Assembly: GCF_030409635.1 (NCBI RefSeq)
Contig: NZ_JAUFQF010000004.1
Span: 2,328,241-2,392,240, forward strand
Length of the DNA: 64,000 nt
Reading direction: 5' to 3'
DNA from: Vibrio agarivorans
GTDB lineage: Bacteria > Pseudomonadota > Gammaproteobacteria > Enterobacterales > Vibrionaceae
Shown: positions 1 through 64,000 of the stretch, one piece after another
Layout of the letters: every line of letters begins with the position of its first letter
Position numbering within the stretch: the first letter of the stretch is position 1
Program-made: the position numbers and the translations under genes
Notes under the pieces: generated by a model
Databases searched by the model: none
What the model was told of the DNA's origin: nothing
What the model saw: only the letters and a program-made list of their open reading frames with translations

Positions 1-1
1 A

Positions 2-1966
2 CTCACTTACCTGATGGCTTTCATGGGCGCTATGCTAGGGATTGTGCTATCCAACAACCTGATTGCGATGTTCGTGTTCTGGGAGCTCACCAGTATCACT
101 TCTTACATGCTAATCGGTTACTATCACGAAAAAGAGTCGTCGCGAAAGTCTGCACTTCAAGGCCTTTTCGTTACGGTTGGTGGAGGTCTAGCGTTACTTG
201 CGGGCATCATCATGCTAGGCATGATGGCTGGCACGTATGAGATCAGTGAAATCCTCTCACAAGGTACGAGCCTTCAGTCGCATGCACTGTTTACAGTGAT
301 GATGTTGGCAGTCCTTGGTGGCACGTTCACCAAGTCGGCACAATTCCCATTCCATTTTTGGCTACCGAACGCAATGGCAGCACCAACGCCAGTGAGTTCA
401 TACCTTCACTCTGCAACCATGGTGAAAGCCGGTGTGTATTTGATGGCGCGTCTTCAGCCAACGATGGCAGGCCACGACACATGGACCATGCTACTCTCTG
501 GTATCGGTGCCATTACGATGTTGCTAGGCGCTGCAATGGCGGTGACGAGTACCGATCTCAAAAAGATTCTTGCATACTCCACCATTATGGCACTGGGTAC
601 GTTGACTATGTTGATCGGTATCGGCACTGAAGCGGCTCTTGTTGCGGCAATGGTGTTCTTACTAGGTCACGCCTTGTATAAAGGTGCGCTGTTCATGGCG
701 GCCGGTACGATAGACCACGAGACAGGTACAAAAGATGTACGCGAACTTGGCGGTTTACGTAAAGCTATGCCTTATACTGCGGCATTCATGTCATTAGCTG
801 CGCTAGCTCTTGCTGGTGTCCCACCTCTATTTGGCTTCATTGGTAAAGAGATGATGCTAGAGGGCGTATTATCAAGTCCTTGGGCTGCTGTTCTTGCATT
901 CATGGCATTACTCACGTCAATCTTCATTGTCGCATGTGCGTGTTTGTTAGTGATTAAGCCGTTCTGGGGTGAGAAAAAATCGACGCCGAAAGCGGCTCAC
1001 GAAGCGCCAATGGGCATGCGTTTAGGCTTCACAATTCTATCCGTTGTTGGTTTGATCTTTGGTCTGTTGCCAAGTCTAGTATCGCCACTGCTAACCTCTG
1101 CAGCTAACGCGGTATCTGGCTACGAAGTATCGGATATCGACTTGGCGTTGTGGCATGGTTTTAATATCCCATTGATGATGAGCCTATTGGCTCTTGGTCT
1201 TGGTTACTTGCTGTTCAAGAACTGGGATAGACTTGGTCCTAAAGCATCAAAAGCGAAGCCAATGCTTAAGTACGGTCCAGAAAGTGGCTATTTCATCTTC
1301 ATGGATAACATGGTTAAGTTCGCTAAATGGAGTACGGCTAAGCTGCAAAACGGCTATATGTCGAACTACATTCTGACTATTTTCTTAACCACAATCGCTC
1401 TTGTGGGGTACACCATGTACACCAAAGTCGGTTTCCATTGGGATCTAGACTTCTCTGACGTGACATTGAAAGAAGTCGGAGTGTCAATCCTTATTATCTC
1501 TGTGATTACATTTGCGTGTACTACATCAGTACGATTGAGCTCTGTTGCGGCCATTGGCGCGTTAGGCTTTGCTATGGCACTGATCTACGTGTTCTTTAGT
1601 GCACCAGATTTGGCGATTACTCAGGTTCTGATCGAAACCCTAACGGTCATCATGCTGGTATTAGTACTGTTCAAGCTGCCTAAATTCCAAAAGCTATCCA
1701 GTTCCGATGTTCGCTGGCGAGATTGCGCAGTCGCGATTCTATTTGGTGCAATGATGGCAACGCTATTGATGACGGTAGTTCATTTCGCAATGCCAGGTGG
1801 TATTAGCGAATACCTAATCGAAAACAGTTACCCAATAGCCAAAGGTCGTAACATTGTGAACGTAATTCTTGTGGATTACCGTGCACTGGATACCTTGGGT
1901 GAAATCTTCGTGCTATCGCTTGCTGCGATTGGTGTTACCGCAATGCTAAGAACGAAGAAGGATTAG
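2..1966 (+). CDS. mrpA: Mrp Na+/H+ antiporter subunit A (5' end outside window)
   Basis: Largest subunit of the multi-subunit cation/proton antiporter in the inner membrane, related to complex I NuoL. The reading frame is open to the first base, so the N-terminus lies upstream; about 654 codons are visible, against roughly 770-950 residues in the family. Seen: the WELTS motif with its conserved Glu, a run of hydrophobic segments, the [11 protein letters not shown] block typical of proton-translocating subunits, and a C-terminal MrpB-like extension ending [14 protein letters not shown]. The stop is 2 nt before mrpB. With the six following genes it forms an A-B-C-D-E-F-G operon. Family assignment is firm; ion specificity cannot be read from sequence. 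Confidence 0.95.
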
Positions 1967-1968
1967 TC

Positions 1969-2406
1969 ATGAACAATACAGGTACTTCTCTTATTCTGCA
2001 GGTGATCGCGCGCTTCTTGCTACCGATGTTACTGCTGTTTTCTGTGTTCTTACTTCTACGTGGACACGACGAGCCGGGTGGTGGTTTCATTGCCGGACTT
2101 GTGGCTTCAGCAGCATTTGCTCTGCACTTGTTTGCTTTTGATGCCACTCAGACACGTAAGCTGATTGGTATCGATAGCTCTTACCTAATGGGCGGCGGTC
2201 TGATTATCGCGACCTTGAGTGGTTTTGTCGGCGTTATCAAATCAGGCAGCACCTTCTTAAGTGCAGTGTGGTGGTATGTGCACGTTCCCGGTTTAGGTGA
2301 GCTCAAACTCAGTACACCACTGATTTTTGATATCGGTGTTTACCTTGTAGTAGTCGGCATGGTAACGACACTTCTATTCTCTCTTGCGCAGTTGGAGGAA
2401 GAGTAA
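1969..2406 (+). CDS. mrpB: Mrp antiporter subunit B
   Basis: Small integral membrane subunit (145 aa) of the Mrp antiporter. It has four hydrophobic segments and the family signature [14 protein letters not shown] near residue 30. It starts 2 nt after the mrpA stop, and its own stop is 1 nt before the mrpC start, so translation is probably coupled. It has no known enzymatic role alone; all subunits are needed for transport in characterised Mrp systems. Confidence 0.95.
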
Positions 2407-2407
2407 T

Positions 2408-2761
2408 ATGACCACTCTATTTGCCTTTGTTATTGGTGCGCTTTACGCAGCAGCGTTATACATGATGCTTCGTCGCAGTGTGGTAAAACTCGTGATCGGT
2501 TTGATGATTCTGTCCAACGCGACCAACTTGTTGATCTTCACGGGCGGTGGCCTTGTACGCGGAGCGCCACCACTGATTCCAGAGGGACTCTATGCTCCGG
2601 TTGGTCAGATAGCTGACCCACTACCGCAGGCATTGATTCTTACTGCCATTGTAATCAGTTTTGGTGTTTTGGCGTTTGCAGTTGTACTGATTAAACGCGC
2701 TTACAAAGTCATTGGCGCTGACGATATGAACGAAATGAAGAGTACAGATTCACAACTATGA
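2408..2761 (+). CDS. mrpC: Mrp antiporter subunit C (NuoK-like)
   Basis: 117 aa, three hydrophobic segments, homologous to complex I subunit NuoK. It contains the family block [14 protein letters not shown] and the [14 protein letters not shown] motif. The start at 2408 is preferred because it lies 1 nt after the mrpB stop and a GAGGAAGAG Shine-Dalgarno run sits in the end of mrpB; the frame is open 24 nt further upstream, but that would give a hydrophilic extension. Its TGA overlaps the mrpD ATG. Confidence 0.95.
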
Positions 2762-4242
2762 TGTTATTAATGCCAGTACTGATCCCGATGTTGGCCGCTG
2801 CGTTATCTATGACGCTGTGGAAACATCAAACGTTGCAACGCTGGATCAGTGTGTTCTCTAACTTTGCGTTGCTTATTGCTGCTGTGACTCTGTTCACGAC
2901 AGTTTATAACGATGGTATTCAAGTCGTGACATTGGGTGATTGGGAAGCGCCATACGGTATTTCTCTCGTTGCCGATTTGTTGGCGGTCATTATGGTGACT
3001 GTGTCAGCAGTGGTAGCGTTTTGTATCTCAATATACGCGCTAGCGACGATGACTAAAGAGCATGAGAAGTTCGGCTTCTATCCGCTGCTTCATCTTATGC
3101 TTGCTGGTGTTATCGGCTCGTTTCTGACAGGTGATATTTTCAACCTGTATGTTTGGTTTGAAATCATGTTGGTCGCTTCTTTTGGTTTGCTTATCCTTGG
3201 TGGTGAGCGTAGCCAGATGGAAGGGGCATTGAAGTACGTAACTCTAAACCTACTGTCATCAGCACTGTTCTTGAGTGCGATCGGTTTGCTCTATGCTTAC
3301 GCAGGCACTCTGAACATGGCTGATTTAGGCCAGAAGCTTGCGATGTCAGACAACCCAGAAGTGGTTACGGTTATTTCACTGTTGTTCTTGATTGCGTTTG
3401 GTATCAAAGCGGCAGCGTTCCCGTTGTTCTTCTGGCTACCAGCATCTTACCACACACCACCAGTGGCGATTTCTGCCGTATTCGCGGGTCTATTGACGAA
3501 AGTCGGTGTCTACGCGCTTTACCGTGTATTTAGTGTTATCTTCATTGGTGACATTGCCTTTACGCACAGCAACTTGCTGATGTGGATGGGTATTTTCACT
3601 ATGGTGACAGGCGTTTTAGGTGCCGCAGCTCAGTTTGAAGTACGTCGTATCTTATCGTTCCACATTGTGAGTCAGATCGGTTACATGATCTTAGGTCTAG
3701 CTTTGTTCACTCCATTAGCGATTCTTGGCGGTGTGTTCTATCTATTCCACCATATTGTAGTGAAAACTAACCTGTTCTTAATTGGTGGTGTGATGCACCG
3801 CCTGCATGGCACCTATGATTTGTCTCGTCTTGGTGGCTTGTATAAGTCAAAGCCATTCTTAGCGATCTTGTTTGCGGTGCCAGCGATGTCTCTCGCCGGT
3901 ATTCCACCACTGTCAGGCTTCTTCGCTAAGATTAAAGCAGGTATCGAAGCTGAAGCTTGGATTGGCGTTGTCGCCTCTTTGGCGGTTGGTCTACTAACGA
4001 TGTACTCAATGATCAAAATCTGGGCTGAAGCATTTTGGAAGAAATTGCCAGAACAAGCAGAAACGCTTGCACCTCTATCTGATTCAGAGCGTTTCTGCCT
4101 GTATTTACCAATCATTTTGATGGCGGCGATCACCGTGACTATTGGTATTAATGCAGAGTGGTTTGTTAATCTAGCAAGTATGACGGCTGATCAAATCCTT
4201 GATCCGCAACAGTACATCCAAGCTGTGTTAGGAGGTCAATAA
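2758..4242 (+). CDS. mrpD: Mrp antiporter subunit D (NuoM/N-like)
   Basis: 494 aa, about 14 hydrophobic segments, homologous to the antiporter-like subunits NuoM/NuoN. Seen: the conserved [13 protein letters not shown] segment with its Glu and the [22 protein letters not shown] loop region, typical of the proton-channel helices. It overlaps mrpC by 4 nt (ATGA) and ends 1 nt before mrpE. Together with MrpA it probably forms the ion-translocating part. Confidence 0.95.
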
Positions 4243-4243
4243 G

Positions 4244-4717
4244 ATGAAAGCATTTGGCTGGAATATGATGCTAGCACTCGCATGGGTAGTGCTATCAGGC
4301 TCCTATACGTTTTCGAACCTGTTTGGCGGTATGTTACTTAGCTACTGTGTATTGGCGTATGTGCTACGTGACCGCCCAGCGTTTGAACTGTATTTCGGTA
4401 AGTTCCCTAAAATGGTGAAGTTCGTATTGTTCTTCATCTGGGACCTTATCAAATCAAACGCTCGTGTCGCTTATGACGTGCTAACCCCGACGCACTTGAT
4501 GAAACCAGCAGTGATTGCCGTCCCGCTTGATATAAAGAGTGACGCAGGCATTACGGTATTCTCTAACTTGATCACAGTAACGCCAGGCTCGCTTGCACTA
4601 GATGTATCAACCGACAAGAAAGTACTGTTTGTCCATTTGATGTATTTCGAAGACGAGCAGATTCATGTCGCGGAATTGAAGCGTCTTGAAGCAATGGTTA
4701 TGGAAATCTTGGAGTAA
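4244..4717 (+). CDS. mrpE: Mrp antiporter subunit E
   Basis: 157 aa with two or three hydrophobic segments at the N-terminus followed by a cytoplasmic domain, as usual for MrpE. The family motif VFSNLITVTPGSLALDVS is visible near residues 105-122. AGGAGGT upstream of the ATG is a strong ribosome binding site lying inside the end of mrpD. It is the accessory and assembly subunit, with no complex I homologue. Confidence 0.93.
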   Translation: MKAFGWNMMLALAWVVLSGSYTFSNLFGGMLLSYCVLAYVLRDRPAFELYFGKFPKMVKFVLFFIWDLIKSNARVAYDVLTPTHLMKPAVIAVPLDIKSDAGITVFSNLITVTPGSLALDVSTDKKVLFVHLMYFEDEQIHVAELKRLEAMVMEILE

Positions 4718-4722
4718 GAGTA

Positions 4723-4998
4723 ATGATTGAAACGGTATATACAGTCTGTTTTATGATGTTGATTTTAGCGCTCTTGCTATCGTCAATTCGTCTATTGAAA
4801 GGGCCATCTTTGCCTGACCGCGTTGTTGCGCTAGAGCTGATGGCATCACTAACGGTTGGTTTGGTTGTGCTGTACAGTGTGGCTTATGACGAGCCTAAGT
4901 TTATCGATGTGGCGATTGTGCTCGCACTGACATCATTCTTAGCGGCGGTGGGTTTCTCTGCTTTCCTAGAAAAACGAGGTATGCGTGATGATGATTGA
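4723..4998 (+). CDS. mrpF: Mrp antiporter subunit F
   Basis: 91 aa with three hydrophobic helices. It carries the LLKGPSLPDRVVALELM signature of MrpF near residues 24-40. Its end overlaps the beginning of mrpG, consistent with coupled translation. It is a small membrane subunit of the antiporter with no separate activity known. Confidence 0.93.
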   Translation: MIETVYTVCFMMLILALLLSSIRLLKGPSLPDRVVALELMASLTVGLVVLYSVAYDEPKFIDVAIVLALTSFLAAVGFSAFLEKRGMRDDD

Positions 4999-5377
4999 TT
5001 TCTTTGTAGCGGTATTTGCGTTGACGGGCTCTTTTCTCATGTTGCTTGCGAGTATCGGTCTGAACCGTATGCCTGACTTATTGACACGCATGCACGCAAC
5101 TACTAAAGCAGGTGCTTTGGGTGTTGGCTTGCTCGTGATCGCCTTCGCGATTGTGTTCTGGGAGGATACCTCGATCATCGTGCGTGCTGGCGCAGTGGTT
5201 GTGTTTATCATGGTCACGGCACCTATCGCTGCGCACGTTCTGGCTCGTACCAGCTATTTTGTTGGTGTAGAGGTCTGGGAAGGCACAGTGAAAGACGCGA
5301 TTAAAGAGCAATACGATATGGATACACACCAGCTGTCGAGTAAGAATTGCACTAAAGATCAATCAACTCCACAGTAA
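4988..5377 (+). CDS. mrpG: Mrp antiporter subunit G
   Basis: About 129 aa with three hydrophobic helices and the MrpG signature GLNRMPDLLTRMHATTKAG. The start is ambiguous: GTG 4985, ATG 4988 and ATG 4991 lie together and all overlap the mrpF stop. I chose the first ATG. The soluble tail after residue 105 is hydrophilic. It is the last gene of the antiporter operon and is followed by a hairpin terminator. Confidence 0.92.
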   Translation: MMIDFFVAVFALTGSFLMLLASIGLNRMPDLLTRMHATTKAGALGVGLLVIAFAIVFWEDTSIIVRAGAVVVFIMVTAPIAAHVLARTSYFVGVEVWEGTVKDAIKEQYDMDTHQLSSKNCTKDQSTPQ

Positions 5378-5421
5378 ACATCGTTGTTCATATAATCGGT
5401 GTTAAGTATCAACGATAAAAT

Positions 5422-5448
5422 GGCAGGCTATAGAGTCTGCCGTTTTTT
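5422..5448 (+). terminator. Rho-independent terminator of the mrp operon
   Basis: GGCAGGCT / AGTCTGCC (8 bp with one G.U pair, loop ATAG) followed by a T6 run. It lies 45 nt after mrpG. Confidence 0.8.
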
Positions 5449-5504
5449 ATATGAAAACCATGACATGTACCACTTAAAAAGGCAGTTTTGTCATGCAATT
5501 TTAG

Positions 5505-5534
5505 TTGCCAAGTGGCGCATTTTTATGGTATTTT
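5505..5534 (+). promoter_or_regulatory. Candidate sigma-70 promoter for the norspermidine operon
   Basis: TTGCCA (5505-5510) and TATTTT (5529-5534) with 18 bp between them would start transcription near 5541, giving a leader of about 380 nt. Inferred from consensus only. Confidence 0.4.
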
Positions 5535-5544
5535 CGCGCCCAAT

Positions 5545-5915
5545 CTCGGACTGTTGAGACAAATGTCAATTCTGGGGGATACGCGTAGTGACCATTCAAG
5601 CTGATTGTGACGCTGCGTAGGGTAGGTATCGGTAAAGCGGTTACCGATAGACGGGATACTAGTGTTGCTAGAAGGCAACATGTTAATGGGAAACCCAACA
5701 TTGAATTCACAAACTAACGACACATTAATCAGCTCCATTCCTTTTCAATGTCCAGTATTGCAAACCGGCAATATCACGGAACCTTGAGCTCAATTTAAGT
5801 CAGCCACGTTTTAGTGGGTCATGCGCTTTGTTGTTTTTACAGCAAGGGCGTTGTCTAGTTTTAGCCGTCTAGGGATTAAGACCGGCTTATGTTGGATTTT
5901 CTCGATTCAAGGTAA
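5545..5915 (+). promoter_or_regulatory. Long structured 5' leader upstream of the diaminobutyrate fusion gene; candidate DABA-DC-AT RNA motif
   Basis: This 370-nt gene-free stretch holds a chain of hairpins readable by eye. They are: TATCGGTAA/TTACCGATA (5627-5649, perfect 9 bp); TGTTGC/GCAACA (5663-5680); ATGT..TGGG AAA CCCA..ACAT (5680-5701); TATTGC/GCAATA (5756-5773); a bulged 10-bp stem 5824-5833/5840-5850 with several G.U pairs; and GCCGTCT/AGACCGGC (5864-5886) close to the start codon. G.U pairs and bulges point to selection on RNA rather than DNA. Established knowledge, from memory: a cis-regulatory motif called DABA-DC-AT has been described upstream of genes of exactly this kind. That this leader is a member is inference; no covariance search was possible. 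Confidence 0.6.
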
Positions 5916-5920
5916 AATTA

Positions 5921-8821
5921 ATGAGCACAGCCTTTGAAGTCGATACCAGTATCGCAAGCAATTTTTCTTCTCAAGTGCCTGTCGTTGAAGGCACTTATGA
6001 TTTAACTCTAGATTCAGTGTTGCTTGAGCAGCAAGAGCACGAGTCTGAAGTTCGTTCTTACCCACGTCGACTACCAATCGCGATTAAAAAAGCGTACGGT
6101 GCATTGGTCGAAGATACGCGTGGTCAGATCTTCCTAGATTGTCTTGCTGGCGCAGGTACGCTAGCAATGGGTTATAACCACCCAGAAATCAATCAAGCAT
6201 TAAAAGATCAGTTAGATTCAGGTTTACCATATCAAACACTCGATATTACGACCGAAGCCAAAGCTAATTTTATCCGCCGTGTTAAAGCTTTCCTTCCAGA
6301 AGACTTTGCGAAAGATTCTGCTATCCAGTTCTGTGGCCCATCGGGTGCCGACGCTGTTGAAGCTGCGATTAAACTGGCTAAGCAAACCACAGGCCGTAAT
6401 ACTATGTTTGCCTTCCGTGGTGCTTACCACGGCATGACGAACGGTACTATGGGTATGATGGGTAACCTAGGCACGAAAGCACGTCGTACTGGCCTGATGT
6501 CAGATGTACACTTTATGCCGTTCCCATACAGCCTACGTTGTCCGTTCGGTCTCGGTGGTGAAGAAGGTGCAAAAGCCAATATTCGCTATATTGAACGTCT
6601 ACTGAACGACGATGAAGCTGGCATCATGAAGCCTGCTGCCATCATTGTTGAACCTGTACAAGGTGAAGGTGGCGTTATCCCAGCGCCGGCACAATGGTTA
6701 CGTGAGCTACGTCGTATCTGTGACGAGCACGAAATCCTGCTTATTCTGGATGAAATCCAGTGTGGTGTGGGTAAAACTGGCTACCGTTTTGCTTTTGAAG
6801 AAGCGGGAATTAGCCCAGATATTTTGTGTCTTTCAAAGGCCATTGGTGGTGGTATGCCAATGTCGATTCTTGTTTTCAATAAGAAAGTCGATACTTGGCG
6901 CCCAGGCGAGCACACGGGTACGTTCCGTGGTAACCAACTTGCTATGGTTTCGGGTGCAAAAGCGCTTGAAATCATCGAGCGTGACAACCTTGTAGAGCAT
7001 GCCAATATTGCAGGTCAATACCTGCGCTTAGGTCTAGAGAACATTCAGAAACGCGTAAACTGCATTGCAGAAGTTCGTGGTAAAGGCCTGATGCTAGGTG
7101 TAGAGATCAAAAAGCCAAATGGTGAGCTGAACAAATTTGGTGAGCCTGCATCTGATGGTGATTTGACGCTGAAGATCCAACGCGCGGCACTTGAGCGTGG
7201 TTTGATGGTAGAGAAGGGTGGCCGTGATGGCTCTGTTATTCGCTTCTTACCGCCACTCATCATCTCTTTTGAGCAGATTGATTTTGCATTGCGCACGCTA
7301 GAAACAGCAATGCTTGCTTCTGGAGCTGAATTGGTTGAAGAACCGGCAGATAATGCTAAGTGGAAGAAGCACTTTATTCATACTGGCGCTGCTGGCGCGG
7401 ATGAGTTTGCTTCTGTAATGAATCACACCACAAGCGCGATGAAAGAGATTTTCGAGCAAGTTGAGAAGCCATACTCAGGTATGGACCCTAAAGCGCTTGA
7501 AGCACAAATCAATGCGGTAAACCTTGATGTTTCGGACAAAAGCCTTAAAGACGTGATTGATAGTACCAGTGATCTGGTCGCTAAAAATGCCATCTTTACT
7601 CAGCACCCGAACTGCATTGCGCACTTACATACACCACCACTCATGCCATCTGTCGCGGCAGAAGCGATGATCGGTGCGTTGAACCAGTCGATGGACTCTT
7701 GGGATCAAGCGTCTTCAGCTACTTATGTTGAACAAAAAGTGGTGAACTGGCTATGTGACAAGTACGAGCTAGGTACACACTCAGATGGCATCATGACCAG
7801 TGGTGGCACGCAAAGCAACCAAATGGGCTTGATGTTGGCGCGCGACTGGATTGCTGACAAATTAAGTGGTCATTCGATTCAAAAGCTGGGCCTACCAGAT
7901 TACGCTGACAAGCTACGTATTGTGTGTTCTGAAAATGCTCACTTCACTGTACAGAAGTCAGCATCGTGGATGGGACTGGGTGAAAAAGCGGTTCTGTCCG
8001 TACCAGCAAACATTGACGGCACGATGAAGGCAGAGTTAATTGAGCAAACCGTTGCAGACGCAAAAGCACAAGGATTGATTCCTTTTGCGATTGTAGGCAC
8101 TGCAGGTACAACTGACCACGGTGCGATTGATAACCTAAATGTTATTGCTGATGTGGCAGCGCAACATGAGCTGTGGATGCATGTTGATAGCGCATACGGT
8201 GGCGCACTTATTCTAAGTGGCTCTAAAGCTCGTTTAGCGGGTATTGAGCGTGCAAGTTCAGTGAGTGTTGATTTCCACAAACTGTTCTTCCAAACCATCA
8301 GCTGTGGTGCGCTATTGGTGAATGACAAAGCGAACTTTAAGTTTCTGCTTCACCATGCTGACTACTTAAATCGCGAGCACGATGAACTGCCAAATTTGGT
8401 GGATAAGTCGATTGCAACGACTAAGCGATTTGACGCGCTGAAAGTGTTTATGACGATGCAAAGTGTGGGGCCTCAAGCTCTAGGTGAGATGTACGATCAC
8501 TTGCTAGAGCAAACACAGCAAGTCGCCGATATGGTAGACGCACACAGCAGCTTTGAATTATTGGCTCGTCCGTCACTGTCAACCGTGTTGTTCCGTACAA
8601 CACTGGGCACAGACGCTGGCATGGACAAGCTCAACCAAAAAGTGAGAATCGAGGCACTGGTACGCGGCATTGCAGTATTAGGTGAAACAGTGATTGGTGG
8701 TAAATCAGCACTGAAATTTACGATTCTAAACCCAACATTGTCTCTATCAGACTTTGAAAAATTACTCCAAGAAATCAACCAACTCGCGGTTGAACTTCTT
8801 AGCAACCAGACTGAAAAATAA
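5921..8821 (+). CDS. Diaminobutyrate aminotransferase / L-2,4-diaminobutyrate decarboxylase fusion
   Basis: 966-aa two-domain PLP enzyme that makes 1,3-diaminopropane, the precursor of norspermidine. Residues about 30-460 are a class III aminotransferase (aspartate semialdehyde to L-2,4-diaminobutyrate) with LILDEIQCGVGKTG and the PLP lysine in LSKAIGGG at K306. Residues about 500-966 are a group II decarboxylase with HVDSAYGG and the PLP lysine in VDFHKLF at K787. In many bacteria these are two separate genes; the fusion is typical of vibrios. ATG 5921 follows AAGG at 8 nt. It sits behind a structured leader and 13 nt before carboxynorspermidine dehydrogenase. Confidence 0.95.
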   Translation: MSTAFEVDTSIASNFSSQVPVVEGTYDLTLDSVLLEQQEHESEVRSYPRRLPIAIKKAYGALVEDTRGQIFLDCLAGAGTLAMGYNHPEINQALKDQLDSGLPYQTLDITTEAKANFIRRVKAFLPEDFAKDSAIQFCGPSGADAVEAAIKLAKQTTGRNTMFAFRGAYHGMTNGTMGMMGNLGTKARRTGLMSDVHFMPFPYSLRCPFGLGGEEGAKANIRYIERLLNDDEAGIMKPAAIIVEPVQGEGGVIPAPAQWLRELRRICDEHEILLILDEIQCGVGKTGYRFAFEEAGISPDILCLSKAIGGGMPMSILVFNKKVDTWRPGEHTGTFRGNQLAMVSGAKALEIIERDNLVEHANIAGQYLRLGLENIQKRVNCIAEVRGKGLMLGVEIKKPNGELNKFGEPASDGDLTLKIQRAALERGLMVEKGGRDGSVIRFLPPLIISFEQIDFALRTLETAMLASGAELVEEPADNAKWKKHFIHTGAAGADEFASVMNHTTSAMKEIFEQVEKPYSGMDPKALEAQINAVNLDVSDKSLKDVIDSTSDLVAKNAIFTQHPNCIAHLHTPPLMPSVAAEAMIGALNQSMDSWDQASSATYVEQKVVNWLCDKYELGTHSDGIMTSGGTQSNQMGLMLARDWIADKLSGHSIQKLGLPDYADKLRIVCSENAHFTVQKSASWMGLGEKAVLSVPANIDGTMKAELIEQTVADAKAQGLIPFAIVGTAGTTDHGAIDNLNVIADVAAQHELWMHVDSAYGGALILSGSKARLAGIERASSVSVDFHKLFFQTISCGALLVNDKANFKFLLHHADYLNREHDELPNLVDKSIATTKRFDALKVFMTMQSVGPQALGEMYDHLLEQTQQVADMVDAHSSFELLARPSLSTVLFRTTLGTDAGMDKLNQKVRIEALVRGIAVLGETVIGGKSALKFTILNPTLSLSDFEKLLQEINQLAVELLSNQTEK

Positions 8822-8834
8822 GGTAGACGAAACT

Positions 8835-10088
8835 ATGGCAATTCTACAGATTGGTGCAGGTGGCGTTGGCTGGGTAGTCGCGCATAAGGCAGCTCAAAAC
8901 AACGACGTACTTGGTGATATCACAATTGCTTCACGCACTATCGGTAAGTGTGAGAAGATCATCGAGTCTATTCAGAAGAAAAACAACCTGAAAGACACCA
9001 CTAAGAAACTAGAAGCACGCGCTGTAAATGCTGATGACGTGGATGCACTCGTCGCGCTAATTAAAGAAGTCCAGCCTGATCTTGTGATCAATGCGGGTCC
9101 TCCTTGGGTAAACATGACCATCATGGAAGCGTGTTACCAAGCGAAGGTAAACTACCTAGATACTTCAGTTGCGGTTGACCTATGTTCTGAAGGTCAACAG
9201 GTGCCACAAGCTTACGATTGGCAGTGGGGTTACCGTGAGAAGTTCGCAGAAGCGGGCATCACTGGTATTCTTGGTGCTGGCTTCGATCCAGGTGTGGTTT
9301 CAGTATTTGCGGCTTATGCCGTGAAACACTTGTTCGATGAGATCGATACTATCGATGTTATGGATGTGAACGCTGGCGACCACGGCAAGAAGTTTGCGAC
9401 TAACTTTGACCCAGAAACAAACATGTTAGAGATCCAAGGTGACTCTTTCTACTGGGAAAACCAAGAGTGGAAGCAAGTGCCTTGTCACTCGCGTATGCTT
9501 GAGTTTGATTTCCCTAACTGTGGTACTCATAAAGTTTACTCAATGGCGCACGATGAAGTTCGTTCAATGCAGGAGTTCATTCCAGCAAAACGTATCGAAT
9601 TCTGGATGGGTTTTGGTGATAAGTACCTAAACTACTTCAACTGTATGCGTGATATTGGTCTATTGAGCCCAGATCCGCTAACACTGCACGATGGCACAGT
9701 CGTTCAGCCTCTACACGTGCTTAAAGCGTTGCTACCAGATCCAACGTCACTGGCGCCGGGCTACACAGGCCTAACGTGTATCGGTACTTGGGTACAAGGT
9801 AAGAAGGATGGTAAAGAGCGTAGCGTATTCATTTACAACAACGCTGACCATGAAGTGGCATATGAAGATGTTGAGCACCAAGCAATCTCTTACACTACAG
9901 GTGTACCAGCGATAACTGCAGCTCTACAATTCTTCCGTGGCAAGTGGGCTGATAAAGGCGTGTTCAACATGGAACAGCTTGACCCAGATCCGTTCTTAGA
10001 AACTATGCCGGAAATTGGTCTAGATTGGCATGTACAAGAGCTTGAAGCAGGCCAAGGTCTTCCATTGATTCACGAGTTAAACAAGTAA
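8835..10088 (+). CDS. Carboxynorspermidine/carboxyspermidine dehydrogenase
   Basis: 417-aa NADPH enzyme of the saccharopine-dehydrogenase-like family that reductively condenses aspartate semialdehyde with 1,3-diaminopropane to give carboxynorspermidine. The N-terminal Rossmann motif is IGAGGVGWVVAHKA at residues 6-19, followed by NAGPPWVN. The ATG at 8835 puts the Rossmann strand at the very N-terminus, as in the family, so a longer in-frame extension into the preceding gene is rejected. It is encoded between the diaminopropane-forming fusion and nspC. Confidence 0.95.
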   Translation: MAILQIGAGGVGWVVAHKAAQNNDVLGDITIASRTIGKCEKIIESIQKKNNLKDTTKKLEARAVNADDVDALVALIKEVQPDLVINAGPPWVNMTIMEACYQAKVNYLDTSVAVDLCSEGQQVPQAYDWQWGYREKFAEAGITGILGAGFDPGVVSVFAAYAVKHLFDEIDTIDVMDVNAGDHGKKFATNFDPETNMLEIQGDSFYWENQEWKQVPCHSRMLEFDFPNCGTHKVYSMAHDEVRSMQEFIPAKRIEFWMGFGDKYLNYFNCMRDIGLLSPDPLTLHDGTVVQPLHVLKALLPDPTSLAPGYTGLTCIGTWVQGKKDGKERSVFIYNNADHEVAYEDVEHQAISYTTGVPAITAALQFFRGKWADKGVFNMEQLDPDPFLETMPEIGLDWHVQELEAGQGLPLIHELNK

Positions 10089-10119
10089 TTTTTTAGTCTA
10101 AACTTGGATCAATAGATTG

Positions 10120-10152
10120 AGCAGTCATGGTTTCCCGTGGCTGCTTTTGTTG
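10120..10152 (+). terminator. Hairpin terminator between the dehydrogenase gene and nspC
   Basis: AGCAGTCATGG / CCGTGGCTGCT (11 pairs including two G.U, loop TTTC) followed by TTTGTTGT. It lies inside what would otherwise be one operon, so nspC may be expressed separately or only by read-through. Confidence 0.7.
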
Positions 10153-10202
10153 TATTTTGGGCTGATATACAGATGAATGGTTTTCATTCGAGGAAGACCA
10201 TT

Positions 10203-10292
10203 TAACCCCTCCCAGCCTCCCCTTGAAAAGGGGAGGGGCAAAGAGCGAAAGAATTGTCCTCCACCTTTTCAAGGGGGAGCTAGAGGGGGTTA
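10203..10292. repeat. REP/MITE-like palindromic element with ~29-bp imperfect terminal inverted repeats
   Basis: The left arm 10203-10231 (TAACCCCTCCCAGCC...) and the right arm 10264-10292 (...AGCTAGAGGGGGTTA) are inverted copies with a few mismatches, enclosing about 32 bp. Inside the left arm, CTCCCCTT/AAGGGGAG forms its own small hairpin. Elements of this design (CCTCCCCTT...AAGGGGAGG) are interspersed repeats in many gammaproteobacteria. There is no coding capacity. It lies in the 236-bp gap before nspC. Confidence 0.7.
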
Positions 10293-10324
10293 GCAGCTAT
10301 AAGAGCTACAGTTGATGGTTAATT

Positions 10325-11458
10325 ATGAACAAACAAAACCTTAAAACGCCGTATTTCATGATCAACGAAGATAAGTTGATTGCGAACCTCGAGAAAGCTA
10401 AACACCTGAAAGAGATTTCAGGCGTAAAGCTTGTTCTTGCATTGAAATGTTTCTCTACTTGGGGTGTCTTTGACATCATCAAACCCTATCTTGATGGCAC
10501 CACAAGCTCTGGTCCATTTGAAGTAAAGCTGGGCCATGAAACCTTTGGTGGTGAAACTCACGCCTACAGTGTTGGCTACAGTGAAGATGACGTGCGTGAA
10601 GTGGCAGATATTTGCGACAAAATGATCTTTAACTCGCAGTCTCAACTTGCTGCATATCGCCATATTGTTGAGGGTAAAGCGTCACTTGGTTTGCGTTTAA
10701 ACCCGGGTGTGAGCTATGCAGGTCAAGATCTAGCCAATCCTGCACGCCAGTTTTCACGCCTTGGCGTTCAAGCGAACCACATCCAACCCGAGGTTTTCGA
10801 CTCTATCAATGGTGTGATGTTCCACATGAACTGTGAGAACAAAGATGTTGATGCGTTTATTGGCCTTTTGGATTCAATCTCAGAGCAGTTTGGTGATCAC
10901 CTCGATAAACTAGATTGGGTTAGTCTTGGTGGCGGCGTATTCTTTACATGGCCGGGGTACGATATAGAGAAGTTAGGCGCTGCTCTAAAAGCGTTTTCTG
11001 ACAAGCATGGTGTTCAACTTTACCTAGAACCGGGTGAAGCCATCATTACTAAGACAACTGACTTAGTCGTGACCGTGGTTGATATTGTAGAAAACGTGAA
11101 GAAAACAGCGATTGTAGATTCTGCAACGGAAGCTCACCGTCTTGATACACTGATTTACGATGAGCCAGCTTCGATTCTTGAGTCGGTAGAGGGTGGTGAA
11201 CATGAATACGTTATCGGTTCATGCTCATGTCTAGCAGGCGATCAGTTCTGTGAAGCGGGCTTTGATAAACCACTAGAGATCGGTCAGCGTCTACACATCA
11301 TGGATAGTGCGGGCTATACCATGGTGAAACTGAACTGGTTCAATGGCTTGCGTATGCCGTCGGTATACTGCGAACGTAGTAATGGTGATATTCAAAAACT
11401 GAACGAGTTTGATTATAACGACTTCAAGCGTTCGTTATCACAGTGGTCTGTGAAATAA
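10325..11458 (+). CDS. nspC: Carboxynorspermidine decarboxylase NspC
   Basis: 377-aa alanine-racemase-fold PLP decarboxylase that converts carboxynorspermidine to norspermidine, the polyamine sensed by vibrios in biofilm control. The PLP lysine is K41 in [10 protein letters not shown]. The C-terminal part carries [11 protein letters not shown] and the MDSAGYT block, which form the active site across the dimer. Length equals that of characterised NspC. It has only a weak Shine-Dalgarno sequence, and is separated from the upstream pathway genes by a terminator and a repeat element. Confidence 0.96.
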
Positions 11459-11466
11459 AATAATCG

Positions 11467-11496
11467 AAAACGGCATGCCTTCAAGCATGCCGTTTT
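11467..11496. terminator. Bidirectional terminator between nspC and the ACT-domain gene
   Basis: Perfect 12-bp stem AAAACGGCATGC / GCATGCCGTTTT with a 6-nt loop. The A and T ends serve both converging genes. Confidence 0.85.
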
Positions 11497-11520
11497 ATTT
11501 TCAACTCAATTAAATTGTGA

Positions 11521-12033
11521 CTATGACTCTAAAATCACACGAGTATCGTCACTCAACATCTCTAAGTCTTTAGTTACATCTTCAATATCAAGTTCAGGGG
11601 AGAGTTTCAATGCCATATTGGCACTAAACAGACTTGAACTGACACCTCCGCCCCCGGCAACAAATACGCGATGACAATCCATGTCGAGTATCGAAATACC
11701 CTTTGCATCAAGCACGTGAGTAATTTCATTGACGATACCAGCGCGGTCGTTCGAGTCGAGTCGCACTTGATGGATAGTGTCTGCTTTACCAATATGTGCA
11801 TCAGTATCTTGTATTTGCACTAACAGGCCAGGGTGACCTTGGAATGCCTCTTTCACTGTTGATTCATTGGCTTTGGGTACTTCAACTTTGATAACTGCAG
11901 CGACGTTATCTTCAATAAAGTTCACTTTACTGATCAACCATTTGCCATCGTTTTCATGAGTGACTGCTGCAAGTTGTTTGATAGTAGAAGGTTTTGCAGT
12001 GCCGACAAAGTTAACAATAAATGTACTGTTCAT
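11521..12033 (-). CDS. ACT-domain protein, GcvR-like regulator
   Basis: 170 aa, two tandem ACT-type ligand-binding domains (about residues 5-75 and 90-165). The second contains SNDRAGIVNEITHVLDAKGI, a typical ACT start. It resembles the glycine-cleavage repressor GcvR and its paralogues, which act by binding a partner protein and not DNA. AGGAGG lies just before the ATG. It converges with nspC. The target is not evident from context; GcvR identity itself is not claimed. Confidence 0.75.
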   Translation of the reverse strand: MNSTFIVNFVGTAKPSTIKQLAAVTHENDGKWLISKVNFIEDNVAAVIKVEVPKANESTVKEAFQGHPGLLVQIQDTDAHIGKADTIHQVRLDSNDRAGIVNEITHVLDAKGISILDMDCHRVFVAGGGGVSSSLFSANMALKLSPELDIEDVTKDLEMLSDDTRVILES

Positions 12034-12229
12034 ATTGGCCTCCTGGACATAGATACTTCGTGCCTTAAGCGAAAACCAAACGTTTGAAAATCGCGTTACA
12101 AGGACTCGTACGGGTATGTTTCTAGTGTAGAGAGCTGAACAGATAAATGTATGATAAAGGTCAAGAATTTAAAGTCAGACAAAAATAGATGTAAAAAAAT
12201 ATTAACATGTGCACAATTTGAGACACAAA

Positions 12230-12252
12230 AAAGCGGCTTAACAAGCCGCTTT
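12230..12252 (-). terminator. Terminator downstream of the DUF3943 gene
   Basis: AAAGCGGCTT / AAGCCGCTTT, 10-bp stem with a 3-nt loop and flanking A/T runs. On the minus strand it ends the 12287-13189 gene. Confidence 0.8.
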
Positions 12253-12286
12253 GATAAGATAATTAATTGAATCTAAGAAGATTAAC

Positions 12287-13189
12287 TTACTTGAAGTAAA
12301 CCTTTAGCTCTACGCCGTAAAACTGAGAGTCGTAAGACGCTCCTGAATCCATAGCGAATTTTGCGGCTTGCTCATTACCAAACCATGGTGAGTGATTGAA
12401 TTGAAAATCAGCACTTCCACCCCATGCATTTGAAACCCAACCGTGAATGTGGCCCACAGGGTTTAAGAAGAACAGAGTGAAATCGCCCATACCTTTTGAG
12501 CCCATGACTTCACCACCTGAAGCGACAATATCTTGTTCCGCTTCAAACATCATTTCACCAACAACTGCACCAAAGAACGGTGTGATGAAAAGGTCTTGCC
12601 AAGAGGGAACTTCTGCAAATGCTTCCACACCGAATTCCCAGAAGAACGTCGACATAGAGGCTGAATACAAGAAGGACTCAAACTCATTAAAGCCAGCATG
12701 ACGTGCAGTCGTGTAGTACACACCACCAAAGTAGGGATGCATTACATAGTTGAGGAAGTGCTCATCGCGATCCCAAACAGGGCCTTCTTTAACATTGTCT
12801 TTCCACTTTTTACCGAGATCACTCATGCTTCGTTGATCATCGTCCCACTTAGTAATGGACTCTGGTAATAAGGTCATTAAACCAGCTGTGGCCACACTTA
12901 AACCAAGAATGGTGTAGGTTTGGCCCATTAAGTAGTCCCAGTCTTTTTCGTCTTGAACCATGAGGTACTTAGGAAGGGGCGCTTCCTCTTTTTTCAACTC
13001 TGGCTCAGAAAGGCTCATTGAATATGGGTCGAGCGTTGGTTGGTAACGGTATGGTTCGGTTTGGTTCCAGCAAGAACCCTGACAATCTACCGTGTAAGAG
13101 AATTCGATATGTTGATGCTCATTGAATGAGCTTGCAACAGCAGTAGAAGAAGCAGCAAGCAGCACAGCAGATAGGCTAGTCCTTAACAC
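12287..13189 (-). CDS. DUF3943 family exported protein
   Basis: 300 aa with an N-terminal signal peptide (SAVLLAASSTAVAS). Residues about 130-240 match what I know of DUF3943: HFLNYVMHPYFGGVYY and VEAFAEVPSWQDLFITPF. There are no lipoprotein Cys and no catalytic motif that I recognise. It is probably an envelope protein; its function is unknown. It stands alone between two convergent or divergent neighbours, with its own terminator. Confidence 0.8.
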   Translation of the reverse strand: MLRTSLSAVLLAASSTAVASSFNEHQHIEFSYTVDCQGSCWNQTEPYRYQPTLDPYSMSLSEPELKKEEAPLPKYLMVQDEKDWDYLMGQTYTILGLSVATAGLMTLLPESITKWDDDQRSMSDLGKKWKDNVKEGPVWDRDEHFLNYVMHPYFGGVYYTTARHAGFNEFESFLYSASMSTFFWEFGVEAFAEVPSWQDLFITPFFGAVVGEMMFEAEQDIVASGGEVMGSKGMGDFTLFFLNPVGHIHGWVSNAWGGSADFQFNHSPWFGNEQAAKFAMDSGASYDSQFYGVELKVYFK

Positions 13190-13251
13190 GAAAACTCCAG
13201 GTTATTGATTCGTTATTCTTTAGAAACGAGATTATCTATGAAAGTAGTAAA

Positions 13252-13278
13252 GATTGGAATCAATTTTTGATTTCAATC
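13252..13278. promoter_or_regulatory. 27-bp imperfect palindrome in the 420-bp gap 13190-13609
   Basis: GATTGGAATCA / TGATTTCAATC (11-bp arms, one G.T mismatch, 5-bp centre) lies 63 bp upstream of the DUF3943 start. It is divergently placed before two genes, so it could be an operator or an RNA hairpin. I see nothing else of note in this A+T-rich gap. Confidence 0.4.
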
Positions 13279-13609
13279 ACATAACGAGAAACCTGTCAGT
13301 TACTTTCATATCAATGTCAAGATTGGGTAAACCCTTAGCGCATGACTATCATAGTAGGCGAATGAGTGGTTCAATCTGTTTTACTTGTTATTTACTGTCC
13401 AATGTAAGACTCACGTCACCAATTGCATATAAAGTGCGGTAAACATTAGTGAAAATTATTGGTTGAGTGTTTCATTTAGGTAAACTGTTATTGTTGGCAA
13501 GAACAACCTGTGAGATACGTTTGCGGTGGGGCTCAATCTTTTATGAGCTGCAATCTAACGGTCTACACAACACTATACTTATAAAAATATACAAGGATTT
13601 ACGGTCTTC

Positions 13610-14851
13610 ATGACAAAAATAGCAATGCTCAGTACTGGGGAAGAAGTACTTCATGGTGATATTGTTGATACCAATGCTGCTTGGCTTTCTGAATATCTTT
13701 TCGAACAGGGTTTAGCCCTTACCAAACGCTCTACTGTAGGGGATCAACTTTCTACATTGATTGAAGAGCTCGTGATGTTGAGCTTTAACAACGATATTGT
13801 CATCATCAATGGTGGCCTTGGTCCAACGAGCGATGATATGAGTGCTGAAGCGATTGCCGCGGCGGCAGAAGTCGAGTTAGAACTACACGAACCTTGGGTC
13901 ACTCATATGGAGACGTTTTTTGCGTCTCGTGGCAAAGTGATGCCAGAGAGTAATATTAAACAAGCCATGCTCCCTGTAGGCTCTGAGCTTATCGATAACC
14001 CGATTGGTACCGCTTGTGGTTTTAAGGTCAAGCTTAACGACTGCGATCTCTACTTTACACCGGGTGTACCGCGCGAATTCAAGCAGATGATTCAAAATGA
14101 AGTTTGCCCGCGCATGAAAGCCAGCGTGCAAAAGCTTGAACCATTACGATTCAGTCGTTTCTATACCTTCGGTAGCACAGAATCTCAATTATCCGATATT
14201 TTAGCCAAGTTTGATTTACCCCCGGGCTACAGCATTGGCTACCGTTCTGCGTTGCCATTTATCGAAGTGAAGTTGATGGGGCCAACGGACAATGTCGAAG
14301 TACGTGTAAAACTGGTTCAAATGCTCTATCAATTAATCGCTGATTTTGTCGTCAGTATCGATGAAAAAATGATGGCACATATTGGTCATTTGCTGGTAGA
14401 AAAGGGCCTGACGGTATCACTAGCAGAGGAGTCAACCTACGGCTATTTAAGCTACTGGGCAAACTCTGACAAGCAGGCTCAAAGCAAAATTGGCTCAGCA
14501 TGGGTATTGGGCAGCGACAGCCCTTGCTTAATCAAAGACAATGACCCAATGGCAGCTGCTTTAGCGCTCGCCGCCGCGAGTAAAGAGCGATGTCAAAGTG
14601 ATATTTCAGTAGTGACAGGTGAACTGGATGGTAAAACGTTCAGTATTGCGATTGCCACGGAACAAGGTGAGTGGGGGCAAGTGTTGAGCTTTAACCGCCA
14701 ATACAGTGATGAAGATGCACGAGTCGTGATTGCAACGATCGCGATGGACATGCTACGACGCGTGTTATCTGCAACCAATGTGTTCGCCAATTATGCTGCC
14801 GTGACACGCTCTAAAGAGCTATTTATTCCGGCTTCAATGCTGACCGAATAA
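13610..14851 (+). CDS. CinA family protein with altered amidohydrolase motif
   Basis: 413 aa. Residues about 1-170 are a MoCF/MoaB-type domain (STGEEVLHGDIVDTNAAWL, INGGLGPTSDDMS). About residues 260-400 correspond to the CinA C-terminal nicotinamide-nucleotide amidohydrolase domain, but the usual AESCTGG nucleophile motif reads AEESTYG here. This resembles the E. coli paralogue YfaY, in which that half is inactive. PncC activity is therefore doubtful. It is followed by a strong terminator; no operon partner. Confidence 0.85.
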   Translation: MTKIAMLSTGEEVLHGDIVDTNAAWLSEYLFEQGLALTKRSTVGDQLSTLIEELVMLSFNNDIVIINGGLGPTSDDMSAEAIAAAAEVELELHEPWVTHMETFFASRGKVMPESNIKQAMLPVGSELIDNPIGTACGFKVKLNDCDLYFTPGVPREFKQMIQNEVCPRMKASVQKLEPLRFSRFYTFGSTESQLSDILAKFDLPPGYSIGYRSALPFIEVKLMGPTDNVEVRVKLVQMLYQLIADFVVSIDEKMMAHIGHLLVEKGLTVSLAEESTYGYLSYWANSDKQAQSKIGSAWVLGSDSPCLIKDNDPMAAALALAAASKERCQSDISVVTGELDGKTFSIAIATEQGEWGQVLSFNRQYSDEDARVVIATIAMDMLRRVLSATNVFANYAAVTRSKELFIPASMLTE

Positions 14852-14879
14852 TTCAAATACAACCTTGATTTGTTGACTT

Positions 14880-14925
14880 AGCCCTTTCCATCAGGAGTAA
14901 TTACCGCTGATGGAAAGGGCTTTTT
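14880..14925. terminator. Bidirectional terminator between the cinA-like gene and the MATE gene
   Basis: Perfect 15-bp stem AGCCCTTTCCATCAG / CTGATGGAAAGGGCT, 12-nt loop, then T4. It lies between convergent genes. Confidence 0.85.
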
Positions 14926-14929
14926 GCCG

Positions 14930-16252
14930 TTATAACGTGGCTTTAGACAGTCTTTGTTGCAGCATGATTACCAAAATGACTCCTGTGACCGCAAGGCCAA
15001 TCCCGATGCCTCCCCAAATACCTGTCAGCCCATAATGCTGTGTCAGATACCAAGCACTTGGAATGCCAAAGCCCCAATAGCCAATTGCTGTCACGACTGT
15101 TGGACCTTTAACGATTTTCATACCACGTAACAGGTTGATAGCGAGTAACTGCCATGCATCGACCACAAACGAGATCGCCACAACCCACAATACAGTTTTG
15201 AAGAGTAGAGCAGCGCCTTCCCCAGAGTCATTAAGATTGAACATGTTAATGATCACCTCTGGAAACGCGATAAATAGTGCACAGAATACAACGCTCAATA
15301 CGGTCATCAAGATAAAGCTTTTTAGCGAAGTGGCTTTAATCGCATCGAAATCGTTAGATCCAAATTGTCTTCCCACTAAAATGGCAGCGGCTTGGGAAAA
15401 GCCAAAATTAACATTCCATGTGAAGCTTAAACACTGCAAAAGTACTTGATGGATGGCAAGTGCTGTCACACTGATAGTGCCAGCGAGTAATGTTCCACCA
15501 TATATCAAACCATTTTCCATCAAGGCAGCGAGCATAATAGGCAAGCCTAAACCAATAATTGGCAAGGTGGCATTGATTCGATATTGGCTGAGGTTTTTCC
15601 AAGGCACATAGTTTGTATAGCTTGGATGGCGAAACAGCCAATAACCATATCCTGCCATAACGATAAATGCTGACAATGCAGTACCGTAGCCTAAACCCGC
15701 CAGCCCTAAGTTCATTGGAAAAGCTAATAGATAGCTTAAAGGGATATTGATCAATACGGTAGCAATCGACATGTACATGACGGAACGAACGTTACCAGTT
15801 GCACTGGCTAGCCCACGAAGCACAAGAATAAAAAGTGAAGGTAACATCGCCCATTTAACAGCATCGAGATAAAGCATCGCATCATCGATCACTTCGTAAG
15901 GTTGTCCTGCCTTGACAAGAAAGTTCGGCGCCAAATTAAAGAGAAATAGACAACCAAAACTGACAAGCACCGAGACAATGATTCCTCCTTTTACGGTGTG
16001 ATTGATTTGCGATTCGGCAGCCTCGCGTTGTACGACAAGGCGACCAAAAGAAATAGCAATGAGATTAGCAACACAGCCAACGACACTGGAGACCATAATA
16101 AAGACGAAATTATAGACTGACGCGCCCAAGCCGCCAGCCGCAAGTGCACTTACTGACATACGCGACATAAACCAAATATCTGTCAGCACCAATGTCAGAG
16201 CAATTAATTGGGAAATAATCAATGGAAAAGCTAAAGAGAGAATGAGTCGCAT
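14930..16252 (-). CDS. MATE family efflux transporter
   Basis: 440-aa inner-membrane exporter with about 12 hydrophobic helices in two repeats. The first helix is LILSLAFPLIISQL, followed by the DIWFMSRMSVSALAAGG region typical of MATE proteins. The ATG at 16252 is chosen because AGAGG lies 5 nt upstream and the transmembrane part begins at once; an in-frame TTG at 16306 would add 18 hydrophilic residues. It is divergent from a LysR gene 90 bp away, which is its likely regulator. Substrate unknown. Confidence 0.9.
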   Translation of the reverse strand: MRLILSLAFPLIISQLIALTLVLTDIWFMSRMSVSALAAGGLGASVYNFVFIMVSSVVGCVANLIAISFGRLVVQREAAESQINHTVKGGIIVSVLVSFGCLFLFNLAPNFLVKAGQPYEVIDDAMLYLDAVKWAMLPSLFILVLRGLASATGNVRSVMYMSIATVLINIPLSYLLAFPMNLGLAGLGYGTALSAFIVMAGYGYWLFRHPSYTNYVPWKNLSQYRINATLPIIGLGLPIMLAALMENGLIYGGTLLAGTISVTALAIHQVLLQCLSFTWNVNFGFSQAAAILVGRQFGSNDFDAIKATSLKSFILMTVLSVVFCALFIAFPEVIINMFNLNDSGEGAALLFKTVLWVVAISFVVDAWQLLAINLLRGMKIVKGPTVVTAIGYWGFGIPSAWYLTQHYGLTGIWGGIGIGLAVTGVILVIMLQQRLSKATL

Positions 16253-16341
16253 AAATACCTCTGTGTAGACGTGCGACAAGATACGCTGATGAGCGTTCGC
16301 GTTCAATCGACTTTTATGGCACTCTGGTATGAGTTCAAATC

Positions 16342-17298
16342 ATGCGAGAAAGTGATATGTATCGTTTCCTTCCTCATTCGCATAAAGCATTTAGAGTGTT
16401 CGAATGCGTGGCAAGACACATGAGTTTCACACACGCTGCACAAGAACTTTATGTGACACAAAGCGCTGTGAGTCGTCAGGTTAAGCAGCTAGAAGAGTTT
16501 TTGGGCACAGAGTTGGTAGGGCGCAAGCATCGAAGCATTGAGTTAACAGAGAGAGGCAAATCGCTTTCTAAGCTCTTAGCCACTCAATACACTAACCTCG
16601 ATCAACTGATTGCGTCTTGGAAATCTGAGATGAATAATCGTATCATTATCAAAGCCTCGTTAAGCTTTGCAACACGATTCCTCATCCCTAAGATCCAATA
16701 CCTTAATGAAAAATTCCCCGATCATGAAGTGGTTGTCGTGCCAATACTTGAAGACAGCAATGACTTCTCAACCAATGATTGTGACTTATTGATCTCCTGC
16801 ACTCGATTGCGTCCAGAGGGTGATAACGTGTTTTATCTTCGTGATGAATACATGGCACCGGTCTGTGCAATACCTAGCACTTCACAGGACGTTGAATTAG
16901 ATTATGTTTTCAGTCAGCCTCGCATCCATGCAACTCAAGATCACTTTGATTGGCATCATTGGATAAAAGTGACTCAATATCCTGATATTCAGCGAGTGCG
17001 CCATACAACGTTTTTTACGCTTGAGCTAGCTCTGAGTGCATGTTTGGCGGGGCAGGGAGTGACGGTCACTGATTTAATGTTAATTTTACCGGAGTTGGAG
17101 CAAGGGTATCTGACAGCGCCAGTAGGAATGAAAATGACGCATAGTGACTGGCGATATTATTGTCACGTAAAGCATTTTAGCCCGATACTCAAGGAGCTAA
17201 GTGACTGGCTAAAAGCGGAAACAGATAATGAAGTCGCACAACTCAAAACATTGATGAACATGCATCGTTGGCAAGTTGTCGGGGAAATCAATCAATAA
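16342..17298 (+). CDS. LysR family transcriptional regulator (GcvA-like)
   Basis: 318 aa. The N-terminal winged helix-turn-helix contains MSFTHAAQELYVTQSAVSRQVKQL, close to the GcvA subgroup of LysR regulators, followed by a periplasmic-binding-like effector domain. A second ATG at 16357 is also possible. It is transcribed divergently from the MATE exporter, the usual layout for a LysR regulator and its target. The effector is unknown. Confidence 0.88.
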   Translation: MRESDMYRFLPHSHKAFRVFECVARHMSFTHAAQELYVTQSAVSRQVKQLEEFLGTELVGRKHRSIELTERGKSLSKLLATQYTNLDQLIASWKSEMNNRIIIKASLSFATRFLIPKIQYLNEKFPDHEVVVVPILEDSNDFSTNDCDLLISCTRLRPEGDNVFYLRDEYMAPVCAIPSTSQDVELDYVFSQPRIHATQDHFDWHHWIKVTQYPDIQRVRHTTFFTLELALSACLAGQGVTVTDLMLILPELEQGYLTAPVGMKMTHSDWRYYCHVKHFSPILKELSDWLKAETDNEVAQLKTLMNMHRWQVVGEINQ

Positions 17299-17301
17299 AA
17301 A

Positions 17302-17345
17302 AGCCGAGCATCTCTGCATTACGTGATATGCATAGATGCTCGGCT
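17302..17345. terminator. Long terminator hairpin between the LysR gene and yfaE
   Basis: AGCCGAGCATCT / AGATGCTCGGCT extended inward by TGCAT/ATGCA with one mismatch. A6 on the left gives a U-run for the minus-strand nrd transcript. Confidence 0.8.
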
Positions 17346-17365
17346 GTGTTCAATGGCGACACGCT

Positions 17366-17644
17366 TTAGGCGGGTACTTTTTTGTGTTGATAACGTACGT
17401 TATCGAGCACAATGTCTCCCTTCGCTTTACTGATACAAGCGAGGACTTCCCCGGGATTCGTGTACGCCATAGCAAAACCAACCGACTCTACTTGCCCTTC
17501 AGACAGCGTACAGCGACAGGCACCACAATGACCATCACGACAGTGATACTCGGGTTCAAGGCCTGCTTTTTCCATCGCTTCTAACAAGGTGTCTTGAGCT
17601 GAAGCTTCAATGGATGTGAGTCGGTTAATTTTGATCGTAGCCAT
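17366..17644 (-). CDS. yfaE: [2Fe-2S] ferredoxin YfaE, ribonucleotide reductase maintenance
   Basis: 92-aa plant-type ferredoxin. The cluster cysteines are C35, C40, C43 and C70 (CRDGHCGAC and LACISKA). In E. coli, YfaE reduces the diferric centre of NrdB so that the tyrosyl radical can be regenerated. Its start codon overlaps the nrdB stop codon, which supports co-translation with its client protein. Confidence 0.93.
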   Translation of the reverse strand: MATIKINRLTSIEASAQDTLLEAMEKAGLEPEYHCRDGHCGACRCTLSEGQVESVGFAMAYTNPGEVLACISKAKGDIVLDNVRYQHKKVPA

Positions 17645-18777
17645 TAAAGCTCAAAGCCCTCAAAGTCATCGGTTGCGACTTCATTGTCAATCTGGCCAAC
17701 AAGGTATGAGCTGATTTCAGCTTCTTGCGGTGCCACCTGAACATTATCCGAAGACAACCACGCATTGATCCAAGGGATCGGGTTGCTCGTTGCTTCTGGG
17801 TAAGCAGAGCCTAAACCAACCGCTTGCATACGGGTGTTGGTAATATACTCAACATATTGACACAAGATATCCTTGTTCAAGCCGATCATTGAGCCATCTT
17901 TGAATAGGTATTCAGCCCACTCTTTCTCTTGTTCTGCAGCCGCTTTGAACAGGTCGAAACACTCTTGTTTCGCTTCTTCTGCGATCTGCATGAAGGTAAA
18001 GTCGTCTTGACCATTACGAAGCAGATTGATCATGTGTTGCGTACCCGTTAGGTGAAGGGCTTCATCGCGGGCGATCAGCTTGATGATTTTTGCGTTACCT
18101 TCCATCAATTCACGCTCGGCGAATGCAAAAGAGCAAGCAAAACTGACGTAAAAACGGATCGCTTCAAGAGCATTTACCGACATCAGACAGATGTACAATT
18201 GCTTTTTCAGTTCATAAAGCGAGACCTTGACAGTTTCGCCGTTGATCTGGTGTTCACCTTCGCCATAGCGATGGTAATCATTGCTCATCTCGATTAGTTT
18301 GTCGTAGTAGTGAGAGATATCTTCAGCACGCTTTAGGATGTGCTCATTCTCAACGATATCATCGAACACCACTGCTGGGTCGTTAACGATGTTACGGATA
18401 ATGTGCGTGTAAGAACGTGAGTGGATAGTCTCTGAGAACGACCATGTTTCAATCCATGTTTCCACTTCTGGTAGTGACACCAATGGAAGTAGGGCAACGT
18501 TTGGAGAACGGCCTTGGATTGAATCGAGCAGTGTTTGATACTTCAAGTTTGAGATGAAAATGTGTTTCTCATGCTCTGGCAATTTGTTGAAGTCAATACG
18601 GTCGCTTGATACGTCGACTTCTTCTGGGCGCCAGAAGAACGAGAGTTGCTTCTCGATTAGCTTCTCGAAGATTTCAAATTTTTGTTGATCGTAACGTGCA
18701 ACGTTTACCGACTGACCAAGGAACATCGGCTCTTTTAGTTGGTCATTCTTAGTGCGGTTAAAAGTACTGTAAGCCAT
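17644..18777 (-). CDS. nrdB: Ribonucleoside-diphosphate reductase class Ia, beta subunit
   Basis: 377-aa di-iron tyrosyl-radical subunit. The segment [17 protein letters not shown] includes iron ligands and the radical tyrosine (about Y123). [13 protein letters not shown] carries further iron ligands. The N-terminus is nearly the same as E. coli NrdB, so the start is secure. It lies 80 nt downstream of nrdA in the same operon. Confidence 0.97.
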
Positions 18778-18857
18778 GGTAGTTTTCTTCCTTTAGTAAC
18801 CAGCACCGAAGTGCTGGCAACGAGATTACTTTCTTATTGAATGCTGTATGTAGACGA

Positions 18858-21140
18858 TTAAATCTTACAGCCACCGCCAGCACAATCATCATCTTGTGCT
18901 TGCACCGCGTCTTTTTGGTCGTCTTTCGCGCCATCACGGGTGTTATGGTAATACAGGGTTTTTACACCAAACTTATACGCTGTCAACAAATCTTGTAGCA
19001 GCTTCTTCATCGGTACTTTACCCGTCTCGTAGCGGCTTGGATCATAGTTTGTGTTTGCAGAAATTGCTTGGTCCACAAACTTCTGGATGATACCAACAAT
19101 ATGCAAGTAACCATCGTTGCTACCGATGTCCCACAGCAGCTCATAGTTATCTTTGTATTTCGTAAACTCAGGCACAACCTGCTTTAAGATACCGTCTTTA
19201 GACGCCTTAACAGAAACATAGCCACGAGGAGGTTCAATACCGTTAGTCGCATTTGAAATCTGTGAAGAGGTTTCTGAAGGCATCAGTGCGGTAAGTGTTG
19301 AGTTACGCAGGCCGTGCTCCATGATCTCTTGACGAAGTGCATCCCAATCGTAGTGCAGTGGCTCATCACAAACGAGGTCGATGTCTTTCTTGTAGGTATC
19401 GATTGGCAGTAGGCCTTTTGCGTAGTTTGTCTCATTAAACAGAGGACAAGCACCTTGCTCTTTCGCTAGCTCTACCGATGCTTTAAGCAAGTAGTATTGC
19501 ATCGCTTCAAAGGTACGGTGAGTCAGGCCATTTGCGCTGCCATCAGAGTATTTCGTTCCGTTCTTCGCTAGATAGTATGCAAAGTTAATCACACCCACGC
19601 CAAGTGTACGACGGTTCATTGTTGAACGGTAAGCTGCAGGAAGAGGGTAGTCTTGGTAATCTAGCAGCGCGTCAAGTGCACGAACCACCAGCTCAGATAG
19701 CTCTTCAAAGTCATCAAGAGACTCAATCGCACCAAGGTTAAACGCCGATAGCGTACAAAGTGCAATTTCGCCTTCTTCGTCTTCTACGTTTGATAGCGGC
19801 TTAGTCGGCAGAGCAATCTCTAGACATAGGTTCGATTGACGAACCGGAGCGACTTTAGCGTCAAATGGGCTGTGAGTATTACAGTGGTCTACGTTTTGTA
19901 CGTAGATACGACCTGTTGAAGCACGCTCTTGCATTAAGATCGAGAACATCTCCAGTGCCTTCACCGTTTCCTTCTTAATTGAAGGGTCGTTCTCATACTG
20001 AACGTAGAGACGCTCAAACTCCGCTTGGTCTTGGAAGAATGCGTCGTAAAGGCCCGGTACGTCCGATGGTGAGAACAGCGTAATGTTGCCACCTTCAACC
20101 AGGCGTTGATACATTAGCTTATTGAGCTGTACGCCGTAATCCATATGACGAACACGGTTCTCTTCAACACCACGGTTGTTTTTCAATACCATCAATGACG
20201 GTGATTCGCGGTGCCATAATGGGTAGAACACGGTTGCCGCGCCGCCACGAACACCACCTTGAGAACAGCATTTGACCGCTGTTTGGAAATATTTGTAGAA
20301 CGGGATACAGCCCGTATGGAAAGCTTCCCCACCGCGGATTTCTGAGCCTAGTGCGCGAATGCGACCCGCATTGATACCAATGCCAGCACGCTGAGAAACG
20401 TAACGTACGATAGAGCTTGCTGTTGCGTTAATTGAGTCGAGACTATCGCCACACTCAATTAGTACACATGAACTAAACTGACGCGTTGGAGTACGAACAC
20501 CCGACATAATCGGTGTCGGTAGTGAAATCTTAAACGTCGATGTCGCATCGTAAAAGCGCTTGATATAGCTTAGACGAGTGTCCTTAGGGTAGTTTGCAAA
20601 CAGACACGCAGAAACCAGCATGTAAAGGAACTGGGCACTTTCGTAGATTTCACCTGAAACGCGGTTTTGTACGAAGTATTTACCTTCTAGCTGTTTAACC
20701 GCCGCGTACGAGAAATCTAAATCACGCTTGTGATCAATATAGCAGTCTAACAGCTCAAGTTCTTCTTTGGTGTAGTCTTGTAGCAAGTGTTGATCGTACT
20801 TACCCATTTCAACAAGGCGTGCAACGTGCTCGTATAGCTTTGGTGGCTCATATTGGCCGTAAGCTTTTTTACGCAAATGGAAGATGGCAAGGCGAGCAGC
20901 AAGATATTGGTAGTCTGGCGTCTCTTCTGAAATGAGATCAGCCGCTGACTTGATTATTGTCTCGTGAATATCAGATGTAGTAATGCCATCGTAGAACTGG
21001 ATGTGAGCTTTCAGTTCAACCTGAGAAACAGAAACGTTGTTGAGCCCTTCTGCTGCCCAAGTAATCACTCGGTGGATTTTTTCTAAATCGATATTTTCTT
21101 TGCGACCGTTACGCTTAGTAACGGTAAGTTGTTGGTTCAT
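18858..21140 (-). CDS. nrdA: Ribonucleoside-diphosphate reductase class Ia, alpha subunit
   Basis: 760 aa. The N-terminal ATP-cone (TVTKRNGRKENIDLEKIHR) is the allosteric activity site. The active site is seen in SSCVLIECGDS, SNLCLEIALPT and ALCTLSAFNLG; the radical-transfer tyrosines are in KTLYYHNTRDG. The C-terminal redox pair is in CAGGGCKI. All catalytic residues are present. It is the first gene of the nrdA-nrdB-yfaE operon, with NrdR-like sites upstream. Confidence 0.97.
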   Translation of the reverse strand: MNQQLTVTKRNGRKENIDLEKIHRVITWAAEGLNNVSVSQVELKAHIQFYDGITTSDIHETIIKSAADLISEETPDYQYLAARLAIFHLRKKAYGQYEPPKLYEHVARLVEMGKYDQHLLQDYTKEELELLDCYIDHKRDLDFSYAAVKQLEGKYFVQNRVSGEIYESAQFLYMLVSACLFANYPKDTRLSYIKRFYDATSTFKISLPTPIMSGVRTPTRQFSSCVLIECGDSLDSINATASSIVRYVSQRAGIGINAGRIRALGSEIRGGEAFHTGCIPFYKYFQTAVKCCSQGGVRGGAATVFYPLWHRESPSLMVLKNNRGVEENRVRHMDYGVQLNKLMYQRLVEGGNITLFSPSDVPGLYDAFFQDQAEFERLYVQYENDPSIKKETVKALEMFSILMQERASTGRIYVQNVDHCNTHSPFDAKVAPVRQSNLCLEIALPTKPLSNVEDEEGEIALCTLSAFNLGAIESLDDFEELSELVVRALDALLDYQDYPLPAAYRSTMNRRTLGVGVINFAYYLAKNGTKYSDGSANGLTHRTFEAMQYYLLKASVELAKEQGACPLFNETNYAKGLLPIDTYKKDIDLVCDEPLHYDWDALRQEIMEHGLRNSTLTALMPSETSSQISNATNGIEPPRGYVSVKASKDGILKQVVPEFTKYKDNYELLWDIGSNDGYLHIVGIIQKFVDQAISANTNYDPSRYETGKVPMKKLLQDLLTAYKFGVKTLYYHNTRDGAKDDQKDAVQAQDDDCAGGGCKI

Positions 21141-21247
21141 TCTTCTTTATTTCCCTAAGAAAACTGATCAAAGCTGAGATTCTGTGTAACTTTTGCATGT
21201 ATGTGGTTCAACTTTGTGATCATTATCCGCTTTGGCGGTGGTTGAAA

Positions 21248-21305
21248 ACACTACATATAGGGTCTTCACCCTTAGTGGTGTACAAGATAGAGCTATATCT
21301 TGTAT
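21248..21305 (-). promoter_or_regulatory. Candidate NrdR boxes upstream of nrdA
   Basis: ACACTACATATAGGGT (21248-21263) differs at two positions from the NrdR consensus ACACTATATATAGTGT. A second, weaker match overlaps a perfect 9-bp inverted repeat TACAAGATA / TATCTTGTA (21281-21304); its best alignment starts at 21290, 42 bp (four turns) from the first. NrdR is the ATP/dATP-sensing repressor of ribonucleotide reductase genes. The rest of the 480-bp gap 21141-21621 shows nothing else I can name. Confidence 0.55.
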
Positions 21306-21621
21306 TTATCAAGAACTCAGACCACAAGATCGTCAAAGAAAGAGTCAAAATCAAAAATAATTGTTAGTAGCTACTTACCGATGAAGAAAGGGCAGGTTTA
21401 GCGGCAAAAAGTAGAGCTTAGATAAACGATTATTTCCTAGTCGCAGAAAAAAATATTTTGCTTGATCTTTTTATTTCAAGCTAGCTCAAACTTTTGGTCT
21501 GTTTTGTATCTAGTACAGATACAAATTGTTAGGGGTTGGGGAGAGGTTTGTTGGAGAAGTGTTTGGGTTTACGATGAGAAGCGGAATCGGTATCACGCTC
21601 CTCGTGTGATTATTTCTGTCT

Positions 21622-22332
21622 TTAGAGGGGCTTGACGCAGTGAACAATATAATTCACATCGACATTTGACCCTAGGCGGTAGCTATCTGTTAGTGGATTA
21701 TAGTGAAGACCAGTAATTCCACGTTCTTGCAGCACGGTATGATCAATCATTTTGATCATCTCTGAGGGTTTAATGAACTTGTCGTGATCGTGAGTACCAT
21801 CAGGCACAATTTTCAGTAACTTCTCGGCGCCGACAATAGCAAACAGGTAAGACTTTATGTTGCGGTTCAACGTAGAGAAGAATACATGGCCACCCGGTTT
21901 AACCAGGTGACTGACTGCACGAATTACTGATTGCGGATCAGGGACGTGTTCTAGCATCTCCATGCAGGTAACAACATCGTACTGTTCTGGGTGTTCGCTT
22001 GCATGCTGCTCAACCGTACTTTGCGTGTAAGCCACTTTCACTCCGCTCTCAAGGCTATGTAGTCTTGCCACCTCTAGAGGCTCTTTGCCCATGTCTAAAC
22101 CTGTGACGATCGCCCCTTGTTTCGCCATGCTTTCTGCAAGGATTCCGCCACCGCAGCCGACATCGAGGGTTTTCTTGTCAAACAGGCCTTGCGCTTTATC
22201 CAACACGTAGTTCAAACGAAGGGGGTTAATCTGATGAAGAGGTTTGAACTCTCCCTCCAAATCCCACCAGCGAGAAGCCATCTCTGCAAACTTTTGAATT
22301 TCCTTTGGGTCGACGTTTTGTCCGTTTGTCAT
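21622..22332 (-). CDS. ubiG: Ubiquinone biosynthesis O-methyltransferase UbiG
   Basis: 236-aa SAM-dependent methyltransferase that performs both O-methylations in ubiquinone synthesis. SAM motif I is [15 protein letters not shown], and EMLEHVPDP is the post-II motif. The N-terminal [22 protein letters not shown] segment region is characteristic of UbiG. It is divergent from gyrA, as in enterobacteria. Confidence 0.95.
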
Positions 22333-22647
22333 GCTACATGCTCATTAAAAAAGAGAATGGGCTCATCTTAGCGAATGAATTTGATGCGTCTAGTGACTTT
22401 TTAAGGATTATTGGAGAAAACCACAAAATGATTGAGACAAACAATTTAAGTGTAAGTGAATAAAAAATAGACACTTATCAGTCATCTATAGCGCGATTGT
22501 ATGGAAACTCACCACTTAGAGCGTAATACAGGTCACAACCAAAGAAAACGACAGGGAAAGTAATGCCGTTACCAACTATTATGTGTTATATTTTTTCTCC
22601 TTATACGTATTGTAAATACGATCAAACTATAGAGGGACAATGGCTCT

Positions 22648-25278
22648 ATGAGCGATCTAGCAAAAGAGATCACGCCCGTAAACATTGAAGATGAGCTTAG
22701 AGGTTCATACCTAGACTACGCGATGTCAGTTATCGTGGGTCGTGCTCTTCCAGATGTGCGTGATGGCCTAAAACCAGTACACCGTCGTGTTTTATTCGCG
22801 ATGAATGTACTAGGCAACGATTGGAATAAACCATATAAAAAATCTGCCCGTGTTGTCGGCGACGTAATCGGTAAATATCACCCACATGGTGATAGCGCGG
22901 TGTACGATACTATCGTACGTATGGCGCAGCCGTTCTCACTGCGTTACATGCTTGTCGATGGTCAAGGTAACTTTGGCTCAATCGATGGTGACTCCGCTGC
23001 GGCAATGCGTTATACCGAAGTTCGTATGGCGAAAATTGCCCACGAACTATTAGCAGACCTAGATAAAGAGACAGTGGACTACGTACCTAACTATGACGGT
23101 ACTGAACAAATTCCAGCTGTTCTTCCAACTAAGATTCCTAACCTACTGGTTAACGGTTCGTCCGGTATCGCAGTAGGTATGGCAACCAACATTCCACCTC
23201 ACAACCTAAGTGAAGTGATTGATGGCTGTCTTGCATACATTAACAATGAAGCAATCACGATTGATGAGCTGATGGATTACATTCCAGGCCCAGATTTTCC
23301 GACTGCGGCATTGATCAGTGGCCGTAAAGGCATCGTCGACGCGTACAAAACGGGTCGCGGTAAAATCTACATGCGCTCTAAAGCGGATATAGAAGCGGAT
23401 AAGAACGGCAAAGAAACCATCATCGTTACTGAAATCCCTTATCAAGTTAACAAAGCTCGCCTGATCGAGAAGATTGCTGAGTTGGTTAAAGATAAGAAGG
23501 TAGAAGGTATCAGTGCACTACGCGACGAGTCTGATAAAGACGGCATGCGTATTGTTATTGAGTGTAAGCGTGATGCTGTCGGTGAAGTGGTTCTTAACAA
23601 CCTTTACGCACAAACTCAGCTTCAAACGACCTTTGGTATCAACATGGTTGCGCTAGACAATGGTCAGCCTAAGTTGTTTAACCTTAAAGAGATGCTGAAG
23701 TGTTTCGTTGATCACCGTCGTGAAGTAGTGACACGTCGTACCATCTTTGAACTGCGCAAAGCGCGTGAACGTGCTCACATCCTAGAAGCACTGTCTCTTG
23801 CGTTGGCAAACATTGATGAAGTGATTGAGCTTATCAAGAGTGCGCCAACACCGGCAGAAGCGAAAGTTGGCTTAGTCTCACGTGGTTGGGATTTAGGCAA
23901 CGTAGCTTCAATGCTAGAGCGTGCTGGTACTGACGCTGCACGCCCAGAGTGGCTAGAGCCAGAGTTCGGTATCCGTGACGGTCAGTACTACCTAACTGAA
24001 ACGCAAGCACAAGCGATTCTAGAGCTTCGTCTACACCGCCTAACCGGTCTAGAGCACGAGAAGATTCTGGACGAGTACAAAGCACTGCTAGAAGAAATTG
24101 CAGAGCTGATGCACATCCTTGCAAGCACTGAGCGTCTGATGGAAGTTATCCGTGAGGAGCTTGAAGCCGTTCGTGAAGGTTACGGTGATGTTCGTCGTAC
24201 TGAAATCACAGCAGCAAGCCACGATATCGACATGGAAGAGCTGATTGCTCGTGAAGATGTTGTTGTGACACTGTCACATGAAGGCTATGTGAAGTACCAA
24301 ATCCTTAGCGACTACGAAGCACAGCGTCGTGGCGGTAAAGGTAAGAGTGCAACCAAGATGAAAGATGAAGATTACATCGAACGTCTACTTGTTGCGAACA
24401 CGCATGACAACATTCTATGTTTCTCTACGCGTGGTAAGACTTACCGTCTGAAAGTGTATCAATTGCCACAAGCAAGCCGCACAGCACGTGGTAAGCCAAT
24501 TGTGAACATTCTGCCTCTTGAAGAGAACGAGCGTATCACAGCAATTCTGCCTGTTTCCGAGTTCGATGCTGATAAGTATATCTTTATGGCAACGGGTGAC
24601 GGTACCGTTAAGAAGACCTCTCTTGACCAATTCGCTAATGTTCGTGCTAACGGCCTAATTGCGGTTAACTTACGTGATGATGACTCGCTGATTGGTGTTG
24701 ATATCACCACAGGTTCTAGCGATATCATGCTGTTCTCGAAAGCGGGTAAAGTGGTTCGTTTCAACGAAGATAAAGTTCGTGCGATGGGTCGTACAGCGGC
24801 AGGTGTTCGTGGTATGAAATTGGCTGATGATGACCAAGTTGTATCACTGATTGTTCCTTCAAACGAGGGCGACATTCTGACAGTGACACAAAATGGTTAC
24901 GGTAAGCGTACTGAGCTTGCAGAGTACCCAACCAAAGGTCGTGCAACTCAAGGTGTCGTTTCTATCAAAGTCTCTGATCGTAATGGTCCTGTTGTCGGTG
25001 CTATCCAAGTTGAGGAAGGCGACGAGATGATGATGATCACCGATGCAGGCACATTGGTACGTACACGTGTAGCAGAAGTCAGCCAAGTAGGTCGTAACAC
25101 ACAAGGTGTTACACTGATCAGAACAGCAGAAGATGAATCTGTTGTAGGCCTTCAACGCATCGAAGAGATTGAAGATGTTGAACTGCTAGAAGAAGGTACT
25201 GAAGCGGAAGGTGGTGTTGAAGCAACACAACCAGAAGCAACAAATGATGATGCTCCTGCAGCAGATAGCGAAGAGTAA
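22648..25278 (+). CDS. gyrA: DNA gyrase subunit A
   Basis: 876 aa. The N-terminal breakage-reunion domain begins in step with E. coli GyrA. The catalytic tyrosine is Y122 in [10 protein letters not shown]. The quinolone-resistance region reads [11 protein letters not shown], with wild-type S83 and D87. The C-terminal beta-pinwheel contains the GyrA box region QRRGGKGKS and ends in an acidic tail. A Shine-Dalgarno-like AGAGGG lies 11 nt from the ATG, with a three-codon mini-ORF (ATG 22640) whose stop overlaps the gyrA start. Confidence 0.98.
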
Positions 25279-25298
25279 TCACTATTTTTAGTTGATAT

Positions 25299-25327
25299 AG
25301 CCGGGCTAAATAGCCCGGCTTTTTTGT
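25299..25327 (+). terminator. gyrA terminator
   Basis: AGCCGGGCT / AGCCCGGCT stem with a 4-nt loop followed by T6, 20 nt after the gyrA stop. Confidence 0.9.
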
Positions 25328-25603
25328 GTTTGCTTGACGGATAAAACAGCGCTTGAAAGTCGATTTATTGAAAAAGTGGTGCCATTTTCACCATTTACTG
25401 GCAAGGAACTGCTACTTTTGTACAATAGGCGCGGATTTCTATTTTTATCAATCAGTTGATGAAAGAGGACATCCAAAACGAGATAAGTGACTTTGCGTAC
25501 AAATTTATTTTCTGATGATTTGTACTCAAAGTGATTTGAGAAAGTGGGGAGCAACAATGCAACTCAAGGACTCACGTCTCACACGGAATTAGTAGAGGGT
25601 CAA

Positions 25604-27181
25604 ATGACTAAAGGTATAGATAAATACAGTATCGACAGTACAGATTATACTGTCGGTCAAGATAACGTTCAGAAGTGGGGGTTTGATGTCCATAACCCTG
25701 TGTTTGGCGTAAGTGCAGGTTTCATCATACTGTTTCTCATTGCCGCAATGGTGATGGACGCAGGTGATGCAAAAGCGGCGTTAGATGGTATCAAATGGCA
25801 GATTATTGGCTCGTTTGACTGGCTGTTTATTTGGTCAGGTAACATCTTCGTTGTCTTCTGTTTAGCTCTAATTGTAACGCCTTACGGCAAAATCCGTTTA
25901 GGTGGTCAAGATGCCACGGCAGATTACTCATTTTTCTCGTGGTTAGCGATGCTTTTCGCAGCCGGTATGGGTATCGGCTTAATGTTCTGGAGTGTGGCAG
26001 AACCCGTTGCTTACTTCACAGGCTGGTATGAGACACCACTTGCGGTAGAGCCAAACACACCAGAAGCGGCGAAAGCGGCGCTTGGCGCTACTATGTACCA
26101 CTGGGGCCTTCATCCTTGGGCTATCTACGGTGTAGTGGCATTGTCTTTAGCGTTCTTTACCTACAATAAAGGCTTACCACTCTCTATTCGCTCTATTTTT
26201 TACCCGATTTTAGGTGATAGAGCGTGGGGTTGGCCTGGTCACGTCGTGGATATTCTCGCCGTGCTAGCGACGCTATTTGGTCTGGCGACATCGCTTGGCC
26301 TTGGTGCTAAGCAAGCGGCAAGCGGTATTCAACATGTGTTTGGTTTTGAAGCAGGTTTAACACTTCAAATCATCGTGATTGCAGTGGTAACGCTTCTAGC
26401 TGTCGCTTCTGTATTACGTGGTATTGATGGCGGTGTAAAAGTCATCAGTAACATCAACATGATTGTGGCTTTCCTTCTATTGTTCTTGGTGGCAGCGCTT
26501 GGCTTTGCGGTAGCAATGGGCTCACTACCAACGACTTTGATGGGATATGTTGAAAGCTTTATTCCTCTTAGTAATCCACATGGCCGTGAAGATGAGCTTT
26601 GGATGCATGGCTGGACAGTATTCTACTGGGCTTGGTGGATTTCATGGTCGCCATTCGTTGGTATGTTTATCGCACGAGTCTCTCGCGGTCGTACTGTACG
26701 TGAGTTCATGACAGCGGTTCTTATCGTTCCAACCACTGTGACGCTTATTTGGATGTCAGTGTTCGGCGGTCTAGCGATTGATCAGGTAGTCAACAATGTT
26801 GGTCAGCTTGGTGCGAAAGGCCTTACCGATGTATCACTAGCGATGTTTGAAATGTTCGACGTGATGCCAATGAGCACTCTGCTTTCGATTATTGCTGTAA
26901 TTCTGGTTATGGTGTTCTTCATCACCTCTTCAGATTCAGGCTCACTGGTTATTGATAGCATCACCGCTGGCGGTAAAGTAGACGCACCTGTTCTGCAACG
27001 TTGTTTCTGGGCATTTATGGAAGGTGCTATCGCAGCCGCTCTACTATGGGTTGGTGGCACGCAAGCGGTAGAAGCACTGCAAGCGGGCGCTATCTCTACT
27101 GCACTGCCATTCACTTTCGTGCTATTGGCGATGTGTGTCAGCCTGTTGATGGGTATGAACACAGAGAAAGAGTACCGATAG
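25604..27181 (+). CDS. BCCT family osmolyte transporter (glycine betaine type)
   Basis: 525 aa with about 12 hydrophobic helices. The BCCT signature region is WWISWSPFVGMFIARVSRGRT, and GMGIGLMFWSVAEP matches the substrate-binding helix. The ATG at 25604 has GAGGG 5 nt upstream; a GTG at 25544 would add 20 residues that do not look like the family. Likely Na+-coupled uptake of glycine betaine or related compatible solutes. The C-terminal cytoplasmic tail is very short. Own terminator downstream. Confidence 0.92.
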   Translation: MTKGIDKYSIDSTDYTVGQDNVQKWGFDVHNPVFGVSAGFIILFLIAAMVMDAGDAKAALDGIKWQIIGSFDWLFIWSGNIFVVFCLALIVTPYGKIRLGGQDATADYSFFSWLAMLFAAGMGIGLMFWSVAEPVAYFTGWYETPLAVEPNTPEAAKAALGATMYHWGLHPWAIYGVVALSLAFFTYNKGLPLSIRSIFYPILGDRAWGWPGHVVDILAVLATLFGLATSLGLGAKQAASGIQHVFGFEAGLTLQIIVIAVVTLLAVASVLRGIDGGVKVISNINMIVAFLLLFLVAALGFAVAMGSLPTTLMGYVESFIPLSNPHGREDELWMHGWTVFYWAWWISWSPFVGMFIARVSRGRTVREFMTAVLIVPTTVTLIWMSVFGGLAIDQVVNNVGQLGAKGLTDVSLAMFEMFDVMPMSTLLSIIAVILVMVFFITSSDSGSLVIDSITAGGKVDAPVLQRCFWAFMEGAIAAALLWVGGTQAVEALQAGAISTALPFTFVLLAMCVSLLMGMNTEKEYR

Positions 27182-27207
27182 AATCTTCTCTCGATAATGT
27201 AAAAATG

Positions 27208-27236
27208 AAAGGCATGCTCTCAAGCATGCCTTTTTT
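27208..27236 (+). terminator. Terminator of the BCCT gene
   Basis: AAAGGCATGC / GCATGCCTTT 10-bp stem with a 6-nt loop followed by TTTG. It is also in position to end metA read-through on the other strand. Confidence 0.85.
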
Positions 27237-27274
27237 GTCTCTGTATGTCGGTGTTGAACACCTATGAACTTCGA

Positions 27275-28216
27275 CTAATCATCCTTAGTAAAGTTAGCTT
27301 CACTGAAGTGATCAAGATCGTAAGGCGTTTGTTGGTAAACACAGTAATTTAGCCAGTTTGCGAACAACAAGTGACCGTGACTGCGCCAACTGGCATTGGG
27401 CTTGTTGTCTGGGCAGTTGTTAGGATAGTAATTCACAGGGATCGCCGGCTCCATCCCTTCGCCAAGATCACGTGTGTATTCATTGTGCAGTGTTAGGGCA
27501 TCGTACTCAGGATGGCCTGTGACAAACACGTTACGCTTATCTTTGGTTGCCGCCAAATACACACCAGCCATATCGGAAGTTGCGAGAATGTCGAGGTCAG
27601 TATGCTCTTCGAGAAACTGCGATGAGAAATCAGCAAACCGCGAATGAGGTGCTAAGAAGGTATCATCAAAGCCACGTAGGATAGGGTGGTAGGGATGATG
27701 GATTTCATGGTGGTATACGCCCGACAGTTTTTCTTTGCGTGTGCGCTTGGGCAAGTCATACAGTAGCTTCAAGCCAGCTTGTGCAGCCCAGCAGACATAC
27801 AAGGTTGATGTGACATGTTCTTTGGCCCAGTTCATAATGGTTTTAAGGTGATCCCAATAGATCACATCTTCAAACTGAACAAGACCAAGTGGCGCGCCTG
27901 TAATAATCAATCCGTCAAAGTTTCTGTCTTTCACCATCTCAAACTGGCGATAAAAAGTGTCGAGGTGTTCGACAGGAGTGTTCTTACTCGGTCGATTATC
28001 AATGCGCAGTAGCTCTACATCGACTTGAAGCGGGCTATTTGATAACAGTCGTAAAAATTGCGTTTCCGTTTCAATCTTTTTTGGCATCAAGTTTAAGATC
28101 AGAACTTTGAGAGGACGAATTTCCTGCGTAGAAGCGCGAGTCTCTGGCATAACGAAGATATTTTCGTTACGAAGGACATCGGAGGCAGGTAATTGATCAG
28201 GTATCTTGATTGGCAC
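27275..28216 (-). CDS. metA: Homoserine O-succinyltransferase MetA (GTG start)
   Basis: 313-aa enzyme making O-succinylhomoserine, the first committed step of methionine synthesis. Catalytic Cys is in [10 protein letters not shown], and the His/Glu pair in VTGHPEYD. I place the start at GTG 28216, with AGGGAG 7 nt upstream and PIKIPDQLP next, matching the family start MPI(R/K)(V/I)PD. An in-frame ATG at 28252 would overlap the candidate MetJ operator. Alternative acyl donor (acetyl-CoA) cannot be excluded from sequence alone. Confidence 0.95.
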
Positions 28217-28230
28217 AGCTTTACTCCCTA

Positions 28231-28262
28231 AGCTTTCTGGACGTCTATACATCCAAACTTAA
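28231..28262 (-). promoter_or_regulatory. Tandem met boxes (candidate MetJ operator) upstream of metA
   Basis: Consecutive 8-mers AGCTTTCT, GGACGTCT, ATACATCC and AAACTTAA match the met box AGACGTCT at 5, 7, 5 and 3 of 8 positions. Tandem 8-bp spacing is how MetJ binds. They lie 15-46 bp upstream of the GTG start. Confidence 0.5.
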
Positions 28263-28339
28263 CGTAAACGGTGATTTATGTCGATAGCTAAATCACATAT
28301 TATTGAATCAATATCTTATTGTGCATTTACAGGCAGAAC

Positions 28340-28789
28340 ATGGCTCCAGCAACAAGCGCAGCTCTCACACTTATTCGTGGTCTACCGGGTTCAGGGAAAT
28401 CAACACTGGCTAAACAGCTGGCCGCGGATTATGCGGCTGAACATTTTGAAGCCGATATGTATTTCGTCAATGAACAAGGCGATTATGTGTTTGACCCTAT
28501 GCAGCTTTCCCAAGCACATGATTGGTGCCAAACTGCGAGCTTACAAGCGCTCAACTGTGGACTCAACGTAGTGGTTTCAAATACGTTTGTGCAGCTTTGG
28601 GAAATAGAACCTTATTTAAAGATGGCAAGGTCATTGGATAAACGTGTAGAAATAATCGAGGTGAACGGCGAGTATGAGTCTGTTCACGATGTACCCGCTA
28701 AGACGATCGCGGTGATGAGGCGTAAGTGGCGAGCGATTCCAAAGCAGTGGCAAAAATCCATACAAGTAACGAGTTATGCCAATGAATAA
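28340..28789 (+). CDS. P-loop ATP-binding protein, AAA/zeta-toxin-like kinase fold
   Basis: 149 aa. Walker A GLPGSGKSTLAKQL is near residue 15, and FEADMYFVNEQGDYVFDP resembles the substrate region of P-loop nucleotide/polynucleotide kinases (N4BP2-like family). ATG 28340 is chosen; a TTG start at 28319 is less likely. It overlaps the next GNAT gene by 14 nt. Substrate unknown. Confidence 0.75.
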   Translation: MAPATSAALTLIRGLPGSGKSTLAKQLAADYAAEHFEADMYFVNEQGDYVFDPMQLSQAHDWCQTASLQALNCGLNVVVSNTFVQLWEIEPYLKMARSLDKRVEIIEVNGEYESVHDVPAKTIAVMRRKWRAIPKQWQKSIQVTSYANE

Positions 28790-29273
28790 AAATAGTTTAT
28801 CCCAGGTAGATCTGGTGATTCGAGCTGCAACCACGACGGACTTAGAGGCGCTGAATGAGATGATGTATTGTCTGCACGACGAGCACCATCAGATGTATGC
28901 AGAGCTATTTAAACCAGCGGACCAGATAGAAAAATCTATCGCCCACTATATTGATCACCCAGAGTGCCTTGTATTGGTTGCCGAGCATCAACAACAAGTG
29001 ATTGCTTTTGTATCAGGGTATTTTGGTCAGTATCAATCCCCCGTCAGTCAACCTGTGTTGATGGGGAGCATCGATGAGCTGTATGTGTTGAGCGCTTATA
29101 GAAGGTTTGGTGTTGGAGCGCAATTATTGGAACGTATGCAGCGCGATTTTACCCATTATGGTGCGAAATACTTGTTCGTAGAGGTGTGGGATAGCAACAC
29201 TGCCGGTGTTGAGTTTTATCGCCGTCTTGGTTTTGTGAATCACATACACTGTTTAGCTAAACCATTAACCTAA
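28776..29273 (+). CDS. GNAT family N-acetyltransferase
   Basis: 165 aa. The acetyl-CoA site is in ELYVLSAYRRFGVGAQLLERM (V/I-x-x-x-x-R-x-x-G-x-G/A), and the C-terminal VEVWDSNTAGVEFYRRLGF motif is typical of GNAT enzymes. It overlaps the upstream kinase-like gene, so the two are co-transcribed. Substrate unknown. Confidence 0.88.
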   Translation: MPMNKNSLSQVDLVIRAATTTDLEALNEMMYCLHDEHHQMYAELFKPADQIEKSIAHYIDHPECLVLVAEHQQQVIAFVSGYFGQYQSPVSQPVLMGSIDELYVLSAYRRFGVGAQLLERMQRDFTHYGAKYLFVEVWDSNTAGVEFYRRLGFVNHIHCLAKPLT

Positions 29274-29302
29274 AACCTTTAATCTAAATTTCGAGGTCCA
29301 TT

Positions 29303-30721
29303 TTGAAACAGCCGCTATGGATAGCATTACTGCTTTTTTTGTTTAGCTCACTACTGCAAGCCGAGGATTTTTCTGTCCCCAATGGTGTGAGAGGCTCTTT
29401 GTGTATTGTCCATGCCGATCATAAAGTCGTGATGGTAAAAGAGACCTTTAGCCGTAAATTGTCACTACCGGGCGGTACAATCTCAAAAGGGGAAGATCCT
29501 AAGCTCACCGCGCAGCGAGAGACATGGGAAGAGGCTGGGCTGGTAGTCAACCCAGTGCGAAAGTTGGGATATACCGACACCGCTGTGGTTTACGAGTGTG
29601 TTCCGCAGTCAAAAGTGGTCGCCTTCTCACATCGACAGGGATTAAAAGGTAAAGCGTTACCCGCGTGGTTTGCACCCCATTTTGGTATTGAAGTGAAAGA
29701 TGTTCTGGCGATTGAGCCACTCCTTGTCGATGCAAGCGACTATCGTTATCCAGAGCAGTGGCCAGCAATCACCCAATGGGTAAGTGAAGTGACCTCCTAT
29801 CCAATCCAGTATGTGGAAGATTTAGTCAGTAACGGCAATGCGTGGCAAAGGTTTGAGCTGAGGCTATTGAGCAATCTCTATCAACTGGCGGAGGGGCAAA
29901 CTCTCTTTAAGTCGCTTATTGAGCTATGTGTATTGGTTAGTAACCTGATACTTTCGCCAGTGTTTTTAGGTTTAAGTCTTGTTGTCGCCGCTTGGAAAGG
30001 TGGTGTTGTAGTCGCACAAAAGCTTCTATTTATTCAACTTCTTACCGTATTGATGGCGGTTGTTGCCAAGTTTGGCTTTGCACTGCCAGCCCCAGGGCAG
30101 TTTCTAGGTTTGCTTTCCGAGCAGAATATAGCGCTGAGCTTTCCATCCGTCAGGGCAGCACTGTTAGCAGCCACTTGTACGTTTGTCATTCGCCTAGTCT
30201 ACATTCCATTAGTGATACTACTCAGTGGTTTTGTGCTGTTACTCTTAGCGTGTTTAGGCATGTTCTTACAGTATCAGGTGTTTGTAACAGATATCCTCTT
30301 TGGTGTTGTATTAGGTTATTTTGTCGCTCGTCATTTCTTTAAATTGGCGGTATCCCAAGAAACACAACTGGCTAAGATAACTCAGACAAAGGCCGCATGG
30401 TTAATGCTTACGTTGTTGGCGGCCGTATTTGCATGGACGTGGTATGCCACTTCTTTATTACAGGTAACAGCACTTTCAGGCACGGTATTGCTTATCATGC
30501 TGTGCTTTGGCGAAAGACCGTTAGCGCAGGCTACACTTAATCCAGTCGCGACCTCTATGAGTATCGCTCTGGGCTACTTTCTTTCAGAGTACCTGCATAC
30601 GTTTGTAGCTTCGAGTGCGGTCTTTTCGCTGCTCGTAGAGGTGTTGTATATGCCGATAATTTTGACGTTAATCTATGTTCCTACCCTTATCGCGCGAAAG
30701 TTGAACGATAAACCTAAGTGA
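29303..30721 (+). CDS. Exported NUDIX hydrolase fused to a degenerate PAP2-like membrane domain
   Basis: 472 aa. Residues 1-20 are a signal peptide (LWIALLLFLFSSLLQA). The NUDIX box (G-x5-E-x7-RE-x2-EE-x-G) is complete in GGTISKGEDPKLTAQRETWEEAGL near residues 56-80. From about residue 205 there are roughly eight hydrophobic segments. The region 250-345 has PAP2 layout, but the catalytic signatures are lost: KFGFALPAP for K-x6-RP, FPSVRA for PSGH, and the HxxxD His is Val before TDILFG. The TTG start has GAGG 6 nt upstream. I recall the family as bifunctional NUDIX/PAP2. The signal peptide puts the NUDIX domain in the periplasm, where a lipid-linked diphosphate is a possible substrate (inference). 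Confidence 0.8.
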   Translation: MKQPLWIALLLFLFSSLLQAEDFSVPNGVRGSLCIVHADHKVVMVKETFSRKLSLPGGTISKGEDPKLTAQRETWEEAGLVVNPVRKLGYTDTAVVYECVPQSKVVAFSHRQGLKGKALPAWFAPHFGIEVKDVLAIEPLLVDASDYRYPEQWPAITQWVSEVTSYPIQYVEDLVSNGNAWQRFELRLLSNLYQLAEGQTLFKSLIELCVLVSNLILSPVFLGLSLVVAAWKGGVVVAQKLLFIQLLTVLMAVVAKFGFALPAPGQFLGLLSEQNIALSFPSVRAALLAATCTFVIRLVYIPLVILLSGFVLLLLACLGMFLQYQVFVTDILFGVVLGYFVARHFFKLAVSQETQLAKITQTKAAWLMLTLLAAVFAWTWYATSLLQVTALSGTVLLIMLCFGERPLAQATLNPVATSMSIALGYFLSEYLHTFVASSAVFSLLVEVLYMPIILTLIYVPTLIARKLNDKPK

Positions 30722-30799
30722 CAGGTTGCAGTGAGTTGATCTTCTTTACCAGCTCTATTAAGGTGCAGGCAATTAAACTATGTATGAACGGAGTGAGCC

Positions 30800-31468
30800 T
30801 TGTACAAGCTCAATGAGATCTTCGAGACAATCCAAGGGGAAGGCAGCTTTACTGGCGTGCCTTCTGTTTTTATTCGATTACAAGAGTGTCCTGTAGGTTG
30901 TTCTTGGTGTGACACTAAGCAAACCTGGGAAGCGGAACCGCAAAATGAAACCGATTTTGGTGAAGTGATTGCAAAGCAGCAGGATTCAGAAACTTGGTGT
31001 CAAGCCACAGCACAGCAGTTAGTTGAGATTTATCAACAGCAAGGCTTTAATGCTAAGCACATTGTCATTACGGGTGGTGAGCCATGCATCTACGACTTGA
31101 CTGAACTCGCACTCGCGTTTGAAGTTATTGGGTGTCGTTGCCAAATTGAAACAAGTGGTACCAGCGAAGTACGTACGACAGATTCTACTTACGTGACCGT
31201 GTCACCAAAGATTGCCATGAAAGGTAAACTGCCAGTATTAGAATCAGCACTGCGCCGTGCCAATGAAATTAAGCATCCTGTTGGCACCAGTAAAGACATA
31301 GAGCAGCTTGATGAATTGCTCTCAGGTGTAGAGCTGCGTTCAGATGTGATTATCGCCTTACAACCAATCAGTCAAAAGCCACGCGCGACAGAGTTGTGCA
31401 TTGATACCTGTATTAAGAGAAACTGGCGTCTTTCGATTCAAACTCACAAATACTTGAGCATTGCATAA
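30800..31468 (+). CDS. queE: 7-carboxy-7-deazaguanine synthase QueE
   Basis: 222-aa radical SAM enzyme of queuosine biosynthesis. The cluster motif is [10 protein letters not shown] (C-x3-C-x2-C) near residue 30, after [28 protein letters not shown] is the GGE SAM-binding motif. Start is TTG at 30800 with GGAG 6 nt upstream; no ATG gives the family N-terminus. Followed 11 nt later by queC. Confidence 0.94.
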
Positions 31469-31479
31469 GGAGAGGGGAA

Positions 31480-32166
31480 ATGAAAAAAGCAGTTGTAGTA
31501 TTCAGCGGTGGACAAGACTCGACCACTTGCCTTGTTCAAGCATTAAAGCAGTGTGATGAAGTACATGCAATCACGTTTGATTATGGCCAACGCCACAAGC
31601 AAGAGATTGAAGTAGCACAAAAGCTGGCAGCCTCCTTAGGCGTTAAAGCACATAAAGTAATGGATGTGGGCCTATTGAACGAACTGGCGATCAGTTCTCT
31701 AACTCGTGATGACATTCCTGTCTCCCATGAGCTGCAAGAAAATGGCTTGCCGAACTCGTTTGTACCTGGCCGCAATATTCTTTTCCTAACGCTTGCGGGG
31801 ATCTACGCTTACCAGATTGGCGCGCAGTCAGTCATTACCGGTGTTTGTGAGACGGACTTCTCTGGCTACCCTGATTGCCGAGATGAGTTTGTTAAGTCGA
31901 TGAATGACGCGCTAGTTAAAGGAATGGATCGTCAACTAGACATCGTGACACCACTGATGTGGCTCAACAAAGCCGAAACGTGGGCTCTAGCCGATAAGTT
32001 TGACGCCTTACAATTAGTTCGAGAGCAAACTCTAACTTGTTACAACGGAATTATTGGCGATGGCTGTGGAGACTGCCCTGCATGTCATCTACGCTCTGAA
32101 GGTCTTAATAGTTATTTAGATAATAAAGAAGCTGTGATGGCAGACTTAGAGTCTAAAAGCCAATAA
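31480..32166 (+). CDS. queC: 7-cyano-7-deazaguanine synthase QueC
   Basis: 228-aa ATP-dependent enzyme that converts CDG to preQ0. The PP-loop is [13 protein letters not shown] at residues 6-18; the C-terminal zinc site is [10 protein letters not shown]. Strong AGGAG ribosome binding site. Operon with queE. Confidence 0.96.
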
Positions 32167-32175
32167 CAAAAACGA

Positions 32176-32204
32176 AAAGAGTCGCACCAGCGACTCTTTT
32201 TCTT
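32176..32204. terminator. Bidirectional terminator after queC
   Basis: AAAGAGTCGC / GCGACTCTTT, 10-bp stem, 4-nt loop, then TTTCTTTT. On the minus strand it would have ended the HAD gene whose tail is at 32223-32279. Confidence 0.85.
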
Positions 32205-32222
32205 TTCAGCTAAAGCGTTTAT

Positions 32223-32279
32223 CTACAGTAGTAGTGATTTAATCGTCTTCACGACACCCGCATCTTTGTTGCTTGGTGC
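32223..32279 (-). pseudogene. 3' end of a HAD (Cof-type) phosphatase gene, cut by the insertion sequence
   Basis: The minus strand is open from the insertion-sequence boundary for 18 codons and then TAG: APSNKDAGVVKTIKSLLL. This fits the C-terminal end of Cof-type HAD hydrolases (A-x-SN-x-x-x-GV-x-x-x-I-x-x-L). The 5' part of such a gene, on the same strand, is at 39380-39547. The C-terminal match is short, so the identification rests on both fragments together. Confidence 0.65.
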
Positions 32280-33334
32280 GGCTTTGTTGCTTAAATCGAT
32301 GGAACTAAATCAAGAAGCTACGATCTGATCGGCTACACCCATTAATCGTCGTAGCCTCATGCCTAAACCTCGTTACAAAACAACTAACTGGACGCAGTAC
32401 AACAAAGCCTTAATAAACCGTGGTTCTCTGACCTTTTGGATTGATGAGGAAGCGATAGCTGAGTGGAAGCAAAACAAACAAGGCAAGCGCGGCAGACCTC
32501 GCCAATTCAGCGACTTAGCCATTACCACGGCACTGATGGTGAAACGCATATTCTCTATGCCGTTGAGAGCACTGCAAGGATTTCTAGACTCGGTATTTAA
32601 GCTGGCTAACACCCCGCTAGTTTGTCCGCACTACACCTGTATAAGCCGTCGAGCTAAGGAAGTTGAGGTTTCATTTAAAACTAAAACCAGAGGTGCGATA
32701 CAACACCTAGCCATTGATGCCACAGGTCTCAAGGTTTATGGCGAAGGTGAATGGAAGGTCAAGAAGCATGGTACTGACAGGAAGCGTAGGGTTTGGCGTA
32801 AGCTGCATATCGCAGTAGATACTAGCACCCACGAAATAGTCGCAGCAGAGCTGAGCTTATCTAACGTAACCGATGCCGAAGTACTTCCCAACTTGCTTAA
32901 GCAGACACGTCGTAAAATCATTGAGATATCAGGCGATGGTGCTTATTACACAAGGAATTGCCATGATGCCATACGGATCAAGCGAGCTGTTGCGCTCATC
33001 CCGCCAAGAGAGGGAGCAGCCTTCTGGGAACAAGGGCATCCTCGTAACTTAGCGGTAGGTTGCCAAAAGCTCTACGGCTCCAACAAGAAGTGGAAAAAGC
33101 GGTATGGCTATCATAAGCGCTCGCTATCAGAGACAGTAATGTACCGAGTAAAACAGCTACTAGGTGGGGAAATTAAGCTTAAGAAGTTACAATGCTCAGG
33201 TTGGCGAGACTTACGCGATGATTAAAGCGCTGAACAAGCTTACAGGGCTTGGTATGCCTGAAACTCAGTATGTTGTATAGGAATCACTCAATTTCAGGCG
33301 GTTTGGTTTCCTGTTCGAATTACGCAACAAAGCC
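32280..33334 (+). mobile_element. IS5-family insertion sequence, IS903 group
   Basis: 1,055 bp bounded by inverted repeats: left GGCTTTGTTGCTTAAATCGA (32280-32299), right end reading inward GGCTTTGTTGCGTAATTCGA (33334-33315), 18 of 20 identical. IS903 has the same end sequence type and 1,057 bp. It carries one transposase gene, which is frameshifted near its end. The 9 bp on each side (GCTTGGTGC and CATATGGAC) do not match, so there is no target duplication. Confidence 0.88.
32359..33280 (+). pseudogene. IS903-group transposase, frameshifted near the C-terminus
   Basis: The frame beginning at 32359 codes 288 aa with all three DDE residues in IDATGLK, SGDGAYY and RSLSETVMYRVKQLLGG, then stops at 33225 after QCSGWRDLRDD. 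In the +1 frame, the normal family ending follows (NAQVGETYAMIKALNKL, then GLGMPETQYVV) up to TAG 33280. A small indel around 33183-33192 explains this. The catalytic core is intact, but the last ~30 residues are replaced; activity is uncertain. Confidence 0.8.
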
Positions 33335-33572
33335 CATATGGACCCCTAATCTGCGCTAGTTTTTGATTTGCTAATGCTTGGATTGTCGAAACTCATTTGT
33401 ATCCAGATTAGTGCTGACGGGTAGGTCATCGTAACGCAGATCTGTCCATTGCCGTGCTAGCAATAACTTCGTTAGTTGAGACAGTCATTAGTACTCTGCA
33501 TTCTGAAAAATTGATATTTGAAATCTCCCACGCTAATGTTCTCAGTTAGCCCCCTGTTGTGGTAGAGAGCAC

Positions 33573-34481
33573 ATGGAACTGAAACTATTAAAAAGCTTTA
33601 TCGCGGTAGCGACACATCGCAGCTTTTCAAAAGCAGCAAAAGAACTGCATACAGTGCAACCAGCGATAAGTCGCCATATTACAAGCTTGGAAGATGAACT
33701 CGGTACGAGCTTGTTCTTTCGAACCTCACGTGAAGTTATCATTACAGCAGCAGGTGAGCAGTTACTAAAAGATGCCGTTAAAATCATAGCTCAAACAGAG
33801 AAAACCAAACAAGCGGTGATTAAAGCATCTAAAGGGACAATAGGAAGTTTAAAGATTGGTTACCTTGGTGGTGCTACGCTTAGCTTCTTACCTAGACTCG
33901 TGCGGGAGTATATTGTAGAGAATCCTAATATAGATGTTGACCTTATCGAAATGACGGCCTCTGAGCAGGCTGATGCCTTATCAAAGCGCGACATTGATAT
34001 CAGTTTCTCTCGTCCCTTACCAGATGCTGTGTCACAAGACTATATTTCAACCAATATCTATGTTGATAAATTGATGGCAGTAGTCCCTATTACCCATACT
34101 CTTGCTAATCTGTCCTCGATTAATTTGAAGCAGTTGGAAGATGACGCTTTTGTCTTGTTTGAACGCGAACAAGCTGTAGGGTTGTTTGATACCATCATTA
34201 CTCAATGCGGTATGGCAGGCTTCTCACCTAAGATAAAGAAACAGCCACAGAGCATGCAATCAGTGCTGACCCAAGTTGCATCTGGGCTCGGTGTATCAAT
34301 CGTACCTTATGCTATAAGAGATTTAAGAAGTGAGGGTTGCTGCTTTCTCGATCTTGACTCTATTGATGTGAAAATTACATTGGTCATGACACACCATTTG
34401 CATTCTCAATCGCCATCAACTCTAGCTTTCTCTGAATTGATAAAAAGTCAGATACATGGCATCGCACTCGCAATGAAATAA
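33573..34481 (+). CDS. LysR family transcriptional regulator
   Basis: 302 aa. N-terminal helix-turn-helix HRSFSKAAKELHTVQPAISRHITSL, then an effector-binding domain with the IGYLGGATLSFLPRLV start typical of the CbbR/BenM-like group. It lies 123 bp before a co-directional MFS transporter gene, which is its likely target. It is part of the 7.1-kb insert. The 238 bp before it (33335-33572) show no recognisable gene. Confidence 0.88.
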   Translation: MELKLLKSFIAVATHRSFSKAAKELHTVQPAISRHITSLEDELGTSLFFRTSREVIITAAGEQLLKDAVKIIAQTEKTKQAVIKASKGTIGSLKIGYLGGATLSFLPRLVREYIVENPNIDVDLIEMTASEQADALSKRDIDISFSRPLPDAVSQDYISTNIYVDKLMAVVPITHTLANLSSINLKQLEDDAFVLFEREQAVGLFDTIITQCGMAGFSPKIKKQPQSMQSVLTQVASGLGVSIVPYAIRDLRSEGCCFLDLDSIDVKITLVMTHHLHSQSPSTLAFSELIKSQIHGIALAMK

Positions 34482-34604
34482 CCATCTATACATTTTTTGT
34501 ATTAATTCTAGATGAAATGAATATTTTTGTTATTTAATTGCCTACCCTAGAATTTAGTCATTCCGATAAAACATCTCAATGATGAGCCAATTTAAGGTCT
34601 GACT

Positions 34605-35774
34605 ATGTCTAAAACGAAAATTGAAACCCTGAGCACAGGACGTTTGTTTCTTATGTCGAGCGCAGTCTCGGCAACTGCTGCGAATCTTTATTACAACCAA
34701 CCGATTCTACCTAAGATTGGCGCAGAACTTGGCTTAACAAGTGAACAGCTTGGCTCTGTGCCTGCTGCGGGACAAATTGGTTATGCTGCCGCACTGCTTT
34801 TCCTATCTCCATTGGGAGACACTCTGCCACGCAAGCGTCTTATCGCAATCCTTTCTGTGCTTTTGGTGCTTTCATCTTTAGTCGCATTTTCGGCATCAAG
34901 CTTGATTGCTCTGGTTATGGCTTGTTTTGCGATTGGTCTAAGTGCCAATATTACTCAACAGTTAATCCCTTTTGCAGCATCACTCAGCACTCCTGAAACA
35001 AAGGGTAAAGTGATCGGCACTCTAATGACGGGGTTAACCGTTGGTATTCTGCTATCACGTACCGTGAGTGGCTTCGTAGGTGAACAATTTGGGTGGCGTG
35101 CAGTCTTTGTGATGTCTGCAACTATTGCTGCTCTCTTTGGTGTTTTCCTCTATGTCTTTTTACCGACAAATACGCCAACATCAAAGATCCCTTACCCTAA
35201 ACTTGTTGCAAGTATGGCAACCCTGATTAAGCAACACACGGCTCTACGTAGCTCTGCATTAACAGGGGCACTGTGGTTTGCCTCATTCAACGCGCTTTGG
35301 GCAACGCTAGCTCTACATGTTAGTGAATCACCATTTAACTACAATGCTCAGCAAGCGGGTATGTTTGGTGTTATTGCATTAGCTGGTGTCGTTGGAGCAA
35401 AGGTGTCAGGTTCACTCGTCAGTAGATTTGGCTCTCGCAATATGATTAGTATGGCGTTAAGCATTATCGTGGTTGGTTTTATTATTTCAGGATTGTTTGC
35501 TGATAGCTTAATTGGCTTAATTGTCGGTATTATTTTAATCGACCTCGGTGTATTCAGTGCTCAAGTGTCGAATCAAGTCCGAGTGTTTTCTATTGACCCA
35601 CAAGCTCAGAGCCGTATCAATGGTATCTATATGCTCGGCTATTATCTTGGTGGTGCGTTTGGTTCATATGCTGGTATTCAATCGTTTGAACTAGCAGGTT
35701 GGGGAGGTGTAGTGGGCTTCAGTATTGTCGCTGTAACGCTGAGCTTTATTGTAAACCGAGCAAGCGAAAAATAG
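34605..35774 (+). CDS. MFS transporter
   Basis: 389 aa with about 12 hydrophobic helices. The first is followed by AANLYYNQPILPKIGAELG, the signature of the YgaY/YnfM-like drug-efflux group of MFS proteins; GDTLPRKRLI is the motif A loop. It probably exports a small molecule. It is paired with the LysR gene upstream within the insert; substrate unknown. Confidence 0.88.
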   Translation: MSKTKIETLSTGRLFLMSSAVSATAANLYYNQPILPKIGAELGLTSEQLGSVPAAGQIGYAAALLFLSPLGDTLPRKRLIAILSVLLVLSSLVAFSASSLIALVMACFAIGLSANITQQLIPFAASLSTPETKGKVIGTLMTGLTVGILLSRTVSGFVGEQFGWRAVFVMSATIAALFGVFLYVFLPTNTPTSKIPYPKLVASMATLIKQHTALRSSALTGALWFASFNALWATLALHVSESPFNYNAQQAGMFGVIALAGVVGAKVSGSLVSRFGSRNMISMALSIIVVGFIISGLFADSLIGLIVGIILIDLGVFSAQVSNQVRVFSIDPQAQSRINGIYMLGYYLGGAFGSYAGIQSFELAGWGGVVGFSIVAVTLSFIVNRASEK

Positions 35775-35894
35775 ACTTAGTCAGCGTTATTCATGTTTGA
35801 CTGAAACCCCAAACGTTCCTATGTCGGTAGTGAACGATATCGCAATAGCTGGTTATCGATAGTGTAAACTCACCCTCCGTTACAGAGATTTTAT

Positions 35895-36791
35895 ATGCTT
35901 AATTCTAAAAACTACCAAGACCCACTATCTGCCATGCTGTCCATACTCAACTTAAAGGTTGCTATCTCAGTGAACGCACAGTTTTGTGGTGGATGGTTGC
36001 TTGGGCATAAAACGAATGAAAAATCCTTCCATTTAATTTCTCACGGTGAGTGTATTCTGGAGCTAAATGATAAGCCTCTCCAATACCTTTCACGTGGGGA
36101 TCTAATTATTTTCATGCGTAAAGTACATCACACTTTGAAACCAAGTTTTAATTCATCAAAAGAAGAAGAACGAATTTCTCCAAATCAAGGCATTATTGCT
36201 AGTGCTACAGGGATTTTATGTGGCTCTTTTGCATATGAAAATACCAAAGCAGAAAGCTTGATGAGAGCACTCCCAGATGTACTGGTTATTCGTAATGATA
36301 GCAATGTAAGACGATGGGTTGAGCCTTTGATTAACCTTATTCAACTTGAGAGCCAAGAGCATAATTTAGGGAGTGATTTAATTATAAAAAAACTCACTGA
36401 AGCCTTGCTTATACAAGCCATACGTTCTTTTATCAAAATGGGCCACTTTGAAGTAGGTATTTTGAGACTAATGGCCGATGTAAAGTTGTCCAATGCAATA
36501 CTAGCCGTACAAAATGCTCCTGAAGCCCCGTGGACGGTGGAGCGATTAGCCAAAGAATGTGCGATGTCTAGAACAGCCTTCGCGACTCATTTTAAGAACA
36601 CATCGGCTTGGAGTCCAATGGAATATGTTACTTGGTGGCGAATGCAGGTTGCATGGTCAAGGCTCGTTGATAGGGAAACGATTTATGCTGTCTCATCATT
36701 GGTTGGTTATCGCTCTGAAGCAGCATTTTCTCGAGCTTTTAAAAAAGCATTTAGTATAGGCCCTGGAGAGGTAAGAGCGTCTAAAAGATAA
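35895..36791 (+). CDS. AraC family regulator with N-terminal cupin domain
   Basis: 298 aa. Residues about 8-190 form a cupin sensor domain beginning DPLSAMLSILNLKVAISV, as in RclR-like regulators. Residues about 205-297 hold two helix-turn-helix motifs (WTVERLAKECAMSRTAFATHF and YAVSSLVGYRSEAAFSRAFKKAF). It lies just before the DoxX-like and redoxin genes in the same direction and may control them. The DNA here is visibly A+T-rich compared with the flanking housekeeping genes. Confidence 0.88.
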   Translation: MLNSKNYQDPLSAMLSILNLKVAISVNAQFCGGWLLGHKTNEKSFHLISHGECILELNDKPLQYLSRGDLIIFMRKVHHTLKPSFNSSKEEERISPNQGIIASATGILCGSFAYENTKAESLMRALPDVLVIRNDSNVRRWVEPLINLIQLESQEHNLGSDLIIKKLTEALLIQAIRSFIKMGHFEVGILRLMADVKLSNAILAVQNAPEAPWTVERLAKECAMSRTAFATHFKNTSAWSPMEYVTWWRMQVAWSRLVDRETIYAVSSLVGYRSEAAFSRAFKKAFSIGPGEVRASKR

Positions 36792-36938
36792 TACTCGTCA
36801 CAGTCGTTCTATTGGTACTGTAGTGAGTGTGTGAACGATGAAGCATAACTCGGGAACTGTGAGGCATTAATAAGTTCAGCTTTGTGATTTAACCTATTAA
36901 AGGTAAACAATGTTAGTCATTATTCAATAGGTATACAA

Positions 36939-36953
36939 ATGGTTAAGTCAATT
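36939..36953 (+). pseudogene. 5' fragment (five codons) of the DoxX-like gene, cut by the IS256-family element
   Basis: ATG GTT AAG TCA ATT, with AGG 7 nt upstream of the ATG, ends exactly at the element's left inverted repeat. Removing the element and one copy of the target duplication joins it in frame to 38268-38702. Confidence 0.75.
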
Positions 36954-38259
36954 GAGACTGTCCTAAATTCTGTGTAACTGTCTAAACTTAAAGCCTTAAT
37001 GGCTAAGGATAGGCACATGGATAAGAAAGCACTTGAAGCTTTTGCTAAAGAAGCTGCAAAGGGAATTAAAACTCCCGATGACTTAACTGAGTTCAGCCAG
37101 ATGCTCAAAAAGATCACTGTTGAGGCGGCGCTCAACGCTGAAATGGAAGAGCATCTTGGCTACGAAAAGCACAAACCCTCAAAATCCCAAAATAGCCGTA
37201 ATGGAAAGAGCACCAAGCGTGTAAAAACAGAAGACGGCGAATTTGAACTCGATACCCCTCGCGACCGTCTTGGTTCTTTTGACCCCAAGTTAGTCAAAAA
37301 GCATCAAACACGATTTACCTCTATGGATGACAAGATCTTGTGGCTCTATGCGCAGGGCATGAGCACACGCGATATAGTGAATGCTTTTGACGAGTGGTAC
37401 GGAGCAGAGATATCACCCAGCCTAGTTTCGCGCGTCACACATGCAGTGATGGAGGAAATCGTGGAGTGGCAATCTAGACCGCTTGATGCCATCTATCCTA
37501 TCGTTTACCTCGACTGCATTGTGGTCAAAATCCGCCAAGACAAACGCATTATCAATAAATCGATCTTCCTTGCTTTAGGCATTAACACCGATGGTCAGAA
37601 AGAACTCATGGGCATGTGGATAGCCGAAAATGAGGGGGCTAAGTTTTGGCTGAGCGTTCTAACCGAACTCAATCAACGTGGCGTTGAAGATATTCTTATC
37701 GCTTGTGTCGATGGCTTGAAGGGTTTTCCCGATGCGATCAACACCGTCTTCCCGCAAACACATATTCAGCTTTGCATCGTCCATATGGTGCGGAACTCAT
37801 TGAAGTATGTGTCTTGGAAGGACTACAAGGCGGTCACAGCCGACCTGAAGCGAGTGTATCGCTCTGCTACCGAAGATGAGGCTCTACTTGAACTGGAGCG
37901 CTTTGGTGAAGTCTGGGATAGCCAGTATCCGCAAATCTCCAAGTCTTGGCGCAATCACTGGCAAAATCTCAACACCCTTTTTAGCTACCCAGAAGATATT
38001 CGTAGAGCAATTTACACGACCAATGCAATTGAGTCCCTCAATAGCGTGATCCGCAAGGCACTTAAAAAGCGTAAGATCTTCCCGAATGATGAGGCCGCAA
38101 CCAAAATGGTATATCTAGCAATCAAAGACGCCAGTAAGAAATGGACAATGCCTATTCAAAACTGGCGCCAAGCTATGAGTCGGTTTATTATCGAGTTCGA
38201 GGAACGCCTGGAGAAACACATTAACTAAACGGCAGTTACACAGAATCTGTTACAGCCTC
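36954..38259 (+). mobile_element. IS256-family insertion sequence with 8-bp target duplication
   Basis: 1,306 bp. Left end GAGACTGTCCTAAATTCTGT and right end read inward GAGGCTGTAACAGATTCTGT share ATTCTGTGTAACTG further in. AGTCAATT stands directly outside both ends (36946-36953 and 38260-38267), an 8-bp target duplication as expected for this family. The transposase gene is full length. The clean duplication suggests a recent, unrearranged insertion. Confidence 0.93.
36999..38228 (+). CDS. IS256-family (Mutator-like) transposase
   Basis: 409 aa. DDE-type transposase with conserved blocks YLDCIVVKIR, ACVDGLKGFPDAI and YTTNAIESLNSVIRKALKKR (the catalytic Glu lies in AIESLN). Full length for the family. 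A second possible start is ATG 37017. There are no visible defects, so the element may be active. Confidence 0.95.
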   Translation: MAKDRHMDKKALEAFAKEAAKGIKTPDDLTEFSQMLKKITVEAALNAEMEEHLGYEKHKPSKSQNSRNGKSTKRVKTEDGEFELDTPRDRLGSFDPKLVKKHQTRFTSMDDKILWLYAQGMSTRDIVNAFDEWYGAEISPSLVSRVTHAVMEEIVEWQSRPLDAIYPIVYLDCIVVKIRQDKRIINKSIFLALGINTDGQKELMGMWIAENEGAKFWLSVLTELNQRGVEDILIACVDGLKGFPDAINTVFPQTHIQLCIVHMVRNSLKYVSWKDYKAVTADLKRVYRSATEDEALLELERFGEVWDSQYPQISKSWRNHWQNLNTLFSYPEDIRRAIYTTNAIESLNSVIRKALKKRKIFPNDEAATKMVYLAIKDASKKWTMPIQNWRQAMSRFIIEFEERLEKHIN

Positions 38260-38315
38260 AGTCAATTTCAATTAAGATACTTTCTAATCTCTTACATCTT
38301 TTTAGTTTCATCTTT

Positions 38316-38702
38316 ATGATGAAGTTTGCAATGCCAAAGCTAGTTGGTAACCCAATAAGCATCAAAACATTTGACTACTTTGCCACTGTACTGCCAGTAG
38401 ATGGAGACAGTTATCGATTATTCGTGGGCTTGTTAGAGCTAGGAGTTGGCTTATTGCTGATTGTAAATATTTTTATTGCTGATAGAGCAAAAAATGCTTA
38501 TGCCATCTATGTGTCTTATTTTTTGTTGACAGGGGTTTGTATTGGAGCCTTGTTCCACGAATACTTTGTAAGACCAGAGCCAGTCGCATTTCTGGTTCAA
38601 TTGTCAGTGATTTTCCTATTTGTCGCAGCATTCCAATTTTTTGTTAGCTTCAAATATTTAGAGAAAGACAAAGCACTTGCTTTATTTGGCATCGACAAGT
38701 AA
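38316..38702 (+). CDS. DoxX-like membrane protein, 3' part left after the IS insertion
   Basis: 128 aa from the first ATG after the element; the frame is open back to 38268 and continues the five codons at 36939. The uninterrupted protein would be about 149 aa with four hydrophobic helices and FMMKFAMPKLVGNPISIKTF near the start, as in DoxX-like proteins. Without its normal start and ribosome binding site, it is probably not expressed properly, unless an internal ATG (38316, 38319 or 38331) is used. It is followed 55 nt later by a redoxin. Confidence 0.7.
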   Translation: MMKFAMPKLVGNPISIKTFDYFATVLPVDGDSYRLFVGLLELGVGLLLIVNIFIADRAKNAYAIYVSYFLLTGVCIGALFHEYFVRPEPVAFLVQLSVIFLFVAAFQFFVSFKYLEKDKALALFGIDK

Positions 38703-38757
38703 CTAATAATCAGACTACTTATGGTATGGGTAATTTTAATAATTTAATGAGGTAATC

Positions 38758-39294
38758 ATGAGACAATCAATAAAGCTGTCAACTGGCGATAATTTTCCTG
38801 CAATGCAAGCAACTCTCTTAGATGGCTCTTCCATCAACTTAAATGAGGCTTATGGTGGCGCAGATTGGCAGTTACTCGTTGTATATCGTGGTCGTCATTG
38901 TCCACATTGTACTCGTTACTTGAATCAACTGCAGCAGTATTTGAAAGATCTAAAAGCGATTGGGATCAGTGTATCTGCGGTTTCTGCTGATTCCAAAGCT
39001 CAATTGGAACAGCACCTAAATCAATTAGAAATTACTTACCCGATAGCTTATGGACTAACGGAAGAGCAAATGAAGCAGCTTGGTGTTTATATCTCTACGC
39101 CACGCTCAGAACAAGAAACAGACCACAATTTCTCTGAGCCAGCATTATTTGTGATTAACCAACATGGCACATTGCAAATGATTAACATTTCAAATGCACC
39201 TTTCTTCCGTCCAGAACTTAGTGCTATTGTTAAAGGATTAACTTTCGTTAGAGCGCAAGGAAACTACCCTATCAGAGGTACAGTAAAATATTAA
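38758..39294 (+). CDS. Peroxiredoxin-like (AhpC/TSA superfamily) protein
   Basis: 178 aa, thioredoxin fold. The active-site motif is YRGRHCPHCTRYL near residues 42-54 (CxxC), with the GDNFPAMQATLLDG start of the redoxin family. No signal peptide, so cytoplasmic. It probably reduces peroxides or disulphides. It lies downstream of the interrupted DoxX-like gene, with an AraC regulator before it. Confidence 0.85.
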   Translation: MRQSIKLSTGDNFPAMQATLLDGSSINLNEAYGGADWQLLVVYRGRHCPHCTRYLNQLQQYLKDLKAIGISVSAVSADSKAQLEQHLNQLEITYPIAYGLTEEQMKQLGVYISTPRSEQETDHNFSEPALFVINQHGTLQMINISNAPFFRPELSAIVKGLTFVRAQGNYPIRGTVKY

Positions 39295-39326
39295 TCCATA
39301 TCATTTATGGTACGAAATAAACCCTA

Positions 39327-39354
39327 AAAAGGGCTTCGTCATTGAAGCCCTTTT
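39327..39354 (+). terminator. Terminator after the redoxin gene
   Basis: AAAAGGGCTTC / GAAGCCCTTTT, perfect 11-bp stem, 6-nt loop. Confidence 0.85.
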
Positions 39355-39379
39355 CGTGTTTGTGTGGTTCTAAAAAGGC

Positions 39380-39547
39380 TCAGGACCGCAGGCTATAATA
39401 TTGACGGCCAGAAGCGGCAGAGAAAAGTATACCTTTGCTTTCAAGCTGTAAGATGATTTCGAATAATTCTGGGTCTAGACGACCGTATTGATCGAGTAAT
39501 GTGCCGTCCATGTCGGAGGCGATAAACTTAATGTCAGGTGTTTGCAT
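39380..39547 (-). pseudogene. 5' end of a HAD (Cof-type) phosphatase gene, truncated
   Basis: 55 codons from ATG 39547 to TGA 39380. The nucleophile motif is SDMDGTLLD at residues 11-19 (HAD motif I, DxDGT), and the motif II region FSAASGRQYYSL lies near residues 42-53, where coding similarity ends. The family is about 270 aa, so most of the protein is missing. The matching C-terminal end is found 7.1 kb away at 32223-32279 on the same strand. It lies 23 nt downstream of the modF-like gene, suggesting a former operon. Confidence 0.85.
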
Positions 39548-39570
39548 TGATATACTCAAAAGTCGATGGT

Positions 39571-41043
39571 TTATGCCACGGTGTTAATTTTTGCTCGATA
39601 ACATTGTAATCCTTCATCAAAATGAAAGCTAAGTACATTATCTATTCCTAAGATTTTGTCTTCATCATAGTGAGACACATATAGAACTTGGCATAGTTGT
39701 TTACTGACGAGATAACTTACTGTGTTTTTGAAAAGCATTCTGCCCAAATAATCTAAACCTTGATAGGGCTCATCTAAGATCAGCAATCTGGGGTGTTTGA
39801 TCAGTGCACGAGCAAGTAAGGCCAGGCGTTGCTGTGCATAATCGAGTTGACGAAATGGTGTATTTCGATATTCCGATAAATGAAGAATCTCCAACCACTC
39901 AAGCGCTTCATCAATTTGTGCTTTTGTTGGCTTTCTATAAAGACCGATAGAATCATAAAATCCTGAGATGACAGCCTCAAGAGTGCTGCAGCCTGCACGA
40001 TATTGAAGGTGCAACGCAGAAGAGACCATTCCAATCTGCTGCTTAATTTGCCAGATTGTTTCACCACTGCCACGCTGTCGACCAAAGATGACGATATCGT
40101 TACTATAACACTGGGAATGGTCACCAAAAATGAGTCCAAGTAGCGTACTTTTTCCGCAGCCATTCGGTCCTTTTATCTGCCAGTGTTGCAATGGGTCTAT
40201 CTGCCAATTTAGGCCGGTAAAGATGACTTTATCGGTATAGGCAACATGCCCGTCTTGGATTTTGAATATGGTGTCGCCATCCGTTGAGAGGTGCTTGTGT
40301 TTATCCAGCAACGGTTGAACTTTTTCTGATTGCCGTTTGCTTTGTGAGGTGAGTTGTTTGATTACGCGGTGCTCTTGCCATTCACCAAAGGAGAAGGTAT
40401 CGACTAGGGAGTGATGACCAAATAGGGCGATTTTATCGACCCAGGCTGGCATGTCTTCAAAACGAGAAATACCGCAGAGAATCGGCATGGTAGTGCTCAA
40501 TGTCGCTAAGTAGTGCTGCAGCGATTGGCGATGTTGAATATCTAGGCCAGCGAAAGGGTCATCGAGTAACAACCCGTCGGGATTGAGGGCAATTGCTCTG
40601 GCCAGCATGACTCTGCGGCTTTCACCCGTAGACAGGGCGCGGAAACCAGTATTTGCTAGGTGCTGAAGGTCTAGCTGCTCAAGTAGTTGCTGGCGTTTGG
40701 TTGAAGTCATACCCTTGATTGAAATCAATTCAGCAACCGTACTGCCTTGGTCAATCTTATCTAGAAAGTCTGTATCATCTTTAGCCAGTTCATCTTCAAG
40801 TAAGCGCTGCTGCTCTTTAAGAGAGACCTGCACCCATGAATAGGGGTTGTCTATCTCTCCGTCTACGATAGTTTCATCGTCAGATTTGCCCAAGTTATCA
40901 AACAAAGCACTTATGGAAGTACCATCAGTACAAAACAGAACCCAGCTTTCTTTGTGATGGATTTTCCAATCCTTGATAGACAATCGTGTAGTAGGGGATG
41001 TTAACGTAACGTCCTTAAAAATTAGTTCCATAAGTGCTTCCAT
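39571..41043 (-). CDS. modF: ModF-like twin ATP-binding cassette protein
   Basis: 490 aa with two ABC ATPase domains and no membrane part, as in ModF/PhrA. The domains are asymmetric. The first has no proper Walker A (CTDGTSIS where GxxGxGKST is expected), but has an intact signature LSTGESRR and Walker B LLLDDP with Asp for Glu. The second has Walker A GPNGCGKSTLL, a degenerate signature LDYAQQR, and Walker B LLILDEP. So one composite site is complete and one is dead. Function is unclear; linked to molybdate genes in other species. Alternative start ATG 41031. Confidence 0.82.
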   Translation of the reverse strand: MEALMELIFKDVTLTSPTTRLSIKDWKIHHKESWVLFCTDGTSISALFDNLGKSDDETIVDGEIDNPYSWVQVSLKEQQRLLEDELAKDDTDFLDKIDQGSTVAELISIKGMTSTKRQQLLEQLDLQHLANTGFRALSTGESRRVMLARAIALNPDGLLLDDPFAGLDIQHRQSLQHYLATLSTTMPILCGISRFEDMPAWVDKIALFGHHSLVDTFSFGEWQEHRVIKQLTSQSKRQSEKVQPLLDKHKHLSTDGDTIFKIQDGHVAYTDKVIFTGLNWQIDPLQHWQIKGPNGCGKSTLLGLIFGDHSQCYSNDIVIFGRQRGSGETIWQIKQQIGMVSSALHLQYRAGCSTLEAVISGFYDSIGLYRKPTKAQIDEALEWLEILHLSEYRNTPFRQLDYAQQRLALLARALIKHPRLLILDEPYQGLDYLGRMLFKNTVSYLVSKQLCQVLYVSHYDEDKILGIDNVLSFHFDEGLQCYRAKINTVA

Positions 41044-41101
41044 TCATCCTTTGGTTTATTTATATCAAGGATGAGCGTTGATATAAACTGTAGGCAAACA
41101 A

Positions 41102-41135
41102 AAAGCCCAGAGTCGATAAACCGACTCTGGGCTTT
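41102..41135. terminator. Terminator between the DUF2750 gene and the modF-like gene
   Basis: Perfect 14-bp stem AAAGCCCAGAGTCG / CGACTCTGGGCTTT, 6-nt loop. Confidence 0.85.
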
Positions 41136-41156
41136 ATAGAAAGAAGGAAATAGACC

Positions 41157-41507
41157 TTAAAGGTATTTCTTCGCCATATCTGCTGGCTCTACTTCTTTAC
41201 CTTCTAGCTTGTCGTTCCAGTTAGGACCCACAAGCACACCATCCTCGTCGAGTGTGATTAGCCAATCTTCAACAAAAATATCAAGTGGAATTTCCAACAC
41301 TTCGAAATCAGCCCATTCTTCAACGTTGTGAAGTTTTGCATCGGCTTCATTTGACCAAAATGGCATCACTTCAGAGTTTTCAAATTCGGTTGAATCTACA
41401 GCCAACCAACCATCTTCGTTACGCAGACCCCATACTTTTGCGGTGTCTTTAGTTTCGCTAATAAATAGCTCTAGGTTAGCGTCAATGTTATCTGTCAGTT
41501 TAGTCAT
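41157..41507 (-). CDS. DUF2750 domain protein
   Basis: 116 aa, acidic, cytoplasmic. The features WGLRNEDGWLA, MPFWSNEADAKLH and FVEDWLITLDEDGVLVGPNW fit DUF2750, whose role is unknown. Start at ATG 41507 (MTKLTDNI); the open frame reaches 41558 but with no better initiation site. Single gene flanked by terminators. Confidence 0.85.
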   Translation of the reverse strand: MTKLTDNIDANLELFISETKDTAKVWGLRNEDGWLAVDSTEFENSEVMPFWSNEADAKLHNVEEWADFEVLEIPLDIFVEDWLITLDEDGVLVGPNWNDKLEGKEVEPADMAKKYL

Positions 41508-41614
41508 TATGAAAATCTCAATAATAGTTAGAAGATGATTCTTCAATACGTTGAACACTATAGCACTTTTGGCTTTATGCGAATATGTAAACTATCGAAT
41601 CTAGAAAACAAAAA

Positions 41615-41630
41615 CGCTCCCGAAGGAGCG
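41615..41630 (-). terminator. Terminator of the TolC-OmpA pair
   Basis: On the minus strand CGCTCC TTCG GGAGCG followed by TTTTTGTTTT: short stem with a stable UUCG loop. Confidence 0.8.
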
Positions 41631-41648
41631 CTTGTTGAAGAAAGTCGT

Positions 41649-42296
41649 CTAAGGACGTTTATTGGGGAGGGTAGTGAATATATTCCACTCCATATCGACC
41701 ACGTTTTCTAATCCAACAACTGTCGCGACAACTCGGCGGTTTTGAGCATGGCTGACCTCTTCATCACCCTGGGCAACAAGCTCTGATTCACCAAAACCAA
41801 TGATACGAATACGATCGTCAGTGATGCCGTATTTCTTGAGTGCGTTTTCAGCTGCTGCTGCTCTGCGTTTAGATAAGTCCAGATTGTATTCATCACTGCC
41901 GACTTTACTGGTATAGCCTTTCAGTTCAATAGACGTTTGAGGGAAATCTTTCAGGAACATCGCCATATCACGAATTTGATTCATAAAAGCAACGCCAATC
42001 TCGTCGGAATCATTTTCAAACAGAATGTAAATTTGCATCTGAGATCGTGAAGCCGACATGGTGCCGCAACCTTCGTTATCAATTTCTGCGCCAATCGGCG
42101 TGCCAGGGCACATATCACGAGCATTGATAACACCATCTTTGTCATCGTCTAGAAGATCAAAAGTCTGGTTTGGTACTGGAGTATCTCGATAATCGTACTC
42201 ATCGTTAGTATCTTTCTCGTAATAAACCGCATCAGCCAATGCTTGTGAAGAAAGTAAAGCACCTAAAATGGCGACTGATAATAAACGTGTCTTCAT
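41649..42296 (-). CDS. OmpA family outer-membrane protein with thrombospondin type 3 repeat
   Basis: 215 aa. Signal peptide LLSVAILGALLSSQALA, a calcium-binding type 3 repeat (LLDDDKDGVINARDMCPGTP, about residues 48-68), then the OmpA peptidoglycan-binding domain (IELKGYTSKVGSDEYNLDLS, FGESELVAQ, NRRVVATV). ATG 42296 is 1 nt after the tolC-like stop, hence coupled translation. Such pairs usually belong to type I secretion systems for large adhesins. Confidence 0.9.
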   Translation of the reverse strand: MKTRLLSVAILGALLSSQALADAVYYEKDTNDEYDYRDTPVPNQTFDLLDDDKDGVINARDMCPGTPIGAEIDNEGCGTMSASRSQMQIYILFENDSDEIGVAFMNQIRDMAMFLKDFPQTSIELKGYTSKVGSDEYNLDLSKRRAAAAENALKKYGITDDRIRIIGFGESELVAQGDEEVSHAQNRRVVATVVGLENVVDMEWNIFTTLPNKRP

Positions 42297-42297
42297 A

Positions 42298-43614
42298 TTA
42301 GTACTCCATCTTCTCTTGCCACTCATTTGGCGATTCGACTCTTAACGAGTCAAGTAACACGCCCGTCGCATTTAAGATGCGATATTTAGCGTATTGCTCA
42401 CCATACTTTGCGTCTAGGAATGACTTGCGTGCTTCAAACAGCTCGTTTTCGGTATTCAGTACATCAAGGAGGGTACGTTTACCGATTTTGTATTGCTTCT
42501 CATACGCGACAACGGTATTTGATGCAGAATCGACGTGGTCAGCTAAGAAGAGTTTTTGTTGCTGTGTTAATTCTAACCCACTCCAAGCCAAACGAAGGCC
42601 TTCTTCGACTTGGCGATATGAACTATCTCGTAAGTCTTTGGCTTTGTTGAGCTGGTAGGCGAAGTTGTCTTGATTGGCTACATCAGAGCCGCCGTTATAA
42701 AGGTTGTAACGCATGCGTAGCATCACGGAGGTTTCGTCATCACTTCCAGCGGTTCCATCCATATCGTCTCGCCAAGATTGAGATGCTTCAATGGTAAAAG
42801 TGGGTAGGTTTACGCCTTTCGATTGTTTGTATTGAAACTTAGCTGAATCAACATCGGCGTGGCTGACCTGAATCACAGGGTGATCTTTGAATGCAATATC
42901 AATAGCGTCTTGAAGTGAGCGAGGAATGAAGTTGTTGTCGGCTCTAGGATAAATCAAGCCCTGAGGAGCTTGCCCGACGATGCGAGTAAACTCTGTATGA
43001 ACATCATATAAGTTGTTCTGTGCGGCAAGCAGGTTACCGTGCGCTTTGGCCACACGAGCTTCAACTTGCGATAAGTCAGCTGTAGAACCAATGCCGGAAT
43101 CTACTCGTTTCTTTATGTCGCTGTATATTTCTTTATGGGTGCGCAAGTTACCTTCAGATAAAGTAAGTAACTCGAAGGCTTTTGTTGCATCGAGATAGAT
43201 TCTGGCCACTTCTAATGCAATATCTTCAGCATCGGCTAAAAGTTGCAAGCGAACGGATTCGGCATCCGCAGCAGTTCGATCCATATCGTTTAATGTGGCG
43301 TTGCCATCCCACAGTAATTGTGTAAGAGAAACTCTTACTTCATTGCCCGTATAATCACCAAAATCCCAGTTTTGCGTGTTACTAGGATTTTCTATGTCTT
43401 GGTAGCCAATCCCCGCTTCTAAATCAATACTAGGGAGGTATTGCCCTCCTGATGCTTCTCTCAAATAACGTTTACTAATAAATTCGTTGTATTGAGCTTT
43501 AATGGTCGGATTAGTTTTTATCGTATGTGCGACAGCTTGCTCTAATGTTTGAGCATGAACTGAGCTGGTGGCAAAGGCGATCATGCTTAGCGCCAATTTA
43601 TTGTTCCACTTCAC
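42298..43614 (-). CDS. TolC family outer-membrane channel (type I secretion, LapE/BepC-like)
   Basis: 438 aa. Signal peptide ending SSVHA, then TLEQAVAHTIKTNPTIKAQ, the start of TolC proteins used for adhesin export. Two outer-membrane-efflux repeats follow. The start is GTG 43614 with AGGAG 7 nt upstream; an extension to 43656 would put a charged stretch before the signal peptide. It forms an operon with the OmpA-like gene. The ABC and membrane-fusion partners are not next to it. Confidence 0.9.
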   Translation of the reverse strand: MKWNNKLALSMIAFATSSVHAQTLEQAVAHTIKTNPTIKAQYNEFISKRYLREASGGQYLPSIDLEAGIGYQDIENPSNTQNWDFGDYTGNEVRVSLTQLLWDGNATLNDMDRTAADAESVRLQLLADAEDIALEVARIYLDATKAFELLTLSEGNLRTHKEIYSDIKKRVDSGIGSTADLSQVEARVAKAHGNLLAAQNNLYDVHTEFTRIVGQAPQGLIYPRADNNFIPRSLQDAIDIAFKDHPVIQVSHADVDSAKFQYKQSKGVNLPTFTIEASQSWRDDMDGTAGSDDETSVMLRMRYNLYNGGSDVANQDNFAYQLNKAKDLRDSSYRQVEEGLRLAWSGLELTQQQKLFLADHVDSASNTVVAYEKQYKIGKRTLLDVLNTENELFEARKSFLDAKYGEQYAKYRILNATGVLLDSLRVESPNEWQEKMEY

Positions 43615-44198
43615 CTTGTCTCTCCTTTGACGTCTTGAGGACGACACCTTAAACAAAAATTGTTTAAGCTAAGTATCAGAAAATCATGATTTTTTATTAT
43701 TTAGACCAACTACCTAAAAAGCATAGTTCAAAGATCTTTGATTTAAAGGTAAATGTGAGATTAATTGATCAATTGTTAAAAAGTACTAATTTTGAGAGAG
43801 TTTCATTTTCGAGAGTCGCATCAAAACAGTCTTGACAAATCTGTCAGGTACTTATGTAAGTTTATGAATTTTAGAGATTTAACTAATTTGATACTGTTAT
43901 TTTGGTTTGACCAGCAAAGATTGTAAAATAGGCGTTTTATCCTGTATTGCGAAATTTTTGATTGAATATTAGGATTAAACTCTATAAGTTTTCTAACTTA
44001 TGGATTATTGCTTTGTTTGTTGTCATGTTTATACAAATGGTTTTGATGATTTTTGAACAATGTCATGTAAAAAGTTGGCGAAAATCATAAGGTTGGCTTA
44101 CACTTTGCGTAGTTTGGTCTGTAGGTCATTGAAAGACTGAACAAAAGTTAGGTGCTGCACATGCAGTGATGAATAAACACAGCTTTGAGGGAAGTTTT
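43615..44198. other. Gene-free, A+T-rich divergent promoter region
   Basis: 584 bp between the divergent tolC-like and ihfA genes. TTGACA at 43832 has only weak -10 candidates after it. No conserved ORF, repeat or structured RNA was recognised. Confidence 0.5.
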
Positions 44199-44495
44199 AT
44201 GGCGCTCACTAAAGCCGATTTGGCAGAGAACCTGTTCGAGAAACTGGATTACAGTAAACGGGACGCCAAGGAAACGGTTGAAGTATTTTTTGAAGAAATT
44301 CGCAAGGCTCTCGAGAACGGCGAGCAAGTCAAACTGTCGGGTTTTGGAAACTTCGATCTACGTGACAAGAACGAACGTCCGGGTCGAAACCCTAAAACTG
44401 GCGAAGACATCCCAATTTCCGCAAGACGTGTGGTGACGTTTCGCCCAGGGCAGAAGCTCAAGTCTCGCGTTGAGAGTATAAAGGTTGAAGGATAA
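44199..44495 (+). CDS. ihfA: Integration host factor alpha subunit
   Basis: 98-aa nucleoid protein that bends DNA. The DNA-binding arm reads [26 protein letters not shown] and the body [19 protein letters not shown], nearly the same as E. coli IhfA. Start [10 protein letters not shown] at 44199 with GAGG upstream; the open frame to 44166 is not used in the family. In many gammaproteobacteria ihfA follows pheT; here pheST is not adjacent. Confidence 0.96.
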
Positions 44496-44510
44496 ACCCT
44501 CTCAAATCAG

Positions 44511-44537
44511 AAAAAGCGACCGCAAGGTCGCTTTTTT
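44511..44537 (+). terminator. ihfA terminator
   Basis: AAAAAGCGACC / GGTCGCTTTTT with a GCAA tetraloop, 15 nt after the stop. Confidence 0.9.
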
Positions 44538-44629
44538 GTTGCCATTTATTTGTGAACGGCTATCGCAGGTTCCAATCCGCCTATTTTCATTTATCATACT
44601 GCGTCATCACTCAATAGTATGGAAAGCAA

Positions 44630-45286
44630 ATGAAGGACCCTGAATTTTGGCACAACAAATGGGCGTCAAATCGAATTGGATTTCACTTGGAGGATGTGAA
44701 TCCTCTGCTCATCTCTCATTGGGATAAACTCAACCCTCATCGAGAAGACAAAGTCTTTGTGCCGCTGTGTGGAAAAAGTGAAGATTTGGTTTGGCTGGCT
44801 ACGCAGCATGATGAGGTTCAGGGTGTCGAGTTGAGTCAAATCGCGGTGCGAGCGTTTTTTTCTGAGCATTTTTACACGCCGATGGTGACTTCTATTTCTG
44901 GGCAACATGAGCTGTACCAGTTTGATGAGCTGTCTATTTACACGGGCGACTTTTTTACAGCACCTATAGAGCCTGTAGAGTTAGTCTACGATCGAGCCGC
45001 TCTTATCGCATTGCCCATTGAGATGCGAGCGGAATATGCTCAGCGTATTGATGCACTGTTAAAGCCTGGCGGGAGAATTCTTCTGGTGACTCTTGAATAT
45101 GACCAATCGGAAATAGCAGGCCCTCCATTCGCAGTATTAGAGAATGAAATTCAAACTCTGTTTAAGAAATACACCATCGAGCGACTTGCAACCGATGTAG
45201 CCGATGAGCAGCATCCTAAACGTGCAGAAAAAGGCTTGAGTCATTTTGCTGAGAGCGTCTTCCTGTTACAAAAGCCGAGCGTATGA
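44630..45286 (+). CDS. tpm: Thiopurine S-methyltransferase
   Basis: 218-aa SAM-dependent methyltransferase. The family start [14 protein letters not shown] and the SAM site [15 protein letters not shown] are evident, as is [11 protein letters not shown]. In bacteria, members methylate thiopurines and selenium/tellurium compounds; the natural role is unsettled. Monocistronic between ihfA and purT. Confidence 0.93.
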
Positions 45287-45323
45287 TCATTGACGTGGCC
45301 TATCGAGTAGCTATTGGGTTTTG

Positions 45324-45403
45324 ACTGACGCGGATAGTCACTAATGCGGATTGTAACTAACGTGGATAGCTACTAGCGTTGATAGTTACTAACGCTTGAA
45401 TAC
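45324..45403. repeat. Five imperfect tandem copies of a 16-bp unit
   Basis: Units begin at 45324, 45340, 45356, 45372 and 45388, with approximate consensus ACTAACGCGGATAGTT; the period is exactly 16. The last unit is the most decayed. It lies between the tpm stop and a terminator, in the convergent gap before purT (45287-45511). Confidence 0.75.
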
Positions 45404-45405
45404 AA

Positions 45406-45452
45406 CAAAGCCCTTATTATCCATGCGTATTAATAAGGAAGTAAGGGCTTTG
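45406..45452. terminator. Terminator between tpm and purT
   Basis: CAAAGCCCTTA / TAAGGGCTTTG 11-bp stem with a 25-nt loop; serves convergent genes. Confidence 0.65.
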
Positions 45453-45511
45453 AACGTATTAACGGGCCTGTAAAATCACGCTATCCGTTAATTTAAACTC
45501 ACTGAACGAGC

Positions 45512-46687
45512 CTAGTAGCTGATCTTAACCTGTTTAGTCGCTTCCACAGCGTCTTCTACTGCTTTTTCGATAGAGTTGCGGCGTGTAACAATCACTCCAA
45601 GGCGACGGCGACCATCAATATCTGGCTTACCGAAAAGACGAATTTGCGTTTGTGGTTGCGCAACTGCTTGGGCAATACCATCAAACTGAATGTCTTGAGA
45701 CGTGCCTTGGCCCAAAATGACCGCTGATGCTGCTGGGCCAAACTGAGTAATGGCAGAAATAGGCTGGCCAGTAAATGCACGAACGTGCAATGCAAACTCT
45801 GACATGTCTTGAGACATCAGAGTTACAAGTCCAGTATCGTGTGGGCGAGGAGAGACTTCATTGAAGATCACTTTATCGCCTTTTACGAAAAGCTCCACAC
45901 CAAAGATACCGTAACCACCAAGTGCATTAACGATTTGTTCTGCCGTGTATTCTGCGGCTTTCAAGGCAGTATCAGACATCGCTTGTGGCTGCCAAGACTC
46001 GCGATAGTCACCATCTTCTTGGCGATGGCCAATAGGTGCACAGAAGTGAACGCCATCAACTGCACGAACGGTCAGTAGAGTGATCTCATAATCAAAGTCG
46101 ATAAAGCCTTCAACAATCACACGGCCAGCACCTGTGCGGCCGCCTTCTTGAGCGTATTCCCAAGCTTGGTCGACATCTTCCAGTGTTTTAATCACACTCT
46201 GGCCTTTACCAGAAGAGCTCATTACCGGTTTACAAACACAAGGTACGCCCACTTCATTAACCGCAGCAACAAACGCGTCATAGTCGTCAGCAAACTGGTA
46301 AGGGGACGTTGTTAGGCTTAACTCTTCAGCCGCAAGGCGGCGGATGCCTTCACGGTTCATCGTCAGTTTCGTCGCCTTCGCTGTTGGAACGACATTCAAA
46401 CCTTGCTGCTCTAGCTCAACCAATGTATCAGTCGCGATCGCTTCAATCTCTGGCACAACGTAATCTGGCTGCTCTTTTTCGATAAGCGCTGCGAGTGCAT
46501 CACCATCAAGCATATCTAGCGCGTAGCTGCGATGAGCCACTTGCATCGCAGGTGCGTTTTCGTAACGGTCACAAGCAATCACTTCAAAACCTAGGCGCTG
46601 ACATTCAATCGCCACTTCTTTACCTAACTCACCAGAACCGAGTAGCAATACTTTTGTTGCACTCTTCGCCGTCGCAGTACCAAACAT
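45512..46687 (-). CDS. purT: Formate-dependent GAR transformylase PurT
   Basis: 391-aa ATP-grasp enzyme of purine synthesis that uses formate and ATP in place of formyl-tetrahydrofolate. Seen: [20 protein letters not shown] (N-terminal domain), [12 protein letters not shown] (ATP-binding loop) and [20 protein letters not shown] (metal-binding acidic residues). A PurR-type operator lies upstream. Confidence 0.96.
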
Positions 46688-46755
46688 AGAATAATCCTCT
46701 TAGTGCTTTCGCGATCATGATTAATAGCTGCGGATAATACTGTATCTTAGATGAA

Positions 46756-46771
46756 AAGCAAACGTTTGCGC
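46756..46771 (-). promoter_or_regulatory. PurR box upstream of purT
   Basis: AAGCAAACGTTTGCGC matches the PurR consensus ACGCAAACGTTTGCGT at 14 of 16 positions and contains a perfect 12-bp palindrome. It lies 69 bp before the purT start. Confidence 0.75.
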
Positions 46772-46917
46772 GCGTTCGCTTACGGATTGTTCGTTATTGG
46801 TGGGATCAAGCGAAAACTCTGACTATTCATTGATCTAACGCTAAGTAATTAAATGTTACATTGAGCGAAAATGATGCAGTTAGGCGTTTACTTACTGAAA
46901 GTAAACGCTATTTGTTT

Positions 46918-48366
46918 ATGGAACGCTTAAATGGAATTAGAGACGCTATGAAACTGTCGTTAAAATTCGTTATTCCCCTCGTTATACCGCTGATGATCTT
47001 GTTGCTACCAACAAGTGCTTTTCCTTTTGAGGGACTGACGATTATTCAACAACGTGTAATCGCAATTTTCTTTCTTGCTGCTTTGTGTTGGGTATTTGAA
47101 CCCATTCCAATTTACGCTACTTCAGTAGTGGTGATTGTACTAGAGCTATTGTTACTCTCCGATAAGGGCATACTGTGGTTTAGAAGTGGGGAAGGCGAAC
47201 CAGAGTTTGGTGAGCTGCTTGCTTATCAAGATTTGATGGCTACGTTTTCTAGCCCGATCATTATGCTGTTTCTCGGCGGCTTCTTTTTGGCTATGGCAGC
47301 AACCAAATACCGACTCGACGTTAACTTAGCGCGAGTGATGTTAAAGCCGTTCGGCAACCAACCTAAATATGTGATGCTCGGTTTAATGTTGATTACTGGT
47401 GTGTTCTCGATGTTTATGTCGAATACAGCAACCACGGCGATGATGCTCTCTATCCTTGCACCAGTGATTGCCGTGTTTGGCGCTGAAGATAAAGGGCGCA
47501 TAGCACTCGCATTATGTATTCCTGTCGCTGCAAACATTGGTGGGATTGGTACGCCGATCGGCACGCCGCCCAACGCGATTGCACTTAAATACCTAGTCGA
47601 TGAACACACCATTACATTTGGGGAGTGGATGGCGTTTGGTATTCCTTTCGTTGTTGTGATGATGGCCATTGCATGGGTGTTGATGTGTAGGTTGTATCCA
47701 TCAGATCAAGAGACAGTTAACCTAGATATCAAAGGTAAGTTCCTGAAAACGCCAAAAGCCATCACGGTATATATCACCTTCGGCTTAACCATCCTTTTAT
47801 GGCTGATGGGATCATCTCATGGAATGAACTCTTATACCGTTGCTTTAATCCCGGTGGCTGTGTTCTCAATGACAGGCATAATTAATAAAGAAGATCTGAA
47901 AGGGATCTCTTGGGATGTGTTATGGCTAGTCTCAGGCGGTATCGCATTGGGCCTTGCGCTAGATAAAACAGGGTTGGCCAAGTTGGTGGTAGGCAGTATT
48001 CCATTCGGCATTTTGTCACCATACGCGGTGCTAGTTGGTGCAGCTGCCCTCTGTTTGTTAATGGCGAACTTCATGTCACATACGGCAACGGCTAACTTGT
48101 TGATGCCAATTATGGCAGCGCTTGGTTTATCGATGGAAGGGCTTCTGCCATTGGGTGGCATCATGACTCTTATCTTAGTGGTGACGTTTGCGGCTTCACT
48201 GGGTATGTCACTGCCAATCAGTACACCACCGAATGCATTAGCTCACGCCACTGGATTTGTTAACACAAAGCAGATGGCGCGCGTTGGCGTTATTTTGGGG
48301 CTGATTGGTGTTGCCCTAAGTTTCGTTATGGTTTGGATTCTTAATATTATTGGCTTTATTCAGTAG
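46918..48366 (+). CDS. DASS/SLC13 family anion transporter
   Basis: About 482 aa, 11 or more hydrophobic helices, with the two inverted-repeat signatures of the family: SNTATTAMM with GTPIGTPPNA, and SHTATANLL with STPPNALAHATG. It probably imports dicarboxylates, sulphate or a similar anion with Na+. The start is uncertain: TTG 46861, ATG 46918 or ATG 46948. A stand-alone receiver gene follows 15 nt later. Confidence 0.88.
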   Translation: MERLNGIRDAMKLSLKFVIPLVIPLMILLLPTSAFPFEGLTIIQQRVIAIFFLAALCWVFEPIPIYATSVVVIVLELLLLSDKGILWFRSGEGEPEFGELLAYQDLMATFSSPIIMLFLGGFFLAMAATKYRLDVNLARVMLKPFGNQPKYVMLGLMLITGVFSMFMSNTATTAMMLSILAPVIAVFGAEDKGRIALALCIPVAANIGGIGTPIGTPPNAIALKYLVDEHTITFGEWMAFGIPFVVVMMAIAWVLMCRLYPSDQETVNLDIKGKFLKTPKAITVYITFGLTILLWLMGSSHGMNSYTVALIPVAVFSMTGIINKEDLKGISWDVLWLVSGGIALGLALDKTGLAKLVVGSIPFGILSPYAVLVGAAALCLLMANFMSHTATANLLMPIMAALGLSMEGLLPLGGIMTLILVVTFAASLGMSLPISTPPNALAHATGFVNTKQMARVGVILGLIGVALSFVMVWILNIIGFIQ

Positions 48367-48381
48367 TTCACGGAGGAAGAT

Positions 48382-48858
48382 ATGGAATCATTGTATGTAA
48401 TTTGTGTTGATGATCAGCGTGAGGTATTAAGTGCTGTTGTCGCAGATATGGCAGCATTAAGTGATTGGCTTACAATCGAAGACTGTGAATCTGCCGATGA
48501 GGCCTTTGACTTAATGGAAGAGCTTGATGCTGAAGGTCAGCACATTGCAGTTGTGATCTCTGACCATGTTATGCCGGACAAAACCGGGGTTGAGTTGCTC
48601 AAAGAGATCCACTTAGATGGCCGCTTTACCCAAACCAAAAAAGTGTTGTTAACCGGACAGGCCACACACAGCGACACCATTGAAGCAATCAATGATGCTG
48701 GGGTAGAGCACTACTTTGAAAAGCCTTGGGATGCAGAAAAACTAGTGAATACGGTACGGGTATTAGCGACCAAGTTTGTTTTCGATAGTAAGCTTGACCA
48801 CTTGCCGCTGGTAGAACACCTCGATCCACAAACCATGTTTACAAAAATGAAAGGCTAA
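48382..48858 (+). CDS. Stand-alone response-regulator receiver protein
   Basis: 158 aa, one REC domain only. D10/D11 form the acidic pocket, D61 (VISDHVMPD) is the phosphoacceptor, LLTGQAT holds the conserved Thr, and FEKPW the Lys. No output domain; the C-terminal 30 residues are unassigned. Strong GGAGGAAG ribosome binding site. Probably co-transcribed with the transporter; no histidine kinase nearby. Confidence 0.9.
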   Translation: MESLYVICVDDQREVLSAVVADMAALSDWLTIEDCESADEAFDLMEELDAEGQHIAVVISDHVMPDKTGVELLKEIHLDGRFTQTKKVLLTGQATHSDTIEAINDAGVEHYFEKPWDAEKLVNTVRVLATKFVFDSKLDHLPLVEHLDPQTMFTKMKG

Positions 48859-48885
48859 CCCTTTCAATCACAACAGTTAGATTTA

Positions 48886-48924
48886 AAGCGGCTCACAAAG
48901 CGATTTGTGAGCCGCTTCTTGTTT
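48886..48924 (+). terminator. Terminator after the receiver gene
   Basis: Perfect 14-bp stem AAGCGGCTCACAAA / TTTGTGAGCCGCTT, 4-nt loop, then CTTGTTTTT. Confidence 0.9.
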
Positions 48925-49065
48925 TTACCTACCCAAAAGACGGCATAGACTCAGTTGTCATGAAATGACCTACTCAGAATCCCGCAAGTTGCCTAACCTA
49001 TTTTCTTACTTAAATCGTCTGCACTGAATAAAGAGTGGCAAGACACGCAATTCGAGATCGTATAA

Positions 49066-49218
49066 ATGCAACTATTCCATCGAAATCGTGAGACTAAACA
49101 GGAACGTTTGCAGCGACTCATCGAACAATCCGATCCATCGGCTACCCAGCCTTTGGGTTTAAGGGATTTTGTCTTGGCGCTTATGATTGCTTTGACGGTC
49201 ATTCTCATCATTTATTAA
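49066..49218 (+). CDS. Small single-pass membrane protein, unknown
   Basis: 50 aa. Residues 1-30 are charged, basic and acidic (KQERLQRLIEQ); residues 31-50 form one hydrophobic helix (FVLALMIALTVILIIY) at the very C-terminus, so it is probably tail-anchored. Weak GAG upstream of the ATG. I do not recognise it. Confidence 0.5.
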   Translation: MQLFHRNRETKQERLQRLIEQSDPSATQPLGLRDFVLALMIALTVILIIY

Positions 49219-49278
49219 TCTAGCAAGGACGTCATTAACCTGAAGGAATAGGGTGTTGTGAAACAGGTAAAGTGACAT

Positions 49279-49473
49279 ATGCAAAACGCATTGAGCCAGT
49301 TTATCAAGCCTAAAAAACGTCAAAGAAAAGGCTTGGAGAAACCGAACCCCCGCGGTCATGGCACGCCCTATAGTAGTGAGCGTTCGGCCACTCGTCGGCC
49401 TTTGATTGATGAAGCCATGCCACCGTTAGAATCCTTTTTAGTCAAACATATTCGGTCACGGGAAAGTGCTTAG
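49279..49473 (+). CDS. Small basic protein, unknown
   Basis: 64 aa, rich in Lys, Arg and Pro (FIKPKKRQRKGLEKPNPRG), no membrane segment. AGGTAAAGTG upstream may serve as ribosome binding site. It follows the small membrane protein gene by 60 nt. Function not recognised. Confidence 0.5.
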   Translation: MQNALSQFIKPKKRQRKGLEKPNPRGHGTPYSSERSATRRPLIDEAMPPLESFLVKHIRSRESA

Positions 49474-49529
49474 AGGGTGTTAAATATCACCTCGAATAAA
49501 CCGTCGATAGTAAGACGTCAAGCAACAAA

Positions 49530-49559
49530 AAAGCGCATCAGTTTATCGTGATGCGCTTT
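49530..49559 (-). terminator. cdd terminator
   Basis: AAAGCGCATCA / TGATGCGCTTT, 11-bp stem, 8-nt loop; the A-run on the left is the U-run on the minus strand. Confidence 0.85.
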
Positions 49560-49587
49560 ATTGAATTCTGAAGCCTTACAGCAACCA

Positions 49588-50475
49588 TCAAATTGCAGCG
49601 TACTCAACCGTGATTTCGGGATTGATCGTTTCTAAAGTTGATTGCATTTCCGGTAAGTGACTAATCTTACCACTCGCAAGTTCCACTAGTGCTGCGGATT
49701 TGATGTCAGTAAGACTCAAGCCAGCAATAAGAAGCTGTACGATAGCTACTTGCAGTGGAGGCAGGCTCGGGTTGAACGCCGCATTTTCGGCATAAGCGCC
49801 TTTAAAAATACGACCATCGTTCACTTCAATTGCGACACCACTTAAGTTGCCCGTATAGGGTGCATGGCTCTGGTTCAGCGCTTCAACAGCACCATTCACC
49901 AGTGTATCAACGTCTGATAAATCGTAGCCGTGATCGACAGGTGTCATTAAGCCCGACTCAATACCTAAGTCACTCGGGCCAAACGATTCTGGTAGATACT
50001 CTTGCAGTGTTTTTGCATCACGTTGCGGTAACTGAACGGTTAACGTCTGAGCGGTAGAAAGCTCATTCATGAACTGACGACAGTGACCACAAGGGCTGTA
50101 GTTGATCGTAATGTCTGAAAGACCGGTTTCGCCTTTCATCCATGCATGACTGATTGCTGATTGTTCTGCATGGACAGTTTGGGCGAGCTGCGCCCCAAGG
50201 ATCTCCATGTTTGCGCCAAAGTACAGATTACCAGACGTGCCTTGTACTATTGCACCAACAAAAAACTCAGAGATTGGCGCATAAGAGTATGCGGCAGCAA
50301 AGGGCAGTAGCGCGACTTTGAGTTCACTGACTGTTAGTGCAGTGGCTTGTTGCAGTTCGCTGAACTGCTGTGGGGTAATCACCCCATCAAATGATTCACT
50401 ATTGAATAGCGCAGAAAAAGAATGACGTTGAGGCTCAGGAATCTGTGCTAGAGCCAGTTCAAAACGAGTCGACAT
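49588..50475 (-). CDS. cdd: Cytidine deaminase
   Basis: 295-aa long-form (E. coli type, dimeric) enzyme that deaminates cytidine and deoxycytidine. The zinc site is HAEQSAI (His, catalytic Glu) and PCGHCRQF (two Cys). The C-terminal half is the degenerate second domain. It lies downstream of yohK as in E. coli. Its promoter carries two CRP-type sites. Confidence 0.96.
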
Positions 50476-50497
50476 TTTTCATCCTCGAAATTAATTA

Positions 50498-50599
50498 TGC
50501 CTTCATTGTAATTCATCGTGACGTCATTGCAGTGATCTTTGTCACTGCAATGTGCTGCAATTTACCAAAATTGCACAAATATAGTGATGTATATCACTG
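50498..50599 (-). promoter_or_regulatory. cdd promoter with two CRP sites and CytR-type half-sites
   Basis: On the minus strand, the -10 is TACAAT (complement of 50505-50510), so transcription would start near 50498. CRP-like core GTGA-N6-TCAC occurs at 50532-50545, centred near -40.5, within a perfect 11-bp inverted repeat (50525-50552). It occurs again at 50584-50597, centred exactly 52 bp further upstream. Between them are TGCAAT / ATTGCA half-sites like the CytR octamer. This is the same architecture as E. coli deoP2 and cdd. Binding is inferred. Confidence 0.7.
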
Positions 50600-50616
50600 A
50601 AGCGTCAAGGGTAGGG

Positions 50617-51297
50617 TTACGAGGTTGTTAGCCAAATTGCCATAGACATGATCATCGGCGCAGCAATAGAGGTGACAATACCGCAGATGACAAGAGACAG
50701 CGAGCTAAACGCTGCATCTTGGTTGTTCTTCTCCGCACTGGTAGCAGTACCTAGCGCGTGCGAGACACATCCCATGGTTAACCCTCGTGATATTGGGCTT
50801 TTAATGTTGAGAAGGCGATAAATAGGGTAGGCCAGAATAGCGCCAAATAGCCCGGCGATGAGTACCATAATTGCCGCGATAGCAGGGACTCCACCAAGAA
50901 AGCTCGCGATTTCCATCGCAATAGGCGTTGTAACAGATTTCCCCATTAAACTGGCAAGCAACTCAAAGTCCACATTGAGCAGCAGTGCAAACCCGACCGT
51001 AGAAAGCATACTCATCAAACTACCAATGGTACAACTGAGAATAATCAGCTTCCAGTTTCGTCGGATTTGCGGTAACTGTTCATACAATGGGAACGCAAGC
51101 GCTACCACCGCTGGCTGCAGTAACCAAGTCACCCACTCATTGTCGGCGTAATAGGTTTCATAAGGTATGTTGAGCAGGGTCAGAATAGGAATAATGACCA
51201 TTAAGCTCACGAGTAACGGGTTAAACAGTGGGGAACGAATCTTGATACAGATTTTGCGTACCAAGACAAAAATGATCAGAGTGAATACGAACCACAT
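50617..51297 (-). CDS. yohK: LrgB/CidB family membrane protein YohK
   Basis: 226 aa, about 7 hydrophobic helices. The family motif PKSVTTPIA-like segment appears as MGKSVTTPIAMEIA, followed by GLTMGCVSHALGTATSAEKN. Partner of the CidA/LrgA-like gene 2 nt upstream. The family is linked to holin-like functions and to pyruvate or glycolate transport; function here is uncertain. Confidence 0.9.
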   Translation of the reverse strand: MWFVFTLIIFVLVRKICIKIRSPLFNPLLVSLMVIIPILTLLNIPYETYYADNEWVTWLLQPAVVALAFPLYEQLPQIRRNWKLIILSCTIGSLMSMLSTVGFALLLNVDFELLASLMGKSVTTPIAMEIASFLGGVPAIAAIMVLIAGLFGAILAYPIYRLLNIKSPISRGLTMGCVSHALGTATSAEKNNQDAAFSSLSLVICGIVTSIAAPMIMSMAIWLTTS

Positions 51298-51299
51298 CG

Positions 51300-51677
51300 T
51301 TATATGTCCTTACTGACGAGTTTTTCGATGCAGTAGCTCATTACTATCAAAACGATGGCTGAGCCCGCAACGACACTAGCAATGATCGCCAACAAGTTAT
51401 CCAGCAGAAGGTCAAAATGCACCATCAATCCGGCACTGATTGGGACAAACAAAAAGATCATATGACGAATAAACAGGCTCGCACCAGGCCTAACCCATTC
51501 AACGGGCACTAACCCAAGAGCCAGTGCGAAAAACAGAATGAGCATCCCAAAAATACTGCCTGGTACTGATACACCCAATACGGTTTGGAGTGTGATCCCC
51601 AGCATCAAGGCGAAGCCAATCAATGCAAACGAACGAGCATACTCAAAAATTGTGAGGAACAATGTCTTAGCAATCAC
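51300..51677 (-). CDS. yohJ: CidA/LrgA family membrane protein YohJ
   Basis: 125 aa, four hydrophobic helices. PGSIFGMLILFFAL is the family signature at about residues 36-49. It is encoded 2 nt before yohK and 11 nt after sbcB on the minus strand. Holin-like by family; actual role not known. Confidence 0.9.
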   Translation of the reverse strand: MIAKTLFLTIFEYARSFALIGFALMLGITLQTVLGVSVPGSIFGMLILFFALALGLVPVEWVRPGASLFIRHMIFLFVPISAGLMVHFDLLLDNLLAIIASVVAGSAIVLIVMSYCIEKLVSKDI

Positions 51678-51688
51678 GCGATAGGCCC

Positions 51689-53119
51689 CTAGTTGACCAA
51701 CTTGGCAACGTAATCGTACACCGCTTTTAATACTCGCATCTTGTTTTCATCAGATTCATGCTCATGAACTAAGTTCTCAAGATTGAGGGTATAATCTTGT
51801 AAACGCGATTCAAAATAGTCACGGCAATGCGCCATCCATTTTTGTTGCTCTGTTTCAGTTAATGTCCATGGGAAGTGACGAGCACGATAGCGGAACAGAA
51901 GTGGCGCGATACGCTGGTCATCAAAGGTAATATCTAAACTGCCGAGTGCTTCTGGAGACTGACTAAGGATAACATCCATTGCCGCGCGATCGGCTGGGTT
52001 AAAGAAGCTATCATAAAGCATGCTATCCACGTTTTTCGATGCAGAGTCGTATTCTCTTTCTTGTTGATAAATAGAAAGGAGTTTTTCACGGATCTCTGGG
52101 TGTTGACGAAGTAGTGCTAAATTCGCTAAACACTTTTCACGGTCGATACCGATATTGGCCGCGTTCTCAGCCGTCAGTGTCTTGGCTGGCGCGAGAATAG
52201 GGCATTTGTTCAGTTGAACCAGTTTGATCGGCGCTGGTAGTAAGTCTTGTGCTTCAAGATCTGAACGCTTAGTGTATAAACGTTCACGTAAGCTCTCTGC
52301 ATCAAGCTCTAAAATAGGTGACACGTCTTTGGCTAGGTCAACTACAATGACCGCATTTTTATTGGTCGGGTGCCAAGCCACAGGCACAATCCAACTCGTG
52401 TATTGGCATTCACGGCCCAACATGCCACTCACATGCATCAAGGGCTTCATTTCGACAATATCTATCAGCTCGTTAAGCTTTCGCTTGTGTCGATACTGCA
52501 AGAAAAAGTCGAACAGCTTAGGCTGCGCCGCCTTGAGTTTCTTTGCCATTTCAATGGTCGCAATCACATCTGCCATCGCATCGTGTGCATTCTCATGCTC
52601 GATGTCATTCGCTACCGAAAGATGTTCAAGCTTAAAGCTAGTGTAGCCTTCATCATTCTCAGGCCAGTTAATCCCATCGGGTCTTAACGCATGACAAGCA
52701 CGCATCACATCCAAGAGATCCCAGCGTGAGTTACCGTTTTGCCAACTCCAAGCGTACGGGTCGATAAAGTTGCGATAGCAAGTGTAGCGCGTCACCTCAT
52801 CATCAAAGCGAATACTGTTATAACCCAAGCTAGTGGTATTCGGTTTAGAAAGCTCTTCATGGATACGACGAATGAACTCTGGCTCAGGCAAGCCCTCTGC
52901 ATTGGCTTTTTGAGGAGTAATGCCAGTAATCAATGCCGCTTCCGGTGACGGAAGATAATCAGAAGGCAGTTGGCAATAGATAACTAACGGCTCACCAATG
53001 ACGTTAAAGTTCTCGTCAGTACGAACCCCCGCAAACTGGCTAGGCCTATCTGTTGCGGGGTTAGTGCCCCAGGTTTCGTAATCAAAGAAGAAGAATGTAG
53101 GTTGATTCTCTGTGGGCAT
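51689..53119 (-). CDS. sbcB: Exodeoxyribonuclease I
   Basis: 476-aa 3'-5' single-strand DNA exonuclease in recombination and mismatch repair. The DEDDh motifs are FFDYETWG (D, E near residues 13-15), GYNSIRFDDEVTRY, and HDAMADV with the catalytic His and Asp. WALKE-like C-terminal SH3/helical domains follow. Full length. Confidence 0.95.
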   Translation of the reverse strand: MPTENQPTFFFFDYETWGTNPATDRPSQFAGVRTDENFNVIGEPLVIYCQLPSDYLPSPEAALITGITPQKANAEGLPEPEFIRRIHEELSKPNTTSLGYNSIRFDDEVTRYTCYRNFIDPYAWSWQNGNSRWDLLDVMRACHALRPDGINWPENDEGYTSFKLEHLSVANDIEHENAHDAMADVIATIEMAKKLKAAQPKLFDFFLQYRHKRKLNELIDIVEMKPLMHVSGMLGRECQYTSWIVPVAWHPTNKNAVIVVDLAKDVSPILELDAESLRERLYTKRSDLEAQDLLPAPIKLVQLNKCPILAPAKTLTAENAANIGIDREKCLANLALLRQHPEIREKLLSIYQQEREYDSASKNVDSMLYDSFFNPADRAAMDVILSQSPEALGSLDITFDDQRIAPLLFRYRARHFPWTLTETEQQKWMAHCRDYFESRLQDYTLNLENLVHEHESDENKMRVLKAVYDYVAKLVN

Positions 53120-53490
53120 AAGCGAGTCCGGTACTTGATGTTTTGGGGCGTATTTCTACTGGTTTGTCAATATTATGAGTCTCATTTGTTTAATCTTGCT
53201 TTGTTATGCCCAGTTTGAGCTTGATACTAAAGCACACATTTGACGTCTAAAAGTCTCTATGGCTGACACTAAAATTCGGTTTATCAGAGAGATACAGTCA
53301 AACTCACAATATCGATGTTAAGTATCCGACAATTAACCCAAAGCAAGCAAGGACTATTCACAAAAAGATGCTTTAGCTAAGGGAGCTTGGACGTACGTTA
53401 GAAAGTTAAGTGAGTGAGAGGATTCTGCCAATTTATCGGGGGGTAGCATGCGCCGACGGAAACTCGTGGCCGACGCTTTCTTTATACTGC
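53120..53490. other. 371-bp gap without recognisable gene
   Basis: Between the sbcB start and the end of the lipoprotein gene. It must hold the sbcB promoter, but I see no convincing site. Only very short open frames without ribosome binding sites. Confidence 0.5.
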
Positions 53491-54249
53491 TTAATACAGG
53501 TTGAGTTGGCGCTGATAAGTACTTTCGTTAGTGTTGTAGCGGAAGGAGCCAGACAGGGCATCAAAGTAATCAACTAACGGAGCACTTTGGTCCAAAAACT
53601 GATCATCCAAAGAGACTTCGTTCTCACAACCATTATCAATACGGGTAGACGTTGGCGAAGTGTAAACACAATCATATTGTTGAGTATTGTCATTCCAACG
53701 CTTTGTCTTATTACTCGTTCCGATAGTGGCGCTTACCTGTTTAACGTTGTCGAAATCAAAATTGTTGACGACCTCAATACGATCGAAGGGAAACTCACCT
53801 AAAAAGATAGCTTTCCTCATCGTAGGTGTGCTGGAGCTGCTCAGTGACTTGTCAGAAAACTCTTCTGTCGCGATGCCGAGACGAACTTTACGTATTGCAT
53901 GCAAGTTGGTTCTATTGTTCGCGGTGTAAAACCTGAGTGAAAGAATACCGTCTTCCTCTATGGGCTGACCAAACTCAAACCATTCATAAAGTGTTTCAGT
54001 CGCGCGGTATGTGGTTCTTGCGGGGGCGCATTCACTGTGTAAAACCTGACGCCCAAATTGGCTGTATCCAATTCTGGTTTCTCTACCCGTGTCGATTCGA
54101 TAGACATCTCGAGTACCAAATGAACCATCAATGTCACGATTGTCGACAGTTGTGCAGCGAGCGCCTCCACTCACAATGGAGATATTGCATCCGGAAAGAA
54201 CGAGTGCCAAAAAGAAAACAACTGCGATGCGATTAACATAAAACATCAT
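53491..54249 (-). CDS. Putative lipoprotein, unknown
   Basis: 252 aa. Lipobox LVLSGC places the lipidated Cys at about residue 21. The mature part has several Cys and Tyr, no repeats and no motif that I recognise. Asp is not at +2 after Cys (Asn is), so outer-membrane sorting is likely. Divergent from the patatin lipoprotein gene 336 bp away. Confidence 0.7.
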   Translation of the reverse strand: MMFYVNRIAVVFFLALVLSGCNISIVSGGARCTTVDNRDIDGSFGTRDVYRIDTGRETRIGYSQFGRQVLHSECAPARTTYRATETLYEWFEFGQPIEEDGILSLRFYTANNRTNLHAIRKVRLGIATEEFSDKSLSSSSTPTMRKAIFLGEFPFDRIEVVNNFDFDNVKQVSATIGTSNKTKRWNDNTQQYDCVYTSPTSTRIDNGCENEVSLDDQFLDQSAPLVDYFDALSGSFRYNTNESTYQRQLNLY

Positions 54250-54585
54250 ATACCTCCGTTATCGCTGTTTCTATAAGTCTTGCATAGGCAAAGTGGGTTG
54301 CAAGTTTGCCATTGAGAATAGGTATGATTGACATAGTGAGGTTAAAGGTACTCGCGGTTATTGATTCTCAATGAGAGCAAAAGGGAAGGTTTTATATACA
54401 AGTTAGTCGATGTGTGCAGCTCCGCGCTTTGACAGGCGATTCCTGAGCTTAGCAACAATGGTTGTCATAATTTCTTAGCATTAAAGTGCTTCACAACTCG
54501 GTGGCACATCGTCTATTAATATTCTATTCACAATACGAGTCACTGAATCAGGTACTGGGTGTAAAGGATTATTGGATGATCGACG
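54250..54585. other. 336-bp divergent promoter region
   Basis: Lies between two divergent lipoprotein genes. No operator, repeat or small ORF could be supported. Confidence 0.45.
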
Positions 54586-55755
54586 ATGCGTAAAACCTTA
54601 TGGACAGTATTGAGTTTGTTGACTTTGGTGGCTTGTTCTTCCACCGAAAGGAAGGCCATTGAGATTTCGGATGACTACGCGCCTTTAGAAAGTGAGTTTA
54701 TTCGAACATGGGATGGTGATGCGAACAGTTTTGATAGTGCATTATTTAATCGCTACAGCAGAGAGCATTTCCAAAATCGCCTCAATCAAGATGGGGTAGT
54801 CAACTATCTCGCACTTTCTGGTGGTGGTTTTAATGGTGCATTTTCGGCCGGTATATTAACTGCGTGGACAGAAAAAGGCACACGACCAGAGTTTGATGTT
54901 GTCACAGGTGTTTCTACTGGGGCTATCGTGTCTATCTTTGCTTTTCTGGGCAGTGATTATGACCATGTACTTAAAGAGCTTTATACAGAGACGGATTTTA
55001 ACGATCTGTTTGAAACCAACAATGTATTCTCTATTTTTAGTGAGAAGGCGCTGTTTGATAACTCTAAGTTTGAAGCCAAAGTTCAGTCCATCATTAACGA
55101 TCAACTGGTGACAGAGATAGCCTTTGAAAGTCGCCTTGGCAGAAAACTATTTATTGGCACTGCTGACCTTGATCATCAAAGACTTGCGATTTGGGATATT
55201 GGCCGGATAGCCGAATATGGTTCTCCTAAAGCAACACGGCTTATCCAAGACCTTATTATTGCCAGCAGTTCAGTTCCAGGCGCATTTCCTGTGCGTAAGA
55301 TTGAACTCAATATAGAGGGAACGACATTTGATGAGCTGCATGTTGATGGTGGTATTGTGCGTCAGGTGTTTTTCGCTCCTCAATGGTTTGATATAAAAAC
55401 AATGGCCAGTGGGGATAAACAGAACCTCTATGTGCTTAGAAATGGTACACTTCATCCAAAATACAAGCCCACCCAGATCAGCTTCTTTGATATCTCTGCC
55501 CGGTCGATGGATACGCTTTTATTGAGTCAAGGAGTAGGGGATATTGAGTTTATCTTTCACTATGCGCAAGGCAACAATATCAATTTTAACTTAGCTTATA
55601 TTGGACAAGACTTTCCCGAGGTTGAAGGAGAAGACCCAATGGGGAAAGACTATATGCAAAGGCTTTATCAATATTCGTACCGCAAAAAAGTCAATGATGT
55701 GGCTTGGGAATCAGTGCCGCCATCGATTCGTTTTTTGTATCCACCTCGGCGCTAA
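54586..55755 (+). CDS. Patatin-like phospholipase lipoprotein
   Basis: 389 aa. Lipobox LTLVACSS near residue 17. Patatin catalytic pieces are all present: oxyanion loop SGGGFNGAF, nucleophile GVSTG (Ser), and the Asp in VDGGI. The family cleaves acyl chains from phospholipids; here probably anchored in the outer membrane facing the periplasm. No autotransporter domain. Confidence 0.88.
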   Translation: MRKTLWTVLSLLTLVACSSTERKAIEISDDYAPLESEFIRTWDGDANSFDSALFNRYSREHFQNRLNQDGVVNYLALSGGGFNGAFSAGILTAWTEKGTRPEFDVVTGVSTGAIVSIFAFLGSDYDHVLKELYTETDFNDLFETNNVFSIFSEKALFDNSKFEAKVQSIINDQLVTEIAFESRLGRKLFIGTADLDHQRLAIWDIGRIAEYGSPKATRLIQDLIIASSSVPGAFPVRKIELNIEGTTFDELHVDGGIVRQVFFAPQWFDIKTMASGDKQNLYVLRNGTLHPKYKPTQISFFDISARSMDTLLLSQGVGDIEFIFHYAQGNNINFNLAYIGQDFPEVEGEDPMGKDYMQRLYQYSYRKKVNDVAWESVPPSIRFLYPPRR

Positions 55756-55874
55756 TCTTGAAAAAGGGGTTGGTAAAACTATGTAAATCTAGACAAGATT
55801 TGCAACGTACAATTTGACACAGACTTGGGGAAATAATAATTTTCGTCACTCATTCAACACGGCTTAAATAATAT

Positions 55875-56897
55875 ATGGATTCAATTACACAGGCGGCGCT
55901 TGGTGCCACGGTCGCGGGTGCGATAGCGGGTAAGCGTTGCAATGCAAAGGTTCTGCTGGTAGGCGCTTTACTGGGTACGTTACCCGATCTCGATGTATTT
56001 CTCGATTATGGTGATGCGGTGAACAACACTATTAAGCACCGCGGGTTCAGCCATTCTTTATTCGTTCTGCCGCCCTTAGCGTTACTGATTTCATGGTTAT
56101 ATAGCCGTTTTAGACCGGATACGTTTTGGTCTTTTAAGCGTGTCTCTTTTGTCACCCTTAGCGTTTTGATCACGCACACCTTGCTTGATGCAATGACAAC
56201 CTATGGCACTCAATTATTGTGGCCGTTGGATGGTTATTTCGAGCTACGCAATGTGTTTATTATTGATCCCTTATATACATTGCCTCTTATGCTCGCTATT
56301 GGTGTAGCCTGTTTTGCCAAGCAACACGGCGGGCGATGGTGTCAGGCAGTCGTATTGATATCCACCTTGTACCTCGGATGGGGCTATACCGCTCAGCAAG
56401 TCGTCGCTAAGCGTGTAGAGGCCAATCTTGCTGCGCAAGCGATACCGAGTGAGCGTGTGTTGATTACGCCAACCCCGTTTAATACTGTGTTGTGGCGCAT
56501 AGTGGTGATGGATGACGGAAAATACTGGGAAGGATTGGCTTCTCTCTTCGATCAAGATAGTCATATAGAATTCGTAAATCGACCTCTCAGCGCATGGCCT
56601 TTAGAAGAGGAACCAACGACGTTAATGGGGCTGCGTGCATTCTCGCACGGGTATCTCAATTATCGAGAAGAGAGCGGTATGTTGATCGTATCTGACCTAC
56701 GACTTGGTATGGCGAACAACCTATCATTTGAATTTGCATTTGCTGAACGAGACGAAGTTGGGGAGTGGGCACTGCTTGAATCAACCCAACGATACCCTGG
56801 TGAACGTGGTTTTGAGCATCTGAATACCTTGTGGGAGCGCCTGAAAGGGGATCAGGAAATTGATGCAAACTTGCAGCGGGTAGAGCGGACATTATAG
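55875..56897 (+). CDS. DUF457/YdjM-like membrane-bound metal-dependent hydrolase
   Basis: 340 aa. MDSITQAALGATVAGA at the start, then LPDLDVFLDYG and HRGFSHSLFVLP with probable metal-binding Asp and His, and four to five hydrophobic helices up to residue 180. The C-terminal 160 residues are soluble. Family hydrolase activity is predicted, not shown for this protein. Ends at a 20-bp palindromic terminator. Confidence 0.85.
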   Translation: MDSITQAALGATVAGAIAGKRCNAKVLLVGALLGTLPDLDVFLDYGDAVNNTIKHRGFSHSLFVLPPLALLISWLYSRFRPDTFWSFKRVSFVTLSVLITHTLLDAMTTYGTQLLWPLDGYFELRNVFIIDPLYTLPLMLAIGVACFAKQHGGRWCQAVVLISTLYLGWGYTAQQVVAKRVEANLAAQAIPSERVLITPTPFNTVLWRIVVMDDGKYWEGLASLFDQDSHIEFVNRPLSAWPLEEEPTTLMGLRAFSHGYLNYREESGMLIVSDLRLGMANNLSFEFAFAERDEVGEWALLESTQRYPGERGFEHLNTLWERLKGDQEIDANLQRVERTL

Positions 56898-56904
56898 CAA
56901 ATCG

Positions 56905-56950
56905 AAAAAGGGTCAGAGTCAATTTCACCTAATTGACTCTGACCCTTTTT
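56905..56950. terminator. Long palindromic terminator, copy 1 of a repeated element
   Basis: AAAAAGGGTCAGAGTCAATT / AATTGACTCTGACCCTTTTT, perfect 20-bp stem (22 with flanking CG) and 6-nt loop, between convergent genes. The same 20-bp arms recur at 58258-58310, on the other side of the helicase gene. Confidence 0.85.
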
Positions 56951-56952
56951 CG

Positions 56953-58209
56953 TTATTTCTTGTTCTTTTTCTTACCTGTCCCAGCAGGTTTTGCTCGAGG
57001 CTTCATTGGCGCGAAGTAGGCTTCGCTGTAGTCTTCATCTACTTCAAATCCTTCGACTTGCTCACGCTCTAGACGAATTTTGTTTTTCTTTTCGATGACT
57101 TTAAAGTGATGGTAATCATCGTAGTCAATCAGAGAAATGCCCAGACCAATTTCGCCAGCACGACCACTTCGACCGATACGATGCATATAATCAGCAGGGC
57201 TGCGTGGCAGATCAAAGTTAATCACGACAGGTAGCTTATCGATATCAAGACCACGAGCTGCAATATCTGTAGCGATCAACACCTCAATCTCACCTGATTT
57301 GAACCCGTCGAGAACACGAGTTCGAGCGCCTTGGCCTTTGTCACCGTGGAACACTTCAGCAGTAATACCCCGCTTTGAAAGCTTTTGTGCCAAGTGGTTA
57401 CATGCGTTCTTGGCGTTGACGAAAATAAGCGCTTGTCGCCATTGATTCTGTTTGATTAGCTGAGCAAGAACGGCTGTTTTTTGACCTTTGTTGACGGTGA
57501 AAACACGCTGTACAAGCGTGCTAGCATCAGCGCTTTGTAACTGAATCTCAACTGGGTTATGCAATAGCGAAGCAGTCAGAGTGTTGACCTTTTCTGGAAA
57601 TGTCGCAGAAAATAGCAGAGTCTGTTTTTGCTTAGGTAGCTGTGACAGTATCTGATTTAGCTCTTCAGTAAAGCCTAGGCTTAACATGCGATCGGCTTCG
57701 TCTAGCACTAACGTTTTTACTTTGTTTAGCTTTATAGCGTTGCTTGATACTAGGTCAAGCAAACGGCCTGGTGTCGCCACAATAATGTCGGCGCCGCCGC
57801 GCAGTGCAAGCATTTGAGAGTTCGCAGAAACGCCACCAAATACAGCAACGGTCTTGATCTGATTTCTTAGGTGATATGAGTAAGACTTGATGTTGTATGC
57901 CACTTGAGAGGCGAGCTCGCGTGTAGGAACAAGGACTAGGTGAGAAACAAAGTTCCCACCCTTTCTGCTGGATGCCTTGTCAGATACACTTTCTTTCAGT
58001 AGCTGTTGAATTAACGGAAGAGCAAACGCCGCCGTTTTACCAGAGCCAGTATTTGCACCACCAATCAGATCTTTGCCTTGAAGAATGTGTGGGATCACTT
58101 CGGTTTGGATCGGAGTGGGCTCGCGATACTCAAGCTCTTCCAATCGTTCAAGAAGTTGAGAAATCACGCCAAGATTGGCAAAGGAGGTTGGTGTTGTCAT
58201 TAAAGTCAC
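56953..58209 (-). CDS. DEAD-box ATP-dependent RNA helicase (RhlE-like)
   Basis: 418 aa. Motifs in order: Q motif PTPIQ, I ANTGSGKT, Ia PTRELA, II DEAD, III SAT, IV LIFVN, V ATDIAARGLD, VI HRIGRSGRAG, then a basic Lys-rich tail (KPAGTGKKKNKK). Unwinds RNA in ribosome assembly or decay; exact subfamily not certain. Flanked on both sides by copies of the same palindrome. Confidence 0.9.
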   Translation of the reverse strand: MTLMTTPTSFANLGVISQLLERLEELEYREPTPIQTEVIPHILQGKDLIGGANTGSGKTAAFALPLIQQLLKESVSDKASSRKGGNFVSHLVLVPTRELASQVAYNIKSYSYHLRNQIKTVAVFGGVSANSQMLALRGGADIIVATPGRLLDLVSSNAIKLNKVKTLVLDEADRMLSLGFTEELNQILSQLPKQKQTLLFSATFPEKVNTLTASLLHNPVEIQLQSADASTLVQRVFTVNKGQKTAVLAQLIKQNQWRQALIFVNAKNACNHLAQKLSKRGITAEVFHGDKGQGARTRVLDGFKSGEIEVLIATDIAARGLDIDKLPVVINFDLPRSPADYMHRIGRSGRAGEIGLGISLIDYDDYHHFKVIEKKNKIRLEREQVEGFEVDEDYSEAYFAPMKPRAKPAGTGKKKNKK

Positions 58210-58257
58210 GATACTGATACAAAAAGGGCGTGTATCTTAGTCTATTTGACGGGCAGG

Positions 58258-58310
58258 AAAAAGGGTCAGAGTCAATTAACGCTTAGCGTTAATTGACTCT
58301 GACCCTTTTT
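58258..58310. terminator. Long palindromic terminator, copy 2 of the repeated element
   Basis: 25-bp perfect stem: arm 58258-58282 starts AAAAAGGGTCAGAGTCAATT and continues AACGC, 3-nt loop, mirrored to 58310. It terminates the minus-strand SDR gene, whose stop codon overlaps its last base on the wrong side, and separates that gene from the helicase gene. Confidence 0.8.
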
Positions 58311-58987
58311 TACCGAACTAATCTTTCCATATCTCGGCTAAACAGAACTTGCGCTTTCTTGTCTGACTGAATGGCGATTTGCATGGATTGTGCCACGGTT
58401 TTACCATGGATAAGGCGATAGTTTCGAAGTTTGCCTTTCATTATCGGTTGTATAACTTTAAGCACCGCGGAAGTGATGAGTTCGTTGGTACGCTGCTCTT
58501 CTCTCAATCCTTCTAAGGGCCCCGGTCTAAAAATGCTCAAATGTTCGAAGTTCAGAGCAGAAAGGTTATCTTCCATTTGGCCTTTGCACTTGAGATAGTG
58601 GCCTAAGCTGGTGGATGACGCCCCAATACTCGACACTACGGCCAGTCGTTCGACACCAACGGTTTTGAGTTGCTGAGCAACCTTGGTGACAAGGTGCAAA
58701 TCAACGTCAGCAAGTGCCTCTTTTGAGCCGGCTTGTTTAAGTGTCGTGCCTAGTGCGATGAAGCCATACATTGGCGCTTGTGCTAATGTCGGCAAGTGCT
58801 GGGTATCCAGTTCTAGTTTTGGATCTAGGCACTGAATTAAGCGCTTATCTCGATAGGGGAGTTCTCGCCTCGATAAAGCTAACACGGCTTTGCAGTTTTT
58901 ATCTTCTAACAGTAGCTTGACCAACTCTTCGCCTATTAAGCCAGTCGCGCCAGCGATAACCGCTGTGTATTCCTGTTGCGAGGTCAT
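58310..58987 (-). CDS. Atypical SDR / NAD(P)-binding oxidoreductase
   Basis: 225 aa. Rossmann motif AGATGLIGEELVKLLL at about residues 11-26, then VVSSIGASS and YLKCKGQMED with the Tyr-x3-Lys-like pair, and RPGPLEG, as in the HTATIP2/YwnB-like group. Start ATG 58987 with GGAG 7 nt upstream; the frame extends 12 codons further without support. Substrate unknown. Confidence 0.85.
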   Translation of the reverse strand: MTSQQEYTAVIAGATGLIGEELVKLLLEDKNCKAVLALSRRELPYRDKRLIQCLDPKLELDTQHLPTLAQAPMYGFIALGTTLKQAGSKEALADVDLHLVTKVAQQLKTVGVERLAVVSSIGASSTSLGHYLKCKGQMEDNLSALNFEHLSIFRPGPLEGLREEQRTNELITSAVLKVIQPIMKGKLRNYRLIHGKTVAQSMQIAIQSDKKAQVLFSRDMERLVR

Positions 58988-59088
58988 GAGTTTACTCCAA
59001 TGAGTGATTAAACGGTGCCGCAAAGGGAGTAATCCATTGCTCCCTATGCTTGGTTAGTAAAATATCACCGAATCACTTATTGCGCACC

Positions 59089-59172
59089 TTATGTCATTGA
59101 AAGTGGGACTTTTCTACTGCTATTAGGTTTCCTAGCGGGTGCACGTTTCTTCGACTGTTGATTAGCAAACAT
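59089..59172 (-). CDS. Possible 27-aa basic small protein
   Basis: ATG 59172 has a near-perfect AAGGAG Shine-Dalgarno 5 nt upstream. The peptide, with six Lys/Arg in its first 15 residues (FANQQSKKRAPARKP), has no membrane segment. It lies alone in the 414-bp gap between the SDR and cobT genes. Supported by the ribosome binding site only. Confidence 0.4.
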   Translation of the reverse strand: MFANQQSKKRAPARKPNSSRKVPLSMT

Positions 59173-59401
59173 ATGGACTCCTTGTTATATATTGTTTTGT
59201 CAGCCAACGTTTGATGTCTTTACATTATAGACAATGGCGGTTCTAGACGATCACAGGCAGCAACGTTTTGCCGACCTTCCCGTTTAGCTTCGTTGTAGCC
59301 GTAGACAGTCAAGCACGCTAAACTCATGAAAAACTGTCAAGAATAGGCTTTTCTCAAAGCAACCTTCAGTGCTAACAGACCGATACAATAAGGACGTTAT
59401 G

Positions 59402-60430
59402 ATGCTTAACTCACCACTGAGCCAAGATATTCAAAATAAGATCAACAGCAAAACTAAGCCACTTGGTGCACTGGGGCAACTTGAACAAGTCGCGCTGCAG
59501 ATGGCTGTGATTCAAGGTAAAGGAGCAGAGACAGCACCAGAGTCCATTCTGGTGAAAAAGCCAACGCTAATCATTTTTGCTGGGGATCATGGCATTGCCG
59601 AGCAGGGGGTGAGTATTGCACCTAGTGTTGTGACTCAGCAGATGGTGGCAAACTTTTTAGCAGGAGGCGCTGCGGCGAACTGTTTTTGTCGAACCAATGA
59701 TGTTGCGATGGAAATTGTCGATTGTGGGATGATTGCGCCTGTACCTTCAAAGGCCGAACACTATTTTGAACAGCGTTTAGGAGAAGGAACGCGTGATTTC
59801 TCGCAACAGGCCGCCATGACATTAGAACAGGTTGAACGTGGCCTTAAACTGGGAGCTGAACGGGTACACAGCCTTGCTGATCAAGGGTGTAATACAGTGA
59901 TGTTTGGTGAGATGGGCATTGGTAATACAAGTAGTGCCGCTGCGCTATTAGCGGTGCTCTCCAAGCAACCTGTCGAGCAATGTGTTGGCTATGGGACAGG
60001 GGTCAGTAATCAACAGCTGGCGCTTAAGCGAACGTTAATCGAGCAAGCGGTTATCAGGGTATCAGAGGCAACACCTAAGCAAGCACTGATTGAAGTGGGC
60101 GGCTTTGAAATTGTGCAAATAGTGGGGGCGTTTCTCGCCGCCCAAGAGCACAACATGATTGTGCTTGTCGACGGTTTTATTGTGTCGGTTGCTGCCTATG
60201 TTGCGACCCTGATGCGTGAAGAGTGCTTAGAGCAAATGATTTTTGCGCATTGCTCTCAAGAGTCAGGGCATCAGCTGTTACTTGCACTTTTAGAAGCTAA
60301 ACCATTACTTGATTTAGCGCTAAGATTAGGAGAGGGGACCGGCGCCGTTCTTGCTTTACCTTTATTGAGAGCAAGCGCAGAGTTTTACAACACTATGGCA
60401 AGCTTTGAACAAGCTGGAGTTACTGTTTAA
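59402..60430 (+). CDS. cobT: Nicotinate-nucleotide-dimethylbenzimidazole phosphoribosyltransferase
   Basis: 342-aa enzyme that makes alpha-ribazole phosphate for the cobalamin lower ligand. Seen: KTKPLGALGQLE at the start, FAGDHGIAEQGVS, GEMGIGNTSSAAAL, and the C-terminal RLGEGTGAVLALPLL with the catalytic Glu. AAGGA lies 7 nt before ATG 59402 (ATG 59399 is the alternative). It overlaps cobS by one base. I found no B12-box sequence upstream, so no cobalamin riboswitch is claimed. Confidence 0.95.
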   Translation: MLNSPLSQDIQNKINSKTKPLGALGQLEQVALQMAVIQGKGAETAPESILVKKPTLIIFAGDHGIAEQGVSIAPSVVTQQMVANFLAGGAAANCFCRTNDVAMEIVDCGMIAPVPSKAEHYFEQRLGEGTRDFSQQAAMTLEQVERGLKLGAERVHSLADQGCNTVMFGEMGIGNTSSAAALLAVLSKQPVEQCVGYGTGVSNQQLALKRTLIEQAVIRVSEATPKQALIEVGGFEIVQIVGAFLAAQEHNMIVLVDGFIVSVAAYVATLMREECLEQMIFAHCSQESGHQLLLALLEAKPLLDLALRLGEGTGAVLALPLLRASAEFYNTMASFEQAGVTV

Positions 60431-61206
60431 TGGTTAAATTTTTAAAGTACCAATGGGAACTGTTTTGGCTCGCGTTGGGCTTTTTTTCTCGCATTCCAAT
60501 ACCTCAATCAACGCCGTACTCTGAAGAGCGCATGAACCGCTCAGGGCGTTATTTTCCATTGGTAGGCTTAGCGCTTGGTGCGATCGTTTATGCTGGCTAT
60601 TGGGCGTTTAGTTATGTGCTGCCAATCGAGGTGGCAGTGCTACTCACAATGATATTGAGCGTACTATTGACTGGGGCGTTTCACGAAGATGGTCTTGCAG
60701 ATATGGCCGATGGCATCGGTGGAGGCATGACGGTTGAGCGCCGTTTAGAGATCATGAAAGACAGTCGCTTGGGGACGTATGGTACGATTACCCTCATATT
60801 GGCGCTGTTCTTAAAGTGGCAATTGTTGGTGACACTTTTTGGTTCAGGCCTCATTAGCCCAATGTTAGTGTTGCTTATTGGCTATGGGTTAAGTCGCGCA
60901 GTCGCTGTCACGCTTATCTATGACATGAAGTATGTAACGGATAGTGCGGGCAGTAAAAGTAAGCCGTTGGCCCAAAGGCAAACTCTGGCTGAGTTTTGGT
61001 GCGCGATAGCCATTGGTGTCACGCCTTTGATAGGTATTCCTCCAGTACCAGCATCCATCATGCTGGTTTCGATGATGATCTTACGGGTATTGTTCCAAAT
61101 CTGGTTAGACAAACGCTTAGGGGGCTTTACTGGTGACTGTTTAGGTGCGGTTCAACAAGTGTCTGAACTGACGTTGTACATCATCATGCTCATGATGATT
61201 CAATAG
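60430..61206 (+). CDS. cobS: Adenosylcobinamide-GDP ribazoletransferase
   Basis: 258-aa inner-membrane enzyme that joins adenosylcobinamide-GDP and alpha-ribazole to make cobalamin. FFSRIPIP and GAFHEDGLADMADGIGGG (metal-binding Asp-rich motif) are typical, with about six hydrophobic helices and GFTGDCLGAVQQVSE near the end. Starts on the last base of the cobT stop codon. Confidence 0.95.
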   Translation: MVKFLKYQWELFWLALGFFSRIPIPQSTPYSEERMNRSGRYFPLVGLALGAIVYAGYWAFSYVLPIEVAVLLTMILSVLLTGAFHEDGLADMADGIGGGMTVERRLEIMKDSRLGTYGTITLILALFLKWQLLVTLFGSGLISPMLVLLIGYGLSRAVAVTLIYDMKYVTDSAGSKSKPLAQRQTLAEFWCAIAIGVTPLIGIPPVPASIMLVSMMILRVLFQIWLDKRLGGFTGDCLGAVQQVSELTLYIIMLMMIQ

Positions 61207-61214
61207 TGCTGTTG

Positions 61215-61424
61215 TTAAGAGTCAATGAATTTCAAATCAGTTTTTCGCTGACTTTTGAGCTTTTGGTAAAAGTTCTCGTGAGAATCGAGATGGAGTAAAT
61301 AGATTTCAAGCTTATTTTCAACCCAAGAGTACCCGAGCAAAGCGAGTTGGTTACATTTGAATGCATTGTGCGACAATTTGTCGCAATATTGAATGGCGGT
61401 AATTAATTGCATAGCTGTTTGCAT
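61215..61424 (-). CDS. Possible small protein, unknown
   Basis: 69 aa on the minus strand, ending 9 nt after cobS. Residues 28-60 (LALLGYSWVENKLEIYLLHL) have protein-like composition, but there is no clear ribosome binding site and no family I know. It may be chance. Confidence 0.35.
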   Translation of the reverse strand: MQTAMQLITAIQYCDKLSHNAFKCNQLALLGYSWVENKLEIYLLHLDSHENFYQKLKSQRKTDLKFIDS

Positions 61425-61638
61425 TTATGATGCAGAGCGGTATCGTTTCTTTTGTCTTGAATTCAAAACAGGTTTATTTGTTCTGTGCTCGTTATCTTTA
61501 CTTCATTGTGTAAATGCGATTGCTTGACCATATCAGCGTTAGCTTTTGTGGCGTAAAATGCCTTATGATACAAACAACATGACAAGTATTTGCGACTATT
61601 GGCACAGATACTCCCTATCTCAAAAGAAAACAATCATT

Positions 61639-61884
61639 ATGAACTTTGATATTAATGCACTGAAACACCACCAATTAGTCGAAGATGGGCAACTGGAAGG
61701 GTGTTACATTCATCAGCCAGTATCGGGCAGTGAACCCGATGACGCAGGCGTTTTGGCTGAGCGTCAAGCGCTTGAAAATATGAGATATAAAGTGGTGCAG
61801 GTACAAGCGAAAGGTGGCACCACAACTTTTGCCGAGGCAATGCAAGATCTCGCGAAGAAGACGGGCCATTTGCCAAAGGAATAA
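61639..61884 (+). CDS. Small conserved-looking protein between cobS and cobU, unknown
   Basis: 81 aa from ATG 61639, cytoplasmic, no membrane segment. The stop is 4 nt before cobU, so it is probably co-transcribed. Upstream in-frame ATGs at 61561 and 61579 are possible. No function recognised. Confidence 0.6.
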   Translation: MNFDINALKHHQLVEDGQLEGCYIHQPVSGSEPDDAGVLAERQALENMRYKVVQVQAKGGTTTFAEAMQDLAKKTGHLPKE

Positions 61885-61888
61885 GTGC

Positions 61889-62434
61889 ATGATTACGCTT
61901 GTTTTAGGCGGTGCACGCTCTGGTAAATCCAGTTATGCCGAACAAAAGATCTTAGAGCAGTCACCAGCTGATGCGATGCATTATATCGCTACTGCACAAG
62001 GCTTAGACGATGAGATGAGTCGTCGAATTGAACACCACAAAGCGCATCGCGACAAAGATTGGGTGGTAGAGGAAATACCGCTTGAGGTAGCACACCGTTT
62101 AGATAAAGCCAAATCGGGCGATTGGATATTAGTTGACTGCTTGACACTTTGGCTCACTAACGTGATTGTCAACATTGGTGACGGTGTCACTCCTGTTGAG
62201 GCCGATAGTCAAATTCGTCACGCAGTCGAAGAGTTGGTGCTTTCCCTCAAAACAACACAAGCCAACGTGGTATTAGTGTCAAATGAAGTGGGACTGGGAG
62301 TTATGCCTCTCGGTGAAATCACGCGTCGTTATGTCGACCATGCGGGTTGGATGAATCAAGCGATTGCCAAGATTGCAGATCATGTGGTGTTTGTCGCTGC
62401 TGGCCTACCAGTTGCGCTTAAAGGTGAAGCGTAA
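61889..62434 (+). CDS. cobU: Adenosylcobinamide kinase / GMP guanylyltransferase
   Basis: 181-aa bifunctional enzyme activating adenosylcobinamide. P-loop VLGGARSGKSSYAEQ at residues 4-18, active-site HHKAHRDKDW (guanylated His), DCLTLWLTN, and VLVSNEVGLGVMP. ATG 61889 with AAGGA upstream fits the family; the frame is open further upstream without support. Two nt before cobC. Confidence 0.96.
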   Translation: MITLVLGGARSGKSSYAEQKILEQSPADAMHYIATAQGLDDEMSRRIEHHKAHRDKDWVVEEIPLEVAHRLDKAKSGDWILVDCLTLWLTNVIVNIGDGVTPVEADSQIRHAVEELVLSLKTTQANVVLVSNEVGLGVMPLGEITRRYVDHAGWMNQAIAKIADHVVFVAAGLPVALKGEA

Positions 62435-62436
62435 CT

Positions 62437-63069
62437 ATGGCTAATATCTATCTCATCCGCCATGGTAAGGTTTCTGGTGCGCCAGCGCTTTATGGGCATA
62501 CAGATGTATCTGTTGAATGCCATACTCAATGTGTGTTGGCTGAAAAGGTAGAAGCAAAATTCTCATTTAGCCATGTTGTGACTTCTCCTCTCATCCGCTG
62601 CTCTGAGCTTGCCAAGCAATTAGTCGAGCGCAATTCTGAGCTTTCTTTACACGTAGCGCCTGAGTTTATGGAGATGAACTTTGGCGATCTCGATGGTGTT
62701 CCCTTTGAAGAATTAGACCAACTCGGCGATACGCTGGATGCGTTTTCACGTTCACCGATTGATAGTCCATTGCCAAACGGGGAAACTCTGAGTGTTTTCT
62801 ATGATAGGGTGATTCGCGCATGGCAGCGGTTAGTGCAAAATACACATGAAGATACGTTATTAATCACACACGGTGGTGTGATTAGAGTGATTTTAGCTCA
62901 CACTCTGAAGATGAACTGGAAAGCGCCCGAGCTATACCAGCGTCTTCAAATTGCAAATGCTAGCGTGACACACCTTGAGACCTTGCCAAAGTTTGATGGG
63001 TGGGTAACAGTCAAGAGTATAGGCCTCTCACTCACAGATATTGCGCCAAATATAGGCGATTATCATTGA
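62437..63069 (+). CDS. cobC: Alpha-ribazole phosphatase (histidine phosphatase family)
   Basis: 210 aa. Catalytic RHG motif LIRHGKVSG at residues 6-14 and second His in ITHGGVIR. It removes the phosphate from alpha-ribazole-5'-phosphate, the CobT product. Its placement after cobU supports this over a general phosphoglycerate-mutase role. Confidence 0.9.
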   Translation: MANIYLIRHGKVSGAPALYGHTDVSVECHTQCVLAEKVEAKFSFSHVVTSPLIRCSELAKQLVERNSELSLHVAPEFMEMNFGDLDGVPFEELDQLGDTLDAFSRSPIDSPLPNGETLSVFYDRVIRAWQRLVQNTHEDTLLITHGGVIRVILAHTLKMNWKAPELYQRLQIANASVTHLETLPKFDGWVTVKSIGLSLTDIAPNIGDYH

Positions 63070-63181
63070 AAGTTGATGCAGACGTAATCACATAGCTTCA
63101 GATTACCGTTTAACGTCACAAAACCAACAAAATCATGGTAAGATGTCGCAAGTTCTTGCTCGATTACGTATATCATTGCGT

Positions 63182-63217
63182 CCTAATGTTTTCTGATGAC
63201 GTATTGAAAACATTAGG
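63182..63217. promoter_or_regulatory. Perfect 12-bp inverted repeat between cobC and astE
   Basis: CCTAATGTTTTC / GAAAACATTAGG with a 12-nt centre, no T-run on either side, so not an ordinary terminator. It lies 72 nt before astE and may be an operator or leader hairpin. Confidence 0.5.
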
Positions 63218-63288
63218 GAAACGAGTAGAGAATACCAATCAAGAGCAACAATCCAATCCCGTTGGTGCGTAAGGTCAAGGAGTAACGC

Positions 63289-64000
63289 ATGACATCATCA
63301 CCATTTCAGCAATCCTTCTTAAAAGACACGTTGGATCTGGCTGTACCCATCGACCCCAAAATGTTGGAGTTAGACAATGGTACAACGCTGAAATTATTAC
63401 AACGTGGTGTCATCGAGTGCATTCCAGCCAATTTTGATCACGAAACCGGTAAGCACATTATTGTATCTACTGGTATTCATGGTGATGAAACCGCGCCGTT
63501 GGAACTGATCGATAAAATCGTTGAAGATATTGCGAGCGGCTTCCAAGTCATCAAAGAGCGTACGCTGTTCATTATTGCTCACCCAGAAGCGACGAACTTA
63601 CACCAGCGTTTTGTCGATGAAAACCTCAATCGACTATTCGATAGCAAAACTCGCCCAGCGACGACGGAAACGCAAATTGCTGACAATCTCAAGAAGGTGC
63701 TCACAAGTTTCTACCAGGACACGCCAAAAGACAATCGTTGGCATTTAGATCTGCACTGTGCGATCCGTCTGTCGAAGCATTACTCGTTTGCAGTCAGCCC
63801 TAAAACGCGTCACCCGGTTCGTAGCAGAGCGCTGTTCGAGTTTATCGAGTTGTGTCATGTGGAAGCGGTATTGCTTTCTAACGCGCCATCGAGCACATTT
63901 AGTTGGTATTCTGCCGAGAAATTTGCCGCTCAAGCGATGACGATTGAGTTAGGGCAGGTGGCAAAAATTGGCGACAACCAACTCGATAAGCTCATGGCCT
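63289..64000 (+). CDS. astE: Succinylglutamate desuccinylase AstE (3' end outside window)
   Basis: First 237 codons visible; the family is about 340 aa. Zinc ligands in STGIHGDETAP (His, Glu) and LDLHCAIR (His). It hydrolyses N-succinylglutamate to glutamate and succinate, the last step of the arginine succinyltransferase pathway. AAGGAG 7 nt before ATG 63289. No other ast genes are in the window. Confidence 0.93.
   Translation, partial: MTSSPFQQSFLKDTLDLAVPIDPKMLELDNGTTLKLLQRGVIECIPANFDHETGKHIIVSTGIHGDETAPLELIDKIVEDIASGFQVIKERTLFIIAHPEATNLHQRFVDENLNRLFDSKTRPATTETQIADNLKKVLTSFYQDTPKDNRWHLDLHCAIRLSKHYSFAVSPKTRHPVRSRALFEFIELCHVEAVLLSNAPSSTFSWYSAEKFAAQAMTIELGQVAKIGDNQLDKLMA

What the first reader, a model, noticed from the sequence alone, without database searches (positions are those of the whole stretch)
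32223..39547. A HAD phosphatase gene split in two by a ~7.1-kb insertion
On the minus strand, 55 codons of a Cof-type HAD hydrolase start at 39547 (SDMDGTLLD, ASGRQYYSL) and break off at 39380. An 18-codon tail that fits the C-terminus of the same family (APSNKDAGVVKTIKSLL, then TAG) starts exactly at the insertion-sequence edge, 32279. About 200 codons of the middle are gone. The simplest reading is queE-queC, then HAD and modF-like on the other strand, as the ancestral order, with 32280-~39383 being inserted DNA that also deleted part of the target. Both fragments are short and easily missed in annotation.
Basis: partly seen in the sequence, partly recalled or inferred. Interest (0 to 1): 0.75.

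Follow-up and report, generated by a model that had tools for sequence, protein, structure and literature searches.

The report
Phosphatase gene replaced by mobile DNA
In this marine bacterium a phosphatase gene has lost its middle, which was replaced by a 7.1-kb block of foreign stress-response-type genes bordered by a transposable element; the gene damage is real but of an ordinary kind.

Summary
On the minus strand, 54 codons of a Cof-type HAD phosphatase (39547 to 39386) and its last 18 codons (32279-32226, stop 32225-32223) flank about 7.1 kb of other DNA. The left edge is the outer base of a full-length ISVa2 (IS5 family) copy without target duplication; the right edge bears no IS. The insert carries LysR-MFS, an RclR-like AraC regulator, a small membrane-protein gene and a redoxin. 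A second element (IS256 family, 8-bp duplication) broke the membrane-protein gene. The AraC gene has closer relatives outside the genus (Psychromonas-type, 65-67%) than in it (46%). One refinement: queC-HAD-modF looks ancestral only for this genome and G007; 0 of 28 other inspected queC loci have it, and 8 of 28 run queC straight into DUF2750. The HAD is a pseudogene made by IS-associated insertion plus deletion: a new example of a known kind. Which recombination step made it (IS adjacent deletion or IS-anchored one-sided recombination) cannot be decided here.

The parts
30800..31468 (+). queE (left flank)
   Evidence: ORF; 90% aa in G007 locus L096, collinear
31480..32166 (+). queC (left flank)
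   Evidence: Pfam QueC PF06508 1.8e-82; 93% identical in G007
32223..32279 (-). C-terminal 18 codons plus stop of the HAD gene (pseudogene part)
   Evidence: 13 of 18 residues identical to the end of the G007 HAD; 0 of 20000 shuffles as good
32280..33334 (+). ISVa2 copy (IS5 family), 1055 bp with terminal inverted repeats and no 9-bp target duplication; transposase ORF 32359-33225 is 288 aa against 306 aa in the 99% identical copy L007, with a different C-terminus
33355..33465 (.). probable remnant of an IS end (IS66-type, tentative)
   Evidence: 78-89% matches in 5 of 60 other genomes; in L121 the match lies just upstream of IS66-like ORFs (gene names recalled), in L114 and L118 it does not
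33573..34481 (+). LysR-family regulator (cargo)
   Evidence: Pfam; paired with the MFS gene at 68-73% aa in G020, G016, G129, G005
34605..35774 (+). MFS transporter (cargo)
   Evidence: Pfam; 82-88% aa in four genus genomes, 61% in L137
35895..36791 (+). AraC-family regulator with Cupin_6, RclR-like (cargo)
   Evidence: Pfam; NCBIfam RclR 134.1 bits, cutoff 400; best 46% elsewhere in the genus, 65-67% for the three best other hits
36816..36945 (+). promoter-like stretch conserved with the AraC-redoxin intergenic region of L137
   Evidence: 82 identical positions against mean 60.8 and maximum 69 in 60 shuffles
36939..36953 (+). first five codons of the small membrane-protein gene, cut by the IS256-family element
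   Evidence: read; the same frame is open from 38262
36954..38259 (+). IS256-family element, 1306 bp, 8-bp duplication AGTCAATT; five more copies in the genome
38262..38702 (+). rest of the small membrane-protein gene (helical in a low-confidence single-sequence model; no family found)
38758..39294 (+). redoxin, AhpC/TSA family (cargo)
   Evidence: Pfam; 69% aa in L137
39327..39354 (.). terminator-like hairpin at the right end of the cargo
   Evidence: one hairpin seen on both strands, counted as 2; shuffles mean 0.8, sd 0.8
39386..39547 (-). N-terminal 54 codons of the HAD gene (pseudogene part)
39571..41043 (-). modF-like ABC ATPase gene (right flank)
   Evidence: NCBIfam ModF 432.1 bits, cutoff 459; 64% aa in G007 beside the HAD

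Best explanation
The ancestor of this strain had an intact Cof-type HAD phosphatase gene between queC and a modF-like gene. Mobile DNA carrying ISVa2 and a stress-response-type cassette (LysR-MFS, RclR-like AraC, small membrane protein, redoxin) replaced 193 of its codons, leaving a pseudogene in two pieces. Shown: the intact gene in the best-matching relative, the two matching fragments, ISVa2 exactly at the left edge without a target duplication, cargo that is rare or absent in the genus sample, and an IS256-family insertion with its own duplication. Inferred: the cargo entered at about HAD codon 54, and ISVa2, by an adjacent deletion from its left end or as the homologous anchor of a one-sided recombination, removed HAD codons 55-247. 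Most likely result: no HAD enzyme is made, and the redoxin is cut off from a conserved promoter-like stretch by the IS256-family element.
For: Intact 265-codon HAD between queC and modF in G007; fragment alignments and chance tests; only the N fragment and two distant paralogs (27% and 24%; G007 has two at 26% and 24%) in a search of this genome with the whole HAD; ISVa2 boundaries and missing duplication; [quoted passage not shown] IS256-family copy with an 8-bp direct repeat, the five other copies having repeats of 8 bp (four) or 9 bp (one); small membrane ORF in 1 of 226 genus genomes at E 1e-10, its own; AraC at most 46% elsewhere in the genus but 65-67% outside; redoxin, AraC and MFS together on one 8,979-bp contig.
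Against: No intermediate was seen: no strain with only ISVa2 in the HAD, or with the cargo beside an intact HAD. Missing duplications are usual for this IS: only 2 of 15 full-length copies examined show a 9-bp duplication, so the absence here points to no particular mechanism. LysR-MFS is not foreign to the genus: the pair occurs in four genus genomes, so the insert may be of mixed origin. The donor's exact edges are unknown, so microhomology at the right edge could not be tested. Only one relative (G007) was seen with the immediate ancestral order.
Confidence: 0.93

Rival explanations
1. Mechanism rival 1: one-sided, IS-anchored recombination after DNA uptake. An ISVa2 copy already sat at HAD codon 247; incoming DNA with its own ISVa2 recombined there and joined illegitimately at HAD codon 54, gaining cargo and losing 193 codons in one step.
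For: Explains simultaneous gain and loss, the IS on one side only and the lack of a duplication. A process akin to it is proposed for gene displacement in Vibrio cholerae (PMC5361080, passages).
Against: The same paper calls the process quite rare in the organisms where it was measured. No strain with ISVa2 alone in the HAD was seen in these calls.
Confidence: 0.35
2. Mechanism rival 2: ISVa2 adjacent deletion after the cargo had entered the HAD; the deletion ran from the IS left end to HAD codon 247.
For: The left edge is exactly the outermost IS base; adjacent deletions are described as common in IS903 (PMC11708052, passages).
Against: The original entry of the cargo at codon 54 remains unexplained.
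Confidence: 0.4
3. Mechanism rival 3: a composite ISVa2-cargo-ISVa2 transposon landed in the HAD and later lost its right copy together with part of the HAD.
For: There are three full-length ISVa2 copies in the genome.
Against: No second ISVa2 match at the right edge.
Confidence: 0.15
4. Assembly artefact at the repeated IS copies.
For: ISVa2 has 3 full-length and the IS256-family element 6 copies in the assembly.
Against: The HAD/cargo junction on the right has no second match in the genome, and both outer flanks are collinear with G007 on the correct sides, which a false join would hardly restore.
Confidence: 0.03
5. The fragments are two unrelated short ORFs and no HAD gene was there.
For: The C tail is only 18 codons.
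Against: Tail score 65 against 30 for the next best of 55,175 window peptides; intact gene at the same place in G007.
Confidence: 0.01

Closest known systems
IS-associated deletion with gene loss (adjacent deletion, IS903 and others; PMC11708052, abstract and passages)
   Same: IS exactly at a deletion edge, no target duplication, neighbouring gene part lost
   Different: Here several kb of other cargo lie on the other side of the IS, so it is a replacement, not a plain deletion
Homology-facilitated illegitimate recombination (as discussed in PMC5361080, passages)
   Same: One homologous edge, one illegitimate edge, foreign genes in and resident codons out
   Different: The anchor would be an IS; not demonstrated here
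RclR-RclX oxidant defence of Pseudomonas aeruginosa (PMC7950407, passages)
   Same: AraC-type RclR-like regulator near a peroxiredoxin-type gene
   Different: The redoxin here is AhpC/TSA family, while RclX is described as AhpD-like; the regulator is far below the NCBIfam RclR cutoff
Cof-type HAD-IIB phosphatase (TIGR00099)
   Same: The G007 ortholog scores 170.2 bits, cutoff 137
   Different: In the window only two fragments remain

Membership tests
Cof-type HAD-IIB hydrolase | whole-protein score above the TIGR00099 cutoff (intact ortholog) | tested here: met
   G007 HAD 170.2 bits against 137
Cof-type HAD-IIB hydrolase | complete catalytic core in the window copy | tested here: not met
   residues 55-247 of 265 missing
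ISVa2 (IS5 family) | IS5-type transposase | tested here: met
   NF033579 355.3 bits, cutoff 140
ISVa2 (IS5 family) | full-length match to annotated ISVa2 | tested here: met
   query 1-1055 or 1-1058 at about 92.5% identity to records annotated ISVa2
ISVa2 (IS5 family) | 9-bp target duplication (IS903 group; group and length recalled) | tested here: not met
   flanks GCTTGGTGC and CATATGGAC; also not seen in 12 of the 14 other full-length copies
IS256 family element | IS256 transposase and 8-bp duplication (length recalled) | tested here: met
   NF033543 426.3 bits, cutoff 150; AGTCAATT on both sides
RclR (reactive-chlorine regulator) | NCBIfam NF040475 cutoff of 400 bits | tested here: not met
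   134.1 bits
RclR-RclX-like module | regulator beside a peroxiredoxin-type gene with a shared, conserved promoter region | tested here: inconclusive
   direct neighbours in L137, with the intergenic stretch conserved; in the window the small ORF and an IS256-family element lie between; oxidant induction not testable
ModF | NCBIfam NF008186 cutoff of 459 bits | tested here: not met
   432.1 bits: ModF-like

The most novel reading that the evidence does not exclude
The queC-DUF2750 interval is a repeated landing place for foreign genes in this genus, and the block that landed on the HAD is an RclR-like, transferable oxidant-defence cassette that includes a membrane protein of an undescribed family.
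Probability: 0.15. Interest if true: 0.4.

Novelty: new member of a known kind. Interest (0 to 1): 0.22.

Why it matters
It is a clean example, with an intact relative for comparison, of how IS-bordered DNA replaces part of a resident gene and leaves two short fragments that annotation may miss. It also suggests a stress-response-type cassette moving between marine Gammaproteobacteria and then being damaged by a second element.

Tried and rejected
Named modF loci (15 loci; ORFs listed for 2 of them) were the wrong comparison: in those two, modF sits beside other genes, not queC. The plasmid search with the whole insert (stopped at 5000 records) found 0 records covering 80% of the query; the listed hits are IS matches. 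A donor for the whole insert was not found: (148 genomes, 109 with a match, list of places cut off) the listed places cover an IS, the IS-end remnant, LysR-MFS, or pieces of AraC, redoxin or HAD. The family search around G510 found the AraC in 1 of 24 genomes, G510 itself.

The small membrane protein was first taken for DoxX-like from memory (notes); Pfam gives no match, so the name was dropped. It has no relative but itself. Its single-sequence model is poor (mean pLDDT 61.1) and was not compared with structure libraries.

ISVa2 without target duplication was first read as a sign of rearrangement; the control weakened this: 2 of 15 full-length copies have the duplication (one exact, one with one mismatch). 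That control was offered 32 loci (all 32 present; three are this genome's, otherwise one per genome); 17 were dropped because the copy was not full length at both ends.

In drafting I took all IS256-family copies to have 8-bp repeats; one search shows 8 bp for five of six and 9 bp for one. The 9-bp flanks of this ISVa2 copy do not pair with those of the other two full-length copies in this genome. The paper searches returned no paper; the listing (ISVa2) was seen but no paper of it was opened.

Full report
WHAT IS THERE. The window lies in a 4.9-Mb, 4-contig genome, taken to be a Vibrio from the titles of its modF relatives and the hosts of its IS. On the minus strand, an ATG at 39547 opens 54 codons of a HAD phosphatase (Pfam PF08282 positions 1-46 of 255). 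Similarity to relatives stops at 39388-39386; one more codon and a TGA at 39382-39380 follow. At 32279-32226, also on the minus strand, 18 codons APSNKDAGVVKTIKSLLL and a TAG fit the end of the same family. The tail is short, so it was tested: 0 of 20000 shuffles reach its score, and among 55,175 stop-free 18-residue six-frame peptides of the window it scores 65 against 30 for the runner-up.

COMPARISON WITH RELATIVES. DNA searches with queE-queC and with HAD-modF covered 227 genus genomes, this one included (223 and 180 with a match; the lists of places were cut off). The best other match for queE-queC, at 79%, is G007, and it is also the best for HAD-modF; the two lie within 2 kb. Its locus L096 has queE, queC, one intact HAD gene of 265 codons, the modF-like gene, DUF2750, OmpA and TolC-like genes, with no insert (Pfam families of the window copies). 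Both window fragments align to the ends of that HAD: 81% identity for the N part and 72% for the tail. Orthologs at other places in five further genomes (L097-L101) match over the whole length, 67-69% identical. The missing part is codons 55-247, 193 codons. A search of this genome with the whole G007 protein finds the N fragment and two distant Cof-type paralogs (27% and 24%); G007 also has two (26% and 24%). So the middle was most likely lost, not moved; the search did not return the 18-codon tail, so a very short moved piece could be missed.

HOW OLD IS THE ORDER? In 28 other queE-queC loci (the best-scoring ones, with 1.5-kb flanks) 0 have this HAD ortholog beside queC. Eight of 28 have DUF2750 directly after queC; in the other 20 DUF2750 is not within the flank. 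In one of these, G039, a wider stretch shows a GGDEF-TPR gene between queC and DUF2750. A different HAD (22-27% to this one where both matched; YidA-like, name recalled) lies upstream of queE in 25 of 28, and not beside queE in this genome or G007.

ANATOMY OF THE INSERT (32280 to about 39385, 7.1 kb). (1) ISVa2, 32280-33334: inverted termini, left end exactly at the HAD tail, no 9-bp duplication. Its transposase is 288 aa and differs at the C-terminus from the 306-aa, 99% identical copy L007. Missing duplications are common for this IS: 13 of 15 full-length copies, this one included, lack one. (2) A probable IS-end remnant, about 33355-33465: matches in 5 of 60 other genomes; IS66-like ORFs lie beside it in L121 but not in L114 or L118, the other two loci whose ORFs I listed, so the type is tentative. 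(3) LysR and MFS genes; the same pair occurs at 68-73% and 82-88% in four genus genomes without AraC or redoxin in the stretches fetched. (4) An AraC/Cupin_6 regulator, RclR-like but far under the family cutoff. (5) A small gene broken by an IS256-family element with an 8-bp duplication; of five other copies in the genome four have 8-bp and one 9-bp direct repeats. (6) An AhpC/TSA redoxin and a terminator-like hairpin.

ORIGIN OF THE CARGO. Within the genus the AraC has matches under 1e-40 in 11 of 226 genomes including its own, the best other at 46%; the small ORF has a match under 1e-10 in 1 of 226, its own. Outside, the three best AraC relatives reach 65-67%. Of the 11 AraC hits of 57-67% there, 7 lie on contigs whose longest length equals that of a redoxin hit (which lists 120 of 1284 hits); this suggests linked genes. 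It was checked for one: L137 (8,979 bp; an AraC on a contig of that length is named Psychromonas sp.) has redoxin and AraC back to back and an MFS gene near. The L137 intergenic region aligns to 36816-36945 of the window (82 identities; 60 base shuffles mean 60.8, maximum 69). In the window this stretch lies before the small membrane-protein gene and the redoxin, so the IS256-family element sits between a conserved promoter-like stretch and the redoxin. In 394 order-level genomes the AraC had a match at 1e-75 in 2, this genome and G510, the source of L137. The redoxin itself is not rare in the genus (54-61% in six loci), and LysR-MFS occurs there too, so the insert may be of mixed origin.

MECHANISM. 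Insertion plus deletion is shown; the path is inferred. An IS edge without duplication fits an ISVa2 adjacent deletion; adjacent deletions are described as common in IS903 (PMC11708052; abstract and passages read). It fits equally a one-sided, IS-anchored recombination with an illegitimate right end, of the type discussed for Vibrio cholerae (PMC5361080; passages read). I put 0.40 on the first, 0.35 on the second and 0.15 on a composite transposon. An assembly error is unlikely, because the right junction has no second match in the genome and both outer flanks match G007.

FUNCTION. The HAD is almost surely dead. The cargo resembles the RclR-RclX oxidant defence of Pseudomonas aeruginosa (PMC7950407; passages read), where an AraC-type regulator induces an adjacent peroxiredoxin gene, but RclX is AhpD-like while this redoxin is AhpC/TSA. 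That role is an inference.

VERDICT.

Noticed in passing
window 36954-38259: IS256-family element breaks a small membrane-protein gene after its fifth codon; six copies in the genome, 99.5-100% identical, with 8-bp direct repeats in five and a 9-bp repeat in one, suggest a recent burst.
   Followed up: partly
window 38262-38702: The small membrane-protein ORF has no Pfam match, no relative but itself among 5.8 billion proteins at that search's sensitivity, and a match in 1 of 226 genus genomes, its own.
   Followed up: partly
window 32166-41513 (queC-DUF2750 interval): The gene content between queC and DUF2750 varies in the genus: nothing (8 of 28 loci), a GGDEF-TPR gene in G039, HAD+modF in G007.
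   Followed up: partly
window 36816-36945: Stretch conserved with the AraC-redoxin intergenic region of L137; candidate control region of the RclR-like regulator.
   Followed up: partly
window 33355-33465: Probable remnant of an IS end (IS66-type, tentative) beside ISVa2.
   Followed up: partly
window 5540-5700: DABA-DC-AT cis-regulatory RNA, 136.2 bits.
   Followed up: no
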